Assembly (NCBI GenBank): GCA_016650125.1
Contig: JAENWT010000009.1
Location: 1 to 64,000, forward strand
DNA length: 64,000 nucleotides
From: Thermoleophilia bacterium
GTDB taxonomy: Bacteria; Actinomycetota; Thermoleophilia; Solirubrobacterales; 70-9
Direction: 5' to 3'
The position numbers and the translations under genes are program-made. Below, piece by piece: positions 1 through 64,000 of the stretch. Within the stretch, counting starts at the first letter, position 1, and each line of letters starts with the position of its first letter. The notes below the pieces were generated by a model, which did not search any database, had not been told where the DNA came from, and saw only the letters and a program-made list of their open reading frames with translations.

Positions 1-72
1 CCCTGTCCAGGTGCCTCGCTGTTGGATCAACCTGGGCGCGGCGCGAACGATTTCTCGTCCCGTCGACTAACC

Positions 73-202
73 GCATCCTGGACAGGGGTACCCGGACCGC
101 GCCCACGGCACGTCGCTACCCCGGCATCCTGGACAGGGGTACCCGCACCGCGCCCCACTGCAGACCGCATCCTGGACAGGGGTACCCGGACCACGCCCAC
201 GG
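73..202. repeat. Three direct repeats of about 36 bp
   Basis: Near-identical 36-base units start at 73, 124 and 167, so the spacing is 51 and then 43 bases. Each begins GCATCCTGGACAGGGGTACC and continues with CG, then a C/G-rich tail. Each contains the 8-base palindrome GGGTACCC. The window opens with CCCTGTCCAGG, an inverted copy of the CCTGGACAGGG core, so the array probably extends to the left. No gene is visible in 1-210, which lies downstream of the peroxiredoxin gene. The spacers are too short and too irregular for CRISPR. The function is unknown. Confidence 0.8.
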
Positions 203-210
203 AAGACCGA

Positions 211-657
211 CTAAATGGCTGCGAGGATGGCCGAGGGCGGCGGTATATCCAGCGGAGCATCGGTCTCGTAGACCCACTCCACGTTGCCGTCAGCGTCAAT
301 CAACACCAATGAACGGTTCGAGTGGCCCGCATCGCCGAGATATGCGCCATACGCGTGCGCCACGGCGCCTTTCGGCTCGAAGTCGGCCAGGAGGGTCGTT
401 TCGACGCCGAGGCTGTCCCTGAAGGCCTTGTGCGCGAAGGCGGAGTCGACGCTCACGCCGACCAGGGTCACCCCAGCCTCTTCGAGCTGCGGCGTGATCC
501 CCCGGTAGGAGGACAGCTGGTCGCTGCAGGTCGGGCTGAAGTCGAGCGGGTAGAAGGCGAGCATGAGGCGCTTGCCGACAAAATCCGAGAGTGAAACTTC
601 GTGGCCGGTGTGGTCCGGCAGGGTGAAGTCAGGAGCGCTGGCTCCGACTTCGATCAA
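211..657 (-). CDS. Peroxiredoxin, 1-Cys AhpE/BCP-like
   Basis: This 148-residue thioredoxin-fold peroxidase would reduce hydrogen peroxide and organic hydroperoxides in the cytoplasm. The family pattern is clear: the N-terminal [11 protein letters not shown] segment and the peroxidatic motif [10 protein letters not shown], with Cys44 preceded by Pro-Thr. No second cysteine is present, so the resolving thiol must come from another molecule, as in AhpE-type enzymes. The start is TTG at 657, overlapping the rpsO stop as TTGA, so translation is probably coupled to rpsO. It is the last gene of the nusA-infB operon. The family is certain; the subgroup is inferred from the single cysteine. Confidence 0.9.
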
Positions 658-923
658 TGCCTGAGGCCGAGTTCAGCGACCAGGGCGCGGTAACGGTCGA
701 CGTCGGTGCGCTCGAGGTACCGCAGCAGGCGGCGGCGCTTGCCGACCATCATCAGCAGGCCTCGGCGGGAATGGTGATCCTTGCTGTGCTCACGCAGGTG
801 ACCGGTGAGGTCGTTGATGCGCTCGGTGAGCAGCGCGACCTGAACTTCGGTCGAGCCGGTATCGCCATCCTTCTGGCCGTACTTGCCGATTACTTCGGCT
901 TTGTAATCTTTAGTGAGAGTCAT
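654..923 (-). CDS. rpsO: 30S ribosomal protein S15
   Basis: The 89-residue protein binds 16S rRNA early in small-subunit assembly. The family signature [23 protein letters not shown] and the later [20 protein letters not shown] are present, and the length is standard. The chosen ATG at 923 has AAGGA six bases upstream and gives the usual MTLTKDYK start; a reading that begins 13 codons earlier looks spurious. It lies 35 bases after ribF, an arrangement (ribF-rpsO) common in bacteria. Its stop overlaps the start of the peroxiredoxin gene. S15 often represses its own mRNA, but I cannot identify a specific leader structure here. Confidence 0.97.
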
Positions 924-958
924 GATTTCCTTGGTTACAGCCGCCGGGTCAGCCCCGG

Positions 959-1843
959 TCACGGACGCTGGAAGCTAGCACAGACGCCCCTCGTGGCATC
1001 GACGTCGATCTTCATCTGCGCCACCAGGGCGTCGGCGGATTCGAACCTTTTCTCCCCGCGCAGGCGCTCGACGAAGGCGACCCGGAGGATCTGTCCGTAG
1101 AGGTCGACGTCCTGATCGATCAGGTAGGACTCGATCAGGACGCCCCTCCCCGTCTCGAAAGTCGGGCGCACGCCGATGTTGACGGCGGCCGGGATGCCGT
1201 TGGCAAAAGCCGCGTATACGCCGTGACCGGGACTGACCAGGCGGTCGTCGGGGACCACGTTCGCCGTCGGGAAGCCGAGTTCGCGCCCCCGCTGGTCACC
1301 GGCGACAACCGTGCCTTCGACCATGAACGGCACAACGAGGCACTTGCGGGCCGCGTGCATGTCACCGGCGGCGACCAGGGCGCGGATCCGGGTCGAGGAG
1401 ACGGCCTCCCCGTCGACTTCGACCAGCGGGACCACGCGGGTCTCGAATTCGGAGCGGCCGCTCAGCATTTCGGGCGTACCCTGGGCTCGCGCGCCGAACC
1501 GGAAGTTCTCGCCCACCGAGACCCGTTCGGCGCCGAGCTTCTCGATCAGGATCTCTTCGATGAACTGCTCCGCCGTGATCTGGGTGAAGGCCTCATCGAA
1601 GGCGATCACGATCATCTCCTCGACGCCGATCCCGTCGAGCACGTCACGCTTGACGCCGAAGGGCATCAGCAGCTTGGGTGCCGCGGGCGGATGCAGCACT
1701 TCGAGCGGGTGCGGATCAAAGGTCAGCACGGTGTCGGCGTCCTCGATCACGGCCCGGTGGCCGACGTGGACGCCGTCGAAGGTCCCGATCGCGATGTGGC
1801 GGGGACGGTGCTCCGCGTCCGCCAGAGCGGTGACCTTGATCAT
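959..1843 (-). CDS. ribF: Bifunctional riboflavin kinase / FAD synthetase
   Basis: RibF phosphorylates riboflavin to FMN and then adenylates FMN to FAD. The N-terminal nucleotidyltransferase half carries [10 protein letters not shown] at residues 20-29 and SSTRIR at about 149-154. The C-terminal flavokinase half carries [10 protein letters not shown] near 186-195 and the [16 protein letters not shown] segment. The length of 294 residues is slightly short but both domains are complete. Start ATG at 1843 overlaps the truB stop (TGATG). It sits between truB and rpsO in the translation/RNA operon, a widespread arrangement. Confidence 0.96.
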
Positions 1844-2649
1844 CAGCCCTGAGGCTCCAATACGACTTCGGGCTTCAGTTTGTCTCCAGCTCGGCTAGCC
1901 ACGGCCGTCAGGTTATCCCCGTTGACGAGCAGGACCGATTCCCCTTCGGCCAGGTCGTCGCCGGCCGGCAGGCTCTGGCCGTAACCGACGGTGATCGCCT
2001 GACTGGGAGAGATCTCGACACGCGGCAGGAACGAAAGAGCTTCGAGCGGGGTCAGTACGTCGCCCGCCCGATCGATTCCGATCGGGCCGACCGCAGTGCG
2101 GCGCAATTCTTCGCAGTAGGCGTCGCCGAGGGTTTCGACCAGTGTCCTCACGTAAGTGCCCGAGCTGCATTCGACCTCGAAAGTCGCCCGTTCCTCGTCG
2201 CTCTCGAGCAGTTCCGCGCGCAGGATATCCACGGTCCGGACCGGCCGGTCGTTGTCGTCCTCACCACGGTGGGCCCGTTTGTAGAGCCGTTCGCCATCCA
2301 CCTTGACCGCCGAGGTCATCGGCACCATCTGCTCGATCTCGCCGGTCGGCAGGGACAGTTCGGACGGGATGACACCGGTCTCGGTCAGATCACCGTCGCT
2401 ATCGCCGGTGCTCGAGCGCCAGCCGAGCCGCGCCGTCGCGACGTAAGTCTTGGGCAGGCCGAGCAGGTACCGCTGAAGCCTGGTCGCGCGGCCGAGCAGG
2501 ATTGTCAGCACGCCGGTCGCGAACGGATCGAGCGTGCCCGCGTGGCCGACCTTGCCACCGCGCTCCCGTCTCACCTGGGCCACCACGTCGTGCGACGTGA
2601 TGCCGGCCGGTTTGTCGAAGACCAGGATGCCCGGGTCTTCAGCTTTCAG
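1843..2649 (-). CDS. truB: tRNA pseudouridine-55 synthase
   Basis: TruB makes pseudouridine 55 in the T-loop of tRNAs. The hallmark VFDKPAGITSHDVV opens the protein, followed by GHAGTLDPFATGVL with the catalytic Asp, and by TYVATARLG. The C-terminal part resembles a PUA-like extension (residues about 215-268). The frame stays open upstream to 2820, but that part runs through nrnA and looks nothing like TruB. I place the start at CTG 2649, which has GGAG five bases upstream and overlaps the nrnA end by 11 bases. No ATG, GTG or TTG fits better. The function is certain; the CTG start is inferred. Confidence 0.93.
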   Translation of the reverse strand: MKAEDPGILVFDKPAGITSHDVVAQVRRERGGKVGHAGTLDPFATGVLTILLGRATRLQRYLLGLPKTYVATARLGWRSSTGDSDGDLTETGVIPSELSLPTGEIEQMVPMTSAVKVDGERLYKRAHRGEDDNDRPVRTVDILRAELLESDEERATFEVECSSGTYVRTLVETLGDAYCEELRRTAVGPIGIDRAGDVLTPLEALSFLPRVEISPSQAITVGYGQSLPAGDDLAEGESVLLVNGDNLTAVASRAGDKLKPEVVLEPQG

Positions 2650-3655
2650 GCTGTTCTCCGAGGCCGCTGCATAGTTCGGGGATGATCTCTTCGAATTCGA
2701 GCTCGGTCGAGCAGCCGGCGGCACGCACATGGCCGCCGCCGCCAAAGCGCCGGGCGAGGATCGAGACGTCGGTGTGGTCGTCGCCCGCCCGCAGACTGAC
2801 CTTGCGCGCGGCCCGGCCACGGCTGACCTGGTCGCGGACCACGGCGGCGACCCGGATGCCGTCGACAGCGCGCAGGTGATCGATGATCCCTTCGGTCATC
2901 TCCTCTCCGGCCCCCACCTGCTGATAGTCGTCGGCCGAGATGTAAGTCGTGATCAGATCGCCGTCGCAGTGGATCTCGATATTGTCGAGGGCGCGGCTGA
3001 GCAGCCGCAGCTTCTCGATCGGCACGCTTTCGAAGAGCCTGCGGTTGACGTCGTCGATGTCGACACCGGCCCGGACCAGGGCGGCCGCAACCTCAAGGGT
3101 GCGGGCGTCAGTGCTGTCGTACATGAACTTGCCGGTGTCGGTGACGATGCCGATGTAGAGCGCCCGGGCAATCGAGGCGCTGATCTTGACGTCGAGCAGC
3201 AGCGCCAGCTCGTAGATGATCTCGGCGGTGCTGGAGGCGCCGGGGTTGACGAAGTTGAGCGAGCCGAATTCGGTGTTGTCGTGGTGATGGTCGACGTTGA
3301 CCACGCACTTGCCGCCGTCGCGCAGGAAGTCGACCGGCATCCGGTCGATGTTGCCACAGTCAAGGAAGATGACGACCCGGTCGCGCAGGTCGGCCGGCGG
3401 TTCGTGGAACACACCCTCAAGCGGCAGGTGGCGGTATTCGATCGGCAGCGGGAACTCCTTGGCCGCCAGGAACATGGCCGAGTCCTTGCCCAGCGTCTCG
3501 AGGATCTGGTGCATGCCGAGCAGTGATCCGAGCGCGTCGCCGTCGGGACCTTCGTGGGTGGTCAGCAGGAACTTGCCGTTCTGACCGATCAGGTCGGCGA
3601 TTTCCTGGAGGTCCCCGCGGACGGCGCGCTTGTCGGTATCAGCCGCCGGGTTCAC
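2639..3655 (-). CDS. nrnA: DHH-family oligoribonuclease / pAp phosphatase, NrnA-like
   Basis: NrnA-type enzymes degrade 2-5 nt RNAs and dephosphorylate 3'-phosphoadenosine 5'-phosphate. The metal-binding DHH motifs are all visible: THEGPDGDALGS, FLDCGNIDR, NVDHHHDN and GIVTDTGKF. The C-terminal DHHA1 domain ends with the GGGGHVRAAG substrate loop. The start chosen is GTG at 3655, which has a GGGGG run four bases upstream and overlaps the rbfA end. ATG at 3685 is an alternative but lacks a ribosome-binding site. The position between rbfA and truB is the common one for this family. The exact substrate range is not visible. Confidence 0.93.
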   Translation of the reverse strand: MNPAADTDKRAVRGDLQEIADLIGQNGKFLLTTHEGPDGDALGSLLGMHQILETLGKDSAMFLAAKEFPLPIEYRHLPLEGVFHEPPADLRDRVVIFLDCGNIDRMPVDFLRDGGKCVVNVDHHHDNTEFGSLNFVNPGASSTAEIIYELALLLDVKISASIARALYIGIVTDTGKFMYDSTDARTLEVAAALVRAGVDIDDVNRRLFESVPIEKLRLLSRALDNIEIHCDGDLITTYISADDYQQVGAGEEMTEGIIDHLRAVDGIRVAAVVRDQVSRGRAARKVSLRAGDDHTDVSILARRFGGGGHVRAAGCSTELEFEEIIPELCSGLGEQPES

Positions 3656-4016
3656 TGCGCCCCCGATCAGGTTCCGAGTCTGCATCAGAGTCGAGCAGGG
3701 CGGCGATGCGCAGGCCGGTCTCGACCGATTCGTCATATTCAAAAGTCAGGGTCGGCGTGTGCTTCATCGACGTCTCCCGGGCGACCCGGCCCTGGATCAG
3801 GCCGTGGGCCCGCTTCAGGCCGGCGAGGGCGTCCTCCCGCGCGTCGTCGTCGCCGAGGACAGTCACGAAGACTTTGGCGTGGCGCAGGTCGGAGCTGGTG
3901 TCGACCGAGTTGACGGTGACCATGTCGAGCCGCGGGTCGCTCAGGTCCGAGGTGATCGTGTCGCTGATCACCTGGCGCATCACTTCGTTGACTCGTCGCA
4001 TCCTCGAAATTGCCAC
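3639..4016 (-). CDS. rbfA: 30S ribosome-binding factor A
   Basis: RbfA helps mature the 5' end of 16S rRNA and is needed in cold conditions. The KH-like fold is recognisable from RRVNEVMRQVISDTITSDL, then DPRLDMVTVNSVDTSSDLRHAKVFV and the ALAGLKRAHGLIQGRVA helix. I use GTG at 4016 (MAISRMRRVNEV) because AGGA lies five bases upstream. ATG at 4001 has GAGG directly against it and is less likely. An open frame reaching 4253 overlaps infB and is spurious. It is eight bases downstream of the infB stop and overlaps nrnA, so it is part of the same transcript. Confidence 0.93.
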   Translation of the reverse strand: MAISRMRRVNEVMRQVISDTITSDLSDPRLDMVTVNSVDTSSDLRHAKVFVTVLGDDDAREDALAGLKRAHGLIQGRVARETSMKHTPTLTFEYDESVETGLRIAALLDSDADSEPDRGRSEPGG

Positions 4017-4023
4017 GGAAGTC

Positions 4024-6384
4024 CTAACTGAGGGTCTGCTCGACCTGTTTGGTCGAGAAGAACTCAAGCATGTCACCGACCTTGACATCGGCATAGCCGT
4101 CGAGCACGATACCGCAGTCCTGGCCTTCCTCGACCGACTGGACCGCGTCCTTGAAGCGGCGCAGCGAATCGAGCTTGCCGGTCCAGATGACCGTTCCCTC
4201 GCGCACGAGACGCACCTGGCCGTCGCGGCTGATCTTGCCTTCGGTAACCACACAGCCGGCGATCTTGCCGACCTTGGACGCCTTGAAGATCTCCTTGACT
4301 TCAGCCTCGCCGAGTGACTCCTCGACTTCGACCGTGTCGAGCATGCCCTCCATCGCGTTGCGCAGGTCCTCGGTGATCTTGTAGATCACGGAGTAGGAGC
4401 GCACATCCACGCCTTCGACCTGCGCGGCGCGGCGTGCGTCGCTCAGCGGGCGAACGTTGAAGCCGATGATCACGGCGTTCGAGGCCGACGCCAGCATCAC
4501 GTCGGATTCGGTGATGCCGCCGGTCTGCGCGCGGATGATGTTGATGCTGACCTGCTCCTGGGGGACTTTGGCGATTTCGTCCTGCAGCGCCTCAAGGGAA
4601 CCGGCAACATCGCTCTTGAGCACGATGTTCAGTTCCTTGAGATCGCCGGTCTGGGCCCGGTCGAAGATCTCCTCGAGCGTGACCTTGCGCGCCGAGCGGC
4701 GGGCGATGGTCTCGGCCTTGAGACGGTTGAGCCGTTCCTGCGCCATCTGGCGGGCCCGGCGGTCGTTCTCGACGGCGGTGACGAACTCGCCGGCCTCACA
4801 GACGCCGTCGAATCCGAGAACCTCGACGGGCATGCCGGGGGTCGCGACGTCGACCTTTTCGCCGAGGTAGTCGTGCATGGCGCGGACCTTGCCCCAGACG
4901 GCGCCGGCGACGACTGAGTCGCCCACACGAAGGGTGCCGCGGTTGACCAGGACGCTCACGACGGGTCCCCGGCCCGGGTCGAGTCTGGATTCGATAACCG
5001 TGCCGGACGCGGGTGCGTCGGGGTTGGCGCCGAGCTCTTCGAGTTCGGTCACCAGGATGATCATGTCCAGAAGGTTGTCGAGACCCTCGTGGGTCTTGGC
5101 GGAGACGTTGCAGTAAATCGTGTCGCCGCCCCAGTCCTCGGGGTTGAGTCCGTCAGCGGCCAGATCGGTGCGGATGCGGTCCGGGTTGGCGCCTTCCTTG
5201 TCGATCTTGTTGACGGCGATCAGGATCGGCACGTCCGCGGCGCGGGCGTGGTCGATCGCTTCCCTGGTCTGCGGCATGACGCCGTCGTCGGCGGCGACGA
5301 CGATCACGGCCACGTCGGTGACCTGGGCGCCACGGGCACGCATCGCGGTGAAGGCCTCGTGGCCGGGGGTGTCGAGGAAGGTGATCGTGTGTTCGGCGTG
5401 GTGCACCTGGTAAGCGCCGATGTGCTGGGTGATGCCACCGGCTTCACCGGCGGCGACCTCGGTCTCGCGGATCGCGTCCAGCAGTGAAGTCTTGCCGTGG
5501 TCGACATGGCCCATGATGGTCACGACCGGCGGGCGGTCGGCCAGGGTCTCCTCGGCGTCGTCGAATTCCGGTGCCGGTGCCTCCTCCTCGGCGGCCGAGA
5601 CGATCTCGATCTTCCGGTCGTATTCCTCGGCGATCGCCAGCACCGAGTCGTCGGTGAGGGTCTGCGTAAGCGTCGCCATCTCGCCCATCATCATCAGCTT
5701 CTTGATCAGTTCGGCCGAACTCAGTCCGAGCAGCTCCGCCAGATCACGCACGGTGACGCCGGAGCTGACCGTGGTCGCGACCGGTTCGGCCGGATTCGGG
5801 TCCATCGGTGCGGGTTCTTCGAGCAACGGGCGGCGACGGCGTCCTCCGCGCCTTCGCGGCGGGCGCTGCGGCGGCGGGCCGCCACCCTGCTCGCGGCGGG
5901 AAGCCTGCGAATCGATGACCACCCGGCGGCGCTTGGCGGGCTTGCCGGCCGCGGCGGCGCCGTTGCCGGCAGCCGGAGCCGTGGTCGACGCCTTGACCGG
6001 GGCCTGAGAAGTGCTGGGTGCCTTGGCGGCAGGGGCCGCTGGTGCAGGCGCGGCCCTGGCCTTCGGCTTGGCGGGCGCCGCTTCAGCCGGTTTGGCCTTG
6101 GCGGCGGGCTTGGCCGGCGCCTTCTTCGGTTCGGTCTTCTTGGGCTCAGCCTTTGCGGCAGCCTTTTTGGCCGGCGCTTTCTTGGCCGGAGCCTTCTTGG
6201 CGGTGGGCTTCTTTGCCGGAGCGCTCTTGCCGTTGGTCGAGGCGAGCGCCTTCTTGGCGTCGGCTTCTTCGACGCTCGACGCGGCGGCCTTCGCTTCGAT
6301 TCCGGCAGCCTTGAGCGCGGCCAGCAGCTCCTTGCTGGTGACTCCCGCTTCCTTGGCTATTTCGTGGACGCGCTTTTTACTCAC
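4024..6384 (-). CDS. infB: Translation initiation factor IF-2
   Basis: IF-2 is the GTPase that places initiator tRNA on the ribosome. From the N-terminus there is an IF2_N helix bundle ([19 protein letters not shown]), about 90 residues of Ala/Lys/Pro-rich linker and a basic [10 protein letters not shown] stretch. A second IF2_N-like module ([18 protein letters not shown]) follows. The G domain has GHVDHGKTS (G1), DTPGHEAF (G3), NKID (G4) and SAK (G5). Domains II to IV reach the C-terminus. The start is GTG, overlapping the nusA stop as GTGA, so translation is probably coupled. The length of 786 residues is ordinary for actinobacteria, whose linker length varies. Confidence 0.98.
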
Positions 6385-8036
6385 TCGGCCTGGCTTTCTC
6401 CGTCAACCGGCGCGGCTTCTTCTGCTTCGGCCTCAGCTATCTCTTCGGCTTCGTCGTCTTCGGCTTCTTCGACTACAGCCTCGACTTCGGCTTCTGCCTC
6501 AGCCTCGGCTTCGATCACTTCTTCTTCTACTGCCTCTTCTTCGACTTCCTCTACGGCTTCAACTACTTCAGCGACTGCTTCAGCTTCATCTTCAGCAACT
6601 TCAGCTTCGTCTTCAGCTTCTGCCTCCCCTTCCTCTGCCACCTCTTCGGCGACTTCGGGCTCATCGCTCGGCTCAACGAAGTCGGCCTCCGCTCCGGCGA
6701 CCAGCGCTGTCACTTCCGCGTCATCTGAGTCAGGATCGGCCAGCGTGGCGATCTCGCCGTCGCCGAGTCCGGCCAGCACGCCGACGTGACTCGTCGTGAA
6801 CCGTGAAAGCGCCTGATGCTGCGGCAGGCCGCAGTAGGTCGAGCCGCCGATCGCCGCATTCGGGCAGCGGCGCCCGGTTGCCAGGACCGCCATGCAGCGG
6901 CCGTCGAACTCTTCTTCGCCTTCGTATTCCATCGAGCTCTCGTCCTTGGCGAACTCGCTCTCGGACTTGATGTCGACCCGCCAGCCGGTGAGGCGGGCAG
7001 CGAGACGGGCGTTCTGGCCGTCACGGCCGATCGCCAGGGAAAGCTGGTCGTCCGGCACGACGACCGTGGCCTGCATCTCTTCGTCGTCGACCAGGACCTC
7101 GCGGACGCGGGCCGGCGAAAGCGCCTTGGCGACGAACCGGGCAGGTTCTTCATTGTAAGGAATGATGTCGATCTTCTCGCCGCGCAGCTCGGACACGACC
7201 ATGCGCACACGGGAGCCACGGGGGCCGACACAGGCGCCGACCGGGTCGACTCCGTCGGCGTGGGAAACGACGGCGATCTTCGAGCGGTAGCCGGGTTCGC
7301 GGGCGACGCCGACGATCTCGACCAGCTTGTCGGCGATCTCGGGAACCTCTAGCTCGAACAGACCCTTGATCAGTTCGGGCGAACGCCTCGACACGACGAT
7401 GCTCGGGCCCTTGGTCGACTCGGACACGTCGGTGATCACGGCCTTGACACGCATGCCGTGGTCGTAACGCTCGCTGTAGACCTGCTCCGACTTAGGCAGC
7501 AGGGCCTCGACGCGCTCACGCAGCTGGACCAGCGTGTACCGCTTGTCCGACTGCTGGATCAGTCCGGTGATCAGCTCGCCGACGCGGTCGCGGTACTCGT
7601 CGAACATCATTTGACGCTCGGCTTCGCGGATCCGCTGGTAGATGACCTGCTTGGCGGTCTGGGCGGCGATCCGTCCGAAGTCCTCGGGCGTGACGTCCTT
7701 GGTCTCGATCTGGTCCTCGTACGGGGCCAGCATCTCGGGATCGAGTTCCGGCTCCTCCGGCTCGCGCATCTCGCCGGTCTCGGGGTCGATGGTGCGTTCC
7801 TGTTCGGCGATCGCTTCGGAGAGCAGCTTCTCTTCGAGCTCGGACGGAAGGATCAGTTCGAACACACGGAAGTCGCCGGTCTCGTGGTCGAGGTCGACCC
7901 GGGCGTACTTGGCCGAGCCGGGGCTCTTGCGGTAGGCCGAGAGCAGCGCATCGGCCAGGGCGTCCATCAGGGTATCCGCGGAGATGCCTTTCTCCTGTTC
8001 CAGCACCTTTACGGCATCGACGATCTCCTGGCTCAC
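6381..8036 (-). CDS. nusA: Transcription factor NusA with added zinc finger and acidic tail
   Basis: NusA binds RNA polymerase and modulates pausing, termination and antitermination. Residues 1-190 form the polymerase-binding N-terminal domain, about 192-255 the S1 domain ([11 protein letters not shown]), and about 256-360 the two KH domains ([12 protein letters not shown] and [20 protein letters not shown]). After KH2 the protein departs from the core plan. A Cys3His cluster, C381-x9-C391-x10-C402-x4-H407, resembles a small zinc knuckle. From about residue 438 to 551 there is a tail very rich in Glu and Ala. The start is GTG, overlapping the rimP stop as GTGA. The core is certain; zinc binding and the tail's role are inference. 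Confidence 0.97.
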
Positions 8037-8467
8037 TTGACAGCTCCTTCAATTTCGGGCACTAGATGGGAGCGTTCGACGCTCCGGTACGGGATATTTA
8101 CGACTGAGTTGTCGTATCCGAGCTTCACTTCCTGCTCGGTTGCTTCGAGGATCGTTCCGGTGAACTTCCGTCGGTCCTGGATCGGTTCCGTGGTCATTAC
8201 CTTGGCCCGGCGTCCTTCGAATCGGGAAAAATGTTCGGGCTTGGTCAGCGGGCGCTCCGGCCCGGGAGACGAGACTTCCAGGGTGTGATCGATCAGCAGC
8301 TCGTTCAGGCCCGATGTGACTTTCCGGCAGATCTCGAGGCTGACTCCATCGGGATGGTCGACGTAGATGCGCAGGGCATCACCACCGGCCGGTTCTACGG
8401 CCAGAAATTCGATCTGCTGATCGACTTCTCTGAGGCGTTCTTCTATCTCGATCGGAGTTGCCTTCAT
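8033..8467 (-). CDS. rimP: Ribosome maturation factor RimP
   Basis: RimP assists 30S assembly and is usually the first gene of the nusA-infB operon, as here. The 144-residue product shows the expected VEPAGGDALRIYVDHPDGVSLEICRKVT core, then VSSPGPERPLTKPEHFSRFEG and a C-terminal SH3-like part. I use ATG at 8467 (MKATPIEIEERL). An open frame continuing 20 codons upstream passes through the T-tract of the attenuator and is not protein-like. The ribosome-binding site is weak (GGA). Expression is probably governed by the leader terminator described separately. Confidence 0.94.
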   Translation of the reverse strand: MKATPIEIEERLREVDQQIEFLAVEPAGGDALRIYVDHPDGVSLEICRKVTSGLNELLIDHTLEVSSPGPERPLTKPEHFSRFEGRRAKVMTTEPIQDRRKFTGTILEATEQEVKLGYDNSVVNIPYRSVERSHLVPEIEGAVK

Positions 8468-8492
8468 CTGAATTCCGGGGAGTAATTGAGCC

Positions 8493-8515
8493 AAAAAAAA
8501 GCGGGCAAGGCCCAC
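8493..8515 (-). terminator. Leader terminator/attenuator ahead of rimP-nusA
   Basis: Read on the minus strand, GTGGGC-CTT-GCCCGC forms a 6-bp stem with a 3-base loop (8515 to 8501), followed at once by eight T residues (8500-8493). This is a compact intrinsic terminator. It lies after the likely rimP promoter at 8550 and before the rimP start at 8467, so it can act as an attenuator of the operon. It would also stop read-through from coaBC. In Bacillus subtilis the homologous ylxS(rimP)-nusA leader contains a NusA-stimulated terminator that gives autoregulation. By analogy that is the likely role here. Confidence 0.75.
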
Positions 8516-8549
8516 TTCAAGACGCAACCTGGAAGGAAAAGCTCTTACC

Positions 8550-8578
8550 AGTATAGCCCGACACGGGCGGCGCTGACC
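8550..8578 (-). promoter_or_regulatory. Probable promoter of the rimP-nusA-infB operon
   Basis: On the minus strand the hexamer TATACT (8555-8550) is a near-perfect -10 box. The matching -35 position, 17 bases upstream, reads GGTCAG and is weak. Transcription would start near 8543, about 75 bases before rimP, leaving room for the terminator at 8493-8515 in the leader. The GGGCTATACT context is close to GGCTATACT ahead of mihF, suggesting the same sigma factor. Confidence 0.55.
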
Positions 8579-8594
8579 CGCTGTACCACCGCCT

Positions 8595-9848
8595 TCATCC
8601 CGCGGCCTCGTCCCGGCGCATCGACAGGACTCGATCCAGGATGCGGTCGGCGACCACGGTTTTCGCGGCGCGTTCGACTTTCTCCGAGGAGTCCGCCGTA
8701 ATCAGGGTGACCGCGTTCTCGTTCGAGTCGAAGCCAATGCTTTCGTCGGAGACATCGTTGAGCACGATCAGGTCGAGGCCTTTGCGCTCCAGTTTTCCGG
8801 TGGCCCGGGTCTCGGCGTCACCCCCATGCTCGGCGGCGAAGCCGATTACGGTCTGACCGGAACGGCTGTCGGCACTGAGCGCGGCGAGGATGTCATCGGT
8901 CGGTTCCAGATCGAGACTGATGCCTTCAGTCGCCCTGGTCATTTTCGTCTCCGACCGGACCAGCGGGCGGAAGTCCGCCGGGGCGGCTGACATCAGCAGG
9001 ACGTCTGACTGTGGGAACAGGCGAAGGCAAGCGGCCGAAAGTTCAGCCGTGGTCTGGACGTCGACCCTTTCGACTCGGCCTGGTGTCGGCAGCGAGACGT
9101 TGGCCGCGATCACGGTCACCTCGGCCCCGCGGGCAGCGGCCCTCTCGGCGAGGGCGAAGCCCATGCGGCCACTGGAGCGGTTGCCGATGAAACGCACCGG
9201 GTCGATCGGTTCGCGGGTGCCGCCGGCCGTCACCAGAACTTTCAGGCCGGTCAGATCCCCGGTCGCGCCGTTTCCCCCGGCCAGTGCCGCTTCGACCCGG
9301 ACCAGCAGCTCGGCCGGATCGGGCAGGCGCCCGACTCCGTATTCGCCCTTCGAAGCGAGGCTTCCTTCGTCGGGCTCGATCACATCGACGTCACGGCCAC
9401 GAAGTACCTCCAGGTTTTCCTGGGTCGCGGCGTCTTCATACATCCGGTTGTTCATCGCCGGGGCGACCAGGCGCGGTGCTTCACAGGCGAGGAAAGAAGT
9501 GGTGACGATCGAGTCTGCCTGGCCGGTCGCCAGTTTGGCCAGGGTGTTGGCCGAGGCCGGGGCGATCAGATACACGTGCGCTCCATCAACGACGGCGAGG
9601 TGGCCGATCGGATCGTGTTCCGGAAGCGGCTCTCCGGGAAAAGTTCCGCGCATCGGGTCGCGCTCGAACTCGGAAGTAAGAACGGGTGCTCCGAGAATGC
9701 CTTCGAAGGTGTCGGGACCGACGAACTTCCTGGCCGAAGCGGTCATCAGCACCCGGACCGAATGGCCGGCGCCGGTTGCGAGGCGCACGAACTCGACCGC
9801 CTTGTAGGCAGCGATCCCACCGCTCACTCCAAGCAGGATCTTTGCCAT
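8595..9848 (-). CDS. coaBC: Bifunctional phosphopantothenoylcysteine decarboxylase / synthetase
   Basis: CoaBC joins cysteine to phosphopantothenate and decarboxylates the product, two steps of coenzyme A synthesis. The N-terminal flavoprotein half (about 1-180) has ILLGVSGGIAAYKAVEFVR, the HFCD-family nucleotide loop, and PAMNNRMYED. The C-terminal synthetase half begins near LKVLVTAGGTREPIDPVRFI and contains NRSSGRMG and NDVSDESIGFDSNEN. The length of 417 residues is normal. It follows rpoZ by 30 bases, in the conserved mihF-gmk-rpoZ-coaBC order. Confidence 0.97.
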   Translation of the reverse strand: MAKILLGVSGGIAAYKAVEFVRLATGAGHSVRVLMTASARKFVGPDTFEGILGAPVLTSEFERDPMRGTFPGEPLPEHDPIGHLAVVDGAHVYLIAPASANTLAKLATGQADSIVTTSFLACEAPRLVAPAMNNRMYEDAATQENLEVLRGRDVDVIEPDEGSLASKGEYGVGRLPDPAELLVRVEAALAGGNGATGDLTGLKVLVTAGGTREPIDPVRFIGNRSSGRMGFALAERAAARGAEVTVIAANVSLPTPGRVERVDVQTTAELSAACLRLFPQSDVLLMSAAPADFRPLVRSETKMTRATEGISLDLEPTDDILAALSADSRSGQTVIGFAAEHGGDAETRATGKLERKGLDLIVLNDVSDESIGFDSNENAVTLITADSSEKVERAAKTVVADRILDRVLSMRRDEAAG

Positions 9849-9878
9849 GGCTACCGATATCCTTGCCAGTGGTGCTGG

Positions 9879-10112
9879 TTAGCTGCGGTACTCGTACTTG
9901 ATCTTGCCCTCGGAGACTTCTTCGAGAGCGAGAGTCAAAGCGCCCTTGCCGGGCTCGACCGGAACCATCGGCGGCGGGTAGTCCCCGTAGCCGCCTTCCT
10001 GAAGGCTCTGGTAGTAGCTGTTGATCTGGCGCGCACGGCGCGCCGCAACTACTACAGCTGCGTAGTGGGAGTCCGTGTGCTCGAGAAGATGGTCTACGCG
10101 TGGCTTGATCAT
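9879..10112 (-). CDS. rpoZ: RNA polymerase omega subunit
   Basis: Omega stabilises the beta-prime subunit during polymerase assembly. The 77-residue product has the RVDHLLEHTDSHYAAVVVAARRARQINSY helix typical of the family, then a short loop, and ends LALEEVSEGKIKYEY, the usual omega C-terminal element. Start ATG overlaps the gmk stop by one base (TAATG). Gene order gmk-rpoZ-coaBC supports the call. Confidence 0.95.
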   Translation of the reverse strand: MIKPRVDHLLEHTDSHYAAVVVAARRARQINSYYQSLQEGGYGDYPPPMVPVEPGKGALTLALEEVSEGKIKYEYRS

Positions 10113-10693
10113 TAGGTTGATTCTGACAGGTCGCGAACCACAATGGCCTCGAGTAGTCCGGTGGCAAGGTCCAGGCTGTCGTTTACGACCTGATGATGGA
10201 AGTGCTCCTGAGCCGCCAGTTCGAGCCTGGCGACCGCGAGGCGCCCTTCGATTGCCTCGGCCGAATCGGTGCCGCGCCCGATGAGTCTGGCCTTCAGCGA
10301 TTCGAACTCGGGCTCCGGCGGAGCGATGAAGACCTGGATCGCTTCGGGCATCGTTTCCCGGATCTGCTCGGCGCCCTGTGTCTCGATCTCGAGCACGACC
10401 GGGTGACCGCTCTCGATCCGCCGGTCGACCTCCGAGCGCAGGGTTCCGTACTGGTTGCCACTGTAGGCAGCGTGCTCGAGGAACTCACCGGCGGCCACTC
10501 GTCGATCAAATTCTTCAGGGGTGAGGAAGTGATAGTCGACGCCGTCTTGCTCACCCTCGCGGGGATCGCGCGTCGTGGCCGAGATCGAAAGCTGGAGTTC
10601 GGGCCGGCGCTTGAGGAGCTGGCTGATCAGAGTGCCCTTGCCGACCCCGGAAGGGCCGGTGATGACAAAGACCTTCGCTGTACCCGGCGGCAC
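10112..10693 (-). CDS. gmk: Guanylate kinase
   Basis: This enzyme phosphorylates GMP to GDP with ATP. The P-loop GPSGVGKGT is at residues 13-21, and the GMP-binding segment SATTRDPREGEQDGVDYHF and EHAAYSGNQYGT follow. The 193-residue length is typical. The start is GTG at 10693, five bases after the mihF stop, so the two genes are likely co-transcribed. The final residues LDLATGLLEAIVVRDLSEST fit the usual C-terminal helix. Confidence 0.96.
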   Translation of the reverse strand: MPPGTAKVFVITGPSGVGKGTLISQLLKRRPELQLSISATTRDPREGEQDGVDYHFLTPEEFDRRVAAGEFLEHAAYSGNQYGTLRSEVDRRIESGHPVVLEIETQGAEQIRETMPEAIQVFIAPPEPEFESLKARLIGRGTDSAEAIEGRLAVARLELAAQEHFHHQVVNDSLDLATGLLEAIVVRDLSEST

Positions 10694-10697
10694 TGAC

Positions 10698-11039
10698 CTA
10701 GCGGCGCAGCAGAGTGACGAGTTCGCCGCGCTGCCGTTCGGACAGCCCGCCGATGGTCTTGGCCGGAGAGATCCGGCACTGGTTGAGCACCCGGTTGGCC
10801 TTGACCCGTCCGTACTTCGGCACCGCCAGCAGCATGTCGAAAACCTTGGCCGTCATCACGTATTCCGGCGGTGAGTCGAGCAGGTCGTGAATGGTCTTGC
10901 GGCCGGCTTTCAGGTCTCTCTTGAGCTGCGCCCGGGCAGTCCTGATGTCATTCGCACGCTTGAGCGCTTCCATGCGCTGATCCAGCGATCTTTCCGGGGC
11001 TTCAGGGGTGCTGGATAGGGTCTTCTGGAACGCAGGCAT
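10698..11039 (-). CDS. mihF: Actinobacterial integration host factor MihF
   Basis: MihF is a small nucleoid-associated protein that bends DNA. It is unrelated in fold to proteobacterial IHF. Recognition rests on the C-terminal core VPKYGRVKANRVLNQCRISPAKTIGGLSERQRGELVTLL, which matches the helix-two-turn-helix region of the family, on the basic helix before it, and on the conserved position ahead of gmk. The start used is ATG 11039, lying ten bases after a TATACT box, so the mRNA would be almost leaderless. ATG 10973 is an alternative giving a shorter protein nearer the mycobacterial length. Confidence 0.9.
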   Translation of the reverse strand: MPAFQKTLSSTPEAPERSLDQRMEALKRANDIRTARAQLKRDLKAGRKTIHDLLDSPPEYVMTAKVFDMLLAVPKYGRVKANRVLNQCRISPAKTIGGLSERQRGELVTLLRR

Positions 11040-11049
11040 CAAGGCGGCG

Positions 11050-11055
11050 AGTATA
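11050..11055 (-). promoter_or_regulatory. -10 box ahead of mihF
   Basis: The minus strand reads GGCTATACTCGCC here. TATACT would place the transcription start near 11043, only about four bases before the ATG at 11039, suggesting a leaderless or nearly leaderless mRNA. No clear -35 hexamer is seen. The intervening pyrD-mihF gap also holds a weak GGCC...GGCC hairpin followed by TTT (about 11080-11100), a possible terminator. Confidence 0.45.
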
Positions 11056-11114
11056 GCCACCATTCCGCGCCCGGCATGCCGAAAGGCCCCATTTTGGCCA
11101 AATCCACCTCAACC

Positions 11115-12032
11115 TCAACTCAAGGTTGATGCCTGTGCGTCGGCCAGTGACGCGAATCCGCGACGCTCCAGGGCGCCCGTGAGGCCGTTTCGCACCTCGA
11201 TCCCGGCCCGCGGATCGCGGAAATTCTCAGTGCCGACGGCGACCACCCTGGCGCCCGCCAGAATGAAATCGAGCGCCGACTCGCCGTCGTCGATCCCACC
11301 CATGCCGACCACCGGTATTTCGACCGCCTGCGAAACCGCCCGGACCTGCGCCAGGGCCACCGGCCGGATCGCCGGACCGGAAAGGCCGCCGGCGCCGGCG
11401 CCGAGCCAGGCGCGGCGGTGAGCCGGGTCGATCGCCACCGCCTTGAGGGTGTTGATCAGGGAGATCGCATCCGCCCCGCCGGCCTCGGCGGCCACCGCCA
11501 CCTCGTGCGGGTTGGCCACGTTCGGGGTCAGCTTGATGATCATCGGCAGGCCGGTCAGCGGCCGCAGCGTCTTCATCAGGGCCTCGGTCTCGACCGGCTG
11601 CTCGCCCACGATCAGCCCCGAGTGGACGTTCGGGCAGGACACGTTCAGCTCGATCCCGCCGACGCCGGGCACGGCCGACACCGCTTCGACCAGCTCGGTG
11701 AACTCCTCGGCGCTGTCTGCCATCACGGACACGATCAGCGGCACCGGCAGCTCGACGAACTCGAGCAGGATGCCGGTCAGGAAATCATCGAGGCCGGGGT
11801 TCGGCAGGCCGATCGAATTGATCATTCCCGAGGGCGTCTCCCACAGTCGGTGCGGCGGGTTGCCCGCACGCGGGTGGCGGGTGATCGTCTTCGAGACGTA
11901 CGCGGCGAACGGGAACTCTTCGATCACCGCGTCGCCGAAGGCGCGTCGGGCGGCGATCGCGTCGAAGGTGCCGGACCCGTTCAGCACCGGACTCGCCAGC
12001 GGGATCCCGCAGATGTCGGTCGCCAGGTCCAT
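11115..12032 (-). CDS. pyrD: Dihydroorotate dehydrogenase, class 1B catalytic subunit
   Basis: PyrDB oxidises dihydroorotate to orotate using FMN. The family features are LASPVLNGSGTF near the N-terminus, NSIGLPNPG, and NVSCPNVHSG, whose Cys is the class 1B catalytic base (class 2 enzymes use Ser). KLTPNV and GMGGIDDGESALDFILAGA, the phosphate-binding loop, follow. The 305-residue length is normal. Its start overlaps the stop of pyrK, the electron-transfer subunit, confirming an NAD-linked 1B holoenzyme. Confidence 0.96.
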   Translation of the reverse strand: MDLATDICGIPLASPVLNGSGTFDAIAARRAFGDAVIEEFPFAAYVSKTITRHPRAGNPPHRLWETPSGMINSIGLPNPGLDDFLTGILLEFVELPVPLIVSVMADSAEEFTELVEAVSAVPGVGGIELNVSCPNVHSGLIVGEQPVETEALMKTLRPLTGLPMIIKLTPNVANPHEVAVAAEAGGADAISLINTLKAVAIDPAHRRAWLGAGAGGLSGPAIRPVALAQVRAVSQAVEIPVVGMGGIDDGESALDFILAGARVVAVGTENFRDPRAGIEVRNGLTGALERRGFASLADAQASTLS

Positions 12033-12872
12033 CAGCCGACCTCGCCGGCCATCGCCGTGGTGATCTCGTCACCGCGCACGACAGGGCCATCGATGCAGAG
12101 CCGCAGGTAGCCGCCGCCGGTCTTCGGAACGGCGCAGCCGAAGCAGGCGCCGAAGCCGCAGGCCATCGGCGACTCGAGCGCGAGCTCGACTGGCACACCG
12201 TGTTCGGCGGCGAGTACGCGGACCGCCTCGAGCATCGCCGGAGGGCCGCAGGAGTAGATCACGGCGCCGCCGGTGTCGTCCCCGGTCAGGATCTGGAGCA
12301 GCAGATCGGTGACGTAGCCGCGGTGGCCGGAGCTGCCGTCCTCATAGGCCAGCCGGGTCTCTTCACACCCGAAGAGCTCGTCCACCCCGCCAGAGTGGGC
12401 CTGGTCCCGGAAGCCGAGCAGGGTCCGGGTCGGAACCCCTCGGCTGACCAGGTGGCGCCGCAGCACGGCCATCGGCGCGATGCCGATGCCGCCTCCGACC
12501 AGGACCGCGCCGACCGCATCCGGGTTGAGCTCCTTCGGCATCGAGAACGGGGAGCCGAAGGGACCGGCCAGTCCGCAGGAGTCGCCACCCCCGAGCGCTG
12601 CCATCGTGATCGTGCCGGGGCCGACCTCGTCGATCAGGAACTCGAGTCGCAGGCTTCCGCGGGTACCAAGGGTTCTCGCAACCGAGATCGCCCTCGGCAG
12701 GAACGGGCGTCCGGAGAAACCGGGAGCGGTTCCGGCTGTAGTCAGCATGTAGAACTGGCCGGGAGCGGGCTCCGGGCCTTCTTCGTCGATCAGGGTGAAG
12801 ATGCGGTAGCCGCCGGCCGTGTGGCTCTCGGCGACTCGGCAGTCGCGCCGGTTGAACGGTGCCTGCGGGCGC

Positions 12873-12883
<11 letters not shown>
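12032..12883 (-). CDS. pyrK: Dihydroorotate dehydrogenase electron-transfer subunit
   Basis: PyrK carries FAD and a [2Fe-2S] cluster and passes electrons from PyrD to NAD. The FAD-binding part includes [12 protein letters not shown]. The NAD-binding part starts at [15 protein letters not shown] and contains [14 protein letters not shown]. The iron-sulfur cluster ligands are in CGFGACFGC and a later cysteine in [10 protein letters not shown]. At 283 residues it is complete. It overlaps the end of carB by 11 bases and pyrD by one base, so the three are translated from one message. Confidence 0.95.
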
Positions 12884-15950
<3,067 letters not shown>

Positions 15951-15972
15951 CAGCTGAAACCTTCAGATTTCG

Positions 15973-17094
15973 TCATTGGACCAGTCCGAGGAAGCGGTCG
16001 AAGAGGTGACGTGAGTCCCGCGGACCCGGTCCGGCCTCCGGGTGGTGCTGGACGGTCATCGCGCGGGCCTCGGGCAGACGCAGTCCTTCGACCGTGCGGT
16101 CGTAAAGGTTGATGTGCGAGAGCACGGCCGGGCCGAAGTCGGTGTCCCAGCGGACCGGCTCGTCGGCTTCGATCGTCCGGCTGCCGCCGGGACCGCGCAC
16201 CGCGAAGCCATGGTTCTGCGAGGTGATCTCAATCACCCCGGTCTCGAGGTCCTTGACCGGGTGGTTCGAACCGCGGTGGCCGAATGGGAGCTTGTATGTC
16301 TCGAGGCCGACGGCGCGGCAGAGCAGCTGGTGGCCGAGGCAGATGCCGACCATCGGCCGCTTGCCCACCAGTTCGTGAATCGTCTCGACCACGTGGTCGA
16401 CGGCGGCCGGGTCGCCGGGGCCGTTGGCGAGGAAGATCAGGTCGGGGTCGCGCTCGAGCACGTCTTCGGGCCCGGAAGCGGAAGGCAGCAGGGTGACCCG
16501 GCAGCCGCGCTCGATCAGCTGCTCGACGATGCTCGCCTTGATGCCGGTGTCGATCACCACGACGTGCGGACCTTGGCCCGTGAATTCGATCGGCTCGGCC
16601 GGACTCACCGTGCTGGCAAAGTCGGAACCGGCCATGGACGGTTCGGCTTCGATCTGTGACGCCGCCGCCCCGGCGTCGACCGTCGCCGGGAAGATTCCGC
16701 CGCGCATCGCACCCTTGTCACGGATGTGCCGGACCAGTGCCCGGGTGTTGACCCCGGTGATCGCCCAGACCCCGTTCGCTTCGAGCCAGTCGAGCCAGCC
16801 GCCCTCGGCCGTGGCGGCGTCATCACCGTTCCTGGCCTCGCGCATGATCACGCCACGGGCGTGTGGCTTCGAGGACTCCATCGCCGCCGGTGAAACCCCG
16901 TAGTTGCCGATCATCGTGTAGGTGAACGTGATGATCTGGCCGGCGTAGGAAGGGTCGGTGACCGCCTCCTGGTAGCCGGTCATCGCGGTGTTGAAGACGA
17001 CTTCGCCCACCCCGCCCTCGAGTGATCCACAGATGCTGCCTTCGAATCGGGTTCCGTCCTCGAGCAGGACGTAACCGGGACTGAAATCCGTCAT
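15973..17094 (-). CDS. carA: Carbamoyl-phosphate synthase small subunit (glutaminase)
   Basis: CarA hydrolyses glutamine and channels ammonia to CarB. The N-terminal domain has [12 protein letters not shown] and [19 protein letters not shown]. The class I amidotransferase domain has [10 protein letters not shown], the nucleophile elbow GICLGHQLL and the His-Glu pair in [11 protein letters not shown] use ATG 17094, which overlaps the pyrC stop as ATGA. The frame stays open 31 codons further but through pyrC sequence. At 373 residues it is a standard size. Confidence 0.96.
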
Positions 17095-18467
17095 GCGACA
17101 CCCATGCTGAAACTGCGGAGCCGGTAGGCGACCTGGCCGTTGGCCAGGGTCATCAGGACCCGGCCGTTCAGTGTCTCGTCTTCGCACCAGGAGTTATGCG
17201 AGCGGCTTTCGTACCCGTCTTCACCGACCACCCACTCCGCTTCGAGGTCGACCAGACAGAGGTTGGCGGTCGAACCGGTCGTAAGCTCGAACGGCTTGAT
17301 GTCGAAGGGGATGCCGCCGGAGCCGAGCTTTTCGATCAGCAACTCGAGCGTGATCGTGCCGGGCTTGACCAGCCATGTATAGATCGAGGAAAACGCGGTC
17401 TCGAGTCCGGTCACGCCCATCATCGCCGCTTCGTAAGGCACTTCCTTCTCGTGCTTGGCATGCGGCGCGTGATCGGTGGCGATGCAGTCGATCGTGCCGT
17501 CGACCAGCGCCGCGATCAGGGCTTGACGGTCGACCTCGGTTCGCAGCGGCGGGTTCATCTTGTGCCGGTTGGCGTCGAGGCTGCGCACGACCTCGTCGGT
17601 CAGGCAGAGGTGGTGAGGGGTCACTTCGCAGGTGATGTCGACACCGGCCGCCTTGGCCTGGCGCACCGCCTCGATCGATTCGACGGCAGAAAGGTGCTGG
17701 ACCTGGATCTGGCCGGCTTCGTATCCGGCGATCGCCGCGTCGCGAGTGATCATCACCGACTCCGAGATCGACGGAACCCCACGCAGGCCGAGGTTCAACG
17801 AGACCTCACCTTCGTGCATGACACCACCGGCCGAGAGGTCGGGGTCTTCCTCGTGGAGGGCGATCCTGCCGCCGCACATGCGCTGGTACTGAAGGGCGCG
17901 TCGCATGATCCCCGGATTGGCGATCGGCAGGCCGTCGTCGGTGAAGCCGACCGCGCCGGCCTCCCGCAGTTCGGCCATGTCGGTCAGCTCCGCGCCCGCC
18001 ATGTCGCGGGTCACCGTGGCCATGAAGCCGACCGGCACCGAAGCCTCGGTCTCGGCCTGGTGGCGGAGCGCACTGACGTCAGCCGGGCTCGACACCGGCG
18101 GCGACGTGTTCGCCATCACCAGCAGACCTGCGTAACCGCCGGCCGCGGCGGAGCGGGTCCCGGTTTCGATGTCTTCCTTGTGCTCCTGGCCCGGTGTCCT
18201 CAGGTGGACGTGCGGATCGAAGAAGGCGGGAAAGACGTGGAGGCCCTCGGCTTCGACGACTTCGACCCCTTCGCCCGCCTCGAGCGAGCCGGATTCGGCG
18301 ATCTCGGAGATCTCACCACCCGTGACCAGGATGTCGAATTCGCCATCGACGCCAGAAACAGGGTCGAGGGCACTCGCCTGGCGGAACAATAGGGACGCTT
18401 CCGGTCCCGGCCGCTGGACCAGTGGTTCGGGCAGCTGTTCGGCTACTTCTTCCGGTCCCTTGTTCAT
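17091..18467 (-). CDS. pyrC: Dihydroorotase
   Basis: This zinc amidohydrolase closes carbamoyl aspartate to dihydroorotate. Metal ligands lie in DPHVHLRTPG, in HEEDPDLS and in the ATDHAPHAKHEK motif. VTPHHLCLTDE and the substrate loop MNPPLRTEVDRQAL are also typical of the type I family. The 458-residue protein has an N-terminal extension of about 25 residues (KGPEEVAEQLPEPLVQ) before the amidohydrolase strand, which may be real because the ATGA overlap with pyrB fixes the start. The metal-binding set is complete, so the enzyme should be active. Confidence 0.95.
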   Translation of the reverse strand: MNKGPEEVAEQLPEPLVQRPGPEASLLFRQASALDPVSGVDGEFDILVTGGEISEIAESGSLEAGEGVEVVEAEGLHVFPAFFDPHVHLRTPGQEHKEDIETGTRSAAAGGYAGLLVMANTSPPVSSPADVSALRHQAETEASVPVGFMATVTRDMAGAELTDMAELREAGAVGFTDDGLPIANPGIMRRALQYQRMCGGRIALHEEDPDLSAGGVMHEGEVSLNLGLRGVPSISESVMITRDAAIAGYEAGQIQVQHLSAVESIEAVRQAKAAGVDITCEVTPHHLCLTDEVVRSLDANRHKMNPPLRTEVDRQALIAALVDGTIDCIATDHAPHAKHEKEVPYEAAMMGVTGLETAFSSIYTWLVKPGTITLELLIEKLGSGGIPFDIKPFELTTGSTANLCLVDLEAEWVVGEDGYESRSHNSWCEDETLNGRVLMTLANGQVAYRLRSFSMGVA

Positions 18468-19414
18468 GCCGGCTCCCCGATCGGCACCGGTCCGTCAGCG
18501 GGCTGCTCGGCGGCGTCGTCGCCACTGTTCAGGAGGTCGTAGAGAATCGCCATGCGTACAGCCAGGCCGGATGCCACCTGCTCGGCGATCAAAGAGCGGT
18601 CGGAATCGATCACGTCGCTGCCGATCTCGACCCCACGGTTCACCGGGCCGGGATGCATGACCAGCTGGCGCGGTCCGAGCCGGCGCTCGTTGACCTGGAA
18701 GAGCCGCGCGTATTCTCGGATCGAAGGAACGAAGTTCTCTCCCATGCGCTCGTGCTGCATGCGCAGGAGGTAGACCACGTCGGCCTGTTCGAGGTCGTCG
18801 AGCGAATGCTTCACCTCACAGCCGGTCGCTTCGATGCCGCGTGGGATCAGGGTCGGCGGGCCGCAGACGGTGACCGAGGCGCCCATCAGGTTGAAGGCGG
18901 CGATGTTGGAGCGGGCGACCCGGCTGTGCAGCACGTCGCCGACGATCCAGATGTTCTTGCCTTCGAGCGAGCCCAGCCGGTTCTGAAGGGTGAAGACGTC
19001 GAGCAGCGCCTGGCTCGGATGCTGGTGCATGCCGTCCCCGGCGTTGATCACAGAAGCGTCGACCCACTGGGTGAGCATCTGGGCCGCGCCGGCGTAGGGA
19101 TGGCGGATGACGATCGCCGCCGGGTCATAGGCGTAGAGGGTCTCGACCGTGTCCTTGAGCGATTCGCCCTTGTCGACCGACGAGCCGCTGGCCTTGACCG
19201 AGACGACATCGGCCGACAGGCGCTTCGCCGCCAGCTCGAACGATGAAGAAGTCCGGGTGCTCGATTCGTAGAACAGGGTGACCACGGTCTGGCCGCGCAG
19301 CGCAGGCACCTTCTTGATGTCGCGCCGGGTCACTTCGGCGAAGGAGTCGGCCCGGGCGAGCAGGGTCTCGACCTGTTCGCGGTCGAGGTCATCGATCGAG
19401 AGCAGGTGCTTCAT
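18464..19414 (-). CDS. pyrB: Aspartate carbamoyltransferase catalytic chain
   Basis: PyrB condenses carbamoyl phosphate with aspartate, the committed pyrimidine step. The carbamoyl-phosphate loop STRTSSSFELAAKRL and the second-site SVDKGES are present, with HPSQALLDVFTL and the LRMQHERMG aspartate-loop region. The length is 316 residues, and no regulatory PyrI gene is nearby. Both ends overlap neighbours by ATGA, with pyrR upstream and pyrC downstream. Control is expected through PyrR at the operon leader. Confidence 0.97.
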   Translation of the reverse strand: MKHLLSIDDLDREQVETLLARADSFAEVTRRDIKKVPALRGQTVVTLFYESSTRTSSSFELAAKRLSADVVSVKASGSSVDKGESLKDTVETLYAYDPAAIVIRHPYAGAAQMLTQWVDASVINAGDGMHQHPSQALLDVFTLQNRLGSLEGKNIWIVGDVLHSRVARSNIAAFNLMGASVTVCGPPTLIPRGIEATGCEVKHSLDDLEQADVVYLLRMQHERMGENFVPSIREYARLFQVNERRLGPRQLVMHPGPVNRGVEIGSDVIDSDRSLIAEQVASGLAVRMAILYDLLNSGDDAAEQPADGPVPIGEPA

Positions 19415-19965
19415 TCGACAACCTCAACGGCGCTGAGGATGGAAACGCCATCTTCGCCGTCGGTTTCGGTGAGCTGGACCGAGACCCGCTCACCTCTCGC
19501 GGTCGGCAGGTTCTTGCCGACGTAGTCCGGTCGGATCGGGAGTTCTCGATGGCCGCGGTCGCAGAGCACCGCCAGCTGGATGCGTGCCGGGCGGCCGTAG
19601 TCGAAGAGCGCGTCGATGCCGGCCCGCACCGTCCGGCCAGTGAAGAGCACATCGTCGACCAGGACGATCGTGCGGTCTTCGAGCGGAAAGTCGAGCCGGG
19701 AAGCGTGGACAACCGGCTGGCGGTCCGAGGAACGAGCCTTGAAGTCATCACGGTAGAAGGAGATGTCGATCTCACCGAGCGGTACTTCGACCCCGGTCAA
19801 CTCCGCGAGGAGTCCGTGGAGGCGGGCGGCAATGACGGCGCCACGAGTGTGAACTCCGACCAGGGCGATTTCAGCCATGTCGGGATTCTTCTCGACTATT
19901 TCATGGGCGATGCGGCGCAATGTGCGCTCGACATCCTTGCCTTCCAGCACTACCTTCTCGTTCAA
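19411..19965 (-). CDS. pyrR: Pyrimidine operon regulator PyrR
   Basis: PyrR is an RNA-binding protein that senses UMP and represses pyr genes; some members also have uracil phosphoribosyltransferase activity. The PRPP-binding loop VLVDDVLFTGRTVRAGIDAL is clear, as are GVHTRGAVIAARL and DISFYRDDF. The 184-residue length is standard. The start is TTG at 19965, with AAGGG six bases upstream. The predicted PyrR-binding hairpin sits just before this ribosome-binding site, so autogenous translational repression is likely. Confidence 0.95.
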   Translation of the reverse strand: MNEKVVLEGKDVERTLRRIAHEIVEKNPDMAEIALVGVHTRGAVIAARLHGLLAELTGVEVPLGEIDISFYRDDFKARSSDRQPVVHASRLDFPLEDRTIVLVDDVLFTGRTVRAGIDALFDYGRPARIQLAVLCDRGHRELPIRPDYVGKNLPTARGERVSVQLTETDGEDGVSILSAVEVVE

Positions 19966-19978
19966 CGTGACCCTTCTT

Positions 19979-19992
19979 GGCCTCTCGGGACC
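19979..19992 (-). promoter_or_regulatory. PyrR-binding RNA loop in the pyr leader
   Basis: The minus strand reads GGTCCCGAGAGGCC. This fits the PyrR binding-loop consensus (UCC-N-G-N-GAGG flanked by pairing bases): CC pairs with GG around the CGAGA loop, with a bulged U and a lower GG/CC stem. It ends 13 bases before the TTG start of pyrR. A CCTT upstream could pair with the AAGG of the ribosome-binding site when the loop forms. Translational repression of this kind is known for mycobacterial pyr operons. No terminator follows it, which favours that mode. Confidence 0.75.
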
Positions 19993-20032
19993 GGTTTAAA
20001 GGAACAAGTCGACCCTAGCACCCAGGGTGATG

Positions 20033-21034
20033 TCAGCCGTCTTCTGGATCTTCCTGAACCCGGAAATTAGGGTCTTTTGGCGCTTCCTCGTCCCGCTTGG
20101 CGCCCTGGTGGATCAGCCGGGGTCCGCCTCGCTCGGCGAAGGGCAGCACGACCAGGTCGAAGTCCCGAGGCGCGACCACGTTCTCGAAGTTGGCTTCGGC
20201 CTCTTCGAGGGAAGCCTTGACGTGGTACCTGGCGGAAATGTGGACGAGGGCGAGCATCTTCACGTTCGCGGACGCGGCGACCTCGGCCGCTTCGGCGGAG
20301 GTCGAGTGGCCGGTCTCCACCGCCCGGTCGTGGTCCTCGGTCATGAAGCTCGAGTCGTGGATCAGCAGGTCGGCGTCGGCCGCCGCGGCGATCGTCGCCT
20401 GACAGGGACTGGTGTCGCCGGTGATGACCACCGCGCGGCCAGGACGCTCTGGTCCCATCACCTGCTCCGGAGTGACCGGGCCATCAGCACCTTCGACCGT
20501 CTCGCCCATCTGGAGGGCCCCCAGGGCCGGACCAAACTCCACCCCGAGGTCGGTAGCCCGCTCGGGGTCGAGCTCGCCGGGACGGTCGTCCTCGAGCAGG
20601 GCGTAGCCGAGCGCCCGGGTCCTGTGCTCGACCGGGAAGGCCTCGACTTCGTACTTCTGGTGCGGCACGAGGTCGCCGGGCTCGAGTTCCTCGACTTCGA
20701 TGTGATAGCCGAGCCGGCCGATCAGCGGCGAGAAATCCCGAAGCAGGCGATGCAGCCCGACCGGGCCGAAGAGTCGCAACGGTTCGGTGCGGTCGTTCAG
20801 GTCATAAGTCTTGAGCAGCCCCGGCAGGCCGAGGCAGTGGTCGAGGTGAAAATGCGTCAGGTAGATCTCGTCGACCTGGACCAGACCGGTCGAGCACCGC
20901 AGCTGGCGCTGGGTGCCCTCGCCGCAGTCGAACATCAGCCGCTCGCCGCCGCGCGTGACCAGCACGCAGGCGGTTCCACGAAGCGCGGTCGGCACCGGGC
21001 CACCGGTTCCCATGAAGGCGACGGAGAGATCCAT
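20033..21034 (-). CDS. rnz: Ribonuclease Z (tRNA 3' endonuclease)
   Basis: RNase Z cleaves the 3' trailer of tRNA precursors, which matters here because the tRNA genes do not encode CCA. The metallo-beta-lactamase zinc motif THFHLDHCLGL is at about residues 60-70. MGTGGPVPT at the N-terminus, ITGDTSPCQ, LLIHDSSFM, ETGHSTSAEAAEVA and LVHISARY are all tRNase Z features. The 333-residue length fits the short RNase Z form. It is 67 bases upstream of pyrR and ends ahead of the PyrR-binding leader. Confidence 0.92.
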   Translation of the reverse strand: MDLSVAFMGTGGPVPTALRGTACVLVTRGGERLMFDCGEGTQRQLRCSTGLVQVDEIYLTHFHLDHCLGLPGLLKTYDLNDRTEPLRLFGPVGLHRLLRDFSPLIGRLGYHIEVEELEPGDLVPHQKYEVEAFPVEHRTRALGYALLEDDRPGELDPERATDLGVEFGPALGALQMGETVEGADGPVTPEQVMGPERPGRAVVITGDTSPCQATIAAAADADLLIHDSSFMTEDHDRAVETGHSTSAEAAEVAASANVKMLALVHISARYHVKASLEEAEANFENVVAPRDFDLVVLPFAERGGPRLIHQGAKRDEEAPKDPNFRVQEDPEDG

Positions 21035-21115
21035 GACAGCAGCGTAATTGGATCGCGGGCGTCAGAGGATGCAGGTTCCGTCGATACCAGTCGGATCAAT
21101 AGACTGCGCGCTTCC

Positions 21116-21189
21116 GCGCCCGTAGCTCAGCTGGATAGAGCGTCCGCCTCCGGAGCGGAAGGTCGCAGGTTCGAATCCTGCCGGGCGTA
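21116..21189 (+). tRNA. tRNA-Arg (CCG)
   Basis: A full 74-base cloverleaf is visible. The acceptor GCGCCCG pairs with CGGGCGT (one G-U pair), the D arm is GCTC...GAGC, and the anticodon stem TCCGC/GCGGA encloses CTCCGGA with anticodon CCG. The T arm is GCAGG-TTCGAAT-CCTGC and the discriminator is A. CCA is not encoded. A possible -10 box TAGACT lies about 11 bases upstream. Confidence 0.95.
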
Positions 21190-21239
21190 CTGCTTCTCCG
21201 TGGCCCTGGCCAGCGCGGCCACCAGCGCGTAAGCGCCCA

Positions 21240-21267
21240 ACGGGCGGTCGCTCTCGCGACCGCCCGT
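21240..21267. terminator. 12-bp hairpin between convergent genes
   Basis: ACGGGCGGTCGC at 21240-21251 pairs perfectly with GCGACCGCCCGT at 21256-21267 around a TCTC loop. It lies between tRNA-Arg on the plus strand and the secreted-protein gene on the minus strand. It has no T-tract on either side. It is probably a bidirectional terminator or transcript-end stabiliser; the role is inferred from position. Confidence 0.6.
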
Positions 21268-21283
21268 CGAACGAACGGCGGAG

Positions 21284-21661
21284 TCAGGCCGTTGCGGTCT
21301 CACGGAGTTCACGCTTGAGCTCCTGCGCGCCGACGACACAGCGGCTGAACGGCGTGCCCTTCTCGCCCTTCACGTGCTTCTTGCTCAGGTCCTTACAGAC
21401 TTCGCGCGGCGCGGCGTTTCCGCCGTCGGCCTCGGTCTTGGCGAGCTGATTCATCGCTTTGACGCAGGCCGAGAACGGTGTGCCTTTCACGCCCTTGACG
21501 TGCTTCTTGCTCTGGTCCTGGCAGAACTTGCCGTAGGCCTTGGCCTTGGCGGCCTTGTCGGCCGGCGGTCCCTTGGGATGGTCGGGCTGGGAAGCCACGG
21601 CGGGGGCTGCGGTAAGCGCGAGCGTGCCGGCGATCATTACTGCTGTTGCGATCCGTCTCAT
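21284..21661 (-). CDS. Small secreted protein with two SKKHVKG repeats
   Basis: The 125-residue product starts with a clear signal peptide (MRRIATAVMIAGTLALTAAPAVA, cleavage after about residue 23). The mature part is a duplicated module: a Cys, then SKKHVKG, KGTPFS, a second Cys and a hydrophobic helix. The copies lie at about residues 47-75 and 88-117. The paired cysteines may form disulfides outside the cell. AAGGAG lies eight bases before the ATG. Similar short proteins with this repeat occur in related actinobacteria, from memory; no function is known to me. Confidence 0.8.
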   Translation of the reverse strand: MRRIATAVMIAGTLALTAAPAVASQPDHPKGPPADKAAKAKAYGKFCQDQSKKHVKGVKGTPFSACVKAMNQLAKTEADGGNAAPREVCKDLSKKHVKGEKGTPFSRCVVGAQELKRELRETATA

Positions 21662-21690
21662 GATGGTTACTCCTTTTTCGGGAATTTCAC

Positions 21691-21704
21691 GAGGCTGAAG
21701 CCTC
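21691..21704. repeat. Short hairpin upstream of the secreted-protein gene
   Basis: GAGGCTGAAGCCTC is a perfect inverted repeat (GAGGC-TTCA-GCCTC on the minus strand). It lies between the sigma-factor gene and the secreted-protein gene, both on the minus strand. There is no T-tract. It may be a weak terminator of the sigma gene, an operator, or a 5' leader hairpin. Confidence 0.4.
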
Positions 21705-21741
21705 TATGAGACAAACGGAGCGCTAAGCCAGAAGTAAGCGA

Positions 21742-23151
21742 CTACTTGGAATTTTTCTCGTTTGCCGGCGTAACCCGCCCGTTGCCGGCGGCCGGGGTCA
21801 CGGTCGACTTCCCCGCAGTTGCCGGAGGCCCGGCCTGAGATTGAGCTTCAGAGGCCTTTTGCTGACCCTGGGCGGCCGCTTCCGGGAGTTGCGACGGCTT
21901 TCCGCCATGAGAGGGCACCGCCCCCAAGCCCTTGGAACCGCCGCTGCCGCCGGGGGTGTTTCCCGAGTTCCCCGGCGCATCCTCACCGGAGTCAGCCGGG
22001 AGTGAACCACCGCCTGATCCCTGATCGCCTCCGGCCGAGGCGCCGCCGCCCTGGCCCGCGTCCGATCGGCCATCGGGCCGGTCTTTCCCTGCCGCCGTCC
22101 CGCCGACTTCGTTTCGCCACTGATTCAGTACTTCGGAAACCGGCATCGAGCCGTCAGCACCGCTGCCCGGCGCCGTCACGGCCGCCGGGACCGGGGACTG
22201 CGAAGGTTGGCCTCCATTGTCGCTGTGCCGGTTGCTCTCGACGACCCCGACCGCGCCGGCCCCGACGGTGGCTGTGACGGCCACGACCGCGACGGTTTTC
22301 GCGGCCGACCCGCCCAGGGCGGCCTTCAATCCGACCAGACCCGCGAATCCGGCGCCGCCACCCCCGGACCCGTTGATCATCCCAATCACCGCGGCGACCA
22401 CAGCAGCTGGGATTGGAGGGATCAGGGCCTTGAAATCCTTGCCGCGCGTCTCGATGCCCCGCTTGAAGTCCCGGCAGGAGCTGCAGCTCCGCAGGTGTGC
22501 GCGGACGAGCCGGCCCCGGAGGACCCTGCCGTCCTGCTCCGAAATCGCCGCGAGTACCGGTTCACATTCCATGTCGCGCCCCTTTGCCGCATCCTGGAGT
22601 GCAACCCGCGCTTCGTAGACGACCTGCTTGGCAGCGGACGGGGAAGTTGCGAAAGCGTCGCCGATCTCGTCGAAGCTCAATCCGTTCAGTTCTCGCATCA
22701 CCAGGGCGCTTCGCTGTTTTTCGGGAAGGTGTTCCAAATCGCTCAGGAGTTCCCGGAGGCGCTCCCTTCCGGCAAATTCGGCTTCGAGCCCCTGGCTCGC
22801 AGGCGGATCCTTCTCGGTTATGTCGTCGGCCGGTTTCCTCGACCTGATCAGATCGATGCACTCGTTGCGTGCCACACGGAAAAGCCACGGTTTCAGCAGA
22901 AGTTCGCGTTCTTCTCCCGGCAGGGTCTTCAGCGCTTTCGCCATAGTGTTCTGGAGCGCGTCGGCACTGTCCTCTTCGCTGCCGAGGATCGACAGGCAGA
23001 AGCCGTACAGGGGTTGCCGGTAGCGGCGAAAGAGCTCCTCGAACGCCACGCGGTCTCCCGCCACCACCTGGGTGGCGAGCGAACGATCGCTCAGCAGACG
23101 GAGTCTCAGTCCGCCCGGGGTCTTTCTCGCGTGTATTGACGCTCCGTCCAT
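21742..23151 (-). CDS. ECF-type sigma factor fused to zinc domain, membrane span and extracellular tail
   Basis: Residues about 24-105 form sigma region 2 (AFEELFRRYRQPLYGF, KPWLFRVARNECIDLIRS). Residues about 135-190 form region 4 (LPEKQRSALVMRELNGLSFDEIG). A ZAS-like zinc cluster follows: C196, then H219-x3-C223-x2-C226, the pattern of anti-sigma zinc domains. A transmembrane helix spans about 284-304, and about 165 residues of Gly/Ser/Pro-rich low-complexity sequence remain, expected outside the cell. The sigma factor and its own membrane-bound inhibitor thus appear to be one chain. Its promoter seems to give an almost leaderless mRNA. Domain calls are firm; the signalling mode is inferred. 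Confidence 0.85.
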   Translation of the reverse strand: MDGASIHARKTPGGLRLRLLSDRSLATQVVAGDRVAFEELFRRYRQPLYGFCLSILGSEEDSADALQNTMAKALKTLPGEERELLLKPWLFRVARNECIDLIRSRKPADDITEKDPPASQGLEAEFAGRERLRELLSDLEHLPEKQRSALVMRELNGLSFDEIGDAFATSPSAAKQVVYEARVALQDAAKGRDMECEPVLAAISEQDGRVLRGRLVRAHLRSCSSCRDFKRGIETRGKDFKALIPPIPAAVVAAVIGMINGSGGGGAGFAGLVGLKAALGGSAAKTVAVVAVTATVGAGAVGVVESNRHSDNGGQPSQSPVPAAVTAPGSGADGSMPVSEVLNQWRNEVGGTAAGKDRPDGRSDAGQGGGASAGGDQGSGGGSLPADSGEDAPGNSGNTPGGSGGSKGLGAVPSHGGKPSQLPEAAAQGQQKASEAQSQAGPPATAGKSTVTPAAGNGRVTPANEKNSK

Positions 23152-23159
23152 GCATACTC

Positions 23160-23188
23160 ATTATGGGTAACGGACGGTCAGACAACAA
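23160..23188 (-). promoter_or_regulatory. Promoter of the sigma-factor fusion gene
   Basis: On the minus strand TTGTTG (23188-23183) and CATAAT (23165-23160) are separated by exactly 17 bases, a good housekeeping-type promoter. The transcription start would fall near 23153, only a couple of bases before the ATG at 23151, so the mRNA is probably leaderless. Confidence 0.6.
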
Positions 23189-23215
23189 GTAAGGCATCAC
23201 TTGTCCGGTCGGACA
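23185..23215. promoter_or_regulatory. Two overlapping inverted repeats, candidate operators
   Basis: ACAAGT-N8-ACTTGT occupies 23185-23204 and TGTCCG-GT-CGGACA occupies 23202-23215. The first covers the -35 box of the sigma-gene promoter. Both lie in the 169-base divergent region between the sigma gene and the plus-strand gene at 23321. They look like binding sites for a dimeric regulator, but no regulator can be assigned. Confidence 0.45.
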
Positions 23216-23320
23216 CGGGCTCGACCGGGAATCCAATACTCTGCGCAAACCCTCAGGGCACGCCCGCTGGAGCTGGATCAGGGTCCAGATCCCGTCCGGC
23301 CGGCGCCCTGACACCAGCCC

Positions 23321-24112
23321 ATGAGCGATCCCCAGCCCGACAAGCCCACCGACCGGATCCCACGAGGCGCGATCGCCGTCGTGGTCGTCGGCCTCCTGCT
23401 TACCCTGGCCGTCGTCGCCCTCGATACCCGCGGCGGTGGCAGCTCGGCCGAACTCGAATGGACGACGACCGAGGAAGTCGAGACCTCGCCGGCAGCCGAC
23501 TTCGGCGGGAAAGGCGAGTTCAGCCTTCGCCGGACCACGCTCTCCGCCATTCCTCCAAACGGAGGCGGCGAGCTGATCTTCCGCGTTTCCGGTGCCGCAG
23601 TCGTCGATTCAGCCGGGAAGAAGCCCACATCGGTGAAATGCGCTGTCACCGCGGCCGATCCCGACACGACAGTCGCCCGCACACCCAACCTCCGGGCCGC
23701 CTGGCCGCGGCCTAGTGACGACCTCCTGGCGCAGGAGGTGCCGGAGTCCCTGGTGCTCAAGTTCAACGCCGTGGGCAACAGCATCCTGGGCGTGCCCATA
23801 CGCGATTCGGTCCACCGCTACACCAATTCCGCGAGTCCGACCCTGGTCGACTGGGGTGGGTACCAGGAAGACAGCCTGGGAACCCACAGCTGGATCTGGA
23901 CGATGGACAAAGGCACCGGCCCCGGCGCGGCCACCCTCGGTTACGCCGTCGTGTTCAAGACTTCGGTCAAACCCGAGGCCGATATCAATTGCCAAGCCAA
24001 GGTCGGGACGCAGCGGGCCAGCCAGAAGGCCGAGATCGTGCAGCAGGAGTGGCCGATCAAAGAAGCGGACACCGACGTCACCGGGGCCGACCCCTCACTC
24101 GACGTCGAGTAG
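23321..24112 (+). CDS. Unknown membrane-anchored protein
   Basis: I do not recognise a family. The 263-residue protein has a short basic N-terminus (DPQPDKPTDRIPRG), one membrane helix at about residues 16-34 (GAIAVVVVGLLLTLAVVAL) and a soluble domain expected outside. That domain has two cysteines (in KCAVTAA and INCQAK), far apart, which may pair. It is divergent from the sigma/zinc-domain fusion and shares its control region, so it could be a target or partner of that system. The ATG at 23321 has no ribosome-binding site, so the start is uncertain. Confidence 0.7.
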   Translation: MSDPQPDKPTDRIPRGAIAVVVVGLLLTLAVVALDTRGGGSSAELEWTTTEEVETSPAADFGGKGEFSLRRTTLSAIPPNGGGELIFRVSGAAVVDSAGKKPTSVKCAVTAADPDTTVARTPNLRAAWPRPSDDLLAQEVPESLVLKFNAVGNSILGVPIRDSVHRYTNSASPTLVDWGGYQEDSLGTHSWIWTMDKGTGPGAATLGYAVVFKTSVKPEADINCQAKVGTQRASQKAEIVQQEWPIKEADTDVTGADPSLDVE

Positions 24113-24116
24113 GCAC

Positions 24117-24824
24117 TTACTCGTCGTCTGCCACCAGGAAGTCGGGACCTTCTTTAGCTCCGCCGACCTTGTTCAGCTTCTTGTTCGCCGGCTTCACGGT
24201 GATCCGTCCCGCTTCGAGCGGCTTGCAGAATGAGACCGCTTCGTCCGGGTCGAGCTTCTCGCTCATCCAGGCCGCTTCGGCTTCGGCGTCCGGCAGGATC
24301 ACCGGCATGCGATTGTGAACCGGTTCGACGTCTTCGTTCGCCTCGGTCGTGATGATCGTGCAGCTGGTGAGTCGTGAGCCCTCCCACTCACGAGTGGTCG
24401 CGAGGCCGGCGAACGCGAACGGCTCGCCGCCGTCGACCGTGAATCGCATCGGCTGTTTGGGTTCCTTCGGCTTCTCCGCCTTCATCCATTCGTAGAAACC
24501 GTCGGCGATGATCAGGCAACGGTTCTCCGACTTCTTGACCAGCGGCCCGTAGGCCCGGCTCTTCAGCACGCCTTCGGCCCGGGCGTTGATCATCTTGTAG
24601 CCCACCTTCAGGTCCTTGGCCCAGAACGGAACCAGACCCCAGCGGGCCAGCTGGGCCGACTTGCCGCCATCGGCCTCGGCATCGTTCTGGACGGTGAGCA
24701 CTTCCTGGGTCGGGGCCACGTTGAACCGCCCGAGCGCATTCTCCATCTGGTCATCGAGCGAAATCTGGAAACGGCTGCCCAGCCGGCGCTCGTCCGATGA
24801 GGTGAGTGTGAATCGTCCGCACAT
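24117..24824 (-). CDS. SRAP-family abasic-site protein (HMCES/YedK-like)
   Basis: SRAP proteins crosslink covalently to abasic sites in single-stranded DNA through Cys2, shielding them. The features are all here: MCGRFTLT with Cys2, NARAEGVLKSRAYGPLVKK, GFYEW with the catalytic Glu, and HNRMPVILPD with the catalytic His. At 235 residues it is a standard bacterial length. It is convergent with the gene at 23321, with four bases between the stop codons. Confidence 0.92.
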   Translation of the reverse strand: MCGRFTLTSSDERRLGSRFQISLDDQMENALGRFNVAPTQEVLTVQNDAEADGGKSAQLARWGLVPFWAKDLKVGYKMINARAEGVLKSRAYGPLVKKSENRCLIIADGFYEWMKAEKPKEPKQPMRFTVDGGEPFAFAGLATTREWEGSRLTSCTIITTEANEDVEPVHNRMPVILPDAEAEAAWMSEKLDPDEAVSFCKPLEAGRITVKPANKKLNKVGGAKEGPDFLVADDE

Positions 24825-24860
24825 GGCCTCATCATGACAACCGCGAACGGCGGTAGAACT

Positions 24861-25826
24861 TCAGCCGGACCCGTCGTTCAGCCCCGGATGACCCTGGTAC
24901 CAGGCGACCGCTTCGGTGATCCCGTCGGCGAAGGATGTCTGTGGAGACCAGCCGGCCGCCTCGGTCAGGCGGGCGGAGTCGACGTACTGCTGGTCGATCT
25001 CTCCGTCGGGATTGCGGTCGAGCAGAAAGTCCGGCTCCCGGGCGGACCCCGTCGCCGCCTTGATCTGCTCAATGACCTCTCGGACCGAGCGCGCCTCCCC
25101 GGTGCCGGCATTCAGGGCCTCCCCCCTGGCCGTTCCCGATCTGACCGCCAGTTCGATTGCCAGGTACGCGGCGACTGCGTCGGAGACGTGGAGGAAGTCG
25201 CGCTGCGGCGATCCGTCCGAGCGGATCTGCGGCTCGCGATCAGCCAGGTACGCCGTCACCACCTCGGGGATCAGGCGGGAGAAGTTGAGATCGCCGCCGC
25301 CGTAGACGTTGGCCAGCCGGGTCACGGCGACCGGCAGGCCCCACGACTTCCAGTAACTGCGGCTGATCACATCGGCCGCCGCCTTGCTGCCTTCATAAGG
25401 CGCGGCGGGCCTGAGTTCGTCTTCCTCGCGGTAGGGCAGGGAGTCGCTCGGGCCGTAGGCCTTGTCGGACGAAGCGACGACCACCGCTCCGGCCCCCGCC
25501 TCGCGGGCGGCCTCGAGCACAGTCCAGGTTCCGGCGACGTTTGACCGGAAAGTGCCGGCCGGATCTTCGGCCGCCGGCCCGACCAGGGTCTGCGCGGCAA
25601 GGTGGAAGACCGAATCCGCTCCGGCCGAGGCTCGCTCGACCACCGGCCGGTCGGCGACGTCACCTTCGATCAGTTCGACTTCGCCGGAGATGCCGTGAAG
25701 CTCGAGGGCCCGACCGGGGGCTCCGGCCAGATCCAGCACGACTACTTCATCGCCACGCGCGAGCAAAGCTTTCGCCAGATGCCCGCCGATGAAGCCCTGA
25801 CCCCCGGTAACTAACGCGCGAGCCAT
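24861..25826 (-). CDS. rfbG: NAD-dependent nucleotide-sugar dehydratase, CDP-glucose 4,6-dehydratase-like
   Basis: This short-chain dehydrogenase begins ALVTGGQGFIGGHLAKALL, the NAD-binding GxxGxxG. DSVFHLAAQTLVGPAAEDP, VVVASSDKAYG and the YEGSKAAAD catalytic Tyr-x3-Lys follow, and then NVYGGGDLNFSRLIPEVV, which is typical of CDP-glucose 4,6-dehydratases. I use ATG 25826; the open frame to 26099 lies over rfbF. At 321 residues it is slightly short for RfbG. It overlaps rfbF by 16 bases. The partner makes CDP-glucose-type assignment likely, but dTDP- or GDP-sugar use cannot be excluded. Confidence 0.8.
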   Translation of the reverse strand: MARALVTGGQGFIGGHLAKALLARGDEVVVLDLAGAPGRALELHGISGEVELIEGDVADRPVVERASAGADSVFHLAAQTLVGPAAEDPAGTFRSNVAGTWTVLEAAREAGAGAVVVASSDKAYGPSDSLPYREEDELRPAAPYEGSKAAADVISRSYWKSWGLPVAVTRLANVYGGGDLNFSRLIPEVVTAYLADREPQIRSDGSPQRDFLHVSDAVAAYLAIELAVRSGTARGEALNAGTGEARSVREVIEQIKAATGSAREPDFLLDRNPDGEIDQQYVDSARLTEAAGWSPQTSFADGITEAVAWYQGHPGLNDGSG

Positions 25827-26521
25827 GGTGCCTCGTTCTTCTCCCAGAGGTCGTTCAGGGTGACCAGGTCTTTGTAGGTGTCCATGCAGTCCCAGAACCC
25901 TTCGTGCCGGAAGGCGCGCAGCTGGTCCGCCCCGGCGAGTTCCTCCAGAGGCCGCTGCTCGAGCACACTGCCGGTATCGAGATGGTCGAGCACTCCCGTT
26001 TCGAAACAGAAGAAGCCCCCGTTGATCCAGTGCTCGCTGCGCGGTTTCTCGGTGAAGCCTTCGACTGCGTCGTCGTCGCCGATCTCGACCACGCCCCACT
26101 GGATGTTCGGCCGCACCGCGGTCATCGTCGCCAGCCGTCCGTGCGCGCTGTGGAAGCGCAGCAGCGCATCGAGGTCGATGTCGGCCACGCCGTCGGCGTA
26201 GGTGACGCAGAAGGTGGTGCCGTCGACGACTTCAGCGGCCAGTTTGATCCGCCCGCCGGTCGAGGTGTCGAGGCCCGTGTCGATGCATTCGACCGTTACC
26301 CCGGCCGGCCAGTCCTCCTGGTCGGCGAATTCCCTGACCATCTCACCGAGGTAGCCGGTGAGCGGGTGAAACCTGGTGAAGCCCTGCGCGGCGTAGATCG
26401 AGATCACGTGCCAGAGCAGGGGCTTGCCACCGACCTCGACCAGTGCCTTCGGCACCGTTTCGGTCCTCTCACGCAGGCGGGTGCCGCGGCCCCCACTCAG
26501 GATCAGGACCGGAGGCTTCAG
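25811..26521 (-). CDS. rfbF: Glucose-1-phosphate cytidylyltransferase-like nucleotidyltransferase
   Basis: The sequence follows RfbF closely along its length: LILSGGRGTRLRERT (nucleotide loop), VPKALVEVGGKPLLWHV, DTGLDTSTGGRIKLAAEVV, VTYADGVADIDL, INGGFFCFETGV and GFWDCMDTYKD. To include the nucleotide loop the start must be at or before 26521. The only candidate is CTG there, overlapping the stop of the MoaD-like gene as CTGA. The usual TYGDG is TYADG here. It would activate glucose-1-phosphate with CTP for the dehydratase encoded next. The operon starts at a SAM riboswitch, an unexpected setting for a sugar gene. Confidence 0.83.
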   Translation of the reverse strand: MKPPVLILSGGRGTRLRERTETVPKALVEVGGKPLLWHVISIYAAQGFTRFHPLTGYLGEMVREFADQEDWPAGVTVECIDTGLDTSTGGRIKLAAEVVDGTTFCVTYADGVADIDLDALLRFHSAHGRLATMTAVRPNIQWGVVEIGDDDAVEGFTEKPRSEHWINGGFFCFETGVLDHLDTGSVLEQRPLEELAGADQLRAFRHEGFWDCMDTYKDLVTLNDLWEKNEAPWLAR

Positions 26522-26790
26522 CCGCCGGCCACCGCGGGAAGGATCGTGATCTCGTTGCCATCGCTGACCGCGGTTCCGAGTCCTTCGCCGTAACGGATGT
26601 CTTCACCACCGATGTAGACGTTGACGAACCGGCGCAGCTCGCCATCCTGGGTGATGCGCTCTTTGAGGTCGCCGTGTTCGGCGAACACCGCGTCGAGCAC
26701 CTCGCCCACGGTCGAGCCTTCGGCTTCAAGCTCGGCCTGGTTTCCGGTGGCCGCCCGAAGCTGGCTCGGGATCTTGACGGTGACTGGCAT
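26518..26790 (-). CDS. MoaD/ThiS-family sulfur-carrier-like protein
   Basis: The 90-residue beta-grasp protein ends in AVAGG, the C-terminal Gly-Gly that is adenylated and converted to a thiocarboxylate in this family. VTVKIPSQLRAATG and FVNVYIGGEDIRY match MoaD/CysO-type carriers. The gene overlaps the end of the ThrC-like gene (TGATG), so the two are tightly coupled. In mycobacteria the homologous CysO delivers sulfide to the PLP enzyme CysM. The pairing here with a different PLP enzyme under a SAM riboswitch suggests an analogous sulfur-transfer role. That role is inference. Confidence 0.88.
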   Translation of the reverse strand: MPVTVKIPSQLRAATGNQAELEAEGSTVGEVLDAVFAEHGDLKERITQDGELRRFVNVYIGGEDIRYGEGLGTAVSDGNEITILPAVAGG

Positions 26791-28022
26791 CAGACTGCGA
26801 CCTCCTGGCCGAATTTGGATTCGAAACTCGCCGGATCGGGATCGATCGTGGTGAAAACAAAGCTATCGCGATTGGCGTCGAGCGTCTTCAGGCCTTCGCC
26901 GGTGATGTAGACGACAACCTTTTCGCCCGACACGAGGTCGCCGCGGTCGGCCAGCTTCTTGAGCACACCCATGGTCACGCCGCCGGCGGTCTCGGTGAAG
27001 ATGCCGGTGGTCTCGGCGAGCAGCCGGATTCCGGCGCGGATCTCGTCGTCGTTGACCATGTCGACCGTGCCGCCGGTGCGGCGCGCCTGCGCGACGGCGT
27101 AAGGACCATCGGCGGGATCGCCGATCGCGAGGCTCTTGGCGATCGTGTCCGGTTTCTGGGGCCGGCAGATGTTCGAGCCCTCGGCGAAAGCCGTCGCCAC
27201 CGGCGAGCATCCTTCGGCCTGGGAGCCGTGGAAGACAGGCATCTCGCCTTCGACCAGGCCGATGTCCATCCATTCCTGGAATCCACGGTTGATCTTGGTG
27301 AAGAGGGAACCCGAAGCGATCGGCGAGACCACGCGGTCCGGCAGCTTCCAGCCGAGCTGTTCGACGGTCTCGTAGGCCAGGGTCTTCGAGCCTTCGGCGT
27401 AGTACGGCCGCAGGTTGACGTTGACGAAGGCCCAGGGCTTCTCGTCGGCGAGCTGCGTACAGAGCCGGTTGACGTCGTCGTAGTTGCCGTTGACGCCGAC
27501 CAGGTTGGTGCCGTAGATGTCGGTCGCGAGCAGCTTCTGCTCCTCGAGGTTGGCCGGCACGAAGACGTACGAGTCGAGGCCGGCCGCGGCGGCGTGGGCG
27601 GCAACGGCGTTGGCCAGGTTGCCGGTCGAGGCACAGGCCACGGTCTCGAAGCCGAGTTCCTTCGCCTTGGCGATGGCCACCGCGACGACCCGGTCCTTGA
27701 AGGAATGGGTCGGATTGGCGGCATCGTTCTTGATCCAGATCTCGGACGTAGTGCCCAGCCTTTCGGCCAGGCGGTCGGCCTTGACCAACGGGGTCATGCC
27801 CGGCTCGAGCGGATCCGATGCCTTGCCGTCGAACGGCAGGAAGTCCGAGTACCGCCAGATGCCGCGTGAGCCGGCCTGGATCCGCCGTCGGGCTTCATCC
27901 GCGTCCAGGTTCGAGAAGTCGTAACGGACCTCGAGCGGTCCGAAGCACTTCTCACAGAAGAAGTTTGCGTTGAGCTCGTACTCAGCCCCGCACTCCTTGC
28001 ATTTCAAGTTGTCTGCTGCCAT
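26790..28022 (-). CDS. thrC: Threonine-synthase-family PLP enzyme with N-terminal zinc ribbon
   Basis: The fold-type II PLP signature NPTHSFKDRV contains the Schiff-base lysine. STGNLANAVAAHAAAAGL, SPIASGSLF and ETAGGVTMGVLKKL complete the core. A four-cysteine ribbon (C8, C11, C23, C26) precedes it. Canonical threonine synthase converts O-phosphohomoserine to threonine and usually reads NPTGSFKDRG; here a His replaces Gly and Val follows Arg. With a SAM riboswitch upstream and a MoaD-like carrier overlapping downstream, a sulfur-acceptor role on O-phosphohomoserine is conceivable. AAGG lies seven bases before ATG 28022. The family is certain; the substrate is open. Confidence 0.88.
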   Translation of the reverse strand: MAADNLKCKECGAEYELNANFFCEKCFGPLEVRYDFSNLDADEARRRIQAGSRGIWRYSDFLPFDGKASDPLEPGMTPLVKADRLAERLGTTSEIWIKNDAANPTHSFKDRVVAVAIAKAKELGFETVACASTGNLANAVAAHAAAAGLDSYVFVPANLEEQKLLATDIYGTNLVGVNGNYDDVNRLCTQLADEKPWAFVNVNLRPYYAEGSKTLAYETVEQLGWKLPDRVVSPIASGSLFTKINRGFQEWMDIGLVEGEMPVFHGSQAEGCSPVATAFAEGSNICRPQKPDTIAKSLAIGDPADGPYAVAQARRTGGTVDMVNDDEIRAGIRLLAETTGIFTETAGGVTMGVLKKLADRGDLVSGEKVVVYITGEGLKTLDANRDSFVFTTIDPDPASFESKFGQEVAV

Positions 28023-28041
28023 CCGATCACCTTTCAAAATG

Positions 28042-28067
28042 AAAAACCTTCGCCTGTGGGGCGAAGG
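28042..28067 (-). terminator. Riboswitch terminator
   Basis: On the minus strand CCTTCGCC (28067-28060) pairs with GGCGAAGG (28054-28047) around a CCACA loop, followed by TTTTT (28046-28042). The GGGGAGAAG at the 3' side of the riboswitch P1 helix can pair instead with CTTCGCCCC at the terminator's 5' arm (one mismatch). That gives the usual antiterminator and an OFF response to SAM. Confidence 0.85.
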
Positions 28068-28084
28068 TCCGATCGGACTTCTCC

Positions 28085-28195
28085 CCACATCTCCCGACTC
28101 AACGAGTCGCTGGATTTGGCACCTTCAACGGACTTTCGTCTGATGTGGTTGCCGGGGTTTCATTGGGCCAAGTCCCTCCACCCCTCTAGATGTGG
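28085..28195 (-). promoter_or_regulatory. SAM-I (S-box) riboswitch
   Basis: The minus strand carries the S-box core in order: AGAGGGGTGGAGGGACTTGG, then CCCAATGAAACCCCGGCAAC, then GGTGCCAAATCCAGC and GGGAGATGTGG. The P1 arms CCACATCT and AGATGTGG close the aptamer. It lies 63 bases upstream of the ThrC-like gene with a terminator between, so high SAM should switch the operon off. S-box control of methionine and cysteine genes is standard; control of a threonine-synthase-like gene with a MoaD partner is not. I cannot choose a promoter with confidence in 28196-28328. Confidence 0.92.
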
Positions 28196-28328
28196 CGCTT
28201 ATGTCTGGAAGAAAACGTATCAAAGCTGGTCGGCGCTGTTCATATACGCCCCGTAAACACGCACTATTCCCCCGTGACATATCCTTCAACCATGCCTGTG
28301 AAGCGAGCCGACATGTCTGGAGGCGGCG

Positions 28329-29345
28329 ATGCCGAACCTCCCTCGTCTCCGACGGCCTCGTGAGCCTCTAGGTTCACCGGGCGCTCAGGCAGTACCCGAA
28401 CCCGCCTCACCGCAAATGGAATTGATCGAAGCCGGCGGTCTGCGCTGGTTCAACGTCGAGCATCCCGGTGGTGCCGAACGTACCTGGCTCGAAGAGCATT
28501 TCGACTTCCACCCGCTCGACATCGAAGACGTGCTCTCAAGCAACCAGCGCCCGAAGATCGACGAGTATCCTGACTACCTCTTCCTGATCCTGCACGTGCC
28601 GGTCTTCGACCGTGCTGCCGGTCGCCTCGGAGCCGGCGAGATCGACCTCTTCGTCGGACCCGATTTCGTCGTCACCCTGCCGAACCAGCCGGTACCTCCG
28701 GTCGAGTATCTGTTCTCACGCTGCCAGGACGACGAGAAGCTGCGGGAGAAGCTGTTCTCGCGTGGCGCCGGTTATCTGATGTATCGCCTCGTCGACGACA
28801 GCTTCGATTACTGCTTCCCGATGCTGCGGAAGATCGGCAACAAGCTCGACGCACTCGAGGACGAGATCTTCGAGGGCCATTCGGAAGATGTGGTCCGGGA
28901 CATCTCGAACACCAAGCAGGAGATCATCAATTTCCGCAAGGTGATCCGGCCCCAGCGCCCGGTACTGCGCGACCTGGAAAAGGTCAAGACGAGGTATCTC
29001 GCCAGCGACCTCGATCTCGAGATCTACTTTGACGACATCGTCGATGCCCACGAGCGCATCTGGGACATGCTCGAGAATTACAAGGAAGTGGTCGTCGGCC
29101 TTGAGGAAACCAACGAATCGTTTCTCAGCCACCGGGTGAATGACGTCCTGCGGGTGCTGACCGCGATCAGCGTGATCGTCCTGCCGCTGACCCTGATCGC
29201 CTCGATCTTCGGCATGAACGTGGGCCTGCCTGGCGGTGGTGATCCACAGACTTCGACGGATGCCCAGTTCTACATCGTGGTCGGGGTGATGCTGATCATC
29301 CTGCTCGGCATGGTCGGCTACTTCCGCAAGCGGCGCTGGCTATAG
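28329..29345 (+). CDS. corA: CorA-family magnesium/divalent cation channel
   Basis: CorA forms a pentameric magnesium channel in the inner membrane. The long cytoplasmic part (about 1-270) has FDFHPLDIEDVL and the helical stalk ending SHRVNDVLRVLTAISVIVLPLTLIASIF, which becomes the first membrane helix. The signature GMNV follows at once, and the second membrane helix is FYIVVGVMLIILLGMVGYF. The C-terminus is the usual basic KRRWL. The length of 338 residues is typical. GGAGG sits five bases before the ATG. Confidence 0.95.
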   Translation: MPNLPRLRRPREPLGSPGAQAVPEPASPQMELIEAGGLRWFNVEHPGGAERTWLEEHFDFHPLDIEDVLSSNQRPKIDEYPDYLFLILHVPVFDRAAGRLGAGEIDLFVGPDFVVTLPNQPVPPVEYLFSRCQDDEKLREKLFSRGAGYLMYRLVDDSFDYCFPMLRKIGNKLDALEDEIFEGHSEDVVRDISNTKQEIINFRKVIRPQRPVLRDLEKVKTRYLASDLDLEIYFDDIVDAHERIWDMLENYKEVVVGLEETNESFLSHRVNDVLRVLTAISVIVLPLTLIASIFGMNVGLPGGGDPQTSTDAQFYIVVGVMLIILLGMVGYFRKRRWL

Positions 29346-29358
29346 CCTGCCTCTTCGA

Positions 29359-29868
29359 ATGAGTGAGAACCGGATCTGGGCACCCTGGCGGCTTCGCTAC
29401 GTCAAGGACGCTGACAAAGACAACGAGGACCAGTGCGTCTTCTGTGCCAAGCCCGCTCTCGGTGACGATGAGACCGCGCTGATCGTCCACCGGGGCGAGA
29501 CCAGCTTCGTGATGCTCAACCTCTACCCGTACACGAACGGGCATCTGATGGTCTCGCCTTACGAGCACGTCGGCCGGATCCAGGAGATCCCGGCCGAGAC
29601 CACCAGCGAGATGCTCGCCCTGGCCAAGGTCGCGATGAACCGGCTCGAAGACATTTATCGCCCTCAGGGCTTCAACGTCGGCTTCAACCAGGGCAAGGCG
29701 GCCGGCGCCGGGGTCGAGCACCACATCCACATGCATGTGGTGCCGCGCTGGAGCGGAGACACGAACTTCATGCCGGTGATCGCCGACCATCGGGTCATGC
29801 CGCAGTCGCTCGAGGACAGCTACAGGGCGCTGCGCGCGGCCTTCGAACCCGGTGGCTCCGATGAGTGA
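29359..29868 (+). CDS. HIT-family hydrolase, AP4A phosphorylase-like
   Basis: HIT proteins act on nucleoside phosphates through a His triad. The triad HIHMHVVPRW is at about residues 123-132, with NLYPYTNGHLMVSPYEHV upstream. The PRW after the triad and the CVFC pair near residue 26 match the actinobacterial diadenosine tetraphosphate phosphorylase group. At 169 residues it is complete. The gene is 13 bases after corA and overlaps the next gene. Substrate specificity is inferred from family features only. Confidence 0.9.
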   Translation: MSENRIWAPWRLRYVKDADKDNEDQCVFCAKPALGDDETALIVHRGETSFVMLNLYPYTNGHLMVSPYEHVGRIQEIPAETTSEMLALAKVAMNRLEDIYRPQGFNVGFNQGKAAGAGVEHHIHMHVVPRWSGDTNFMPVIADHRVMPQSLEDSYRALRAAFEPGGSDE

Positions 29869-30880
29869 GCCCGAAGCGACGCCCGAGTCCGAGGCCGTAA
29901 TCGCGAAGGCAGCCGACCAGGGCGTGCACCTGGTCGCGGTGCCCACCCCGTTCGCCGTCGGCCGTGTCAACTGTTACCTGCTCGAAGGCGACCCCCTGAC
30001 CCTGATCGATGCCGGCCCGCGCTCCGACCGCTCGCTCGAGCGCCTCGAGTCCGGAATCGAGGCGGCGGGCCACAAACTCGAAGACATCGAGCTGGTCGTC
30101 GCAACCCACCAGCACATCGACCACATCGGCCTGATCGGCACCGTGGCGGATCGCTCCGGCGCCGAGGTTGCGGCGATCGACATCTCGGTCGACCGGCTGG
30201 CGTCGTTCACCTTCGGCTCCGAGCGCGACGACGACCTGGCCGTCGACCTGATGGTTCGGAACGGCGTGCCGCACGAAATCGCCAAATCACTCAAGGAGTT
30301 GACCGCCAGCTTCCGCGACTGGGGCAGCCCGGTGACCGTCACCCAGCCGGTAGCCCAGGGCGACAAGCTCCGAATGGGTTCGCGTGACTACGAGGTCTTC
30401 CTGCGGCCCGGCCACAGCCCCTCCGACACGCTCTTCTGGGACGCCGAGCGCGGATTGATGTTCGCCGGCGATCACCTGCTTTCCCACATTTCGTCCAACC
30501 CGCTGATCTCGAAGCCGCTGGTCGGAGAAGGCGTCCGCACGCGCGCCCTGATCGATTACCGCAAGTCACTGGCGCAGACAAAGACGCAACCGGTCGAACT
30601 GATGCTCTCCGGCCACGGGCTGCCGATCACCGACCACGCCGATCTGATCGACAAACGGGTCGAGTCGCAGGACCGCCGCTCCGAGAAGATCTACGGGCTC
30701 GTCGCCCAGGGCAACAGCACGGCGCACTCGATTGCCGAAGCGATCTGGGGCAACATCGCCCTGACTCAGGCATACCTCACGCTTTCCGAGGTGATCGGCC
30801 ACCTCGACATCCTGGTCGAAGAAGGCCGGGTCACCGTCGTCAGCGACGGCGAGTTCGACCGCTTCGAGGTGGCCGGGTGA
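29861..30880 (+). CDS. Metallo-beta-lactamase-fold hydrolase with winged-helix tail
   Basis: The zinc motif THQHIDHIGL marks an MBL-fold hydrolase, supported by LTLIDAGPR upstream, FLRPGHSPSDTLFWD and MFAGDHLLSH (later ligands) and LSGHGLPI. The last 90 residues (RRSEKIYGLVAQGNSTAHSI onward) look like the winged-helix domain found in LACTB2-type members. I use ATG 29861, which overlaps the HIT stop by eight bases; GTG 29852 is also possible. The substrate is not visible. It is part of the plus-strand run that continues with a lipid kinase. Confidence 0.87.
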   Translation: MSEPEATPESEAVIAKAADQGVHLVAVPTPFAVGRVNCYLLEGDPLTLIDAGPRSDRSLERLESGIEAAGHKLEDIELVVATHQHIDHIGLIGTVADRSGAEVAAIDISVDRLASFTFGSERDDDLAVDLMVRNGVPHEIAKSLKELTASFRDWGSPVTVTQPVAQGDKLRMGSRDYEVFLRPGHSPSDTLFWDAERGLMFAGDHLLSHISSNPLISKPLVGEGVRTRALIDYRKSLAQTKTQPVELMLSGHGLPITDHADLIDKRVESQDRRSEKIYGLVAQGNSTAHSIAEAIWGNIALTQAYLTLSEVIGHLDILVEEGRVTVVSDGEFDRFEVAG

Positions 30881-31827
30881 CAAACGAAGGCAAACGCCGT
30901 CTGCTTGTCATCGTCAACCCGTACGCGACCACTGTCTCTGACCGGCTCAAGAACCTGGTCATCTACGCGCTCCAGGGTCGGTTCGAGGTCGAGGTCGAAG
31001 CCACCGACCGCCAGGAGCACGCGATCGAGATCGGCCGCGACGCCCGCGACGGCGGTTACGACCTGGTCGTCGCCTTCGGCGGCGATGGCACTGTGAACGA
31101 GGTCGTGAACGGTCTCGCCGGCACCGACATCCCGGTCACCTTCCTGCCGGGCGGAAACACCAACGTGGTCTGCCGGACCCTCGGCATCCCCAACGACGTG
31201 GTCGACGCGACCGAGCACCTGCTCTCGCTGGCCGACGACTTCCAGCCGAGGAAGATCGACCTCGGCCTGATCAACGACCGCTACTTCGTCTTTTCCTGCG
31301 GCGCCGGCATCGATGCGACTGTGGTCGAAAAGGTGGACGCCAACCCCCGGCTCAAGTCGAAAGCCGGTCCCTACTTCTATTCGTGGCACGCCGTGTCGGG
31401 TTATTTCAGGCAGTACATGCGGGACCCGGTCCAGCTCGAAGTGACGGTCGACGGCGTGGTCCACAAGGGAGTTACCGCACTCACCCAGAACTCGGATCCG
31501 TTCACCTACTTCGGCAAGCAGCCGATCCACATCTGCGAGAACTGCGAGATCGACGACGGCTCGCTCAGCATGGTCCTGCTCAAGCGTGCCAACCAGCTCG
31601 ATGTGATGAGCATCATTCCGCGGCTGCTCTCGACGAAACTCTCGGCGGCCAACCACAACCAGGTCGAGACCTTCGAGCACCTCATGGAAGCCACGGTCCG
31701 CTCCCTTTCGACCGACGAATCCGGGACGGTCCGCGAATTCCCGGTCCAGGTCGATGGCGACTACATCGGCAGGTTCGAGGAAATTGCCCTCAAGGCCGCC
31801 CCCGAAGCCCTGACGATCATCGCCTGA
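30877..31827 (+). CDS. Diacylglycerol/lipid kinase (DagK/YegS family)
   Basis: These soluble enzymes phosphorylate diacylglycerol or related lipids with ATP at the membrane. The key features are LLVIVNPYATT at the N-terminus, the ATP-binding FGGDGTVNEVVNGLAG, and PGGNTNVVCRTLGIPND. The C-terminal beta-sandwich contains FSCGAGIDATVV and FPVQVDGDYIG. The 316-residue length is normal. The start is GTG, overlapping the stop of the MBL gene as GTGA. A hairpin of the repeat family described below follows the stop. Confidence 0.93.
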   Translation: MTNEGKRRLLVIVNPYATTVSDRLKNLVIYALQGRFEVEVEATDRQEHAIEIGRDARDGGYDLVVAFGGDGTVNEVVNGLAGTDIPVTFLPGGNTNVVCRTLGIPNDVVDATEHLLSLADDFQPRKIDLGLINDRYFVFSCGAGIDATVVEKVDANPRLKSKAGPYFYSWHAVSGYFRQYMRDPVQLEVTVDGVVHKGVTALTQNSDPFTYFGKQPIHICENCEIDDGSLSMVLLKRANQLDVMSIIPRLLSTKLSAANHNQVETFEHLMEATVRSLSTDESGTVREFPVQVDGDYIGRFEEIALKAAPEALTIIA

Positions 31828-31829
31828 GG

Positions 31830-31904
31830 ACAAGGCACAGAACTTCTCTTCGGAGAAATCCTGTGTTTGCTGCAGTGGGCCGCCTACCAGTGAGCGGAAC
31901 GCGT
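31830..31904 (+). repeat. Hairpin repeat, unit A
   Basis: ACAAGGCACAG opens a hairpin in which CACAG (31836-31840) pairs with CTGTG (31861-31865) and TTCTC with GAGAA around a TTCG loop. It is followed by GCCTACCAGTGAGCGGAAC. The same flanks, ACAAGGCA and GCCTACCCGTGAGCGG, surround a hairpin with a different but still complementary stem at 32330. The two are thus homologous units whose stems have co-varied. It lies directly after the lipid kinase stop and may act as its terminator. Confidence 0.65.
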
Positions 31905-31939
31905 TCAGGCCGGGATGTGCTCCACGGTACGATGGACGT

Positions 31940-32239
31940 ATGGCTACCGCAGACATAACCGTGCTGCCGATCGGACGCGAAGGCGCGAGTGTCAGCGATC
32001 TTCTGGTCGAACTCAGACGCCACCTCGAGGCCCAGGACAAGGTCGGGTTCGAAATGCACGCGATGGGCACCTCGCTGGAAGGTTCGACCGAGGACATATT
32101 CGCCGTGGCCGCGGAGCTTCACACCCTGCCGTTCGATTCGGGAATCCCCCGCGTCTACACAGTGCTCAAGCTCGACGAACGAACCGACAAGGAACAGACC
32201 CTCTCGGACAAGATCAAGTCAGTAGAAGACCGCCTTTGA
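31940..32239 (+). CDS. MTH1187/YqgV-family thiamine-binding-like protein
   Basis: The 99-residue protein has the ferredoxin-like pattern of the MTH1187 family: ITVLPIGREGASVSDLLVELRRHLEAQ, then FEMHAMGTSLEGSTEDIFAVAAELH and VYTVLKLDERTDK. Members bind thiamine or small ligands as dimers or tetramers; no enzymatic activity is established. The gene stands alone, 112 bases after the lipid kinase, just before the hairpin array. Confidence 0.85.
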   Translation: MATADITVLPIGREGASVSDLLVELRRHLEAQDKVGFEMHAMGTSLEGSTEDIFAVAAELHTLPFDSGIPRVYTVLKLDERTDKEQTLSDKIKSVEDRL

Positions 32240-32262
32240 GCTGACCGGTCTACCGCGGTGGC

Positions 32263-32305
32263 GGGCAAAACAGGAATCAGGAGAAAGAGCCGTCGGTTTT
32301 TGCCC
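32263..32305. repeat. Array hairpin 1
   Basis: GGGCAAAA (32263-32270) pairs with TTTTGCCC (32298-32305), 8 bp around a 27-base loop. It is the weakest of the array. It comes 23 bases after the stop of the preceding plus-strand gene, so it may be that gene's terminator. Confidence 0.5.
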
Positions 32306-32329
32306 TATTCGAGTCTCGCTGAGCTCCGC

Positions 32330-32404
32330 ACAAGGCAGGGATTTCCTTAACTGGGAAATCCCTGTTCAAAGAAGTGGATTGCCTACCCGTGAGCGGTACC
32401 GGGT
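32330..32404. repeat. Array hairpin 2 = hairpin repeat, unit B
   Basis: CAGGGATTTCC (32336-32346) pairs perfectly with GGAAATCCCTG (32354-32364), 11 bp with a 7-base loop. The flanks ACAAGGCA before and GCCTACCCGTGAGCGGTAC after match unit A at 31830-31904, about 500 bases upstream. The stem sequence differs from unit A but pairing is kept. Confidence 0.7.
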
Positions 32405-32413
32405 TGGGTCTCG

Positions 32414-32470
32414 GCTTCCTGATTCTTTGCCGCGTTCAGTGCATATAGGACTAAAACGCGGCAAGGAAGC
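32414..32470. repeat. Array hairpin 3
   Basis: TTGCCGCGTT (32427-32436) pairs with AACGCGGCAA (32455-32464), 10 bp around 18 bases. An outer GCTTCC (32414-32419) pairs with GGAAGC (32465-32470), with an unpaired segment on the 5' side. The result is a two-part hairpin of 57 bases. Confidence 0.65.
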
Positions 32471-32492
32471 GGCTTCCAGTCTGGAACTCCCG

Positions 32493-32539
32493 TTCTGGGT
32501 CGGCTATTCGCTCAGGCTCGAATCAAAACCGACCCAGAA
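32493..32539. repeat. 47-base hairpin element, copy 1 (array hairpin 4)
   Basis: TTCTGGGTCGG (32493-32503) pairs perfectly with CCGACCCAGAA (32529-32539) around 25 bases. The loop has its own ATTCG/CGAAT stem (32506-32510 with 32519-32523). The same 11-bp arms and 25-base loop length recur at 60625 and 60696. Confidence 0.8.
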
Positions 32540-32572
32540 TGCTTTTCGGCTCCGGAGTGCACCCGATTCGGG

Positions 32573-32621
32573 GAGGTGACCGGGATAAGGGCCGCTATGT
32601 GGCCCCGATCCAGGTCACCTC
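32573..32621. repeat. Array hairpin 5
   Basis: GAGGTGACC (32573-32581) pairs with GGTCACCTC (32613-32621), 9 bp. Inside, GGAT pairs with ATCC and GGGCC (32589-32593) with GGCCC (32601-32605) around GCTATGT, giving a three-part stem of 49 bases in all. Confidence 0.65.
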
Positions 32622-32646
32622 GAAGCACCGGCAGACGAAGACGCGA

Positions 32647-32691
32647 CGAGACCATGAAAGTCCGGGATTATCGGGGACTTTCGTGGTCTCG
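32647..32691. repeat. Array hairpin 6, 17-bp stem
   Basis: CGAGACCATGAAAGTCC (32647-32663) pairs with GGACTTTCGTGGTCTCG (32675-32691). There is one G-T pair and otherwise perfect complementarity over 17 positions, with an 11-base loop. It is the strongest hairpin of the array. Confidence 0.75.
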
Positions 32692-32707
32692 ATGCCCCTC
32701 GAAGGCG

Positions 32708-32756
32708 GCGAGATCCGGAAAGTGGTCATATAGCGCTCACTTTCGGGACCTCGGCG
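32708..32756. repeat. Array hairpin 7
   Basis: GGAAAGTG (32717-32724) pairs with CACTTTC and neighbours (32738 onward) with one mismatch, extended outward by CC/GG and GCGAG/CTCGGC-type pairing. It is an imperfect stem of about 49 bases. Confidence 0.55.
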
Positions 32757-32806
32757 ATCACAGGTTCCCGAGACTCGGCCTTTTCACGGCCCGCCACCTC
32801 AGACCA

Positions 32807-35032
32807 CTACTCGCCTGGGGTCACCCTGTACGCGTCGAATACCGACTCGACGTGGCGCACCCGGCCGATGCATTGCTTGAGCTGACTGGTGTCCCCTACT
32901 TCGATCACGAAGCGGTTCTTGACCATGGGCGGGTTGGTCGAGCACTCGGCCGAGATGATGTTCACCCCGACTTCGGCGAAGGTCCGGGAGAGATCCTCCA
33001 GCAGGCGGGTGCGATCGTAGGCGTCGATCTGGATCTCGACCCGGAACGTCGCTTCGTTCTCACCTTCCCAGCTCACGTTGACCAGCCGCTCGGGTGAGTT
33101 GCTCAGGTCGCCGACGTTGCGGCAGTCGGTGCGGTGGATGGTGATGCCGCGGCCCAGCGAGACGTAACCGAGGATCTCGTCCCCGGGCACCGGTCGGCAG
33201 CACTTGGCCAGCCGCAGGGCGACGTTCTCCACGCCTTCGACCGAAATGCCGAATTCCGAGGCCTCGCGGACCCGCTGCTTGCCGCGGCCTTTGGTGATCT
33301 CCTCGACCGGCTCCGGCTCGAGCATCTCGCCGGCGCGCAGGCGCTGGATCAGCTTGTTCGCGGTGGTCTTGGCGGAGATCTTGCCATTGCCGAGCGCGAT
33401 GTAGAAATCGTCGGCCTTGCGGAAGCCCATCTCCCGCATGACGTCGGCCAGCATCGGCGAGCCGGAGAACTTCTGCGGCGGCAAGTCGCGTTTGCGCAGG
33501 GCTTTGGCCAGGGCGTCACGGCCGTCACGCTCGGCGTCGTCACGGCGTTCCTCGCGGAACCAGGCACGAATCTTGTTGCGGGCGCGGCTGGTGCGCACGA
33601 CCTTGATCCAGTCGCGTGAAGGCCCGCGCTCCTGTTTGGCCGTCATCACCTCGACGATGTCACCGGACTTGAGTGCGTAATGGAGCGGCACGATCTTGCC
33701 GTTGACCTTCGCGCCGACACAGCGGTGGCCGACATCGGTGTGGATCGAATAGGCGAAGTCGACCGGGGTCGCGCCGGCGGAGAGGTTCATCACTTCGCCC
33801 TTGGGCGTGAAGACGAAGACCTCGTCTTCGAACAGGTCTTCTTTCAGCGACTCGAGGAACTCGGCCGGGTTCTGCTCGGACTCGGACTCGACCAGCTGCC
33901 GCAGCCAGGTCATCTTCTCCTTGGACGAGTCCCCGCCGGCCCCCTCCTTGTAGGAGACGTGGGCGGCAATGCCGTACTCGGCCAGGCGGTGCATCTCCTC
34001 GGTCCGGATCTGGATCTCGAGCGGCTTGCCTTCGAGCCCGATCACCGTGGTGTGAAGTGCCTGGTACATGTTGGCCTTCGGCATCGCAACATAGTCCTTG
34101 AACCGTCCGGGCAGGGGTTTCCAAAGCGAGTGGATCACGCCGATCGCGCCGTAACAGTCCTTGACCGAGCCGACGATCACACGCATCGCGGTGAGGTCGA
34201 AGATCTCGTTGAACTCCCGGCCCTTCTTGGTCATCTTGGTGTAGATCGAATAAAAGTGCTTGGCGCGGCCGGCGATCTCGGCGTCGATCCCGACCTTCTT
34301 CAGCTCCTCCGAGAGGAAGCCGCCGGCTTCGTCGACGTAGGTGTCGCGCTCGGCCCGCTGCTGGGCGACCAGGTGCTTGATCTCCGAGTACTTGCGGGGG
34401 TGGAGCGTCGCGAAGGCGAGGTCCTCGAGCTCCCACTTGATCGCGTGGATGCCGAGGCGGTGCGCGAGCGGCGCGTAGATCTCGAGCGTTTCCCGCGACT
34501 TCGCGATCTGCTTCTGCTTGGGCAGCGAACTCAGAGTGCGCATGTTGTGCAGGCGGTCGGCCAGCTTGATCAGGATGACCCGCACGTCCTTGGCCATCGC
34601 GACCATCATCTTGCGGTAGTTCTCGGCCTGGCGTTCGTCGCGGCTCTCGAAGGTGATCTCGGTCAGCTTGGTGACACCATCGACCAGCTTGCCCACCTCG
34701 GGGCTGAAGGCTTCGTCGATCTCGGCGAGACTGGCCGAGGTGTCCTCGACCGTGTCGTGAAGCAGCGCCGCGCAGAGCGTTGCCGTGTCGAGGCTCATGC
34801 CGACGCAGATGCGCGCCACCCCGACCGGGTGGGTGATGAATTCATGGCCCGACTGGCGCTTCTGGTCAGCGTGATGACGGCAGGCGAAGACGAAAGCGGT
34901 GGCGACCTCGGCCCGGTCGATCAGGGCCTGCCCGCCGCCGTTGGTGCCGGCGATCTGAGTCTCGAACTGGTCGATGACCGTGATCAGGTCGTCGAGCAGA
35001 GAACGCTCCCGGGGCGTGAGCCCCGTGGTCAG
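32807..35032 (-). CDS. relA: Bifunctional (p)ppGpp synthetase/hydrolase (RSH)
   Basis: Rel makes and degrades the stringent-response alarmone. The hydrolase HD domain has SGHEFITHPVGVARI and LLHDTVEDT, with KLADRLHNMRTL. The synthetase domain includes YSIYTKMTKKGREF and GRFKDYVAMPKANMYQALHT. The TGS domain has FVFTPKGEVMNL and TPVDFAYSIHTDVGH, and a C-terminal ACT domain has DRTRLLEDLSRTFAEVGVNI. The conserved region starts before the first ATG in frame. The best start is CTG 35032, which overlaps the recJ stop as CTGA and has AAAAGG eight bases upstream. That gives 741 residues, a normal length. Confidence 0.94.
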   Translation of the reverse strand: MTTGLTPRERSLLDDLITVIDQFETQIAGTNGGGQALIDRAEVATAFVFACRHHADQKRQSGHEFITHPVGVARICVGMSLDTATLCAALLHDTVEDTSASLAEIDEAFSPEVGKLVDGVTKLTEITFESRDERQAENYRKMMVAMAKDVRVILIKLADRLHNMRTLSSLPKQKQIAKSRETLEIYAPLAHRLGIHAIKWELEDLAFATLHPRKYSEIKHLVAQQRAERDTYVDEAGGFLSEELKKVGIDAEIAGRAKHFYSIYTKMTKKGREFNEIFDLTAMRVIVGSVKDCYGAIGVIHSLWKPLPGRFKDYVAMPKANMYQALHTTVIGLEGKPLEIQIRTEEMHRLAEYGIAAHVSYKEGAGGDSSKEKMTWLRQLVESESEQNPAEFLESLKEDLFEDEVFVFTPKGEVMNLSAGATPVDFAYSIHTDVGHRCVGAKVNGKIVPLHYALKSGDIVEVMTAKQERGPSRDWIKVVRTSRARNKIRAWFREERRDDAERDGRDALAKALRKRDLPPQKFSGSPMLADVMREMGFRKADDFYIALGNGKISAKTTANKLIQRLRAGEMLEPEPVEEITKGRGKQRVREASEFGISVEGVENVALRLAKCCRPVPGDEILGYVSLGRGITIHRTDCRNVGDLSNSPERLVNVSWEGENEATFRVEIQIDAYDRTRLLEDLSRTFAEVGVNIISAECSTNPPMVKNRFVIEVGDTSQLKQCIGRVRHVESVFDAYRVTPGE

Positions 35033-37449
35033 TTCATTGACCTTTTCGACTGTCTGAGAAATTCGAGCTGCTCCTTCTGGCGCTCCGTCTGACCGGCAAA
35101 TGCCGGCGAATCTTCGAGATTCACCTTCTCCGAGGATACGACCCCGAGGCTCCGGGCATCGCCATGGCCTTCACTGCGAATGAGACCGACCTCCTCGAGG
35201 ATCCGCACCAGGGTTGCCGCCTGCTCCGGTGAACGCGGGTCCTCCGGGGCCCCGGCCAGCACATTTCTGAGCAGCTCTCCGCGGATCAGATCGGCGTCCT
35301 TGAGCGCCTTGAAGAGCTCCCGGAGGCGGCCGGTGAGGTCGAACCGGTGAGCTACCGCACGCTCGGTGAATTCGAGCTCGGACGGGCCGGAAATCGGGTG
35401 GAACAGCCCGTCGCCAAGCAGGACGCACCGGGCCTGAGCGTCCGAACAGGGCGGATCGAGTGTCGCGACATTGTTGAACCCGGCGACCAGGCCGGGGCGC
35501 GATTCCAGCAGGCTGAACTCGAATACCAGGACGCCGCCGTCCGCCAGCCGCGCGACGTCCTCGAGGACCGAAGACGGGCTGCCCGGCCAGACCGCACTGA
35601 CTACCGCGTCCTCGCGGAAGCGGCCCAGGCCGGCGACCCCACCCAGGTCGCGCCAGCGCCGGACGGTGTCGGCAGTGCCGATCGCAAGACTCTCACCGGA
35701 AGAAACGAGGTCGGCGATCCGGACCCCGGGCAGGCCACCCGGTCCGGCGTTCACCCGGGAACGATCGCCCGGGGCCGGGTCGCCGTCCGGCGTGGCCGCC
35801 CCGAGCGCCGCTTCGAAGCGGGCCCACCACTCCGGCGCATCACAACCGGGCAGCGTCTCGCTGCCTTCCGGCCTCGCGACCGGAAAGACCTCATCCAACT
35901 TCACCTGGGGCTCGACCGAGCCGTTCCAGTAGTTGACGCTGAGTTCGGCCGCGACATCGACCGGATCGTCCTCGCCGACCCCGAAACTCGTCCGCCCGAA
36001 ACAGATGCCGGCCGCCCGGTGACCGCCCGAATTCAAGGTGAAGCGGGCGTGCTTGCCTTCGCCCATCTCCCGGACGTCGCAGATCCTCGCGCCCGGCACG
36101 AGCAGGGTGACCGGCCGGTTCGCCTGGCCGAAGGGGGCCAGCTGCTCGATCTCCTCGGCCAGCGGCAGCCCGAGGTCATCGCCACCGACGATCGCGTCGA
36201 CCTGGAGCTTCGGCACCCGCGGCTCGGATCCGATCTGTTCGACTACGGCTTTCACCAGGGCGGTCCTGAACTCGTCGATCCGCTCCGGCAGGATCTGAAT
36301 GCCGGCAGCCGCCTTATGGCCGCCGAAGCCTTCCAACAAGTGCGAGCACTCGGAGATCGCGCGGTGGAGGTCGAGACCGGGAACGCTGCGGGCCGAGCCC
36401 TTGGCGACACCTTCCCCGATCGCGATCACCACGGCCGGGACACAGTGCTCCCGGGCCAGCCGCCCCGCGACGATGCCGATCACCCCGGGATGCCACCCCT
36501 CTCCGGCTACAACCAGTGCGGCCGCATCGGGATCGGCCAGACCCCGTCTCGCGGCCTCCGCCGCAGTCCCTACTTCGCGCTCGACCCGTCGCCGGTCGAG
36601 GTTGGCCCGGCCGAGCTCGACGCCGATCTCGGCCGCGCGCTCCTCGGAGTCGGCCAGGAACAGCTCTACGCCGGCGTCGGCCCGGTACATGCGCCCGGCC
36701 GCGTTGATGCGCGGGCCGAGCCGGAACCCGAAGTCCTCGGAGGTGAGGCGGGCCGGCTCCACCCGGGATTCCTTCATCAGGGCGCGCAAGCCGATCCGCT
36801 CGGTCCGGCGGGCAACCCTCACCCCCTCCCGGACCAGGGTCCTGTTCTCGCCGGTCAAAGGCATCACGTCGGCCACCGTAGCCAGCCCGACCAGGTCCAG
36901 ATCATTCTCGTCCAGAGCCGGATCCAAGTCCCGGGCCCGACGGATCGCGCAAGCCAGCTTCCAGGCGATGGCCGCGCCGCAGAGCTCCCTGAACGGATAG
37001 CCGCTGACCTCGGGGTGAAGGATCGGGCAATCTGGAAGCACGGGCCCGGTCTGGTGATGGTCGGTGACCACCACCTTCATGCCGAGTTCCCGGGCCAGCG
37101 CCACCGGGCCGACCGATGTCACTCCGCAGTCAACCGTGATGATCAGCTTCGTGCCGCGCTCGCCGATCGTCCGGATCGCCTCGTCGTTCAGCCCGTAGCC
37201 GTCGATTCGATCCGGGATGAACCAGTCGCATTCGGCGCCGAGTCCACGCAGCAGGCCGACCATGATCGACGTGGACGCGACCCCGTCGACATCGAAGTCG
37301 CCGTAGATCGTGATCTTTTCTCCGGCGTCGACCGCGGCGAGGATGACTCCGACCGTTTCGTCCATGCCGGCGAACTCCGACGGATCGTGTCGCTCGTCCG
37401 CCGCCAGGAACGCCTTTGCCTCGGCGACGGTGCTGTGCCCCCTTCGCAC
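35029..37449 (-). CDS. recJ: Single-strand DNA exonuclease RecJ
   Basis: RecJ degrades 5'-ended single strands in recombination and repair. DHH motifs are clear: YGDFDVDGVASTSI, ITVDCGVTSV and VTDHHQTGPVLPDCPILHP. LVVAGEGWHPGVIGIVAGRL and GFGGHKAAAGIQI mark DHHA1, and an OB-like part carries RICDVREMGEGKHARFTL. The C-terminal 270 residues (from about 535) are poorly conserved and include a helical end. The open frame continues upstream with recognisable RecJ sequence (PYRVEEAQRLAAELGLS) up to a stop at 37549, but with no ATG, GTG or TTG. The true start may be a CTG near 37480 or something rarer. GTG 37449 is a minimum. Confidence 0.9.
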   Translation of the reverse strand: MRRGHSTVAEAKAFLAADERHDPSEFAGMDETVGVILAAVDAGEKITIYGDFDVDGVASTSIMVGLLRGLGAECDWFIPDRIDGYGLNDEAIRTIGERGTKLIITVDCGVTSVGPVALARELGMKVVVTDHHQTGPVLPDCPILHPEVSGYPFRELCGAAIAWKLACAIRRARDLDPALDENDLDLVGLATVADVMPLTGENRTLVREGVRVARRTERIGLRALMKESRVEPARLTSEDFGFRLGPRINAAGRMYRADAGVELFLADSEERAAEIGVELGRANLDRRRVEREVGTAAEAARRGLADPDAAALVVAGEGWHPGVIGIVAGRLAREHCVPAVVIAIGEGVAKGSARSVPGLDLHRAISECSHLLEGFGGHKAAAGIQILPERIDEFRTALVKAVVEQIGSEPRVPKLQVDAIVGGDDLGLPLAEEIEQLAPFGQANRPVTLLVPGARICDVREMGEGKHARFTLNSGGHRAAGICFGRTSFGVGEDDPVDVAAELSVNYWNGSVEPQVKLDEVFPVARPEGSETLPGCDAPEWWARFEAALGAATPDGDPAPGDRSRVNAGPGGLPGVRIADLVSSGESLAIGTADTVRRWRDLGGVAGLGRFREDAVVSAVWPGSPSSVLEDVARLADGGVLVFEFSLLESRPGLVAGFNNVATLDPPCSDAQARCVLLGDGLFHPISGPSELEFTERAVAHRFDLTGRLRELFKALKDADLIRGELLRNVLAGAPEDPRSPEQAATLVRILEEVGLIRSEGHGDARSLGVVSSEKVNLEDSPAFAGQTERQKEQLEFLRQSKRSMN

Positions 37450-37548
37450 GAGGGCAGTGGCGACCGGTCGGCTCAGCCCCAGTTCCGCGGCGAGTCTCTG
37501 CGCCTCCTCGACCCGGTAAGGCTGCGCCTCAAAAGCGATTGAACCCGC

Positions 37549-37821
37549 CTAAATTTCGAATTCCGGGTCGGCACTTCGCTTGCCGATCCAGTAGATGACC
37601 CCGACCCCGATGATCGTGCCCGGCACCGCCGCGAGGAATGTGATCACGTCGGTGTGATTCACACCTTCGCCCAGGGCAAGCTGGATCAGGGCGCCGGAAA
37701 CCAGCGCACCGGCCAGCGCTCCCAGAAACGCGCCTATGATGCCTTGCCAGAATCGCTCCGGCACGAAGATCGAGAAATGCCAGAGGGCCAGTCCCACGGT
37801 TACCCAGACGACGATCGCCAT
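37549..37821 (-). CDS. Small membrane protein, unknown
   Basis: I do not recognise a named family. The 90-residue product has three hydrophobic segments, at about residues 3-17, 26-47 (GIIGAFLGALAGALVSGALIQ) and 60-79 (TFLAAVPGTIIGVGVIYWI). Glycine-rich packing recalls the GlsB/YeaQ transglycosylase-associated group, but the match is loose. The start overlaps the secDF stop by one base, so it is co-transcribed with secDF and recJ. Confidence 0.75.
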   Translation of the reverse strand: MAIVVWVTVGLALWHFSIFVPERFWQGIIGAFLGALAGALVSGALIQLALGEGVNHTDVITFLAAVPGTIIGVGVIYWIGKRSADPEFEI

Positions 37822-40622
37822 TATTTCCTGCCCCTCTTCTTCCTTGGACTCGGGTGCTCCGGAACGGGCACGGAATCACCGGATTCGTCGACTTCGATGC
37901 CATCGTCATCCATGACATCCCCAACCTTGGACACCTCGAGATCGGAGGCATAGGCAGGCACACTGCCCTGGGTCTCGATCTGCTGACGGCGGCGACGGCG
38001 GAAGCCGGGCTCACGTTCTTTCCAGAGAGCGAGAACCGGGGAAGCGATGAAGATCGACGAGTAGGTACCGGAAGCGATGCCGACCAGGATCGCGATCGCG
38101 AAGCTGCGCAGCGTCTCGCCACCGAAGATCAGCAGCGAGACGACACCGATCAGCGTGCAGAAGCTGGTCGCGAGCGAACGCGTCATGACCTCAGACATCG
38201 ACTTGTTGGTGATCTGCGAGAAGGTCGCGCGCGGCATCTTCGGCTGGTTTTCCCGGATTCTGTCGAACACGATGATCGTGTCGTAGAGCGAATAGCCCAG
38301 GATTGTGAGGAAGGCCGCGACGGTTGCGCTGGAGACCTCGGCACCAATCAATGCGTAGACGCCAAGGGCAATCAGGATGTCGTGCATGATCGCGATCAGG
38401 ATCGGCACCGAGTACTTCGGTTCGAACCGGACCGCCACGTATCCCGTGATCAGGAGCAGGGAGAAGGCGACCGCGAGCAGGGCGCTGCGAGCGACCGAAG
38501 CACCGAACGTCGGGCCGACGCTGGTGCTGTTGAAGCCGTCCTTCGATATCCCGAATTCGTCTTCCAGCGTCTTTTCGACCGCTGCGAGCTCGTTCGGGTC
38601 GAGCGTGTCGCTCTGGACCTGGAAGGCGTTCTCGCCGAGGACCGGATTGTCCACCTGCTGGATCTCCGCATCGGCGAGGCCTTCACCGGCGACCGCTGTT
38701 CGCAGCTCTTCCGGGGTGATGTCCTTGTCGAGCGCGACTTCGATGCGGGTGCCCGATTCGAAGTCGATGCCGAAGTTGAGGCCTTTGGTGGTGAGGGCCA
38801 TCGCACCGATCAGCAGGATGCAGCCCGACATCGCAAAGAACCACTTCGCCGAGCCCATGAAGTCGAAGTGCCAGCGCTGCTTGCCTTCGACGCCGCTGAA
38901 TCCCCGGCCCGACCTGAGGAAGCTCGTATTGCTCATCGAGAAGAGCAGGGCCTGGGTGAAGACGACGGCGGTCAGCAGCGAGACCAGGGTGCCGATGCCG
39001 AGCGTGAAGGCGAATCCCTTGATGCCCGAAGTGGCGAGGACGAAGAGGATGAAGGCGGTCAGCAGGGTGACGACGTTGGCGTCGATGATCGTGCTGATGC
39101 CGCGGCGGTAACCGATCGATATGGAGGAGGTGACGGATCGTCCGAGGCGTAGTTCTTCCTTTATTCGCTCGAAGATGACGATGTTCGAATCGGCTGCCAC
39201 GCCGATGGTTAAGACGAGACCGGCTATCCCGGGCAGCGTCATGGTGATCGGAATCACCTTGATCATCGCCAGGAAGATGATCGCGTAGACGATCAGGGCC
39301 AGCGAAGCGACCAGACCGAGGAAACGGTAGAAGGTGATCAGGAAGATGATCACCAGGGCGAGGCCGATCATCAGAGCGAGCACGCCCTGGTCGAGGGCCT
39401 CCTGGCCGAGGCTCGCCGAGACCTGGCTCTGGCTGGTCAGGGTGAGGTCGATCGGCAGCGCGCCGCGCTGGAGGAACTCGGCCAGCTCCTGAGCGCCCGC
39501 GATGTCGAAACCGCCCGAGATCTGGGCGCCCGTGCGACCGTCGATGCCATCGGGGTTCTCGACGAAGTTGATGATCGGCCGGGAGACGACACCGCCGTCG
39601 AGCACGATCGCAAAGTTGCCCGAAAGCTGCGAGGCCTGATCGGCGGTGACCGGTCCGATAGCTCGGGCCTGGCCCTCCTGGGCGATCCGGCGGGTGACCT
39701 CCTGGAAGGCCTTGCGGCCCTTGTCGGTGAACTTGAAGGTGACGTTCGGCAGGCCGCTCTGGTCGGTCTCCTGCTGCGGATCCTTGATGTCGTCGCCCGA
39801 CAGTGCGGCGTTGTCGGTGAGAACGTAGTAGCCGGCGTTCTCGTCGCCTTCAAGGTTGTCGCCGTTGCCGTCGGTCGCCTGCTCGGTGACCACGACCGTG
39901 CCTTGCGGCACTTCCTTGACGACTGTGTTCTCCTTCGGGATCGGCGTGCCCTGATCGTCGAAGTAGAGGTCGGCCTTGTCGTTGACCGGACCGGAAAGGT
40001 AGGTGTGCTCCTTGTCGTCGGAGAACAGGTAGTACTGGTCGGGCGCGGCGCAGTTGGGACAATCGTCAACCCGCTTCTGCTTCGAAGCGAGTTCGACCGC
40101 GTCGTACTTGGTCGGCTCGGCGCCCTGGGTCATCAGCCCGCGGTTGGAGCCTTCGGTCGGAGGACGGCCGGCGTCGATCCACTTCTGGCGCTGCTGCTCG
40201 TTGACCTTCTTCGGATCAGCAGAGCCGAGGTCCGTCTGGAGCTCCTTGGCCGGGCCGACCAGGTTGTTCTGCCAGTCGTAGAAGTAGAGCCGGGCCGGCT
40301 TGGTCGCGCATTCGGTGGCCTTGCCGACCGAAGTCGCGCCGGGGATGCCGACCGAGATCTGGTCAGCCCCCAGGCGGGAGACCTCGATCTCGGAGATGCC
40401 GAGGCGGTCACAGCCGGAACGGATGATGTCGACCGAGCGATCCATCGCTTCGGTCGTGACTTCTGGTGCCTGTGGGGTCGGGCGCCCCTGAAGGGTGAGC
40501 TCGATGCCGCCCTGGAGGTCCAGACCGAGCTGTGTCGGCTTGCTGACCGAGACGATGACCGATGCGATGACCAGTCCCGCCACGAACAGCAGCACGAATA
40601 TATTGCGGCGCCTGCCTCCCAT
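37821..40622 (-). CDS. secDF: Fused preprotein translocase subunit SecDF
   Basis: SecDF uses the proton gradient to pull exported proteins across the membrane. The SecD half (about 1-560) opens with one helix and GLDLQGGIELTL, has the P1 head with GGFDIAGAQELAEFLQRGALP, and ends in six helices with TLPGIAGLVLTIGVAADSN. The SecF half (about 575-905) has GIDFESGTRIEV and GYSLYDTIIVFDRIREN. The fusion is a common variant. The SecD head carries an insertion of about 150 residues with a CPNC motif and Asp-rich stretches. The gene is ten bases after a zinc-ribbon/PAS gene. Confidence 0.96.
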   Translation of the reverse strand: MGGRRRNIFVLLFVAGLVIASVIVSVSKPTQLGLDLQGGIELTLQGRPTPQAPEVTTEAMDRSVDIIRSGCDRLGISEIEVSRLGADQISVGIPGATSVGKATECATKPARLYFYDWQNNLVGPAKELQTDLGSADPKKVNEQQRQKWIDAGRPPTEGSNRGLMTQGAEPTKYDAVELASKQKRVDDCPNCAAPDQYYLFSDDKEHTYLSGPVNDKADLYFDDQGTPIPKENTVVKEVPQGTVVVTEQATDGNGDNLEGDENAGYYVLTDNAALSGDDIKDPQQETDQSGLPNVTFKFTDKGRKAFQEVTRRIAQEGQARAIGPVTADQASQLSGNFAIVLDGGVVSRPIINFVENPDGIDGRTGAQISGGFDIAGAQELAEFLQRGALPIDLTLTSQSQVSASLGQEALDQGVLALMIGLALVIIFLITFYRFLGLVASLALIVYAIIFLAMIKVIPITMTLPGIAGLVLTIGVAADSNIVIFERIKEELRLGRSVTSSISIGYRRGISTIIDANVVTLLTAFILFVLATSGIKGFAFTLGIGTLVSLLTAVVFTQALLFSMSNTSFLRSGRGFSGVEGKQRWHFDFMGSAKWFFAMSGCILLIGAMALTTKGLNFGIDFESGTRIEVALDKDITPEELRTAVAGEGLADAEIQQVDNPVLGENAFQVQSDTLDPNELAAVEKTLEDEFGISKDGFNSTSVGPTFGASVARSALLAVAFSLLLITGYVAVRFEPKYSVPILIAIMHDILIALGVYALIGAEVSSATVAAFLTILGYSLYDTIIVFDRIRENQPKMPRATFSQITNKSMSEVMTRSLATSFCTLIGVVSLLIFGGETLRSFAIAILVGIASGTYSSIFIASPVLALWKEREPGFRRRRRQQIETQGSVPAYASDLEVSKVGDVMDDDGIEVDESGDSVPVPEHPSPRKKRGRK

Positions 40623-40631
40623 GCGCGGAGT

Positions 40632-41120
40632 TTATCCTTCCGGCGTGAGGACGATCATCAGGCCCCCGTCGTCGTCATACGCGGGGAAGACGTCGGCAAT
40701 CGCCTCGGCCGTGGATTCGTTCTCGGAGTTGACCGCGACCCGCTTGCCGAGCGAGCGCACGCCCCATTCCAGAGAAGTCTCGATCGGATCCGTCTCGCCG
40801 TCACCGTTGGTGTCAGCGGTCTCGCCGCCGTCGCCGGGATCGACCCACCGGAGGCCGAGTACATCCTTGACCGGGCGGCCGATCACGTCCTCGTCGGTAA
40901 GTCCGGTCAGCTCGTAGCTGCCCCGGCCTGCGTCGATCACGCGGCCCTCCTGGTCACAGACGAAGAAGGCGGCGTTCGGGGCCGGGTAGTAGTCGTCCAG
41001 CAGCTCGAAAACGAACCCGAAGCCGCACTTGGAGCACCCCTTGGGTCTGGTGCTGAAACCGGCGGTGCGGTCTCCGCTGGTCTCGCGGTTGCCGCAGTTG
41101 GGACAGATGAAGAAAGGCAT
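40632..41120 (-). CDS. Zinc-ribbon plus PAS-like domain protein
   Basis: The 162-residue protein begins MPFFICPNCGNRETSGD and continues to GCSKCGFGFVFELLDDYYP. The CPNC and CSKC pairs (about 22 residues apart) form a zinc ribbon. The following segment, APNAAFFVCDQEGRVIDAG then LTGLTDEDVIGRPVKDVLGL, is typical of a PAS sensor domain. There is no output domain, so it may bind a partner. It is divergent from the BASS transporter gene and ten bases ahead of secDF. The role is unknown. An upstream in-frame extension to 41177 is not protein-like. Confidence 0.8.
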   Translation of the reverse strand: MPFFICPNCGNRETSGDRTAGFSTRPKGCSKCGFGFVFELLDDYYPAPNAAFFVCDQEGRVIDAGRGSYELTGLTDEDVIGRPVKDVLGLRWVDPGDGGETADTNGDGETDPIETSLEWGVRSLGKRVAVNSENESTAEAIADVFPAYDDDGGLMIVLTPEG

Positions 41121-41245
41121 CGCGGCCAAGGCTAGTGAAGCCGCCCGTTCGGCGCGCCTTGGCGCGATCTGCTTCAAAGCCGCGAATGCTTGTAGATTCG
41201 GCGAAACGGTCGCCGGACCGAAGTGGAAGCTGGGAGGAGACGCAC

Positions 41246-42112
41246 ATGATCGAAGTCGTACTACCGCTTTCGCTGATCTTCATCATGTTCAACATCGGCC
41301 TGAGCCTGACTCCGGACGATTTCCGCCGCGTCATCAGGATCCCCAAGGGCGTCGCGGTCGGCATGGTCAACCTGCTCCTGGTCTCCCCCTTCCTGGCCGC
41401 GATCGTGGCCACGGTCTTCGATCTCGACCCCGTGCTCGCGGTCGGGCTGGTGCTGCTCGGGGCTGCGCCTGGCGGAACCATGGCCAACATGTACACGCAC
41501 CTGGCCAAGGGCGAGACCGCGTTGTCAGTGACCCTGACTGCCCTCTCGAGCGTCCTCTGCGTGATCACGGTGCCGCTCTACCTGAAGCTCGCCGACAACC
41601 ATTTTGGTGGCGGCAACCTGATCGACGACGTCAACATGCTCGGGGTCGCGGCCAGGGTCGTCGTCATCACCCTGCTCCCCCTTGGCGTAGGCATGTTCGT
41701 TCGCCGGCGTCGACCTGACTGGACCGACCGCCGCAAGCCGGGACTCGACCGGGCGGCGTTGATCGTCTTCGTGCTGGTCGTCGCTGCCGCCGTCGCCTCT
41801 GAGTGGAGCACCATCGTCGACAATTTCGCCAAGGTGGCCCTGGCGACGCTCACCCTCAACCTGCTCGCGATGGGAATCAGCTTTGGCGCGGCCAAGGCAC
41901 TCCGCCTCACCGAGCGCGCGGCCACCGCGATAGCACTCGAGCTCGGGATCCACAACGCCACCGTCGCGATCACCGTCGGCAGCCTGCTGGGCGATGATGC
42001 GTTCATCGTTCCAGCGGGCGTCTATAGTCTGTTCATGTTCATCAACGGCACAATTTTCGCCCGCTACATGAGCCGGCGCAACAGATCCGAGCTTGCGCCC
42101 GCCGGAGCCTGA
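41246..42112 (+). CDS. Bile acid:sodium symporter (BASS) family transporter
   Basis: The 288-residue protein has eight or nine hydrophobic helices and the BASS-family LLGAAPGGTMANMYTHLAKG motif, with ALELGIHNATVAITVG near the C-terminus. GGAGG stands seven bases before ATG 41246; an upstream extension in frame is not membrane-like. BASS proteins move organic anions with sodium. The natural substrate in actinobacteria cannot be told from sequence. A possible promoter (CTTCAA-N16-TAGATT) lies just upstream. Confidence 0.88.
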   Translation: MIEVVLPLSLIFIMFNIGLSLTPDDFRRVIRIPKGVAVGMVNLLLVSPFLAAIVATVFDLDPVLAVGLVLLGAAPGGTMANMYTHLAKGETALSVTLTALSSVLCVITVPLYLKLADNHFGGGNLIDDVNMLGVAARVVVITLLPLGVGMFVRRRRPDWTDRRKPGLDRAALIVFVLVVAAAVASEWSTIVDNFAKVALATLTLNLLAMGISFGAAKALRLTERAATAIALELGIHNATVAITVGSLLGDDAFIVPAGVYSLFMFINGTIFARYMSRRNRSELAPAGA

Positions 42113-42125
42113 GGAGGTCGAGTCG

Positions 42126-43058
42126 ATGAAAGTATTCGTAGCCGGAGCCGGCGGAGTGATCGGACGGCCGCTCGTGCGGCAGCTGGTCGCCGCTGGGCAC
42201 GAAGTGACCGGGACCACGCGCAGTGACAGCAAAGCGCGCCAGATCGAGACTTCCGGGGCCACTCCGGTTGTCTGCGACGCGTTTGACCCGCAGGGTGTGA
42301 CTGAAGCCGTGGCCAAAGCAGCCCCCGACGTGATCATCAACCAGTTGACCAATCTGCCCACCACAGGCGACCGGCGTGATCCCGATTACTACACCGCAAC
42401 GAACCGGCTTCGCCGGGAAGGCGGCCAGATCCTGATCAAGGCGGCTCAGGCTGCGGCGGTGAAGCGCCTCGTCACCCAGAGCATCGCTTTCACCTACCTT
42501 CCGCGCGGATCCTGGGTCAAGAATGAAACCGACGCCACCGTGGGCGCTTTCGACGGTTCAATCAGTGACGCCTTTCAGTCGGCCCTCACCCACGAGCAGA
42601 ACCTTCAGGACGCCGAAGGAATCGACGGCCTGATCCTGCGCTACGGATTCTTTTACGGACCCGGCACCTACTACGCCGCCGACGGGCCGACGGCCTCCGA
42701 GGTCCGGCGCCGTCGATTCCCCCTGGTCGGTCCGGCAACGGGCACCTTTTCCTTCGTCCACGTCGATGATGCCGCGGAAGCGGCGGTAGCCGCCGTAACC
42801 CAGGGATCACCGGGGATCTACAACATCGTCGACGACGAACCCGCAGCCCTCAAGGAGTGGCTGCCCGTCTATGCCGAGGCTCTCGGCGCCAAGCCTCCCC
42901 GGCGGGTGCCGGCCTGGCTGGCCCGCCTGGTCGCCGGCAAGTCCCTGACCGAATCAGCGATCAACATGCGCGGGGCGAGTAACGCGAAGGCCAAAGCCGA
43001 ACTCGGCTGGCGACCGTCTCACTCGAGTTGGCGCCAGGGCTTCAGCGACTCGCTCTAG
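42126..43058 (+). CDS. NAD(P)-dependent epimerase/dehydratase family protein
   Basis: This extended short-chain dehydrogenase starts [20 protein letters not shown], a glycine-rich NAD(P) loop. [15 protein letters not shown] stands where the Ser-Tyr-Lys region is expected, but the canonical YxxxK is not clear, suggesting an atypical or non-epimerase member. [15 protein letters not shown] and [16 protein letters not shown] are family features. GAGGAGG is a likely ribosome-binding site before ATG 42126. Its stop codon overlaps the ruvB stop on the other strand in one CTAG. Confidence 0.82.
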
Positions 43059-44143
43059 AAGAGCTGCGCGTTGCCGCGTGGGACCGGAAGGCCCAGGTGC
43101 TCGAAGGCGGCGGCGGTGAGTACGCGTCCGCGCGGGGTGCGCTTGAGCATTCCCTGCTGGAGCAGGTACGGCTCGAGTACGTCTTCGATCGTGTCCTGCT
43201 CCTCGCCGATCGCCACGGCGATGGTCGAAAGTCCGACCGGGCCGCCAGAGAACTTGACCGCGATCAACTCCAGGAGTGCGCGGTCGGAGCGGTCGAGGCC
43301 GGCCTGGTCCACCTCGAGCATCTCGAGGGCCGATGCGGCGATCTCGGCGTCGACCACCCCGGAATGCTTGACCTCGGCGAAGTCACGAACCCTCTTCAGC
43401 AGGCGGTTGGCCACCCGGGGTGTGCCGCGGGAGCGCTCGGCGATGGCCTGGGCGCCGGCGTCGTCGATCTGGACCTTCAGGATGTCGGCCGAGCGCAGGA
43501 CGATCTTCGTCAGATCGGCCGGCGTGTAGTACTCCAGGCGATGGGAGACGCCGAAGCGGTCCCTGAGTGGCGTGGTCAGCAGGCCGCTGCGGGTGGTGGC
43601 GCCGATCAAAGTGAACGGCGGTAGCGGCAGGGTCACGGTCTGCGCGCCGGCCCCCTGGCCGAGCACGACCGGCAGCACGCCATCCTCCATCGCCGGGTAG
43701 AGGGTCTCTTCGATCGCCCGTCCCAGCCGGTGGATCTCGTCGATGAAGAAAACGCTGCCCGGTTCGAGCGATGTCAGGAAGGCGGCGACGTCACCCTTCC
43801 GCTCGAGCGCCGGCCCGGCCGTCTGGACGAGATTGACCCCCATTTCGGCGGCGACGATGTTGGCCAGGGAAGTCTTTCCGAGCCCGGGCGGTCCGGCCAG
43901 CAGCACGTGGTCGAGCGGTTCGTTCCGGCGGCGCGCCGCTTCGATGAAGACAGCGAGCTGGTCGGTCACCTGGGTCTGGTTGACGAAGTCGGCGAGGCTT
44001 GGCGGGCGCAGCGAGATGTCGAGTTCCTGGTCGGGCACGTCGGCGCGGGCGTCATGGACCCGTGGCTCGGCGCCCTCCGGCAGATCGGCATCGATGCTCA
44101 GGTTGATCCGGCTGCCGCCGAATTCGGGCAGGTCGGCCATCAC
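43055..44143 (-). CDS. ruvB: Holliday junction helicase subunit RuvB
   Basis: RuvB is the AAA+ motor that drives branch migration with RuvA. The Walker [18 protein letters not shown], Walker [10 protein letters not shown], sensor [17 protein letters not shown] and the arginine finger in [16 protein letters not shown] are present. The C-terminal winged helix ends [20 protein letters not shown]. The start is GTG 44143, overlapping ruvA as GTGA, or ATG 44140. The ruvC-ruvA-ruvB order is standard. Confidence 0.97.
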
Positions 44144-44742
44144 ACACCGCCTTTGCCGGGAGCGGCGCGCTTCAGGGCCGCGCCGATCAGGGTCTCGGCA
44201 TCCTCGGCACCTTCGATCCCATCCAGCATCTGCTCGGCTTCGAGCGGCGCGTAGCCAAGGTTGATCAGACCGTCCCGGGCCATTGAGCGGGCACTGGACG
44301 CTTCCGGCGCAGCGATCGTCCCGCCTGCCTGCGCGACTTCTTCCGTGACCCGGTCCTTGAGTTCGAGGATGATCCTTTCCGCCGTGCGCTTGCCGATGCC
44401 CGGGACGGCCTGGAAGCGCTTGGCGTCTCCGGCGACGATTGCGGCGATCAGTTCGCGGTGCGGTCCGCCAGAGAGCGCCGCGACCGCGACCTTCGGGCCG
44501 ATGCCGCTGACGCCGATCAGCTGGACGAAGAGGTCCCGCTCCTCTTCGGAGGCGAAGCCGTAAAGCGAGAGTGAGTCGTCACGGCTGATCGTCTCCGCGT
44601 GCAGGAACGTCTCCTGGCCGGACGCCGGCACGCTTCTCAGAGTCTCGGAACTGACGGTGAGGCGGTAACCGACGCCCGAAGCCTCGATCACGACGTAATC
44701 GGCGCGCCGGACCAGGACCTCGCCGCGGACAGTGGCGATCAA
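44140..44742 (-). CDS. ruvA: Holliday junction DNA-binding subunit RuvA
   Basis: RuvA binds the four-way junction and loads RuvB. The family start [25 protein letters not shown] is present, with the helix-hairpin-helix motifs [16 protein letters not shown] and [21 protein letters not shown], and the C-terminal domain III (ALINLGY-like [17 protein letters not shown]). I use TTG 44742, overlapping the ruvC stop as TTGA. The frame is open to 44952 but runs through ruvC. At 200 residues it is typical. Confidence 0.96.
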
Positions 44743-45287
44743 CCCGGCACCCGCACGGGCCGCTGAGCCTGGGCCACGGCACTCTTCTTGCCAGCGGCTT
44801 CCTCGGCGTCGCGGCGTCCGGCGGTACCGCCGTGGCAGATCGCCACCGCCAGCGCGTCGGCGGCATGATCCGGCCTGGGCAGTTCGGTGAGTCCGAGCAA
44901 GGTCGCGACCATCTTCTGGACCTGCCGCTTGGCGGCGTCGCCGGAACCGCAAACGGCGGCCTTGATCGCCTGCGGCGTGTAGGCGAAACAGTCGACGCCA
45001 CGCTGGGCCGCGGCCAACATGACCACGCCCGAGGCCTGGCCGACTTTCATCGCCGAAGCAACGTTCTTGCCGAAGTAGATGTCCTCGATCGCGAGGGCCG
45101 AAGGCTGGTGCCAGTCGAGCAGTTCGAGCAGGCTGCCGTGAATGTGCGCGAGCCGGTGCTCAATCGCCTGACCGGCGTTGGTCTCGATGACGCCACCGTC
45201 GAGCGCAACCATGTGTCCGCCCTCGATCCGTACCACTCCGAAGCCCAGGTTGGCCGTCCCGGGATCTATGCCCATTACGACTCTCAT
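44739..45287 (-). CDS. ruvC: Crossover junction endonuclease RuvC
   Basis: RuvC resolves Holliday junctions. The catalytic acidic residues are visible: Asp7-8 region in MGIDPGTANLGFG, Glu in LAIEDIYFGKN, and the Asp pair in PDHAADALAVAICH. The 182-residue protein has a short basic C-terminal extension (RRDAEEAAGKKSAVAQAQRP) beyond the core. It leads the ruvCAB set. Confidence 0.96.
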   Translation of the reverse strand: MRVVMGIDPGTANLGFGVVRIEGGHMVALDGGVIETNAGQAIEHRLAHIHGSLLELLDWHQPSALAIEDIYFGKNVASAMKVGQASGVVMLAAAQRGVDCFAYTPQAIKAAVCGSGDAAKRQVQKMVATLLGLTELPRPDHAADALAVAICHGGTAGRRDAEEAAGKKSAVAQAQRPVRVPG

Positions 45288-45323
45288 TAGACATACATTC
45301 TGGAAGGAGCATCGGATGCCTTC

Positions 45324-45815
45324 TCAGCCGCCCTTGATGCCTCCGGGCGGATCTGAAGCGTAGGTCGCGATGAGTCCAGCCACCAGGGCCTTCTTCTCGG
45401 CATCGGTCAGCTTTGCGTTGCTGTGGAGGATGGTGTACTTGCCGGGAGGCATCTCTCCCTCGGTGATCTGTTCGACGAGTTCGTCTACGGCGGGCTGAGG
45501 CTTGTCCCATTCGGAGAAATTCATTGTCTCCCGCCCCTCGTCGACGTCGGATTGGACGAGCCAGGACACCGGAGCGACGTTCGAATACCACTTCCACTCG
45601 GTCAGGTTGCTGTGGCAGTCCCCGCAGGAAGTGCTGAAGAGCGCCTTCGTCCCTGCACCTTGAAACTTGGGCGACGCAGTTACGGGGGGATTCGCGTGAT
45701 CCCGGCCGTATGGAACCAGTTGGATCAGGAGAAACACAGCAAACAGGGCACCCAGGAAATACAGGAAGCGCTTTCCCCAGGAAGCCTCTTTGATGCCATC
45801 CGCAATCTTGCTCAC
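45324..45815 (-). CDS. Membrane-anchored haem-binding (cytochrome c-like) protein
   Basis: The N-terminus has one membrane helix at about residues 17-35 (FLYFLGALFAVFLLIQLVP). The exported part has a single c-type haem site CGDCHSN and a downstream EGEMPPGKYTILHSNAKLTDAEKKALVAGL, which supplies a Met/His ligand and is typical of the haem-binding domain family (PF14376-like). At 163 residues it is a small electron-transfer or haem-sensing protein; the partner is unknown. The start is GTG 45815. It sits between yebC and ruvC on the minus strand. Confidence 0.85.
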   Translation of the reverse strand: MSKIADGIKEASWGKRFLYFLGALFAVFLLIQLVPYGRDHANPPVTASPKFQGAGTKALFSTSCGDCHSNLTEWKWYSNVAPVSWLVQSDVDEGRETMNFSEWDKPQPAVDELVEQITEGEMPPGKYTILHSNAKLTDAEKKALVAGLIATYASDPPGGIKGG

Positions 45816-45863
45816 GGGGTCAACCTACCAACCTCGTGTGACGATCGTTACTTTTTTTCTGAG

Positions 45864-46613
45864 CTAGCCGGCCAGGCGCTCCAGGACTTCGTCGGGGATA
45901 TCGAAATTGGCGTGGACATCGCTGACGTCGTCCTGGTCCTCGATCGCTTCGAGCAGCCGGATCAGGGTTCCCGCCTCGGATTCCTCGACCTGGACCGTGC
46001 TGGTCGGCTCGACTGCCAATCCGACCGATTCGATCTCGATCCCCTCGGCCGCCAGCGCCTCTTTGACGGCGGTCAGGTCGGTCGGCTCGGCCAGGACCCG
46101 GAGCTTGCCTTCATCTTCGATGACGTCGCTGGCACCGGCGTCGATCGCGATGATCAGATCGTCTTCGCTGTACTTCTCGCCATCGATCACGACCACGCCG
46201 TGCGTCTCGAACATCCAGGCCACCGAGCCGGGCTCGCCCAGGTTGCCACCGTGCCGGCTGAACGCGTGCCGAACCTCGGCCGAGGTTCGATTGCGATTGT
46301 CGGTCAGCGCTTCGACCAGGATCGCCGCACCGCCGGGCCCGTATCCCTCGAATTGGATGCGCTCGACGATGACCGCGTCGGCGCCCTCGCCGGTGCCACG
46401 ATCGATCGCCCGTTCGATGTTCGCCTTGGGCATCGAATCATCGCGGGCCTTCTGGATCGCGGTGGCCAGCGAGGGGTTGGCTTCGGGGTCGCCGCCGCCC
46501 TCGCCCGCGGCCACGGTGATCGCCTTGGCGAGCTTGGTGAAGCGCTGCCCGCGCTTTGCATCCGCGGCGCCCTTCTTGTGCTTGATCGAAGACCACTTCG
46601 AGTGACCAGACAT
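45864..46613 (-). CDS. yebC: YebC/PmpR-family protein
   Basis: The protein opens with the invariant MSGHSKWSSIKHKKGAADAKRG and has FTKLAKAITVAA, ANIERAIDRGTG and the GGAAILVEALTDNRNRT segment. The family was named as DNA-binding regulators, and more recently some members were linked to translation of polyproline stretches. At 249 residues it is complete. In many bacteria yebC lies near ruvC, as here. It is divergent from the membrane-protein gene at 46636 with only 22 bases between. Confidence 0.95.
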   Translation of the reverse strand: MSGHSKWSSIKHKKGAADAKRGQRFTKLAKAITVAAGEGGGDPEANPSLATAIQKARDDSMPKANIERAIDRGTGEGADAVIVERIQFEGYGPGGAAILVEALTDNRNRTSAEVRHAFSRHGGNLGEPGSVAWMFETHGVVVIDGEKYSEDDLIIAIDAGASDVIEDEGKLRVLAEPTDLTAVKEALAAEGIEIESVGLAVEPTSTVQVEESEAGTLIRLLEAIEDQDDVSDVHANFDIPDEVLERLAG

Positions 46614-46635
46614 ACTTTGATTCTATGGTGGAGCG

Positions 46636-47067
46636 ATGACTACGCAAATCGAGCCGAAAAAACAGCACCGGATAGTCGCCGGCTTCGTTGCCGTGGTCAT
46701 GCTGCTCGCGGCACTTTCGCTCTGGACGATCATTCCGCTGGCCTGGCTCTGGATCGGTTCCCAGGTCGCCGCCACGCAGTTCCCGAGCATGGGTCCCTAC
46801 GCGATCGTGCTCTTCGGCGTGATCGCTTCGATCCTGGTCGTGGCCTGGCTGCTCGGCCTGCTGAGCGAGCTTTACATGAGCCTGACCGGAACCAAGAGCG
46901 TCGCCCCGATCCGCATGGGCTGGATGAAGAGCCTGCGCGATTCGGAGAAGGCTCACCTGCCGCCGACCGTGCTCGAAATGACCATCGTCGGGTCGGTCGT
47001 GATCGCCTTCCTTTCCCTGATGGCCTGGTTCCTCACGGTCGCCGGTTCGCCGTTACCGGGCGGCTGA
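46636..47067 (+). CDS. Unknown small membrane protein
   Basis: The 143-residue protein has three hydrophobic helices, at about residues 14-41, 53-77 and 113-136. The polar loop between the second and third reads YMSLTGTKSVAPIRMGWMKSLRDSEK. I do not recognise a family. It starts 23 bases from the yebC start on the other strand, so the two promoters overlap. It ends just before a long hairpin shared with the convergent pdxT gene. Confidence 0.75.
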   Translation: MTTQIEPKKQHRIVAGFVAVVMLLAALSLWTIIPLAWLWIGSQVAATQFPSMGPYAIVLFGVIASILVVAWLLGLLSELYMSLTGTKSVAPIRMGWMKSLRDSEKAHLPPTVLEMTIVGSVVIAFLSLMAWFLTVAGSPLPGG

Positions 47068-47077
47068 GAGAACATCG

Positions 47078-47143
47078 GAATCCAAGTTGGTGTTTCCGAA
47101 GCCTTTGATTTCTCGAAGCGCTGAGTAAAACCAACTTCGATTC
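47078..47143. repeat. Long hairpin between convergent genes
   Basis: GAATCCAAGTTGGT (47078-47091) pairs with ACCAACTTCGATTC (47130-47143), 14 positions with one mismatch, around 38 bases. It lies between the plus-strand membrane-protein gene and pdxT on the minus strand. There is no T-tract. A bidirectional terminator is likely from its position. Confidence 0.6.
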
Positions 47144-47158
47144 TTCAAGAATTGGTTT

Positions 47159-47704
47159 CTATCTACACGTAAGTACGAACCATCCGTGGATCCGATCGTC
47201 ATCGGTCAACTCGGGGTGGAAGGAGACGGCGGTCACCGTTCCCTGCCTGACCGCGACCGGATGATCACGGATGGTGGCCAGTACTTCGACCCCCTCACCG
47301 GTTGATTCCACCCAGGGCGCCCGGATGAACACCGCCCGGACCGGACCGTCGGCGATCTGATCGATCTCGATGTCGTCCTCGAAGCTCGCGAGCTGTCGCC
47401 CGAAGGCATTGCGCTTCGTCGTGATGTCGATCAGGCCGAGGTGGTCGCGGTCGGCGACAATCATCCCGGCACAGGTGCCGAGGATTGGCCGGCCGGCCGC
47501 GTGATGTTCACCGATCGGCCCGGCCAGACCGGCCACTTCGATCCCCATAGTGATCGTCGTGCTCTCGCCGCCCGGAAGGATCAGCCCGTCGAGCCCCTCG
47601 AAGTCGGCCGGGGTCCTGATCTCCACGGGGCTCGCGCCAACCGATTTCAAGTGCTTCGCGTGCGCGGCAAATCCGCCCTGGACTGCCAGGACCCCGATCT
47701 TCAC
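47159..47704 (-). CDS. pdxT: Pyridoxal 5'-phosphate synthase glutaminase subunit
   Basis: PdxT supplies ammonia to PdxS for PLP synthesis. It has the start KIGVLAVQGGFAAH, the oxyanion region LILPGGESTTI, the nucleophile elbow GTCAGMIV and the His-Glu pair in VSFHPELTDD. I use GTG 47704 because it gives the family start; ATG 47752 is also in frame and overlaps the end of pdxS. The pdxS-pdxT pair is the deoxyxylulose-independent PLP pathway. Confidence 0.93.
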   Translation of the reverse strand: MKIGVLAVQGGFAAHAKHLKSVGASPVEIRTPADFEGLDGLILPGGESTTITMGIEVAGLAGPIGEHHAAGRPILGTCAGMIVADRDHLGLIDITTKRNAFGRQLASFEDDIEIDQIADGPVRAVFIRAPWVESTGEGVEVLATIRDHPVAVRQGTVTAVSFHPELTDDDRIHGWFVLTCR

Positions 47705-47732
47705 CGGCGAGTCGCCGGGATCGTGAGAAGTG

Positions 47733-48629
47733 CTACCAGCCGCGGCCGGCAAGGCGTCCGTCGTCGCCGAGCGCCGACATCTCGATGCCGGGCATCGCGT
47801 CGCCGAGCAGCTCGGACGCGGCGGCGACCCGCTCGGGCTCGTTGAAGTGCGTCGTCGCTTCGACGATAGCCTTCGCCCGGCGTTCGGGGTCGTCGCTCTT
47901 GAAGATGCCGGAGCCGACGAAGTTTCCTTCGGCTCCCAGCTGCATCATCAGGGCGGCGTCGGCCGGCGTGGCGATGCCACCGGCGCAGAAGAGGGGAACG
48001 GGCAGCCAGCCCCTGGTCGCGACGTCGCGGACCAGTTCGAGCGGCGCCTGAAGGTTCTTGGCGGCGGTCGGCAGCTCGACCGAGCTGAGCGTGCCGAGGT
48101 GACGGATGCCCGAGGTGATCTCGCGCATGTGGCGCACGGCTTCGACGATGTTGCCAGTGCCGGCCTCGCCCTTCGACCGAATCATCGCGGCGCCCTCACC
48201 GATCCGGCGCAGCGCCTCACCGAGGTTGGTGGCGCCACAGACGAAGGGCGCCTTGAACTCGAACTTGTCGACGTGGTTGAACTCGTCGGCCGGGGTCAGG
48301 ACCTCGGACTCGTCGATGAAATCGATGTTGAGCGACTCGAGCACCTGGGCTTCGGCGAAATGGCCGATACGCACCTTGGCCATGACCGGGATCGAAACGG
48401 CCGCCTGGATTTCCTTGATCATGCGGGGGTTCGACATGCGGGCGACTCCGCCATCACGGCGGATGTCTGACGGCACACGCTCGAGCGCCATGACCGCGCA
48501 GGCCCCGGCGTCTTCGGCGATCTTCGCCTGTTCGGCGTCGACCACGTCCATGATCACACCGCCCTTGAGCATCTCTGCCAGGCCGGTCTTTACTCGGAAT
48601 GTTGCTTCTTCAGCCATCTCCTTCAGCAT
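47733..48629 (-). CDS. pdxS: Pyridoxal 5'-phosphate synthase lyase subunit
   Basis: PdxS condenses ribose 5-phosphate, glyceraldehyde 3-phosphate and ammonia into PLP. The conserved [19 protein letters not shown], with the first catalytic Lys, and [15 protein letters not shown] with the second are present. [18 protein letters not shown] and [21 protein letters not shown] are also diagnostic. About 298 residues. The start is uncertain between ATG 48629 and ATG 48617; the second has AAGGAG directly against it, too close for normal use. Confidence 0.95.
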
Positions 48630-48666
48630 AAAGAGTCGCGGAGGCCGAGGTTCTGGACAGAACGGC

Positions 48667-48703
48667 AAAAAGACCCGGGCGAGCCGGACGGAACGCCTCG
48701 GGT
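48667..48703 (-). terminator. Intrinsic terminator of the RpiR-type gene
   Basis: On the minus strand ACCCG-A-GGCG and CGCC-CGGGT form a stem with single-base interruptions, followed by CTTTTT ending at 48667. It comes five bases after the regulator's stop and before pdxS, separating the two transcription units. Confidence 0.7.
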
Positions 48704-48707
48704 TGGC

Positions 48708-49553
48708 CTACTTCAGCTTATAGGCGCGAATGCGGTCGCGATGCGCGTCTTCGTCCCGGGAATAGACCCCGTGGGCGAGCGCGTGGACCAACGCCATGAG
48801 GGCGGTGTTCGAGCGCAGGAAAGAGGGGCTGTTCGAGGAGTAGTAGAGGCTCATGTCGGCTTTCTTGACGGCGTCGGAGAGCGTCGCATCGGCGATTGCG
48901 AGCGTGCGTGCCTCGCGGTGCTCGGCGAGCTTCATCGCGCGGGCCAGCAGGGGGTGCGAGCGGCCGGCGGAAAGGGTGATGAGCAACGTGTCGGGGTCGA
49001 TCCGGCCGAGGCGCTGCAGCGATGGACCGGCGGTCGAAGTGACGATCTCGGCGCGGATGTCGAGCAGGCTGAGCGTGTGGCGGAGATAACTGGCGAAAAA
49101 CGCCATCTGATCGGTGCCGACGATCACGACCTGGTTTGCGGCGGCAAGTGCGGCCACCGCCCCGTCAATCTGCTCCTGGTCGAGTTTCCTCGCCGTTTCC
49201 TCGAGGTTCGCGTGGTCGGTGCCGAGCGATGCCTCGAACTCGGAATGATCAAAGGAGAAGAGCATGCGGCCACCGGCGGTCTCGTTGCCGCCGCCGACTG
49301 TTGCGCGATATTCCTCGATCGCCGAGCTCTGAAGTTCGGGGTAGCCCTCGAAGCCGAGAGCCTGTGAGAAGCGGACCACCGTCGATGACGAAGTACTGGC
49401 CCGGCGGGCCAGCTCTTCGGCAGTCAGGAAGGCGGCCTCGTCGAGGTGGTCAACGATGTAACGGGCCACATCCTTCTGCGATCGGGAAAATTCGTCGATC
49501 CGGTCCTGGATGTAAGTTGACAGGGTCTTGGTATCGGCGGTCACTGTGCTCAC
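48708..49553 (-). CDS. MurR/RpiR-family transcriptional regulator
   Basis: RpiR-type regulators bind sugar phosphates through a C-terminal SIS domain and DNA through an N-terminal helix-turn-helix. Here SQKDVARYIVDHLDEAAFLTAEELARRASTSSSTVVRFSQALGF is the HTH domain (about residues 25-70). The SIS domain runs from about 125 to 260 with VVIVGTDQMAFFASYLRHTL and LITLSAGRSHPLLARAM. I use GTG 49553; the open frame upstream overlaps a divergent gene. The ligand is unknown. No sugar operon is adjacent, so the targets may be elsewhere. Confidence 0.87.
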   Translation of the reverse strand: MSTVTADTKTLSTYIQDRIDEFSRSQKDVARYIVDHLDEAAFLTAEELARRASTSSSTVVRFSQALGFEGYPELQSSAIEEYRATVGGGNETAGGRMLFSFDHSEFEASLGTDHANLEETARKLDQEQIDGAVAALAAANQVVIVGTDQMAFFASYLRHTLSLLDIRAEIVTSTAGPSLQRLGRIDPDTLLITLSAGRSHPLLARAMKLAEHREARTLAIADATLSDAVKKADMSLYYSSNSPSFLRSNTALMALVHALAHGVYSRDEDAHRDRIRAYKLK

Positions 49554-49604
49554 GCGGATCCAATTCGCCCCCCCACCACGTTTCCCTTCTAAGTGCAGGG
49601 TTTT

Positions 49605-49943
49605 ATGAATTCCTTCTCCGGACTGCCAAATCGCCGCCAGAGCCTCACCGGTCACACCGAAGACGGTGACGAGATCTGGATCATCCGGTCGATTTCGCAG
49701 AAGTTCTACAAGTGCCAGGGGTGCTACGACTCGATCGAAGTCGGCGACGAACACGTCGTCGTCCAGTACATCGGCCGCATCGGCGGCACCGAGCACTCGC
49801 ACTGGCACCGCCGTTGCGCCGAGGAGATCCTTTTCAACCAGACGCGCGGACTGAGGACCGTCCCGGCGAACGAATCGAGCCGCGACCGGCTTGAAGCCCG
49901 CGGCCGGCGCCCCTCGGGCAAGAGGCGCCGTCCCCGTAATTGA
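49605..49943 (+). CDS. Small actinobacterial zinc-binding protein
   Basis: The 112-residue protein has a Cys-x2-Cys pair in YKCQGCYDSI and, after about 30 residues, HSHWHRRCAEEIL, a likely four-ligand zinc site (C, C, H, C). DEIWIIRSISQKFYKCQGC and GDEHVVV resemble the small proteins often labelled 'ATP/GTP-binding' in Streptomyces and Mycobacterium annotations, which lack a nucleotide loop. The C-terminus is strongly basic (RRPSGKRRRPRN), suggesting nucleic-acid contact. It is divergent from the RpiR-type regulator. The function is unknown. Confidence 0.78.
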   Translation: MNSFSGLPNRRQSLTGHTEDGDEIWIIRSISQKFYKCQGCYDSIEVGDEHVVVQYIGRIGGTEHSHWHRRCAEEILFNQTRGLRTVPANESSRDRLEARGRRPSGKRRRPRN

Positions 49944-49954
49944 TTTCCAGGATC

Positions 49955-49993
49955 GGCAGTGAAATTAGTCCCCTGGGGGGCAATTTCACTGCC
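49955..49993. terminator. Strong hairpin between convergent genes
   Basis: GGCAGTGAAATT (49955-49966) pairs perfectly with AATTTCACTGCC (49982-49993). The C-run and G-run between them can extend the stem. It is located 12 bases after the stop of the plus-strand gene and 14 before the stop of the minus-strand gene. No T-tract is present. A bidirectional terminator is likely. Confidence 0.6.
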
Positions 49994-50006
49994 AGTTGCC
50001 AGCGAC

Positions 50007-50462
50007 TCAGTCGTTCGAGCTATGCCTGACCCAGTAGAGGGCTCCGGCGAGCAGCCCGATGGCGACAAGCGCGAACACCGCGATGATCAGCCCGTCGGCG
50101 AGTCCTTCGTCTTCTTCCGCCGACTCCGGCGCGCCCTCCGGCACGGTGACGTCAGCGAACCGGTCTTCGTTGAGGTAATACGCAGGCGAGTTCAGGTTCA
50201 CCTCGACCTGGCCATCCGGGCTGATCCGGACATAGGACTCGCCGTCGTATCCCTTGATAACCACCGACTTGCCCGTCCGGTTGACGAGCTGGACGTTGTC
50301 GTCGAAGTTCTCGATCTGGACCTCGAGACCGTCAGCAGCCGCCGCCGGTGTGATCGACGTGATCTCAGATCTGAAGTTGGGGTTGCCCTGGTGGGCGATG
50401 GCGGGCGACGGTGCGGCCGCCAGTGAAACGAGCACAACGAGTGTGCCGATCAGGCGCTTCAT
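50007..50462 (-). CDS. Secreted, C-terminally membrane-anchored protein of unknown function
   Basis: It has a signal peptide (MKRLIGTLVVLVSLAAAPSPAIA), an extracellular domain of about 90 residues and a C-terminal membrane helix at about 124-145 (GLIIAVFALVAIGLLAGALYWV). The domain contains VQIENFDDNVQLVNRTGKSVVIKGYDGESYVRI and AYYLNEDRF. That pattern of D-N-x-L-x-N with GYDGE-Y recurs in other actinobacterial surface proteins as I recall them. No catalytic residues are apparent. It may be a cell-envelope binding domain. Confidence 0.75.
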   Translation of the reverse strand: MKRLIGTLVVLVSLAAAPSPAIAHQGNPNFRSEITSITPAAAADGLEVQIENFDDNVQLVNRTGKSVVIKGYDGESYVRISPDGQVEVNLNSPAYYLNEDRFADVTVPEGAPESAEEDEGLADGLIIAVFALVAIGLLAGALYWVRHSSND

Positions 50463-50539
50463 CTTGTGGCTCCTGAATCCCGGGTGCTGCGGATACGGAC
50501 AGCTTCACCGGTCAGGCGCCCGAAGGCGAATCGACCGGC

Positions 50540-50857
50540 TCAGGCAGCGAAGGCCGGTGGAGCCCGGCCGGCGAGATTCGAAGCAATAAGCAGCGCGCCC
50601 AGGATCGAATCCCGGGCCGCTTCGTGTCCGCTGGGCGGCTGGGTGCCGCGTCCTCTCCTGGCCGGACGTACCGTACGGGCCAGCCTACCTACGAGTTCCT
50701 CACCGACGTACCGGCCGAGCGCGAGCGGCGCGGCCAGGAGAAATACCGGTGTCGTGAAGAGCAGGATCTCCGGAGATCCGACCAGCGCGAGAAAAAGCGT
50801 CCAGCCGACCGCCACGAAAAGCAGTCCGGCGGTTCGACCGTTGAAGGTCGGATTCAC
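50540..50857 (-). CDS. Small two-helix membrane protein, unknown
   Basis: The 105-residue product has two hydrophobic helices (about residues 9-25 and 28-48) and a polar, basic second half. The start is GTG 50857, seven bases after a TACACT box, so the mRNA may be leaderless. No family is recognised. Coding is supported by a membrane-like N-terminus, not by homology, so this is a moderate call. Confidence 0.55.
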   Translation of the reverse strand: MNPTFNGRTAGLLFVAVGWTLFLALVGSPEILLFTTPVFLLAAPLALGRYVGEELVGRLARTVRPARRGRGTQPPSGHEAARDSILGALLIASNLAGRAPPAFAA

Positions 50858-50937
50858 GGCTACTAGTGTAACTGGCTCGTCCGGGATGGCCGCTCACTAT
50901 TCTGGTTGCCCCTCTTTCCAGTCAGGAGTCACCCGGA

Positions 50938-51828
50938 ATGAACGCAACCCCTTCGAACCCCGGCCCGATCACCGCCAGGCTCTTCATCGATCCGACCTGC
51001 CCTTTCGGCTATTCCGCAAGTCCGGCCCTCCGCACGATCGAATGGCGTTACCGGGACCAGCTCGAGTGGCAGCTGGTCATGATCGGGATGTCGGAGCCCC
51101 GCACGGCGATTCACCGCTTTACCCCAGCCGAGATCGCGAGCGGGCAGGTCGACCTGCGGGAGCGATTCGGGATGCCGTTCGCGATCGAGCCGAAAGTCAG
51201 GCCAGTGACCAGTTGGAGAGCGAGCCTGGCGATCGTCGCCGCCCGCCTGATTCAGCCCGGCTCCGAATGGCGGACCCTGCGAGCCCTTCAGCTCCTGAAT
51301 TTCAATTCGCCGCTGCTGCCCGACGACGATAACCAGCTGAGGGCCGCGCTGAGCTCGGTCGAGGGACTCGACGCCGATCGCATCGTCGACTCACTCGACA
51401 CGCAAGAGGTGCAGGACGCCTTCCGCACCGACTGGGCTGAAGCGAGGACGGCGGCCGGCGGTCCGACCGACCTCCAGGGCAAGACCGCGAACACGGACGA
51501 CGGCGTGCGTTTTACGTCTCCGGCGATCATCTTCGAGGCCGGCCTGACGCGTATCGAGGCCGGGGGATTTCACAACGCCGATGCCTATGACCTGGTGATC
51601 GCCAACCTCGACCCGACGCTCAACCGGAGTGCTCCCGCGGATACCCCGGTCGAAGCCCTCCGGCTCTATCCGGGTGGTCTCACCACCCAGGAGATCGCCG
51701 CGATCATGACCCACGGCAACGACGCGCCGGACCGCGACGAAACCGAGCGCCAGTTGATCATGTTGCTCGGTGACAAGTCGGTCAAGCGGATTCCAATGGG
51801 AAACGACGCGATCTGGCTCGCCGCCTGA
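50938..51828 (+). CDS. DsbA-family (thioredoxin-fold) oxidoreductase-like protein
   Basis: The N-terminus ARLFIDPTCPFGYSASPAL is the DsbA/HCCA-isomerase pattern, with a CPFG site holding one cysteine, so thiol exchange would need a partner thiol. SWRASLAIVAARLIQPGSEWRTLRAL and the EVQDAFRTDWAEAR helix are consistent with the alpha insertion domain. SPAIIFEAGLTRIEAGGFHN gives the cis-Pro strand. It has no signal peptide, so it is cytoplasmic. A winged-helix-like end (TTQEIAAIMTHGNDAP) is unusual. The substrate is unknown. Confidence 0.82.
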   Translation: MNATPSNPGPITARLFIDPTCPFGYSASPALRTIEWRYRDQLEWQLVMIGMSEPRTAIHRFTPAEIASGQVDLRERFGMPFAIEPKVRPVTSWRASLAIVAARLIQPGSEWRTLRALQLLNFNSPLLPDDDNQLRAALSSVEGLDADRIVDSLDTQEVQDAFRTDWAEARTAAGGPTDLQGKTANTDDGVRFTSPAIIFEAGLTRIEAGGFHNADAYDLVIANLDPTLNRSAPADTPVEALRLYPGGLTTQEIAAIMTHGNDAPDRDETERQLIMLLGDKSVKRIPMGNDAIWLAA

Positions 51829-51846
51829 ACCAAAGTTGAATGCGAA

Positions 51847-51920
51847 TGGGCCGGGAAGGACTCGAACCTTCGACCTACGGATTATGAGTCCGCTGCTCTA
51901 ACCAGCTGAGCTACCGGCCC
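51847..51920 (-). tRNA. tRNA with CAT anticodon (Met, or Ile2)
   Basis: A 74-base cloverleaf reads on the minus strand. The acceptor GGGCCGG pairs with CCGGCCC, the anticodon stem GCGGA/TCCGT encloses CTCATAA, and the T arm is GAAGG-TTCGAGT-CCTTC with discriminator A. CAT can be elongator Met or lysidine-modified Ile; sequence alone does not settle it. It lacks initiator features, since G1 pairs with C72. CCA is not encoded. A TACAAT box lies nine bases upstream. Confidence 0.92.
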
Positions 51921-51986
51921 GCGGCGGCGATTGTATGTGGCCCGTTGCCCTCGGGCGGGAGCCCGTGAGACGATGCCGACCGTAGG

Positions 51987-53436
51987 TCAGCGCTTCAGCG
52001 TCAGCTTCGGCAAGGTCGTGGTGACCGTGGCGCCGCTGGCGTCGGTGAGCACGGTCTTCGCCTTCAGGATGAGTTTCTTCGACCTGGCCTTCTTGCCGGC
52101 CTTGGTCAGCTTGACTTTGATCTTCCCGACCTTGCCCGACTTCACTTTGCCGGCGCCCTTGGCCAGGACTCTCTTGCCCTTCATCGCGGTGATCTTCACC
52201 TTGCAGTCGATGCCCTCGGCCGCGGGGCAGCTGACCTTGAGCCTGGCCTTGCCTTTCTTCAGCCGGGCGCTTGATCCCTTGATCTTTGATCCGGTCGAGC
52301 TCTGGTCGCAGGTCACCGTGAAGTCGTCGAGCTGGTCGGCCAGCAGGAGGTCCGTGGCTGAGCCGCAGTCGACCTCGTCGGGGCTGGCGTCCCGGCTTCG
52401 CAGCGTGTCTGCGCCGCTGGCACCGTCGAGGGTGTCGATGCCCTCGCCGCCGTTCAGGAAGTCGTCGCCGCGGTCGCCGAGCAGGGCGTCGGGACCGCCG
52501 AGACCGGAGATCCGGTCGTTGCCGGGGCCGCCGTCTATCTGATTGGCGGAGTCATTGCCGGTGAGGATGTCCTCGGTGCTCTGCTGGGTGTCCAGATCCT
52601 CGACGTCGGCGCCTACGTTGTCGATCGCCGGTCCCTCCAGCGGATCGCGAAATCCGTCATCAGCGGTTCCGTCAAGGTCGATCTTCAGACCGAACTGCGA
52701 GAAATCCCGGTACGAGTCGAAGCCTCCGCCGCCGCTGATCTGGTCGGCGTCACCGTCGGAGAACTCGAAGATGAACTCGTCGCTTCCGTCATCACCGGTC
52801 GTCGAGTCGGAGCCATCGCCACCCGATACGCGATCGTCAAAAACGATCATTGCCCAGGCCGCCACTCACGATGTCCGTCCCCGGTCCGTCATCGAGATAG
52901 TCGTCGCCGAGTCCCCCCGTAACGACGTCGTTGCCGACGTCAGCGCGAATGTCGTCAGGGCTGTCGCCGCCGGTGATGACGTCGTTGCCCTCGCGGCCGA
53001 TCGAGAAGCCCACGGTCAGTCCCGCCGCGGTCAGGGTGTCTTCCCCGAGACCGCCGTCGATCCGCACCTGGTTGACCGGTGGCCCCACCGAGGCATCGTA
53101 CGAGCCGGAATCGTTCAGGTTGTCGAGGGCGACCTCGATGTCCCGGATGCCCGCTGCGGGGCAGGTGGCGACACTTGCCAGAACGTTCACGCAGGGGACC
53201 GCGGCCGCAATCGTGACCGCCCCCGACTCGGTGAAGACGATGTCGGCACCGGTGCGCTTGATGGTCAGCTGGTTGGTTTCACCGGCGACGGCGGTGTAAC
53301 TGATGGTATTTGACGTCGCGCCGAGCGTGGCGGCGCCGGCGAAACCGGGTGAAACCAGGAAGGCCGCGATGATTCCGAGACACCAGAATGAATACCGGTA
53401 CCTCTAACGCTTGACCCCTGCCTTGCGAACGCTCAT
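51987..53436 (-). pseudogene. Broken RTX-type calcium-binding surface-protein gene
   Basis: ATG 53436 has AGGAG upstream, but codon 11 is an amber TAG (53404-53406). The same frame then encodes a signal peptide (WCLGIIAAFLVSPGFAGA) and RTX-like nonapeptides (GGLGEDTL, GREGNDVI, GGLGDDYL). This frame ends at 52837. A +1 shift at a run of five T residues (52839-52843) joins it to the rest: GGEGIDTL-type repeats, a Cys-containing segment and a lysine-rich C-terminal domain (KGKARLKVSCPA, KLTKAGKKARSKK). Removing one T restores GNDRFDDRVSGG. A whole protein would have about 480 residues. Two lesions make a pseudogene likeliest; recoding or an assembly error remain possible. Confidence 0.75.
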
Positions 53437-53486
53437 GCACCACTCCTACCACAGATCCACCAGTCGAGGGAAACTTTCTGTGGTTC

Positions 53487-53852
53487 TTACATCGCGAAAA
53501 GCTGCGAAAGCGAACGGCCGACGTCCGGCGGCTCCTCTTCGCCTTTCGACGCTGCCTGGACGCCGGCGGCGAGCGCTTCGGCGGCATCGGAGATCTGGCT
53601 GGCGCGGTTCGGGCGGATCTCCCCCGCCTCGGCGGCTTCGGAGAGATCGGATTCCATCAGGCCGGCGAGCTCGCCGAGGCGGCGCAGCCCGAGGGTCGAG
53701 GCGGTGCCATGAAGAGCGTGGGCTTCCTGCCGGAGAGCTTCGAAGTCGGTGGTGCCCGTGTCGAGCCCGGCCGAGATCATGTCGCAGCGCTGACGGGCCT
53801 CTTTCGCGAAGGCCCCGAGTAGTTCACCGCCGCCTGACTTCTCTTCGGTCAT
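53487..53852 (-). CDS. HPt-domain phosphotransfer protein
   Basis: The 121-residue helical protein carries the HPt motif EAHALHGTASTLGLRRLGELAGLME, with the phosphoacceptor His45. It would shuttle phosphate between a hybrid kinase and a response regulator in a phosphorelay. No kinase or regulator is adjacent, so it acts with partners elsewhere. GGGAG lies upstream of the ATG. It is divergent from the SDR gene, with a 13-base palindrome between. Confidence 0.85.
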   Translation of the reverse strand: MTEEKSGGGELLGAFAKEARQRCDMISAGLDTGTTDFEALRQEAHALHGTASTLGLRRLGELAGLMESDLSEAAEAGEIRPNRASQISDAAEALAAGVQAASKGEEEPPDVGRSLSQLFAM

Positions 53853-53897
53853 GCTCTTGATCTCCCATCAAATTCTGTGATTCCGGACGGACAGAAT

Positions 53898-53910
53898 GGA
53901 TGCTGCATCC
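53898..53910. promoter_or_regulatory. 13-base palindrome in a divergent promoter region
   Basis: GGATGCTGCATCC is a perfect palindrome around a central T, in the 158-base gap between the divergent HPt and SDR genes. It could be an operator. No protein can be assigned. Confidence 0.35.
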
Positions 53911-54010
53911 TATTGTTGCCGTTCGGCCAATGACTTGCATACTGGTGGGGCAATTTCTTTCCCGGGTCGCATAGTCTCCGGCCAGTCTTACTCAACCGAA
54001 CGGAGAGAAC

Positions 54011-54748
54011 ATGGCGAAAAGAGCGGCATTGGTGACGGGTGGTTCCGGTGGCATCGGCCTGGCGATCGCGAGGCGGCTTGCCGAGAGCGGTTACGCCGTG
54101 ACGATCTCCGGCCGGCGTGAAGACAAGCTGGTCGCCGCCGCCGAATCGCTTGCCGACGACGACCTCAAGGTTGAAGCCGTGGTCGCCGACATCACCTCCG
54201 AGCAGGCCGTGATCGACCTGATCGCCGAGCACAAGCGCCAGTGGGGACGGCTCGACTGTCTGGTCAACAACGCCGGCGTCGGCATCGGCTCGGCCGTCGA
54301 CCAGATCCAGGTCAAGCATTTCGACCTCCAGGTGGCGGTCAACCTCCGGGCGCTGATGGTCGCCACGCGCGAATCAGTTCCGATGCTCAAGAAGGCCGGC
54401 GAAGAACACGGCAAAGCCCTGGTCGTCAACCTCGCTTCGATCGCCGGCAAGCAGTACCCGGGGTGGCTCTCGATCTATGCGGCAACCAAGGCCGCGGTCA
54501 TCTCTTTCTCGGCATCGACCCAAAAGGAGCTCGGTGCCTCTGGCGTCTGTTCGACCGCGATCTGCCCCGGCTTCGTCAACACCGACATGACCGAATTCGC
54601 GCGCGAGATGGTCCCGCCCGAGAAGATGATGACCACCGGGGACATCGCCGACGCGGTCTCTTTCCTGCTCAAAGTCTCGCCGAACTGCGCGATCCCCGAG
54701 ATCGTCATGAGCCGCCCGGTCTCCGGTCCCGACTCCGGCGGGATGTAA
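54011..54748 (+). CDS. Short-chain dehydrogenase/reductase
   Basis: This classical SDR has the cofactor loop ALVTGGSGGIGLAIARRL, NNAGVG, the catalytic Ser in VNLASIAGK, and YAATKAAV with the Tyr-x3-Lys pair. ISGRRED after the second strand suggests NADP preference. PGFVNTDMT is the typical post-catalytic loop. The 245-residue length is standard. GGAGAG precedes the ATG. The substrate is unknown; it is followed by a glycosyltransferase on the same strand. Confidence 0.88.
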   Translation: MAKRAALVTGGSGGIGLAIARRLAESGYAVTISGRREDKLVAAAESLADDDLKVEAVVADITSEQAVIDLIAEHKRQWGRLDCLVNNAGVGIGSAVDQIQVKHFDLQVAVNLRALMVATRESVPMLKKAGEEHGKALVVNLASIAGKQYPGWLSIYAATKAAVISFSASTQKELGASGVCSTAICPGFVNTDMTEFAREMVPPEKMMTTGDIADAVSFLLKVSPNCAIPEIVMSRPVSGPDSGGM

Positions 54749-54788
54749 ACCGGCCCGGCCGGTCATCGCGAACTCATCGAAGAAGCCT

Positions 54789-55961
54789 CTGCGGTGCCTG
54801 GTCGCCGCTTTCGGCGACCCCGGACACGTCTTTCCCGCGATCAGCCTCGCCCGGTCACTTACGTCGACCGGGCACGAAGTCCTGGTCGAGACCTGGCCGC
54901 AATGGCAGGAAGCGGTCGAGGGCGCGGGACTCGGCTTCGTCAGCGCCGAGCAGTACCAGGTGTTTCCACCGCCAGCCTCCGGATCGCCCGGTGGCGGTGA
55001 CGCCGCGGTCGCCCTGATGCCACTGCTCGAAGAGTTCGAACCGGATGTGGTGGTCAACGACATCCTCACCGTCGCCCCGGCGCTCGCCGCCGAGAAGCAC
55101 GGCTGCCACTGGGCGACCCTGATCCCCCACATCTACCCGGTCCAGGGTGACGGCATGCCGTTCTTCGCGATCGGGGCACTGCCACCGCGTACGGGAGTCG
55201 GCCGCAAACTCTGGGAGGTGACCGACAGCCTGCTCGTGCGGGGGCTCGAGCGCGGGCGCCACGATCTCAATGCCCAGCGGGAAGTGGTCGGCCTGCCGCC
55301 GACCGAACGCTTCCACGGCGGGATCAGCCCCGACCTGGCGATGGTGGCCACCTACCCGCAGCTCGAATACCCCCGGGACTGGCCCGCGTCGGTTCATGTC
55401 ACCGGCCCGATGCCGTTCGAGATACCGCACGACGAGATCGAACTCCCTCCGGGCGACGACCCGTTGATCCTGGTCGCGCCCAGCACGTCGCAGGACCCGC
55501 ACAACCACCTCGTGCGCTCGGCGCTGAAGGCGCTGGCCGGGGAGCCGGTCAGGGTCGTGGCGACGACCAACAACGTGGTGCCATCCCATCCGATCGAGGT
55601 TCCGGCCAACGCGGTCCTCGTCAACTGGCTCAGTTACTCACAGGTCATGCCACAGGCGACACTGGTCCTTTGCCACGGCGGCCACGGCACGGTCGCCCGC
55701 GCCCTTCATGAGGGCGTCCCTGTACTGACCTGCCCCGCGGCCGGTGACATGAACGAAACCGCGGCCCGGATCACCTGGGCCGGGGTCGGACTTTCGGTGC
55801 GATGGAGTCTCACCGGGCCGAACTCCCTGCGCTGGGCGGTCGCCGAGATCCTGGGCGACCCCGGATTCCGTTCCAGGGCGGAGGAAATCGCCGCGTGGAG
55901 CCGGGAACATGACGGCGCCGCCAGGGGAGTCGAATTGATCGAGGCCCTGACGGCGCGTTAG
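54789..55961 (+). CDS. GT1-family glycosyltransferase (MGT/UGT-like)
   Basis: The C-terminal donor-binding region LVLCHGGHGTVARALHEGVPVLTCPAAGDMNETAARI is the GT1 signature. The acceptor half opens RCLVAAFGDPGHVFPAISLARSL, which needs a start at or before 54789. The only candidate in frame is CTG 54789, with GAAGAAG just upstream; the first GTG is at 54960, inside the domain. The expected product is 390 residues. Members add sugars to small molecules, lipids or antibiotics. The acceptor is unknown. It is 40 bases after the SDR gene. Confidence 0.83.
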   Translation: MRCLVAAFGDPGHVFPAISLARSLTSTGHEVLVETWPQWQEAVEGAGLGFVSAEQYQVFPPPASGSPGGGDAAVALMPLLEEFEPDVVVNDILTVAPALAAEKHGCHWATLIPHIYPVQGDGMPFFAIGALPPRTGVGRKLWEVTDSLLVRGLERGRHDLNAQREVVGLPPTERFHGGISPDLAMVATYPQLEYPRDWPASVHVTGPMPFEIPHDEIELPPGDDPLILVAPSTSQDPHNHLVRSALKALAGEPVRVVATTNNVVPSHPIEVPANAVLVNWLSYSQVMPQATLVLCHGGHGTVARALHEGVPVLTCPAAGDMNETAARITWAGVGLSVRWSLTGPNSLRWAVAEILGDPGFRSRAEEIAAWSREHDGAARGVELIEALTAR

Positions 55962-55969
55962 ATCTGAAG

Positions 55970-56042
55970 CTCGGGGGGACGGACTCGAACCGTCAACCTA
56001 CGAGTTAACAGCTCGTCGCTCTACCGATTGAGCTACCCCCGA
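55970..56042 (-). tRNA. tRNA-Asn (GTT)
   Basis: A 73-base cloverleaf reads on the minus strand. The acceptor TCGGGGG pairs with CCCCCGA, the D arm is GCTC...GAGC, and the anticodon stem ACGAG/CTCGT encloses CTGTTAA with anticodon GTT. The T arm is GACGG-TTCGAGT-CCGTC and the discriminator is G, as expected for Asn. No CCA is encoded. Its 3' end is nine bases from the stop of the convergent glycosyltransferase gene. Confidence 0.95.
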
Positions 56043-56087
56043 ATAGGTCGGTCGCAGCCTACCGAAACGGGACGGCTGATCTACTCC

Positions 56088-57869
56088 TCATACCTCGGCC
56101 TCGGCGCGGCTGACCTTCTCCAGCAGTTCGGCGCGCTGCTTGCTCAGACTTGCCCTCAACTTGGCGTCCTCACCGGCCGATGCGGTGGCGATCTCGTCTT
56201 CGAGCGCGGCCAGTTCGAGCTCCATGAAGTTCCGGCGGATCGAGCCGGTGCCGACTTGTTCCGGGCTGGCCCGGAGCACCAGCGCGGCGACCAGGCGGTG
56301 AAGCTCCCGGTCATCGGGGTCGAGTCCTTCGGCGGGGTCGTCGAGGTGAAGCTTCAGCCATTCGACGGTTCGCATCATCAAAGGCGAGGTCATGTGTTTC
56401 GGCTCGAGCTTCTCGATGTAGGGGCGGCCTTCGTCCGGTTTGGCGACACACATCGCGAGCAGATGTCGTTCCTGGCGCTCCCGCTGGGACAACAGCGCCG
56501 CTGCTGGAGCCGGGGCCTCCGGCGTGGATGTAGAGGTGGTCGGGCCGGTCCTTGTTTCCGGCTGAGGCGCGGGGGCCGAAGTGACCCGGGCGACCACCAC
56601 GGTGGGATCGATGCCCAGCCGTTCGGCGGCTTTTCTGACCAGCTCGTCGCGTGTGGCCCCGACCGGAACTTCAGCCAGAACCGGCGCAGCCTCGGCAAGT
56701 CCGCGGTCGCGGTCCTGGGGCGACGCCGGATCGACCCCGTCCATGATCAGGTCGAGGTGGAATTCGGGCAGGTCGACCGCGTTGTCGACCAGGTTCCGGA
56801 ACCGCTCCGCCCCGCCTTCGGAGACGACCAGCTCGGCCGGGTCTTCGCCGGCCGGCATCGCGACCACCCGGATCGTCAGCTTGCGGCCGGCCGCGACCCG
56901 CTGCGCCCGCAGCATCGCCTTGCGTCCGGCGGCGTCGGCGTCGAGGGCGAGCACGATGTTCTCGACCGTGCCCGAAAGCAGCGCCAGCTGCTGCTCGGTG
57001 ATCGCGGTGCCCATCACGCCGACCGCTTCGGTCAGACCCGCCTGGTGGAGCGCGATCACATCGGTGTACCCCTCGACCACGACAGCCCGTCCCGCTTTCG
57101 CCATCGGTCCGCGAGCGCGGTCGATCCCGTAAAGGATCTCGCTCTTGTGGAAAATCTCGTTCTCGGCCGAGTTCAGGTACTTCGGCTTCTGCTCGTCACG
57201 CATCGCGCGGGCACCGAAGCCGACCGCTCGCCCTCGGGCATCCCGGATCGGGAAGGTGATTCGCTCGCGGAAACGGTCATACATGCCACCGTTCCGGCCC
57301 TTCTGGGCGAGTCCGGTCTTTGCCATCTCCGCAACCGAGAAGCCCGCCTGCTGGCCACGGACGATCAGGGTGTCCCAGGCGCTCGGTGAATAACCGACGC
57401 CGAAGTCCCGGAGGACTTCCTCGCCGAGGCCACGCCCGGCCAGATACTCCCGGGCCTTGCCGGCTTCCGGCGCATCGTGGAAATAGGCGGAGTAGTAACC
57501 AGCCGCCCGCTCAAGCAGCTCGCTGAGCCGGGTCCTCGCCTGGCGCCGCTGCTCGGCCTGCGGGTCTTCCTTCTCACGGGTGATCTCGACGCCGTAACGA
57601 TCGGCAAGCAGCTCCACTGCGTCCGGGAAGTCGATGTTCTCGGTGGCGACCACGAAGTCGAAGAGGTCACCGCCGACCTGGCAGCCGAAGCAGTGGTAGA
57701 GCTTGTCTTCGGCGTGGATGCCGAAGGACGGCGAGCGTTCGTCGTGGAAAGGGCAGAGCCCGGTCCAGCGGGCACCCTGACGGCGCAGCTCGGTGTGGGC
57801 GGAGACGATCTCAACCATGTCGGCGGCGGCGCGGACCCGGTCGATCGTGTCAGGAGTGAACTTGGACAT
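56088..57869 (-). CDS. dnaG: DNA primase
   Basis: DnaG makes RNA primers for replication. The zinc-binding domain has LCPFHDERSPSFGIH and LYHCFGCQVGGDLFDF. The polymerase core has ERITFPIRDARGRAVGFGAR and the Toprim motif VVVEGYTDVIALHQAGL with ALDADAAGRKAMLRA. The C-terminal region (from about 470, CVAKPDEGRPYIEKLEPKHMTSP) is the DnaB-helicase-binding domain. At 593 residues it is complete. It follows dgt by 45 bases. Confidence 0.97.
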   Translation of the reverse strand: MSKFTPDTIDRVRAAADMVEIVSAHTELRRQGARWTGLCPFHDERSPSFGIHAEDKLYHCFGCQVGGDLFDFVVATENIDFPDAVELLADRYGVEITREKEDPQAEQRRQARTRLSELLERAAGYYSAYFHDAPEAGKAREYLAGRGLGEEVLRDFGVGYSPSAWDTLIVRGQQAGFSVAEMAKTGLAQKGRNGGMYDRFRERITFPIRDARGRAVGFGARAMRDEQKPKYLNSAENEIFHKSEILYGIDRARGPMAKAGRAVVVEGYTDVIALHQAGLTEAVGVMGTAITEQQLALLSGTVENIVLALDADAAGRKAMLRAQRVAAGRKLTIRVVAMPAGEDPAELVVSEGGAERFRNLVDNAVDLPEFHLDLIMDGVDPASPQDRDRGLAEAAPVLAEVPVGATRDELVRKAAERLGIDPTVVVARVTSAPAPQPETRTGPTTSTSTPEAPAPAAALLSQRERQERHLLAMCVAKPDEGRPYIEKLEPKHMTSPLMMRTVEWLKLHLDDPAEGLDPDDRELHRLVAALVLRASPEQVGTGSIRRNFMELELAALEDEIATASAGEDAKLRASLSKQRAELLEKVSRAEAEV

Positions 57870-57914
57870 CGACAGCTAGCTTACGCCGCCGCGATCGACG
57901 CCCGAAGTACGGCT

Positions 57915-58919
57915 CTAGAAGCGGGATCCCTCGGGCACATAGAGGTCGGTGAAGTGGGCGATGCAGTACCGGTCGGTCATACCGGCAAGCAGGTCGATCA
58001 CCCGTTGGAGGTCATCGGCTTCCGGGTCGATCACCGGAACCTCATCGATCCGCTCCATGTAGTGCTCGAAGAGGATTCGCAGGGCGCGGTTCACCCGTTC
58101 ATGCTCCTTCCGCGCCGTATCCCCGAGGTACACATTGTCAAACATGAACTTGCGCAGCCGGAGCATCGCCGCGCCCATCGAATCGCTCTGCCTGATCTCG
58201 TCACCGGTCCTCGACTGCTCGACGATGTCGGTCACCAGGGAATCGATCCGGCCGGAACCGGTCGGACCGAGCATGGCGATCTCGTCCGCAGGCAGATCGC
58301 CCGGACTGAGTATTCCGGCCCGCAGGGCGTCGTCGATGTCGTGGTTGATGTAAGCGACGCGGTCGACCAGCCGCACGATCTGACCTTCCAGTGAGGCGCT
58401 CTTCACCGGCCCGGTGTGCTTGAGGATCCCCTGGCGCACCGGCTCGTTCAGGTTGAGGCCACGCCCCTCCCGTTCGAGTACGTCGACCACCCGCAGCGAG
58501 TGCTCGTTGTGACGGAAGCCCGGACCGCCGTGTGTTTTGCTCGCTTCATCGAGAGCCTGCTCGCCGATATGTCCGAAAGGCGGATGCCCCAGATCGTGGG
58601 CCAGGCCGATCGCTTCAGTCAGGTCTTCGTTCAAGTCGAGGGCCCGCGCGACGGTCCGGGCGATGCCGGTCGCTTCGAGCGTGTGGGTCAGCCTGGTCCG
58701 GTAGTGGTCGCCCTCGGGCGCGATGAAGACCTGGGTCTTGTGCATGAGGCGGCGGAAGGACTTGCTGTGAACTATCCGGTCGCGGTCCCTTTGAAAGGGC
58801 GTGCGCAGGTGGCTGTCCTCCTCCGGCACCGCCCGGGTCGCCGGCCAAGAGAGCACCGCCCGCTCGGAAAGGCTGGCTTTCTCGCGTTCACTGGCTATTT
58901 CGGCAAATGGTGAGGTCAA
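57915..58919 (-). CDS. dgt: Deoxyguanosinetriphosphate triphosphohydrolase-like protein
   Basis: HD-domain dNTPases lower the dNTP pool. The family signature is RTPFQRDRDRIVHSKSFRRLMHKTQVF. The HD ligands lie in TRLTHTLEATGIARTVAR, GLAHDLGHPPFGHIGEQAL and VAYINHDIDDALRAGIL. The start is TTG 58919, overlapping the recO stop as TTGA. The frame is open to 59180 but lies over recO. At 334 residues it matches actinobacterial Dgt. The order recO-dgt-dnaG is common in actinobacteria. Confidence 0.94.
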   Translation of the reverse strand: MTSPFAEIASEREKASLSERAVLSWPATRAVPEEDSHLRTPFQRDRDRIVHSKSFRRLMHKTQVFIAPEGDHYRTRLTHTLEATGIARTVARALDLNEDLTEAIGLAHDLGHPPFGHIGEQALDEASKTHGGPGFRHNEHSLRVVDVLEREGRGLNLNEPVRQGILKHTGPVKSASLEGQIVRLVDRVAYINHDIDDALRAGILSPGDLPADEIAMLGPTGSGRIDSLVTDIVEQSRTGDEIRQSDSMGAAMLRLRKFMFDNVYLGDTARKEHERVNRALRILFEHYMERIDEVPVIDPEADDLQRVIDLLAGMTDRYCIAHFTDLYVPEGSRF

Positions 58920-59653
58920 GCTGCTGCGGTCTCTTCCGGCCTCGGCAGGCGCACGTGGGCGTGGTATTCGAGAGTGTCGCCGATCGCGCGGCCCGCCTGT
59001 TTCACGGCAATATTGGAACTCTCGGTACCGGCGCTCATCGGCGAGCCGAGGGCGGTGACCATGAACTCGTGGGCCTCGCCCGAGAACGGGAACGAGTTGG
59101 CCTCGCAGGTCGGGCAGACCACTCCGCCGGCGGCGCCCGAGAAAGCGGTCAGGTGATCGGTCGCGCCGCACCTGGAACAACCGGTGAGTTCAGGCGCAAA
59201 ACCCGCTGCCAGAGCCAGTTTTAGCCGGAAGGTGACCATGCCGCCAAGCCCCGCGACGCTTCCAGCCGGGTCGGCGTCGACCAGGGCCAGGTACCGGCAG
59301 AGAAGGTTGTACGCGGGCTGGTTCGGCTCGGCACCGTCGAGCAGCTTGAGCACCGCACCACAGGCATCTCCAGCAGCCCGGATTCCGCGCGCGGAGGAAC
59401 GCAGCGCGCCGTAACCTTCGACCGTCTCGGCGGCAGTGACCGTATGCAGGTCGCCGCGGCCGCGGTGCAGCACCAGGTTGAGCCGGAAGAACGGCTCGAG
59501 CCGTCCGCCGAACCGGGACTTCGGCTTCCGCACCCCTTTGGCGATCGCGCCGAGTCGCCCGTACTCACGTGAGTACAGGTGGAGGATGCGGTCGGCCTCG
59601 CCGTATCGGATCGAGCGGAGGACGACCGCTTCTGTCTTGAAAGTTCCGGCCAT
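58916..59653 (-). CDS. recO: DNA repair protein RecO
   Basis: RecO anneals DNA and helps load RecA at gaps. The N-terminal OB fold has KTEAVVLRSIRYGEADRILHLYSREYGRLGAIAKGVRKPKS. The helical C-terminal domain has a four-cysteine zinc site: CSRC and, about 20 residues later, CPTC. At 245 residues it is normal. It begins a run with dgt and dnaG, and follows mutM by 33 bases. Confidence 0.95.
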   Translation of the reverse strand: MAGTFKTEAVVLRSIRYGEADRILHLYSREYGRLGAIAKGVRKPKSRFGGRLEPFFRLNLVLHRGRGDLHTVTAAETVEGYGALRSSARGIRAAGDACGAVLKLLDGAEPNQPAYNLLCRYLALVDADPAGSVAGLGGMVTFRLKLALAAGFAPELTGCSRCGATDHLTAFSGAAGGVVCPTCEANSFPFSGEAHEFMVTALGSPMSAGTESSNIAVKQAGRAIGDTLEYHAHVRLPRPEETAAA

Positions 59654-59686
59654 GCCTTAAGGGTGCCGGATCTGCCGGACGGGCCT

Positions 59687-60580
59687 TCAGGCGCGCTTAC
59701 GGCGAGCCGGTTTCCGCAGCTTGACCTGGCAGTTCGGGCAGTAGTAGGTGGAGCGTCCGCCGACCACGATCCGGACGATCGTCTCGCCGCAGTTCGGACA
59801 GTCCTCGCCCTCGCGGCGGTGGACCAGGAACTCCTTCTGCATCGAACCGGCCTCCCCCTTGGCGTCCCGGTAGTCGTCGATCGAGGCACCACCGAGGTCG
59901 AGGCCGCGCTCGAGTGCCTCGACCACACCGTCACGCAGGGCCTCATGATGCTGGCTTTTGAGCGAAGCCCCGGTCGTCAGCGGATGGAGCCGGGCCCGGA
60001 ACAGCGCTTCGTCGGCGTAGATGTTGCCGACCCCGACGACCCCGTCCTGGTTGAGCAGGAACGACTTGAGCGGACCGGTTCGGTTGCTGGTCATCGCGGC
60101 CATCGATTCGACCGTGAATTCGGGCGAGAGCGGCTCGACCCCGAGCCGGGAGTCGAAATACTCCTGGAGGGCATCGTCATCGGCGACGAAGCCCCGCCCG
60201 AAACGGCGTGGGTCAGTGAAACGAAGCTCTCCCCCGTCATCGAGCGAGAACCGCGCCTTGAGGTGTTTCTCGCTGGAGTCGGCCTCGTAGATCCGGGCAT
60301 CACCAGGGTTTTCGACGCCCGCAGGGTCAACCAGGATCAGGCTGCCGGTCATGCGAAGGTGAATGACGACGGTGTTGCCATCACCGAGTTCCAGCATCAG
60401 ATATTTGCCACGCCGGCCAACGTCAACGATCTCCTGGCCCGCGACCGCCTTCTCGAAGGCGCGAGGCAAGACGGGCTTGGTGAAGTAAGGATCGAGGACT
60501 TCTACGGATTCAATCGTCCGGCCAACGAGGTCGGGCTCGAGCTGGCGACGAATCGTCTCGACTTCGGGAAGTTCAGGCAC
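59687..60580 (-). CDS. mutM: Formamidopyrimidine-DNA glycosylase
   Basis: MutM removes oxidised purines such as 8-oxoguanine. After Met removal Pro2 is the catalytic amine, in PELPEVETIRRQL. Later features are KYLMLELGDGNTVVIHLRMTGSL, the helix-two-turn-helix VGNIYADEALFRARLHP, and the C-terminal zinc finger CPNC...YYCPNCQ. GTG 60580 gives the correct mature N-terminus; an upstream extension to 60643 is not used. At 297 residues it is typical. Confidence 0.96.
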   Translation of the reverse strand: MPELPEVETIRRQLEPDLVGRTIESVEVLDPYFTKPVLPRAFEKAVAGQEIVDVGRRGKYLMLELGDGNTVVIHLRMTGSLILVDPAGVENPGDARIYEADSSEKHLKARFSLDDGGELRFTDPRRFGRGFVADDDALQEYFDSRLGVEPLSPEFTVESMAAMTSNRTGPLKSFLLNQDGVVGVGNIYADEALFRARLHPLTTGASLKSQHHEALRDGVVEALERGLDLGGASIDDYRDAKGEAGSMQKEFLVHRREGEDCPNCGETIVRIVVGGRSTYYCPNCQVKLRKPARRKRA

Positions 60581-60624
60581 CCGCCCAGAATAAGCAATAG
60601 AGCCAAGCCAATCCCCCACCCCCA

Positions 60625-60671
60625 TTCTGGGTCGGACAAGCATCCGACCTCACTGCAAAGCCGACCCAGAA
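60625..60671. repeat. 47-base hairpin element, copy 2
   Basis: TTCTGGGTCGG (60625-60635) pairs perfectly with CCGACCCAGAA (60661-60671) around a 25-base loop. The arms are identical to copy 1 at 32493, but the loop is different. Within this copy GGTCGGA can also pair with TCCGACC in the loop, so two exclusive folds exist. It lies between xerD and mutM. Confidence 0.8.
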
Positions 60672-60695
60672 CGAGTCGTACCGGCCCTCCCACGC

Positions 60696-60742
60696 AACTG
60701 GGTCGGGAAACGTTCCAGGCTGGAGATCTATCCGACCCAGTT
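60696..60742. repeat. 47-base hairpin element, copy 3
   Basis: AACTGGGTCGG (60696-60706) pairs perfectly with CCGACCCAGTT (60732-60742), again with a 25-base loop. The outermost two base pairs differ from copies 1 and 2 on both arms, a compensated change. It is 24 bases from copy 2 and 15 bases from the xerD stop. Confidence 0.8.
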
Positions 60743-60757
60743 CGTCCGGGGGCTCGT

Positions 60758-61705
60758 TCAGGTTGAGGTCGCCCTCGGGTGCGTCTTGAAATACACGTCC
60801 TTCAACTGCTCGCCTGACAAGTGCGTGTACATCTGCGTCGTGGCCACGTCGGCGTGACCCAGCATTTCTTGAACGGCACGCAGGTCGCAGCCTCCGGCCA
60901 GCAGGTGGGTTGCGAACGAGTGGCGCAGGGTGTGTGGGCTCATTCGGTCTTCGAGACCGGCCGTGCGGGCGTGGCCCTGGACGATCTTGTAGAGCCCCTG
61001 CCGGGTCAGGGCCTTTCCGCGGAAGTTGAGGAAGAGCGCCTTTTCCGTGCGGCCTTTGACCAGCTCCGGCCGGGCGGAGCGCTGGTAGAGCTCGATCGCC
61101 GTGATCGCCTGGCGACCGAGCGGCACGATGCGCTCCTTGCTGCCCTTGCCCCGGGCCTTGAGCATGCCGTGGTGCGTGTCGACGTCGGTCGTCTCGAGGC
61201 CGGTCAGCTCGGAGGCGCGCAGGCCGCAGGCGTACATCACTTCGAGGATGGCGCGATCGCGATAAGCCTGCGGGGTCGAGCCCTTCGGAGCGGCGAGCAG
61301 CTTCGAGACTTCGGCCTGGTTGAGCACGTTCGGCAGCTTCTTCGCGCGCCGCGGTGTGGTCAGACCGACCGTCGGGTCGTCGGTGATCAGGTCTTCACGC
61401 CGCAGGTGCTTGTAGAAGGACCGCAGCGCCGCGGTCTTCCGGTGCACGGTCGAGGCAGCCAGCGGATGCTCACCGTCGGCGGAGGTCAACGAGCCGACGA
61501 ACTCCGACATCTCCGCGGCGGTGATCCCGATCGGGTCGATTCCCCGTTCGCGCAGGTACCCGCCGAACTGGAGCAGATCGGTCCGGTAGGCGTTAAGGGT
61601 GTTGCGCGAGAGTCCGCGTTCCAGCTCCAGGTAGGCCAGGAATTCGAGCAGCAGGTGCTCGAAGCGGGCGTTCTCGATCTCCGGAGTGGCGACGGCAGGC
61701 GGCAT
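60758..61705 (-). CDS. xerD: Tyrosine recombinase XerD
   Basis: XerD, with XerC, resolves chromosome dimers at dif. The catalytic residues are visible: Arg in YACGLRASELTGL, the Lys region in KARGKGSKERIVPLG, HTLRHSFATHLLAGG, GHADVATTQMYTHL with the Tyr nucleophile. The N-terminal core-binding domain starts FLAYLELERGLSRNTLNAYRTDL. ATG 61705 has AAAAGG five bases upstream; the frame is open further but is not protein-like. XerC versus XerD cannot be fully separated by eye, though the features fit XerD. Confidence 0.9.
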   Translation of the reverse strand: MPPAVATPEIENARFEHLLLEFLAYLELERGLSRNTLNAYRTDLLQFGGYLRERGIDPIGITAAEMSEFVGSLTSADGEHPLAASTVHRKTAALRSFYKHLRREDLITDDPTVGLTTPRRAKKLPNVLNQAEVSKLLAAPKGSTPQAYRDRAILEVMYACGLRASELTGLETTDVDTHHGMLKARGKGSKERIVPLGRQAITAIELYQRSARPELVKGRTEKALFLNFRGKALTRQGLYKIVQGHARTAGLEDRMSPHTLRHSFATHLLAGGCDLRAVQEMLGHADVATTQMYTHLSGEQLKDVYFKTHPRATST

Positions 61706-61752
61706 GAGGACCTTTTCGTCCCGGGCGAAACCTTCCCTTGCCGCGCAACGAA

Positions 61753-62769
61753 TCAGCCGTTGATCAGTGCCGCCAGCCTCGCACCGGCCGCGAGCGGCCC
61801 GCCGAAGAAGTCGGGGTCCTCGTCGAGGTCGCGGCCCATGGTCCGCCGCGGCAGCCCGCTGGAGCCGTAGCCCTCGAGGTCGACCACTTCCGAGCTGATG
61901 ACGTGCCCGCCGTTGCCGAGACCACCGGCAAGGGCGGCCAAGTCCTCCCTGCCCGACGGAAGCGGCACGTTGACGGCGCCGAGGGCAAGACCGAGCACCG
62001 CCTGCGAGTGGTGGCTCAGGCCCTGGTGCCGGGGGCGCGGATCGCCGCTCGAGATGCGAGGCGAGAGCACGACCGGCGCGCCCAGGCTGAGACCGCAGTG
62101 GACCACGTCGAGCGCCGCCATACCGCCGTGGCCGTAGACGGTGGCCGAGCCGAGGATGCCCGGCCCGGGTCCACTGATCACCCCATCCCATTCGAGCCCG
62201 CGAGCGGCGTCGATCGCCCCGACCAGGGTGATCGCTTCATCCCGGCCGCCGTAGGCCGGCCCGACGGTCACGTGTCCGGCAAGCAGACCGCGGTCAAGCA
62301 ATTCCGTGACGTCACGCGAGAGTGAGCCGGGCAAAGCGCCTCCCCCGGTCTGGATGTAGCCGATGCGAAGGCCTTTCGAGGCTTGCGCAACTGCCCACGC
62401 GGCCGGTGGCAGATGTCCGTGAAGTCCGATGGCCATCACCGGCACGGCCGGCTCAACCGCGGCCTGGTCTTCGTCGACCCCGCGCTCGATCGTCCCGACC
62501 GGGTGCTGGAGCGAGCTGTAGTTCAGTTTCATCACGTGCTCGCCGTCCGAGCCCGCGGCATCGAGTCCCCGGGTGAGGTTCACGTGGACGATGTCGAACC
62601 CGCCCGACCCCAGACCGAGGTCCAGCGCCTCGACGTTGACGATCACTTCATCTCCGACCCCACAGGGCCCGACCATGGATTCGTCGGCCCAGGCCCGCCG
62701 GCGCTCGCCTTCGATCTCCGTCTCCAGAGGGTCCGCCGACACGACCACGGCCCGCCGCAGCTTCAGCAC
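61753..62769 (-). CDS. DUF3866-family protein
   Basis: The 338-residue protein matches the DUF3866 pattern as I remember it: EALDLGLGSGGFDIVHVNLTRGL, MKLNYSSLQHPVGTIE, VMAIGLHGHLPPAAWA, VGPAYGGRDEAITLV and SPRISSGDPRPRHQGLSHHSQ. It is usually found near DNA-repair and recombination genes in actinobacteria and Firmicutes. No function is known. The start is GTG, overlapping the upstream peptidase gene by seven bases. The Gly-rich motifs and conserved His residues suggest a ligand- or metal-binding site. Confidence 0.85.
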   Translation of the reverse strand: MLKLRRAVVVSADPLETEIEGERRRAWADESMVGPCGVGDEVIVNVEALDLGLGSGGFDIVHVNLTRGLDAAGSDGEHVMKLNYSSLQHPVGTIERGVDEDQAAVEPAVPVMAIGLHGHLPPAAWAVAQASKGLRIGYIQTGGGALPGSLSRDVTELLDRGLLAGHVTVGPAYGGRDEAITLVGAIDAARGLEWDGVISGPGPGILGSATVYGHGGMAALDVVHCGLSLGAPVVLSPRISSGDPRPRHQGLSHHSQAVLGLALGAVNVPLPSGREDLAALAGGLGNGGHVISSEVVDLEGYGSSGLPRRTMGRDLDEDPDFFGGPLAAGARLAALING

Positions 62770-63866
62770 CGGGCGGCCACCGCAATCAGGATCTCTTCAC
62801 AGATTTCGAGCATCTCGACAAGATTCTCCCGGGGAACCGACTCCTCGTGCGTGTGGTTGTCGTAGGTGCCGTTGGCCAGCAGCAGAGTGTCGAAGCCGGC
62901 GGCCATGAAGACGTTGGCGTCACTGCCGCCGCCGGTCGACACCCGGACAGGCTCGTGGCCCCGCGCCCGCAGGGCCTCCTCGGCGGCGATCAGCGCCGGT
63001 GAGTCATCCGGCGTTCGATAGCCACTAAAGACTTCCTCGGTGACGATGTCGACTTCGCAGCCGTGCTCCGAGGCGGCCCAGACCATCGAGTCGCTCATCG
63101 AAGCGATGACGTCGGTGACCCGGTCCGGATCGATCGAGCGGGCCTCGCCCGAAACCCGGCAGCTGCCTGGAACTATGTTGCCCGAGGAACCCCCCTCGAT
63201 CAGCCCGATATTGGCTGTGGTCTCTTCGTCGAGCCGCCCCAGTTTCATCTCCGAGATCGCGGCGGCGGTGGTGGCGATCGCCGAGCGACCGGATTCCGGG
63301 TCCAGCCCGGAATGGGCCTCGACCCCGGTGAACTCGGCACTGATCCGGTGGAGGCTCGGCGCGGCGGTGATCACCTCACCGATGTCGCTTGCGTGGTCGA
63401 GGACGAAGCCGGCTTTTGCTTCGAGCCGGGAAACATCGAAGGCGGCCGCACCGCGCAGCCCCTGTTCCTCGGCCACCGTGAGCAGGATCTCGATCCCGAC
63501 CGGGGGCTTCCTGGTCGAGTACCGACTGGCCAGCTCCATCAACACCGCGACCGCGGCCTTGTTGTCGGCGCCAAGGATGGTGTCGCCGCGGCTGCGATAG
63601 ACGCCGTCGTCCAGCACCACCTCGATCGGCCCATCGTGGGGGACCGTGTCGAGGTGAGCGCAGAACAGAACGAAGCCAGGCTTCTCCCCTTCGATCCGCA
63701 GCAACAGGTTGCCGGCGCCCGCTTCCGCCGGACCGGCGGCATCGTCCTCGGACACTTCCAGCCCGAAGGACTCGAGCTCGGCCTTGACCGCGGACACCAC
63801 CGCGCCTTCCTCGCCGGTCGGGCTGGAAATTTCGCATAGCCGGACGAAACGACTCAAGCCGGTCAG
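62763..63866 (-). CDS. M20-family metallopeptidase (peptidase T / YqjE-like)
   Basis: The two-zinc peptidase core is clear: VLFCAHLDTVPHDG, the bridging Asp in LGADNKAAVAVL, the Glu pair in TVAEEQGLRGAAAF, VLDHASDIG, and a terminal His in YDNHTHEESVP. The dimerisation domain runs from about 170 to 285. The start is CTG 63866, overlapping the upstream stop as CTGA; TTG 63857 is an alternative. About 367 residues. Members cleave small peptides or acylated amino acids. The substrate is unknown. Confidence 0.88.
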   Translation of the reverse strand: MTGLSRFVRLCEISSPTGEEGAVVSAVKAELESFGLEVSEDDAAGPAEAGAGNLLLRIEGEKPGFVLFCAHLDTVPHDGPIEVVLDDGVYRSRGDTILGADNKAAVAVLMELASRYSTRKPPVGIEILLTVAEEQGLRGAAAFDVSRLEAKAGFVLDHASDIGEVITAAPSLHRISAEFTGVEAHSGLDPESGRSAIATTAAAISEMKLGRLDEETTANIGLIEGGSSGNIVPGSCRVSGEARSIDPDRVTDVIASMSDSMVWAASEHGCEVDIVTEEVFSGYRTPDDSPALIAAEEALRARGHEPVRVSTGGGSDANVFMAAGFDTLLLANGTYDNHTHEESVPRENLVEMLEICEEILIAVAARC

Positions 63867-64000
63867 GTCCGCTTTGGACCGGAGCGGTGCATGATGCCGA
63901 AAAGGATGATCGCCACGGACGGCACGATGATGTCGCTCCAGAGCACGGCGCCGGTGTTGTCGACGCAATGGTTGTCGTACTCGACCATCTGGTAGACGTG
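63863..64000 (-). CDS. C-terminal end of a membrane-protein gene, cut by the window edge
   Basis: Forty-five codons and a stop are in frame from the window edge. They include WSDIIVPSVAIILFGIM, a membrane helix, and a basic end RSGPKRT. The gene continues beyond 64000. Its stop TGA is overlapped by the CTG start of the peptidase gene, so the two are translationally linked. The family cannot be determined from this fragment. Confidence 0.65.
   Translation of the reverse strand, partial: HVYQMVEYDNHCVDNTGAVLWSDIIVPSVAIILFGIMHRSGPKRT

Follow-up and report, generated by a model that had tools for sequence, protein, structure and literature searches.

A SAM-I riboswitch and a predicted metM-metO operon for homocysteine synthesis in a Thermoleophilia bacterium

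A stretch of 64,000 nucleotides from a Thermoleophilia genome (the window) was found to carry, behind a SAM-I riboswitch, a threonine-synthase-family gene that overlaps the gene of a sulfur-carrier protein. We consider it very probable that these genes form a metM-metO operon under an OFF-type transcriptional SAM-I riboswitch, and that their products would make homocysteine from O-phosphohomoserine and carrier-bound sulfur. This reading draws on sequence, gene order, phylogeny and co-occurrence, on computed RNA structures and, for the reaction, on the system of Streptomyces. The locus is real and not a product of chance; it is explained by the published MetM/MetO system, and the mechanism itself is not new. 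The transfer of carrier sulfur onto O-phosphohomoserine had been proposed in a previous reading of the letters (the sequence-only reading), and in substance this is the published MetM/MetO reaction, with enzyme clade, carrier and riboswitch all matching.

The riboswitch leader and the overlapping genes

The features are collected in Table 1. The leader contained a complete SAM-I aptamer and its own terminator ahead of the ThrC-like gene, as the sequence-only reading had described. The match to RF00162 (E 7e-19) lay above the gathering score of 44.4 and covered the whole model; the 2.83 Mb genome had no second match. The folding energies computed with ViennaRNA were -13.7 kcal/mol for the terminator hairpin (28047-28067, with the U tract reaching 28042) and -22.1 kcal/mol for the antiterminator, while helix P1 of the aptamer, taken as a duplex, was computed at -10.5 kcal/mol. 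Since the terminator's 5' arm is complementary to the 3' strand of P1 and could form a helix with it, the leader is built like an OFF switch acting on transcription, and it is from this layout that we infer the direction of switching.

The metM-like open reading frame started with ATG, preceded by the Shine-Dalgarno-like AAAGGTG. The overlap between the enzyme gene and a Gly-Gly carrier gene, also claimed earlier, was confirmed as one base common to the TGA stop of metM and the ATG start of metO, the carrier itself ending in AVAGG. Its best matches among solved structures were the carriers 4n6e_B and 3dwg_C. The genome encodes four ThiS-family proteins, and it is gene order that points to the adjacent one as the carrier serving in vivo.

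Directly downstream of metO lies a glucose-1-phosphate cytidylyltransferase-like gene (25811-26518, minus strand), whose frame meets the metO stop and whose start is uncertain, being either a CTG that overlaps this stop or a GTG at 26455; a sugar-nucleotide dehydratase/epimerase gene comes next. Because the cytidylyltransferase-like gene came after metO in just three further loci of the sample (L017, L018 and L020), it looks like a local neighbour and not a part of the system. A CorA-type Mg2+ transporter gene (28329-29345, plus strand) is divergent from the riboswitch and metM, and its position was kept in all 11 other loci fetched from the same family and order.

Table 1. Features of the metM-metO locus (positions in the window) and of the carrier-related cluster on contig 3 (C3)
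Feature	Position	Strand	Support
metO-like gene, MoaD/ThiS-type sulfur-carrier protein, 90 aa	26518..26790	-	Pfam ThiS 58.8 bits
metM-like gene, threonine-synthase-family PLP enzyme, 410 aa	26790..28022	-	Pfam PALP 236.7 bits; TIGR00260 280.9 bits
Intrinsic terminator	28042..28067	-	CCUUCGCC-CCACA-GGCGAAGG then UUUUU; sequence and fold
Predicted antiterminator	28054..28091	-	P1 3' strand (UGUGGGG-A-GAAG) with terminator 5' arm (CUUC-G-CCCCACA)
SAM-I (S-box) riboswitch aptamer	28084..28196	-	Rfam RF00162, 85.7 bits, full length 1-108
MoeB/MoeZ-type adenylyltransferase, N-terminal rhodanese-like stretch	C3:77820-79013		
CysO-like carrier	C3:79044-79319		
JAMM/desampylase-like (Mec-type) peptidase	C3:80045-80443		
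CysM/CysK-like enzyme	C3:80448-81533		

The MetM clade across Actinomycetota

The window enzyme passed the general threonine synthase model TIGR00260 (cut-off 167.1), a broad model that also covers the MetM type, and the solved structures closest to it were threonine synthases. It carried a CxxC...CxxC pattern at the N-terminus and the motif NPTHSFKDRVV. The residues SFKDRGM, STGNT, GNAGN and NSVNPYR of canonical ThrC were absent, the window enzyme having SFKDRVV, STGNL, ASGSL and NVNLRPYY. Its identity was 53-57% to eleven orthologues from one genus, which we take to be Streptomyces, and about 36% to the ThrC of its own genome. In a FastTree tree, the window enzyme and the Streptomyces-type enzymes fell into a MetM clade of 104 sequences with moderate support (0.71), and the host ThrC fell outside it. 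In 32 columns the clade was at least 95% conserved and differed from canonical ThrC, for which a small set of three sequences was compared; the diagnostic columns included SFKDR followed by VV versus GM, STGN by L versus T, ASG versus GNA, and NxRPYY versus SxNPYR. VV after SFKDR is diagnostic of the MetM clade. The sequence-only reading had drawn attention to NPTHSFKDRV, and the motif was present, but its histidine did not hold up as a mark of the enzyme type, since only about half of 103 orthologues had H at this position and the rest had G, N, W, F, Y or A. The product of the metM-like gene is predicted to be an O-phosphohomoserine-dependent homocysteine synthase. It might be that the phosphate-binding arginine has moved, from the R of VNPYR in canonical ThrC to the R of NLRPYY; a literature search for the substrate-phosphate residues of ThrC gave no usable source, and this idea therefore stays speculation.

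We found that 110 of 296 sampled Actinomycetota genomes encoded an enzyme closely related to that of the window (at least 52% identity). SFKDR was followed by V-V (P-V in one case) in 103 of the 109 loci examined, and one more locus grouped with these in the tree. A SAM-I riboswitch at the Rfam gathering score was present in 84 of the 103 MetM-clade loci and went undetected in 19; a same-strand carrier gene stood beside the enzyme in 82 and went undetected in 21; the two occurred together in 73. When named genomes were scanned with a Streptomyces-type query, 80 loci were obtained, all titled Streptomyces, with the carrier in 80/80 and the SAM-I core motif, recognized by pattern match and not by Rfam, in 79/80. 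The association of riboswitch and enzyme, which the sequence-only reading had suggested tabulating, was complete in the host class (35 genomes), where SAM-I was found in 28/28 genomes with metM and in 0/7 genomes that lacked it.

In a phylum-wide survey of MetX, MetY and MetA, 73 of the 110 metM genomes had none of the three. The same three were missing from 14 of the 28 metM genomes of the host class, and from all four other sampled members of the host family, each of which had metM. Among the 296 genomes, 35 had both metM and a homoserine acyltransferase (MetX or MetA), 75 only metM, 123 only an acyltransferase and 63 neither, a negative association (odds ratio 0.24, p ~1e-8) that is uncorrected for shared ancestry. 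In the Streptomyces-like genus, three genomes out of 11 carried metM alongside both MetX and MetY. On the simplest reading, the acylhomoserine route has given way to metM in many lineages and is accompanied by it in some, including the host.

Homocysteine routes in the host and competing readings

The sequence-only reading had named two supporting signs, a second, canonical thrC in the genome and the lack of a conventional homocysteine synthase. The first was found: a separate ThrC with NPTGSFKDRGM is encoded in a lysA-thrC-thrB region, and the homoserine kinase needed for O-phosphohomoserine, assigned by position and sequence, lies near it. The second failed for the host; it held for the four other family members sampled and in the majority of metM-bearing genomes across the phylum. 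The host encodes MetY (647 bits, cut-off 495) directly followed by MetX (NCBIfam PRK00175, 510 bits, cut-off 331), and the MetM route is therefore not obligatory there. An RF00162 search found no SAM-I riboswitch at the metY-metX locus. A methyltransferase-like gene resembling metW comes after metY-metX (L011 5643-8688, G000:C4), and the host MetX was nearer to the succinyl-type than to the acetyl model, yet under both cut-offs. Unlike the window's genome, a relative in the same class with both routes has a SAM-I riboswitch ahead of metY as well (G196:C59:19431-19552). A MetH-type methionine synthase is encoded on contig 8. The cluster on contig 3 (L129, G000:C3:77000-82000) resembles the mycobacterial carrier-dependent cysteine route and looks like such a route itself, judged by its genes; its CysO-like carrier ends in GGS, and one residue would need to be removed. 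The MoeZ-like activator of this cluster, apparently the only one in the genome, could also serve MetO.

The operon would then work as follows. With plentiful SAM, P1 would close and the terminator form, and transcription would stop ahead of metM; at low SAM levels, the antiterminator would form with the 3' strand of P1, and the operon would be transcribed. The C-terminal Gly-Gly of MetO would be activated, probably by the MoeZ-like adenylyltransferase/rhodanese of contig 3, to bear sulfur as a thiocarboxylate. MetM, as a specialized threonine synthase paralogue, would draw O-phosphohomoserine from the threonine branch and swap its phosphate for the sulfur of MetO, and the resulting homocysteine would be a substrate for MetH. 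In the host this route would operate beside the riboswitch-free metY-metX operon. A division of labour between the two, with MetM-MetO as the sole SAM-gated route and MoeZ common to it and the CysO/CysM route, so that carrier sulfur would feed both cysteine and homocysteine, is a tentative suggestion that we hold to be possible rather than probable.

Three other explanations were weighed. The window enzyme might be a further threonine synthase, or one that doubles as a threonine deaminase, with the carrier serving other pathways and the SAM switch merely balancing the aspartate branch. The score with TIGR00260 would fit such an enzyme, and the same substrate binding is expected of both enzyme types. 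According to PMC12172450, the ThrC of Microcystis, which shares 51.6% identity with S. albulus MetM and whose gene adjoins a metO-like gene, showed mainly weak threonine synthase activity, together with threonine deaminase activity; methionine in cells was not raised, and its authors questioned whether the enzyme fully acts as a MetM there. A bifunctional MetM is conceivable in view of these activities. The host, however, already has a canonical ThrC in its thrB region, many clade-conserved residues depart from canonical ThrC, and the carrier and riboswitch counts across the 103 loci speak against this explanation, as do the many genomes without MetX, MetY and MetA in which metM was the sole homocysteine-forming candidate that these searches found. 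We regard it as improbable. Still less can be said for a carrier-dependent PLP enzyme from a different pathway, a cysteine synthase of the CysM/CysO type or a cysteate synthase, which we consider extremely unlikely: a carrier next to a PALP-fold enzyme does recall CysM/CysO, but the window enzyme was rejected as CysM (about 44 bits, with cut-offs close to 400) and as cysteate synthase (80.6 bits, cut-off 324.9), and contig 3 of the genome provides a separate CysM-like enzyme, accompanied by genes of CysO-like, MoeZ-like and Mec-like type.

The remaining explanation overlaps with the preferred one in the product made. Here MetM would take its sulfur from free sulfide or from another carrier, such as the CysO-like protein of contig 3, and MetO would be interchangeable or used mainly by other enzymes. 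Four ThiS-family proteins with apparently one MoeZ-type activator, the loci in which an adjacent carrier went undetected, and the similarity of MetO to CysO-type carriers are in its favour. Against these stand the one-base overlap of metM and metO, a neighbourhood kept in most of the clade, including every named Streptomyces locus, and the use of MetO by MetM, reportedly published for Streptomyces in 2024 by Hasebe et al. This alternative is unlikely, though the least unlikely of the three.

If the metM-metO reading is correct, the pair is easily annotated as 'threonine synthase' and 'MoaD family protein', the former because the general ThrC model is passed, and such labels hide the methionine pathway of many actinobacteria; in many genomes metM-metO was the sole homocysteine route found by these searches. 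A SAM-I riboswitch, an SFKDRVV enzyme and a Gly-Gly carrier together offer a recognition rule for annotation. Metabolic reconstructions would be corrected, and the published principle is unchanged. Besides this rule, the remaining interest lies in two coexisting homocysteine routes, only one of them SAM-gated.

Comparison with known systems

The closest known system is metM/metO of Streptomyces, in which, as Hasebe et al. are said to have described in 2024, MetM makes homocysteine from O-phosphohomoserine with thiocarboxylated MetO. The host genome has in common with it the enzyme clade, the adjacent MoaD/ThiS carrier, the upstream SAM-I riboswitch and a separate canonical ThrC; it differs in belonging to another actinobacterial class and in being known from its sequence alone. 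The window genome also has a complete MetX-MetY pair, whereas most, though not all, of the sampled Streptomyces-type genomes are without it. Since three of those 11 genomes have metM plus both genes, the pair in the host does not exclude membership in the MetM/MetO system. An upstream SAM-I riboswitch is a usual but not universal feature of that system, and the lack of a conventional homocysteine pathway is context rather than a defining trait. In PMC12172450, MetM is presented as a novel homocysteine synthase that forms homocysteine from O-phosphohomoserine, metO is mentioned as coding for a carrier protein, and a SAM riboswitch is placed upstream of S. albulus metM.

Canonical threonine synthase shares the fold family and the predicted substrate O-phosphohomoserine with the window enzyme, but the diagnostic residues differ, and the window enzyme is paired with a carrier and is predicted to be regulated by a SAM riboswitch. 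CysM/CysO of Mycobacterium tuberculosis likewise combines a PALP-fold enzyme, a thiocarboxylated carrier and a phospho-amino-acid substrate. Unlike the proposed window system, it converts O-phosphoserine to cysteine and belongs to another PALP subfamily, and the window genome has a separate CysM/CysO-like set. In the HcyS/MetY route of Wolinella succinogenes, a carrier thiocarboxylate is the sulfur source for homocysteine, as proposed for MetM/MetO; unlike MetM, the enzyme of that route belongs to the Cys/Met-metabolism family and uses O-acetylhomoserine as its substrate.
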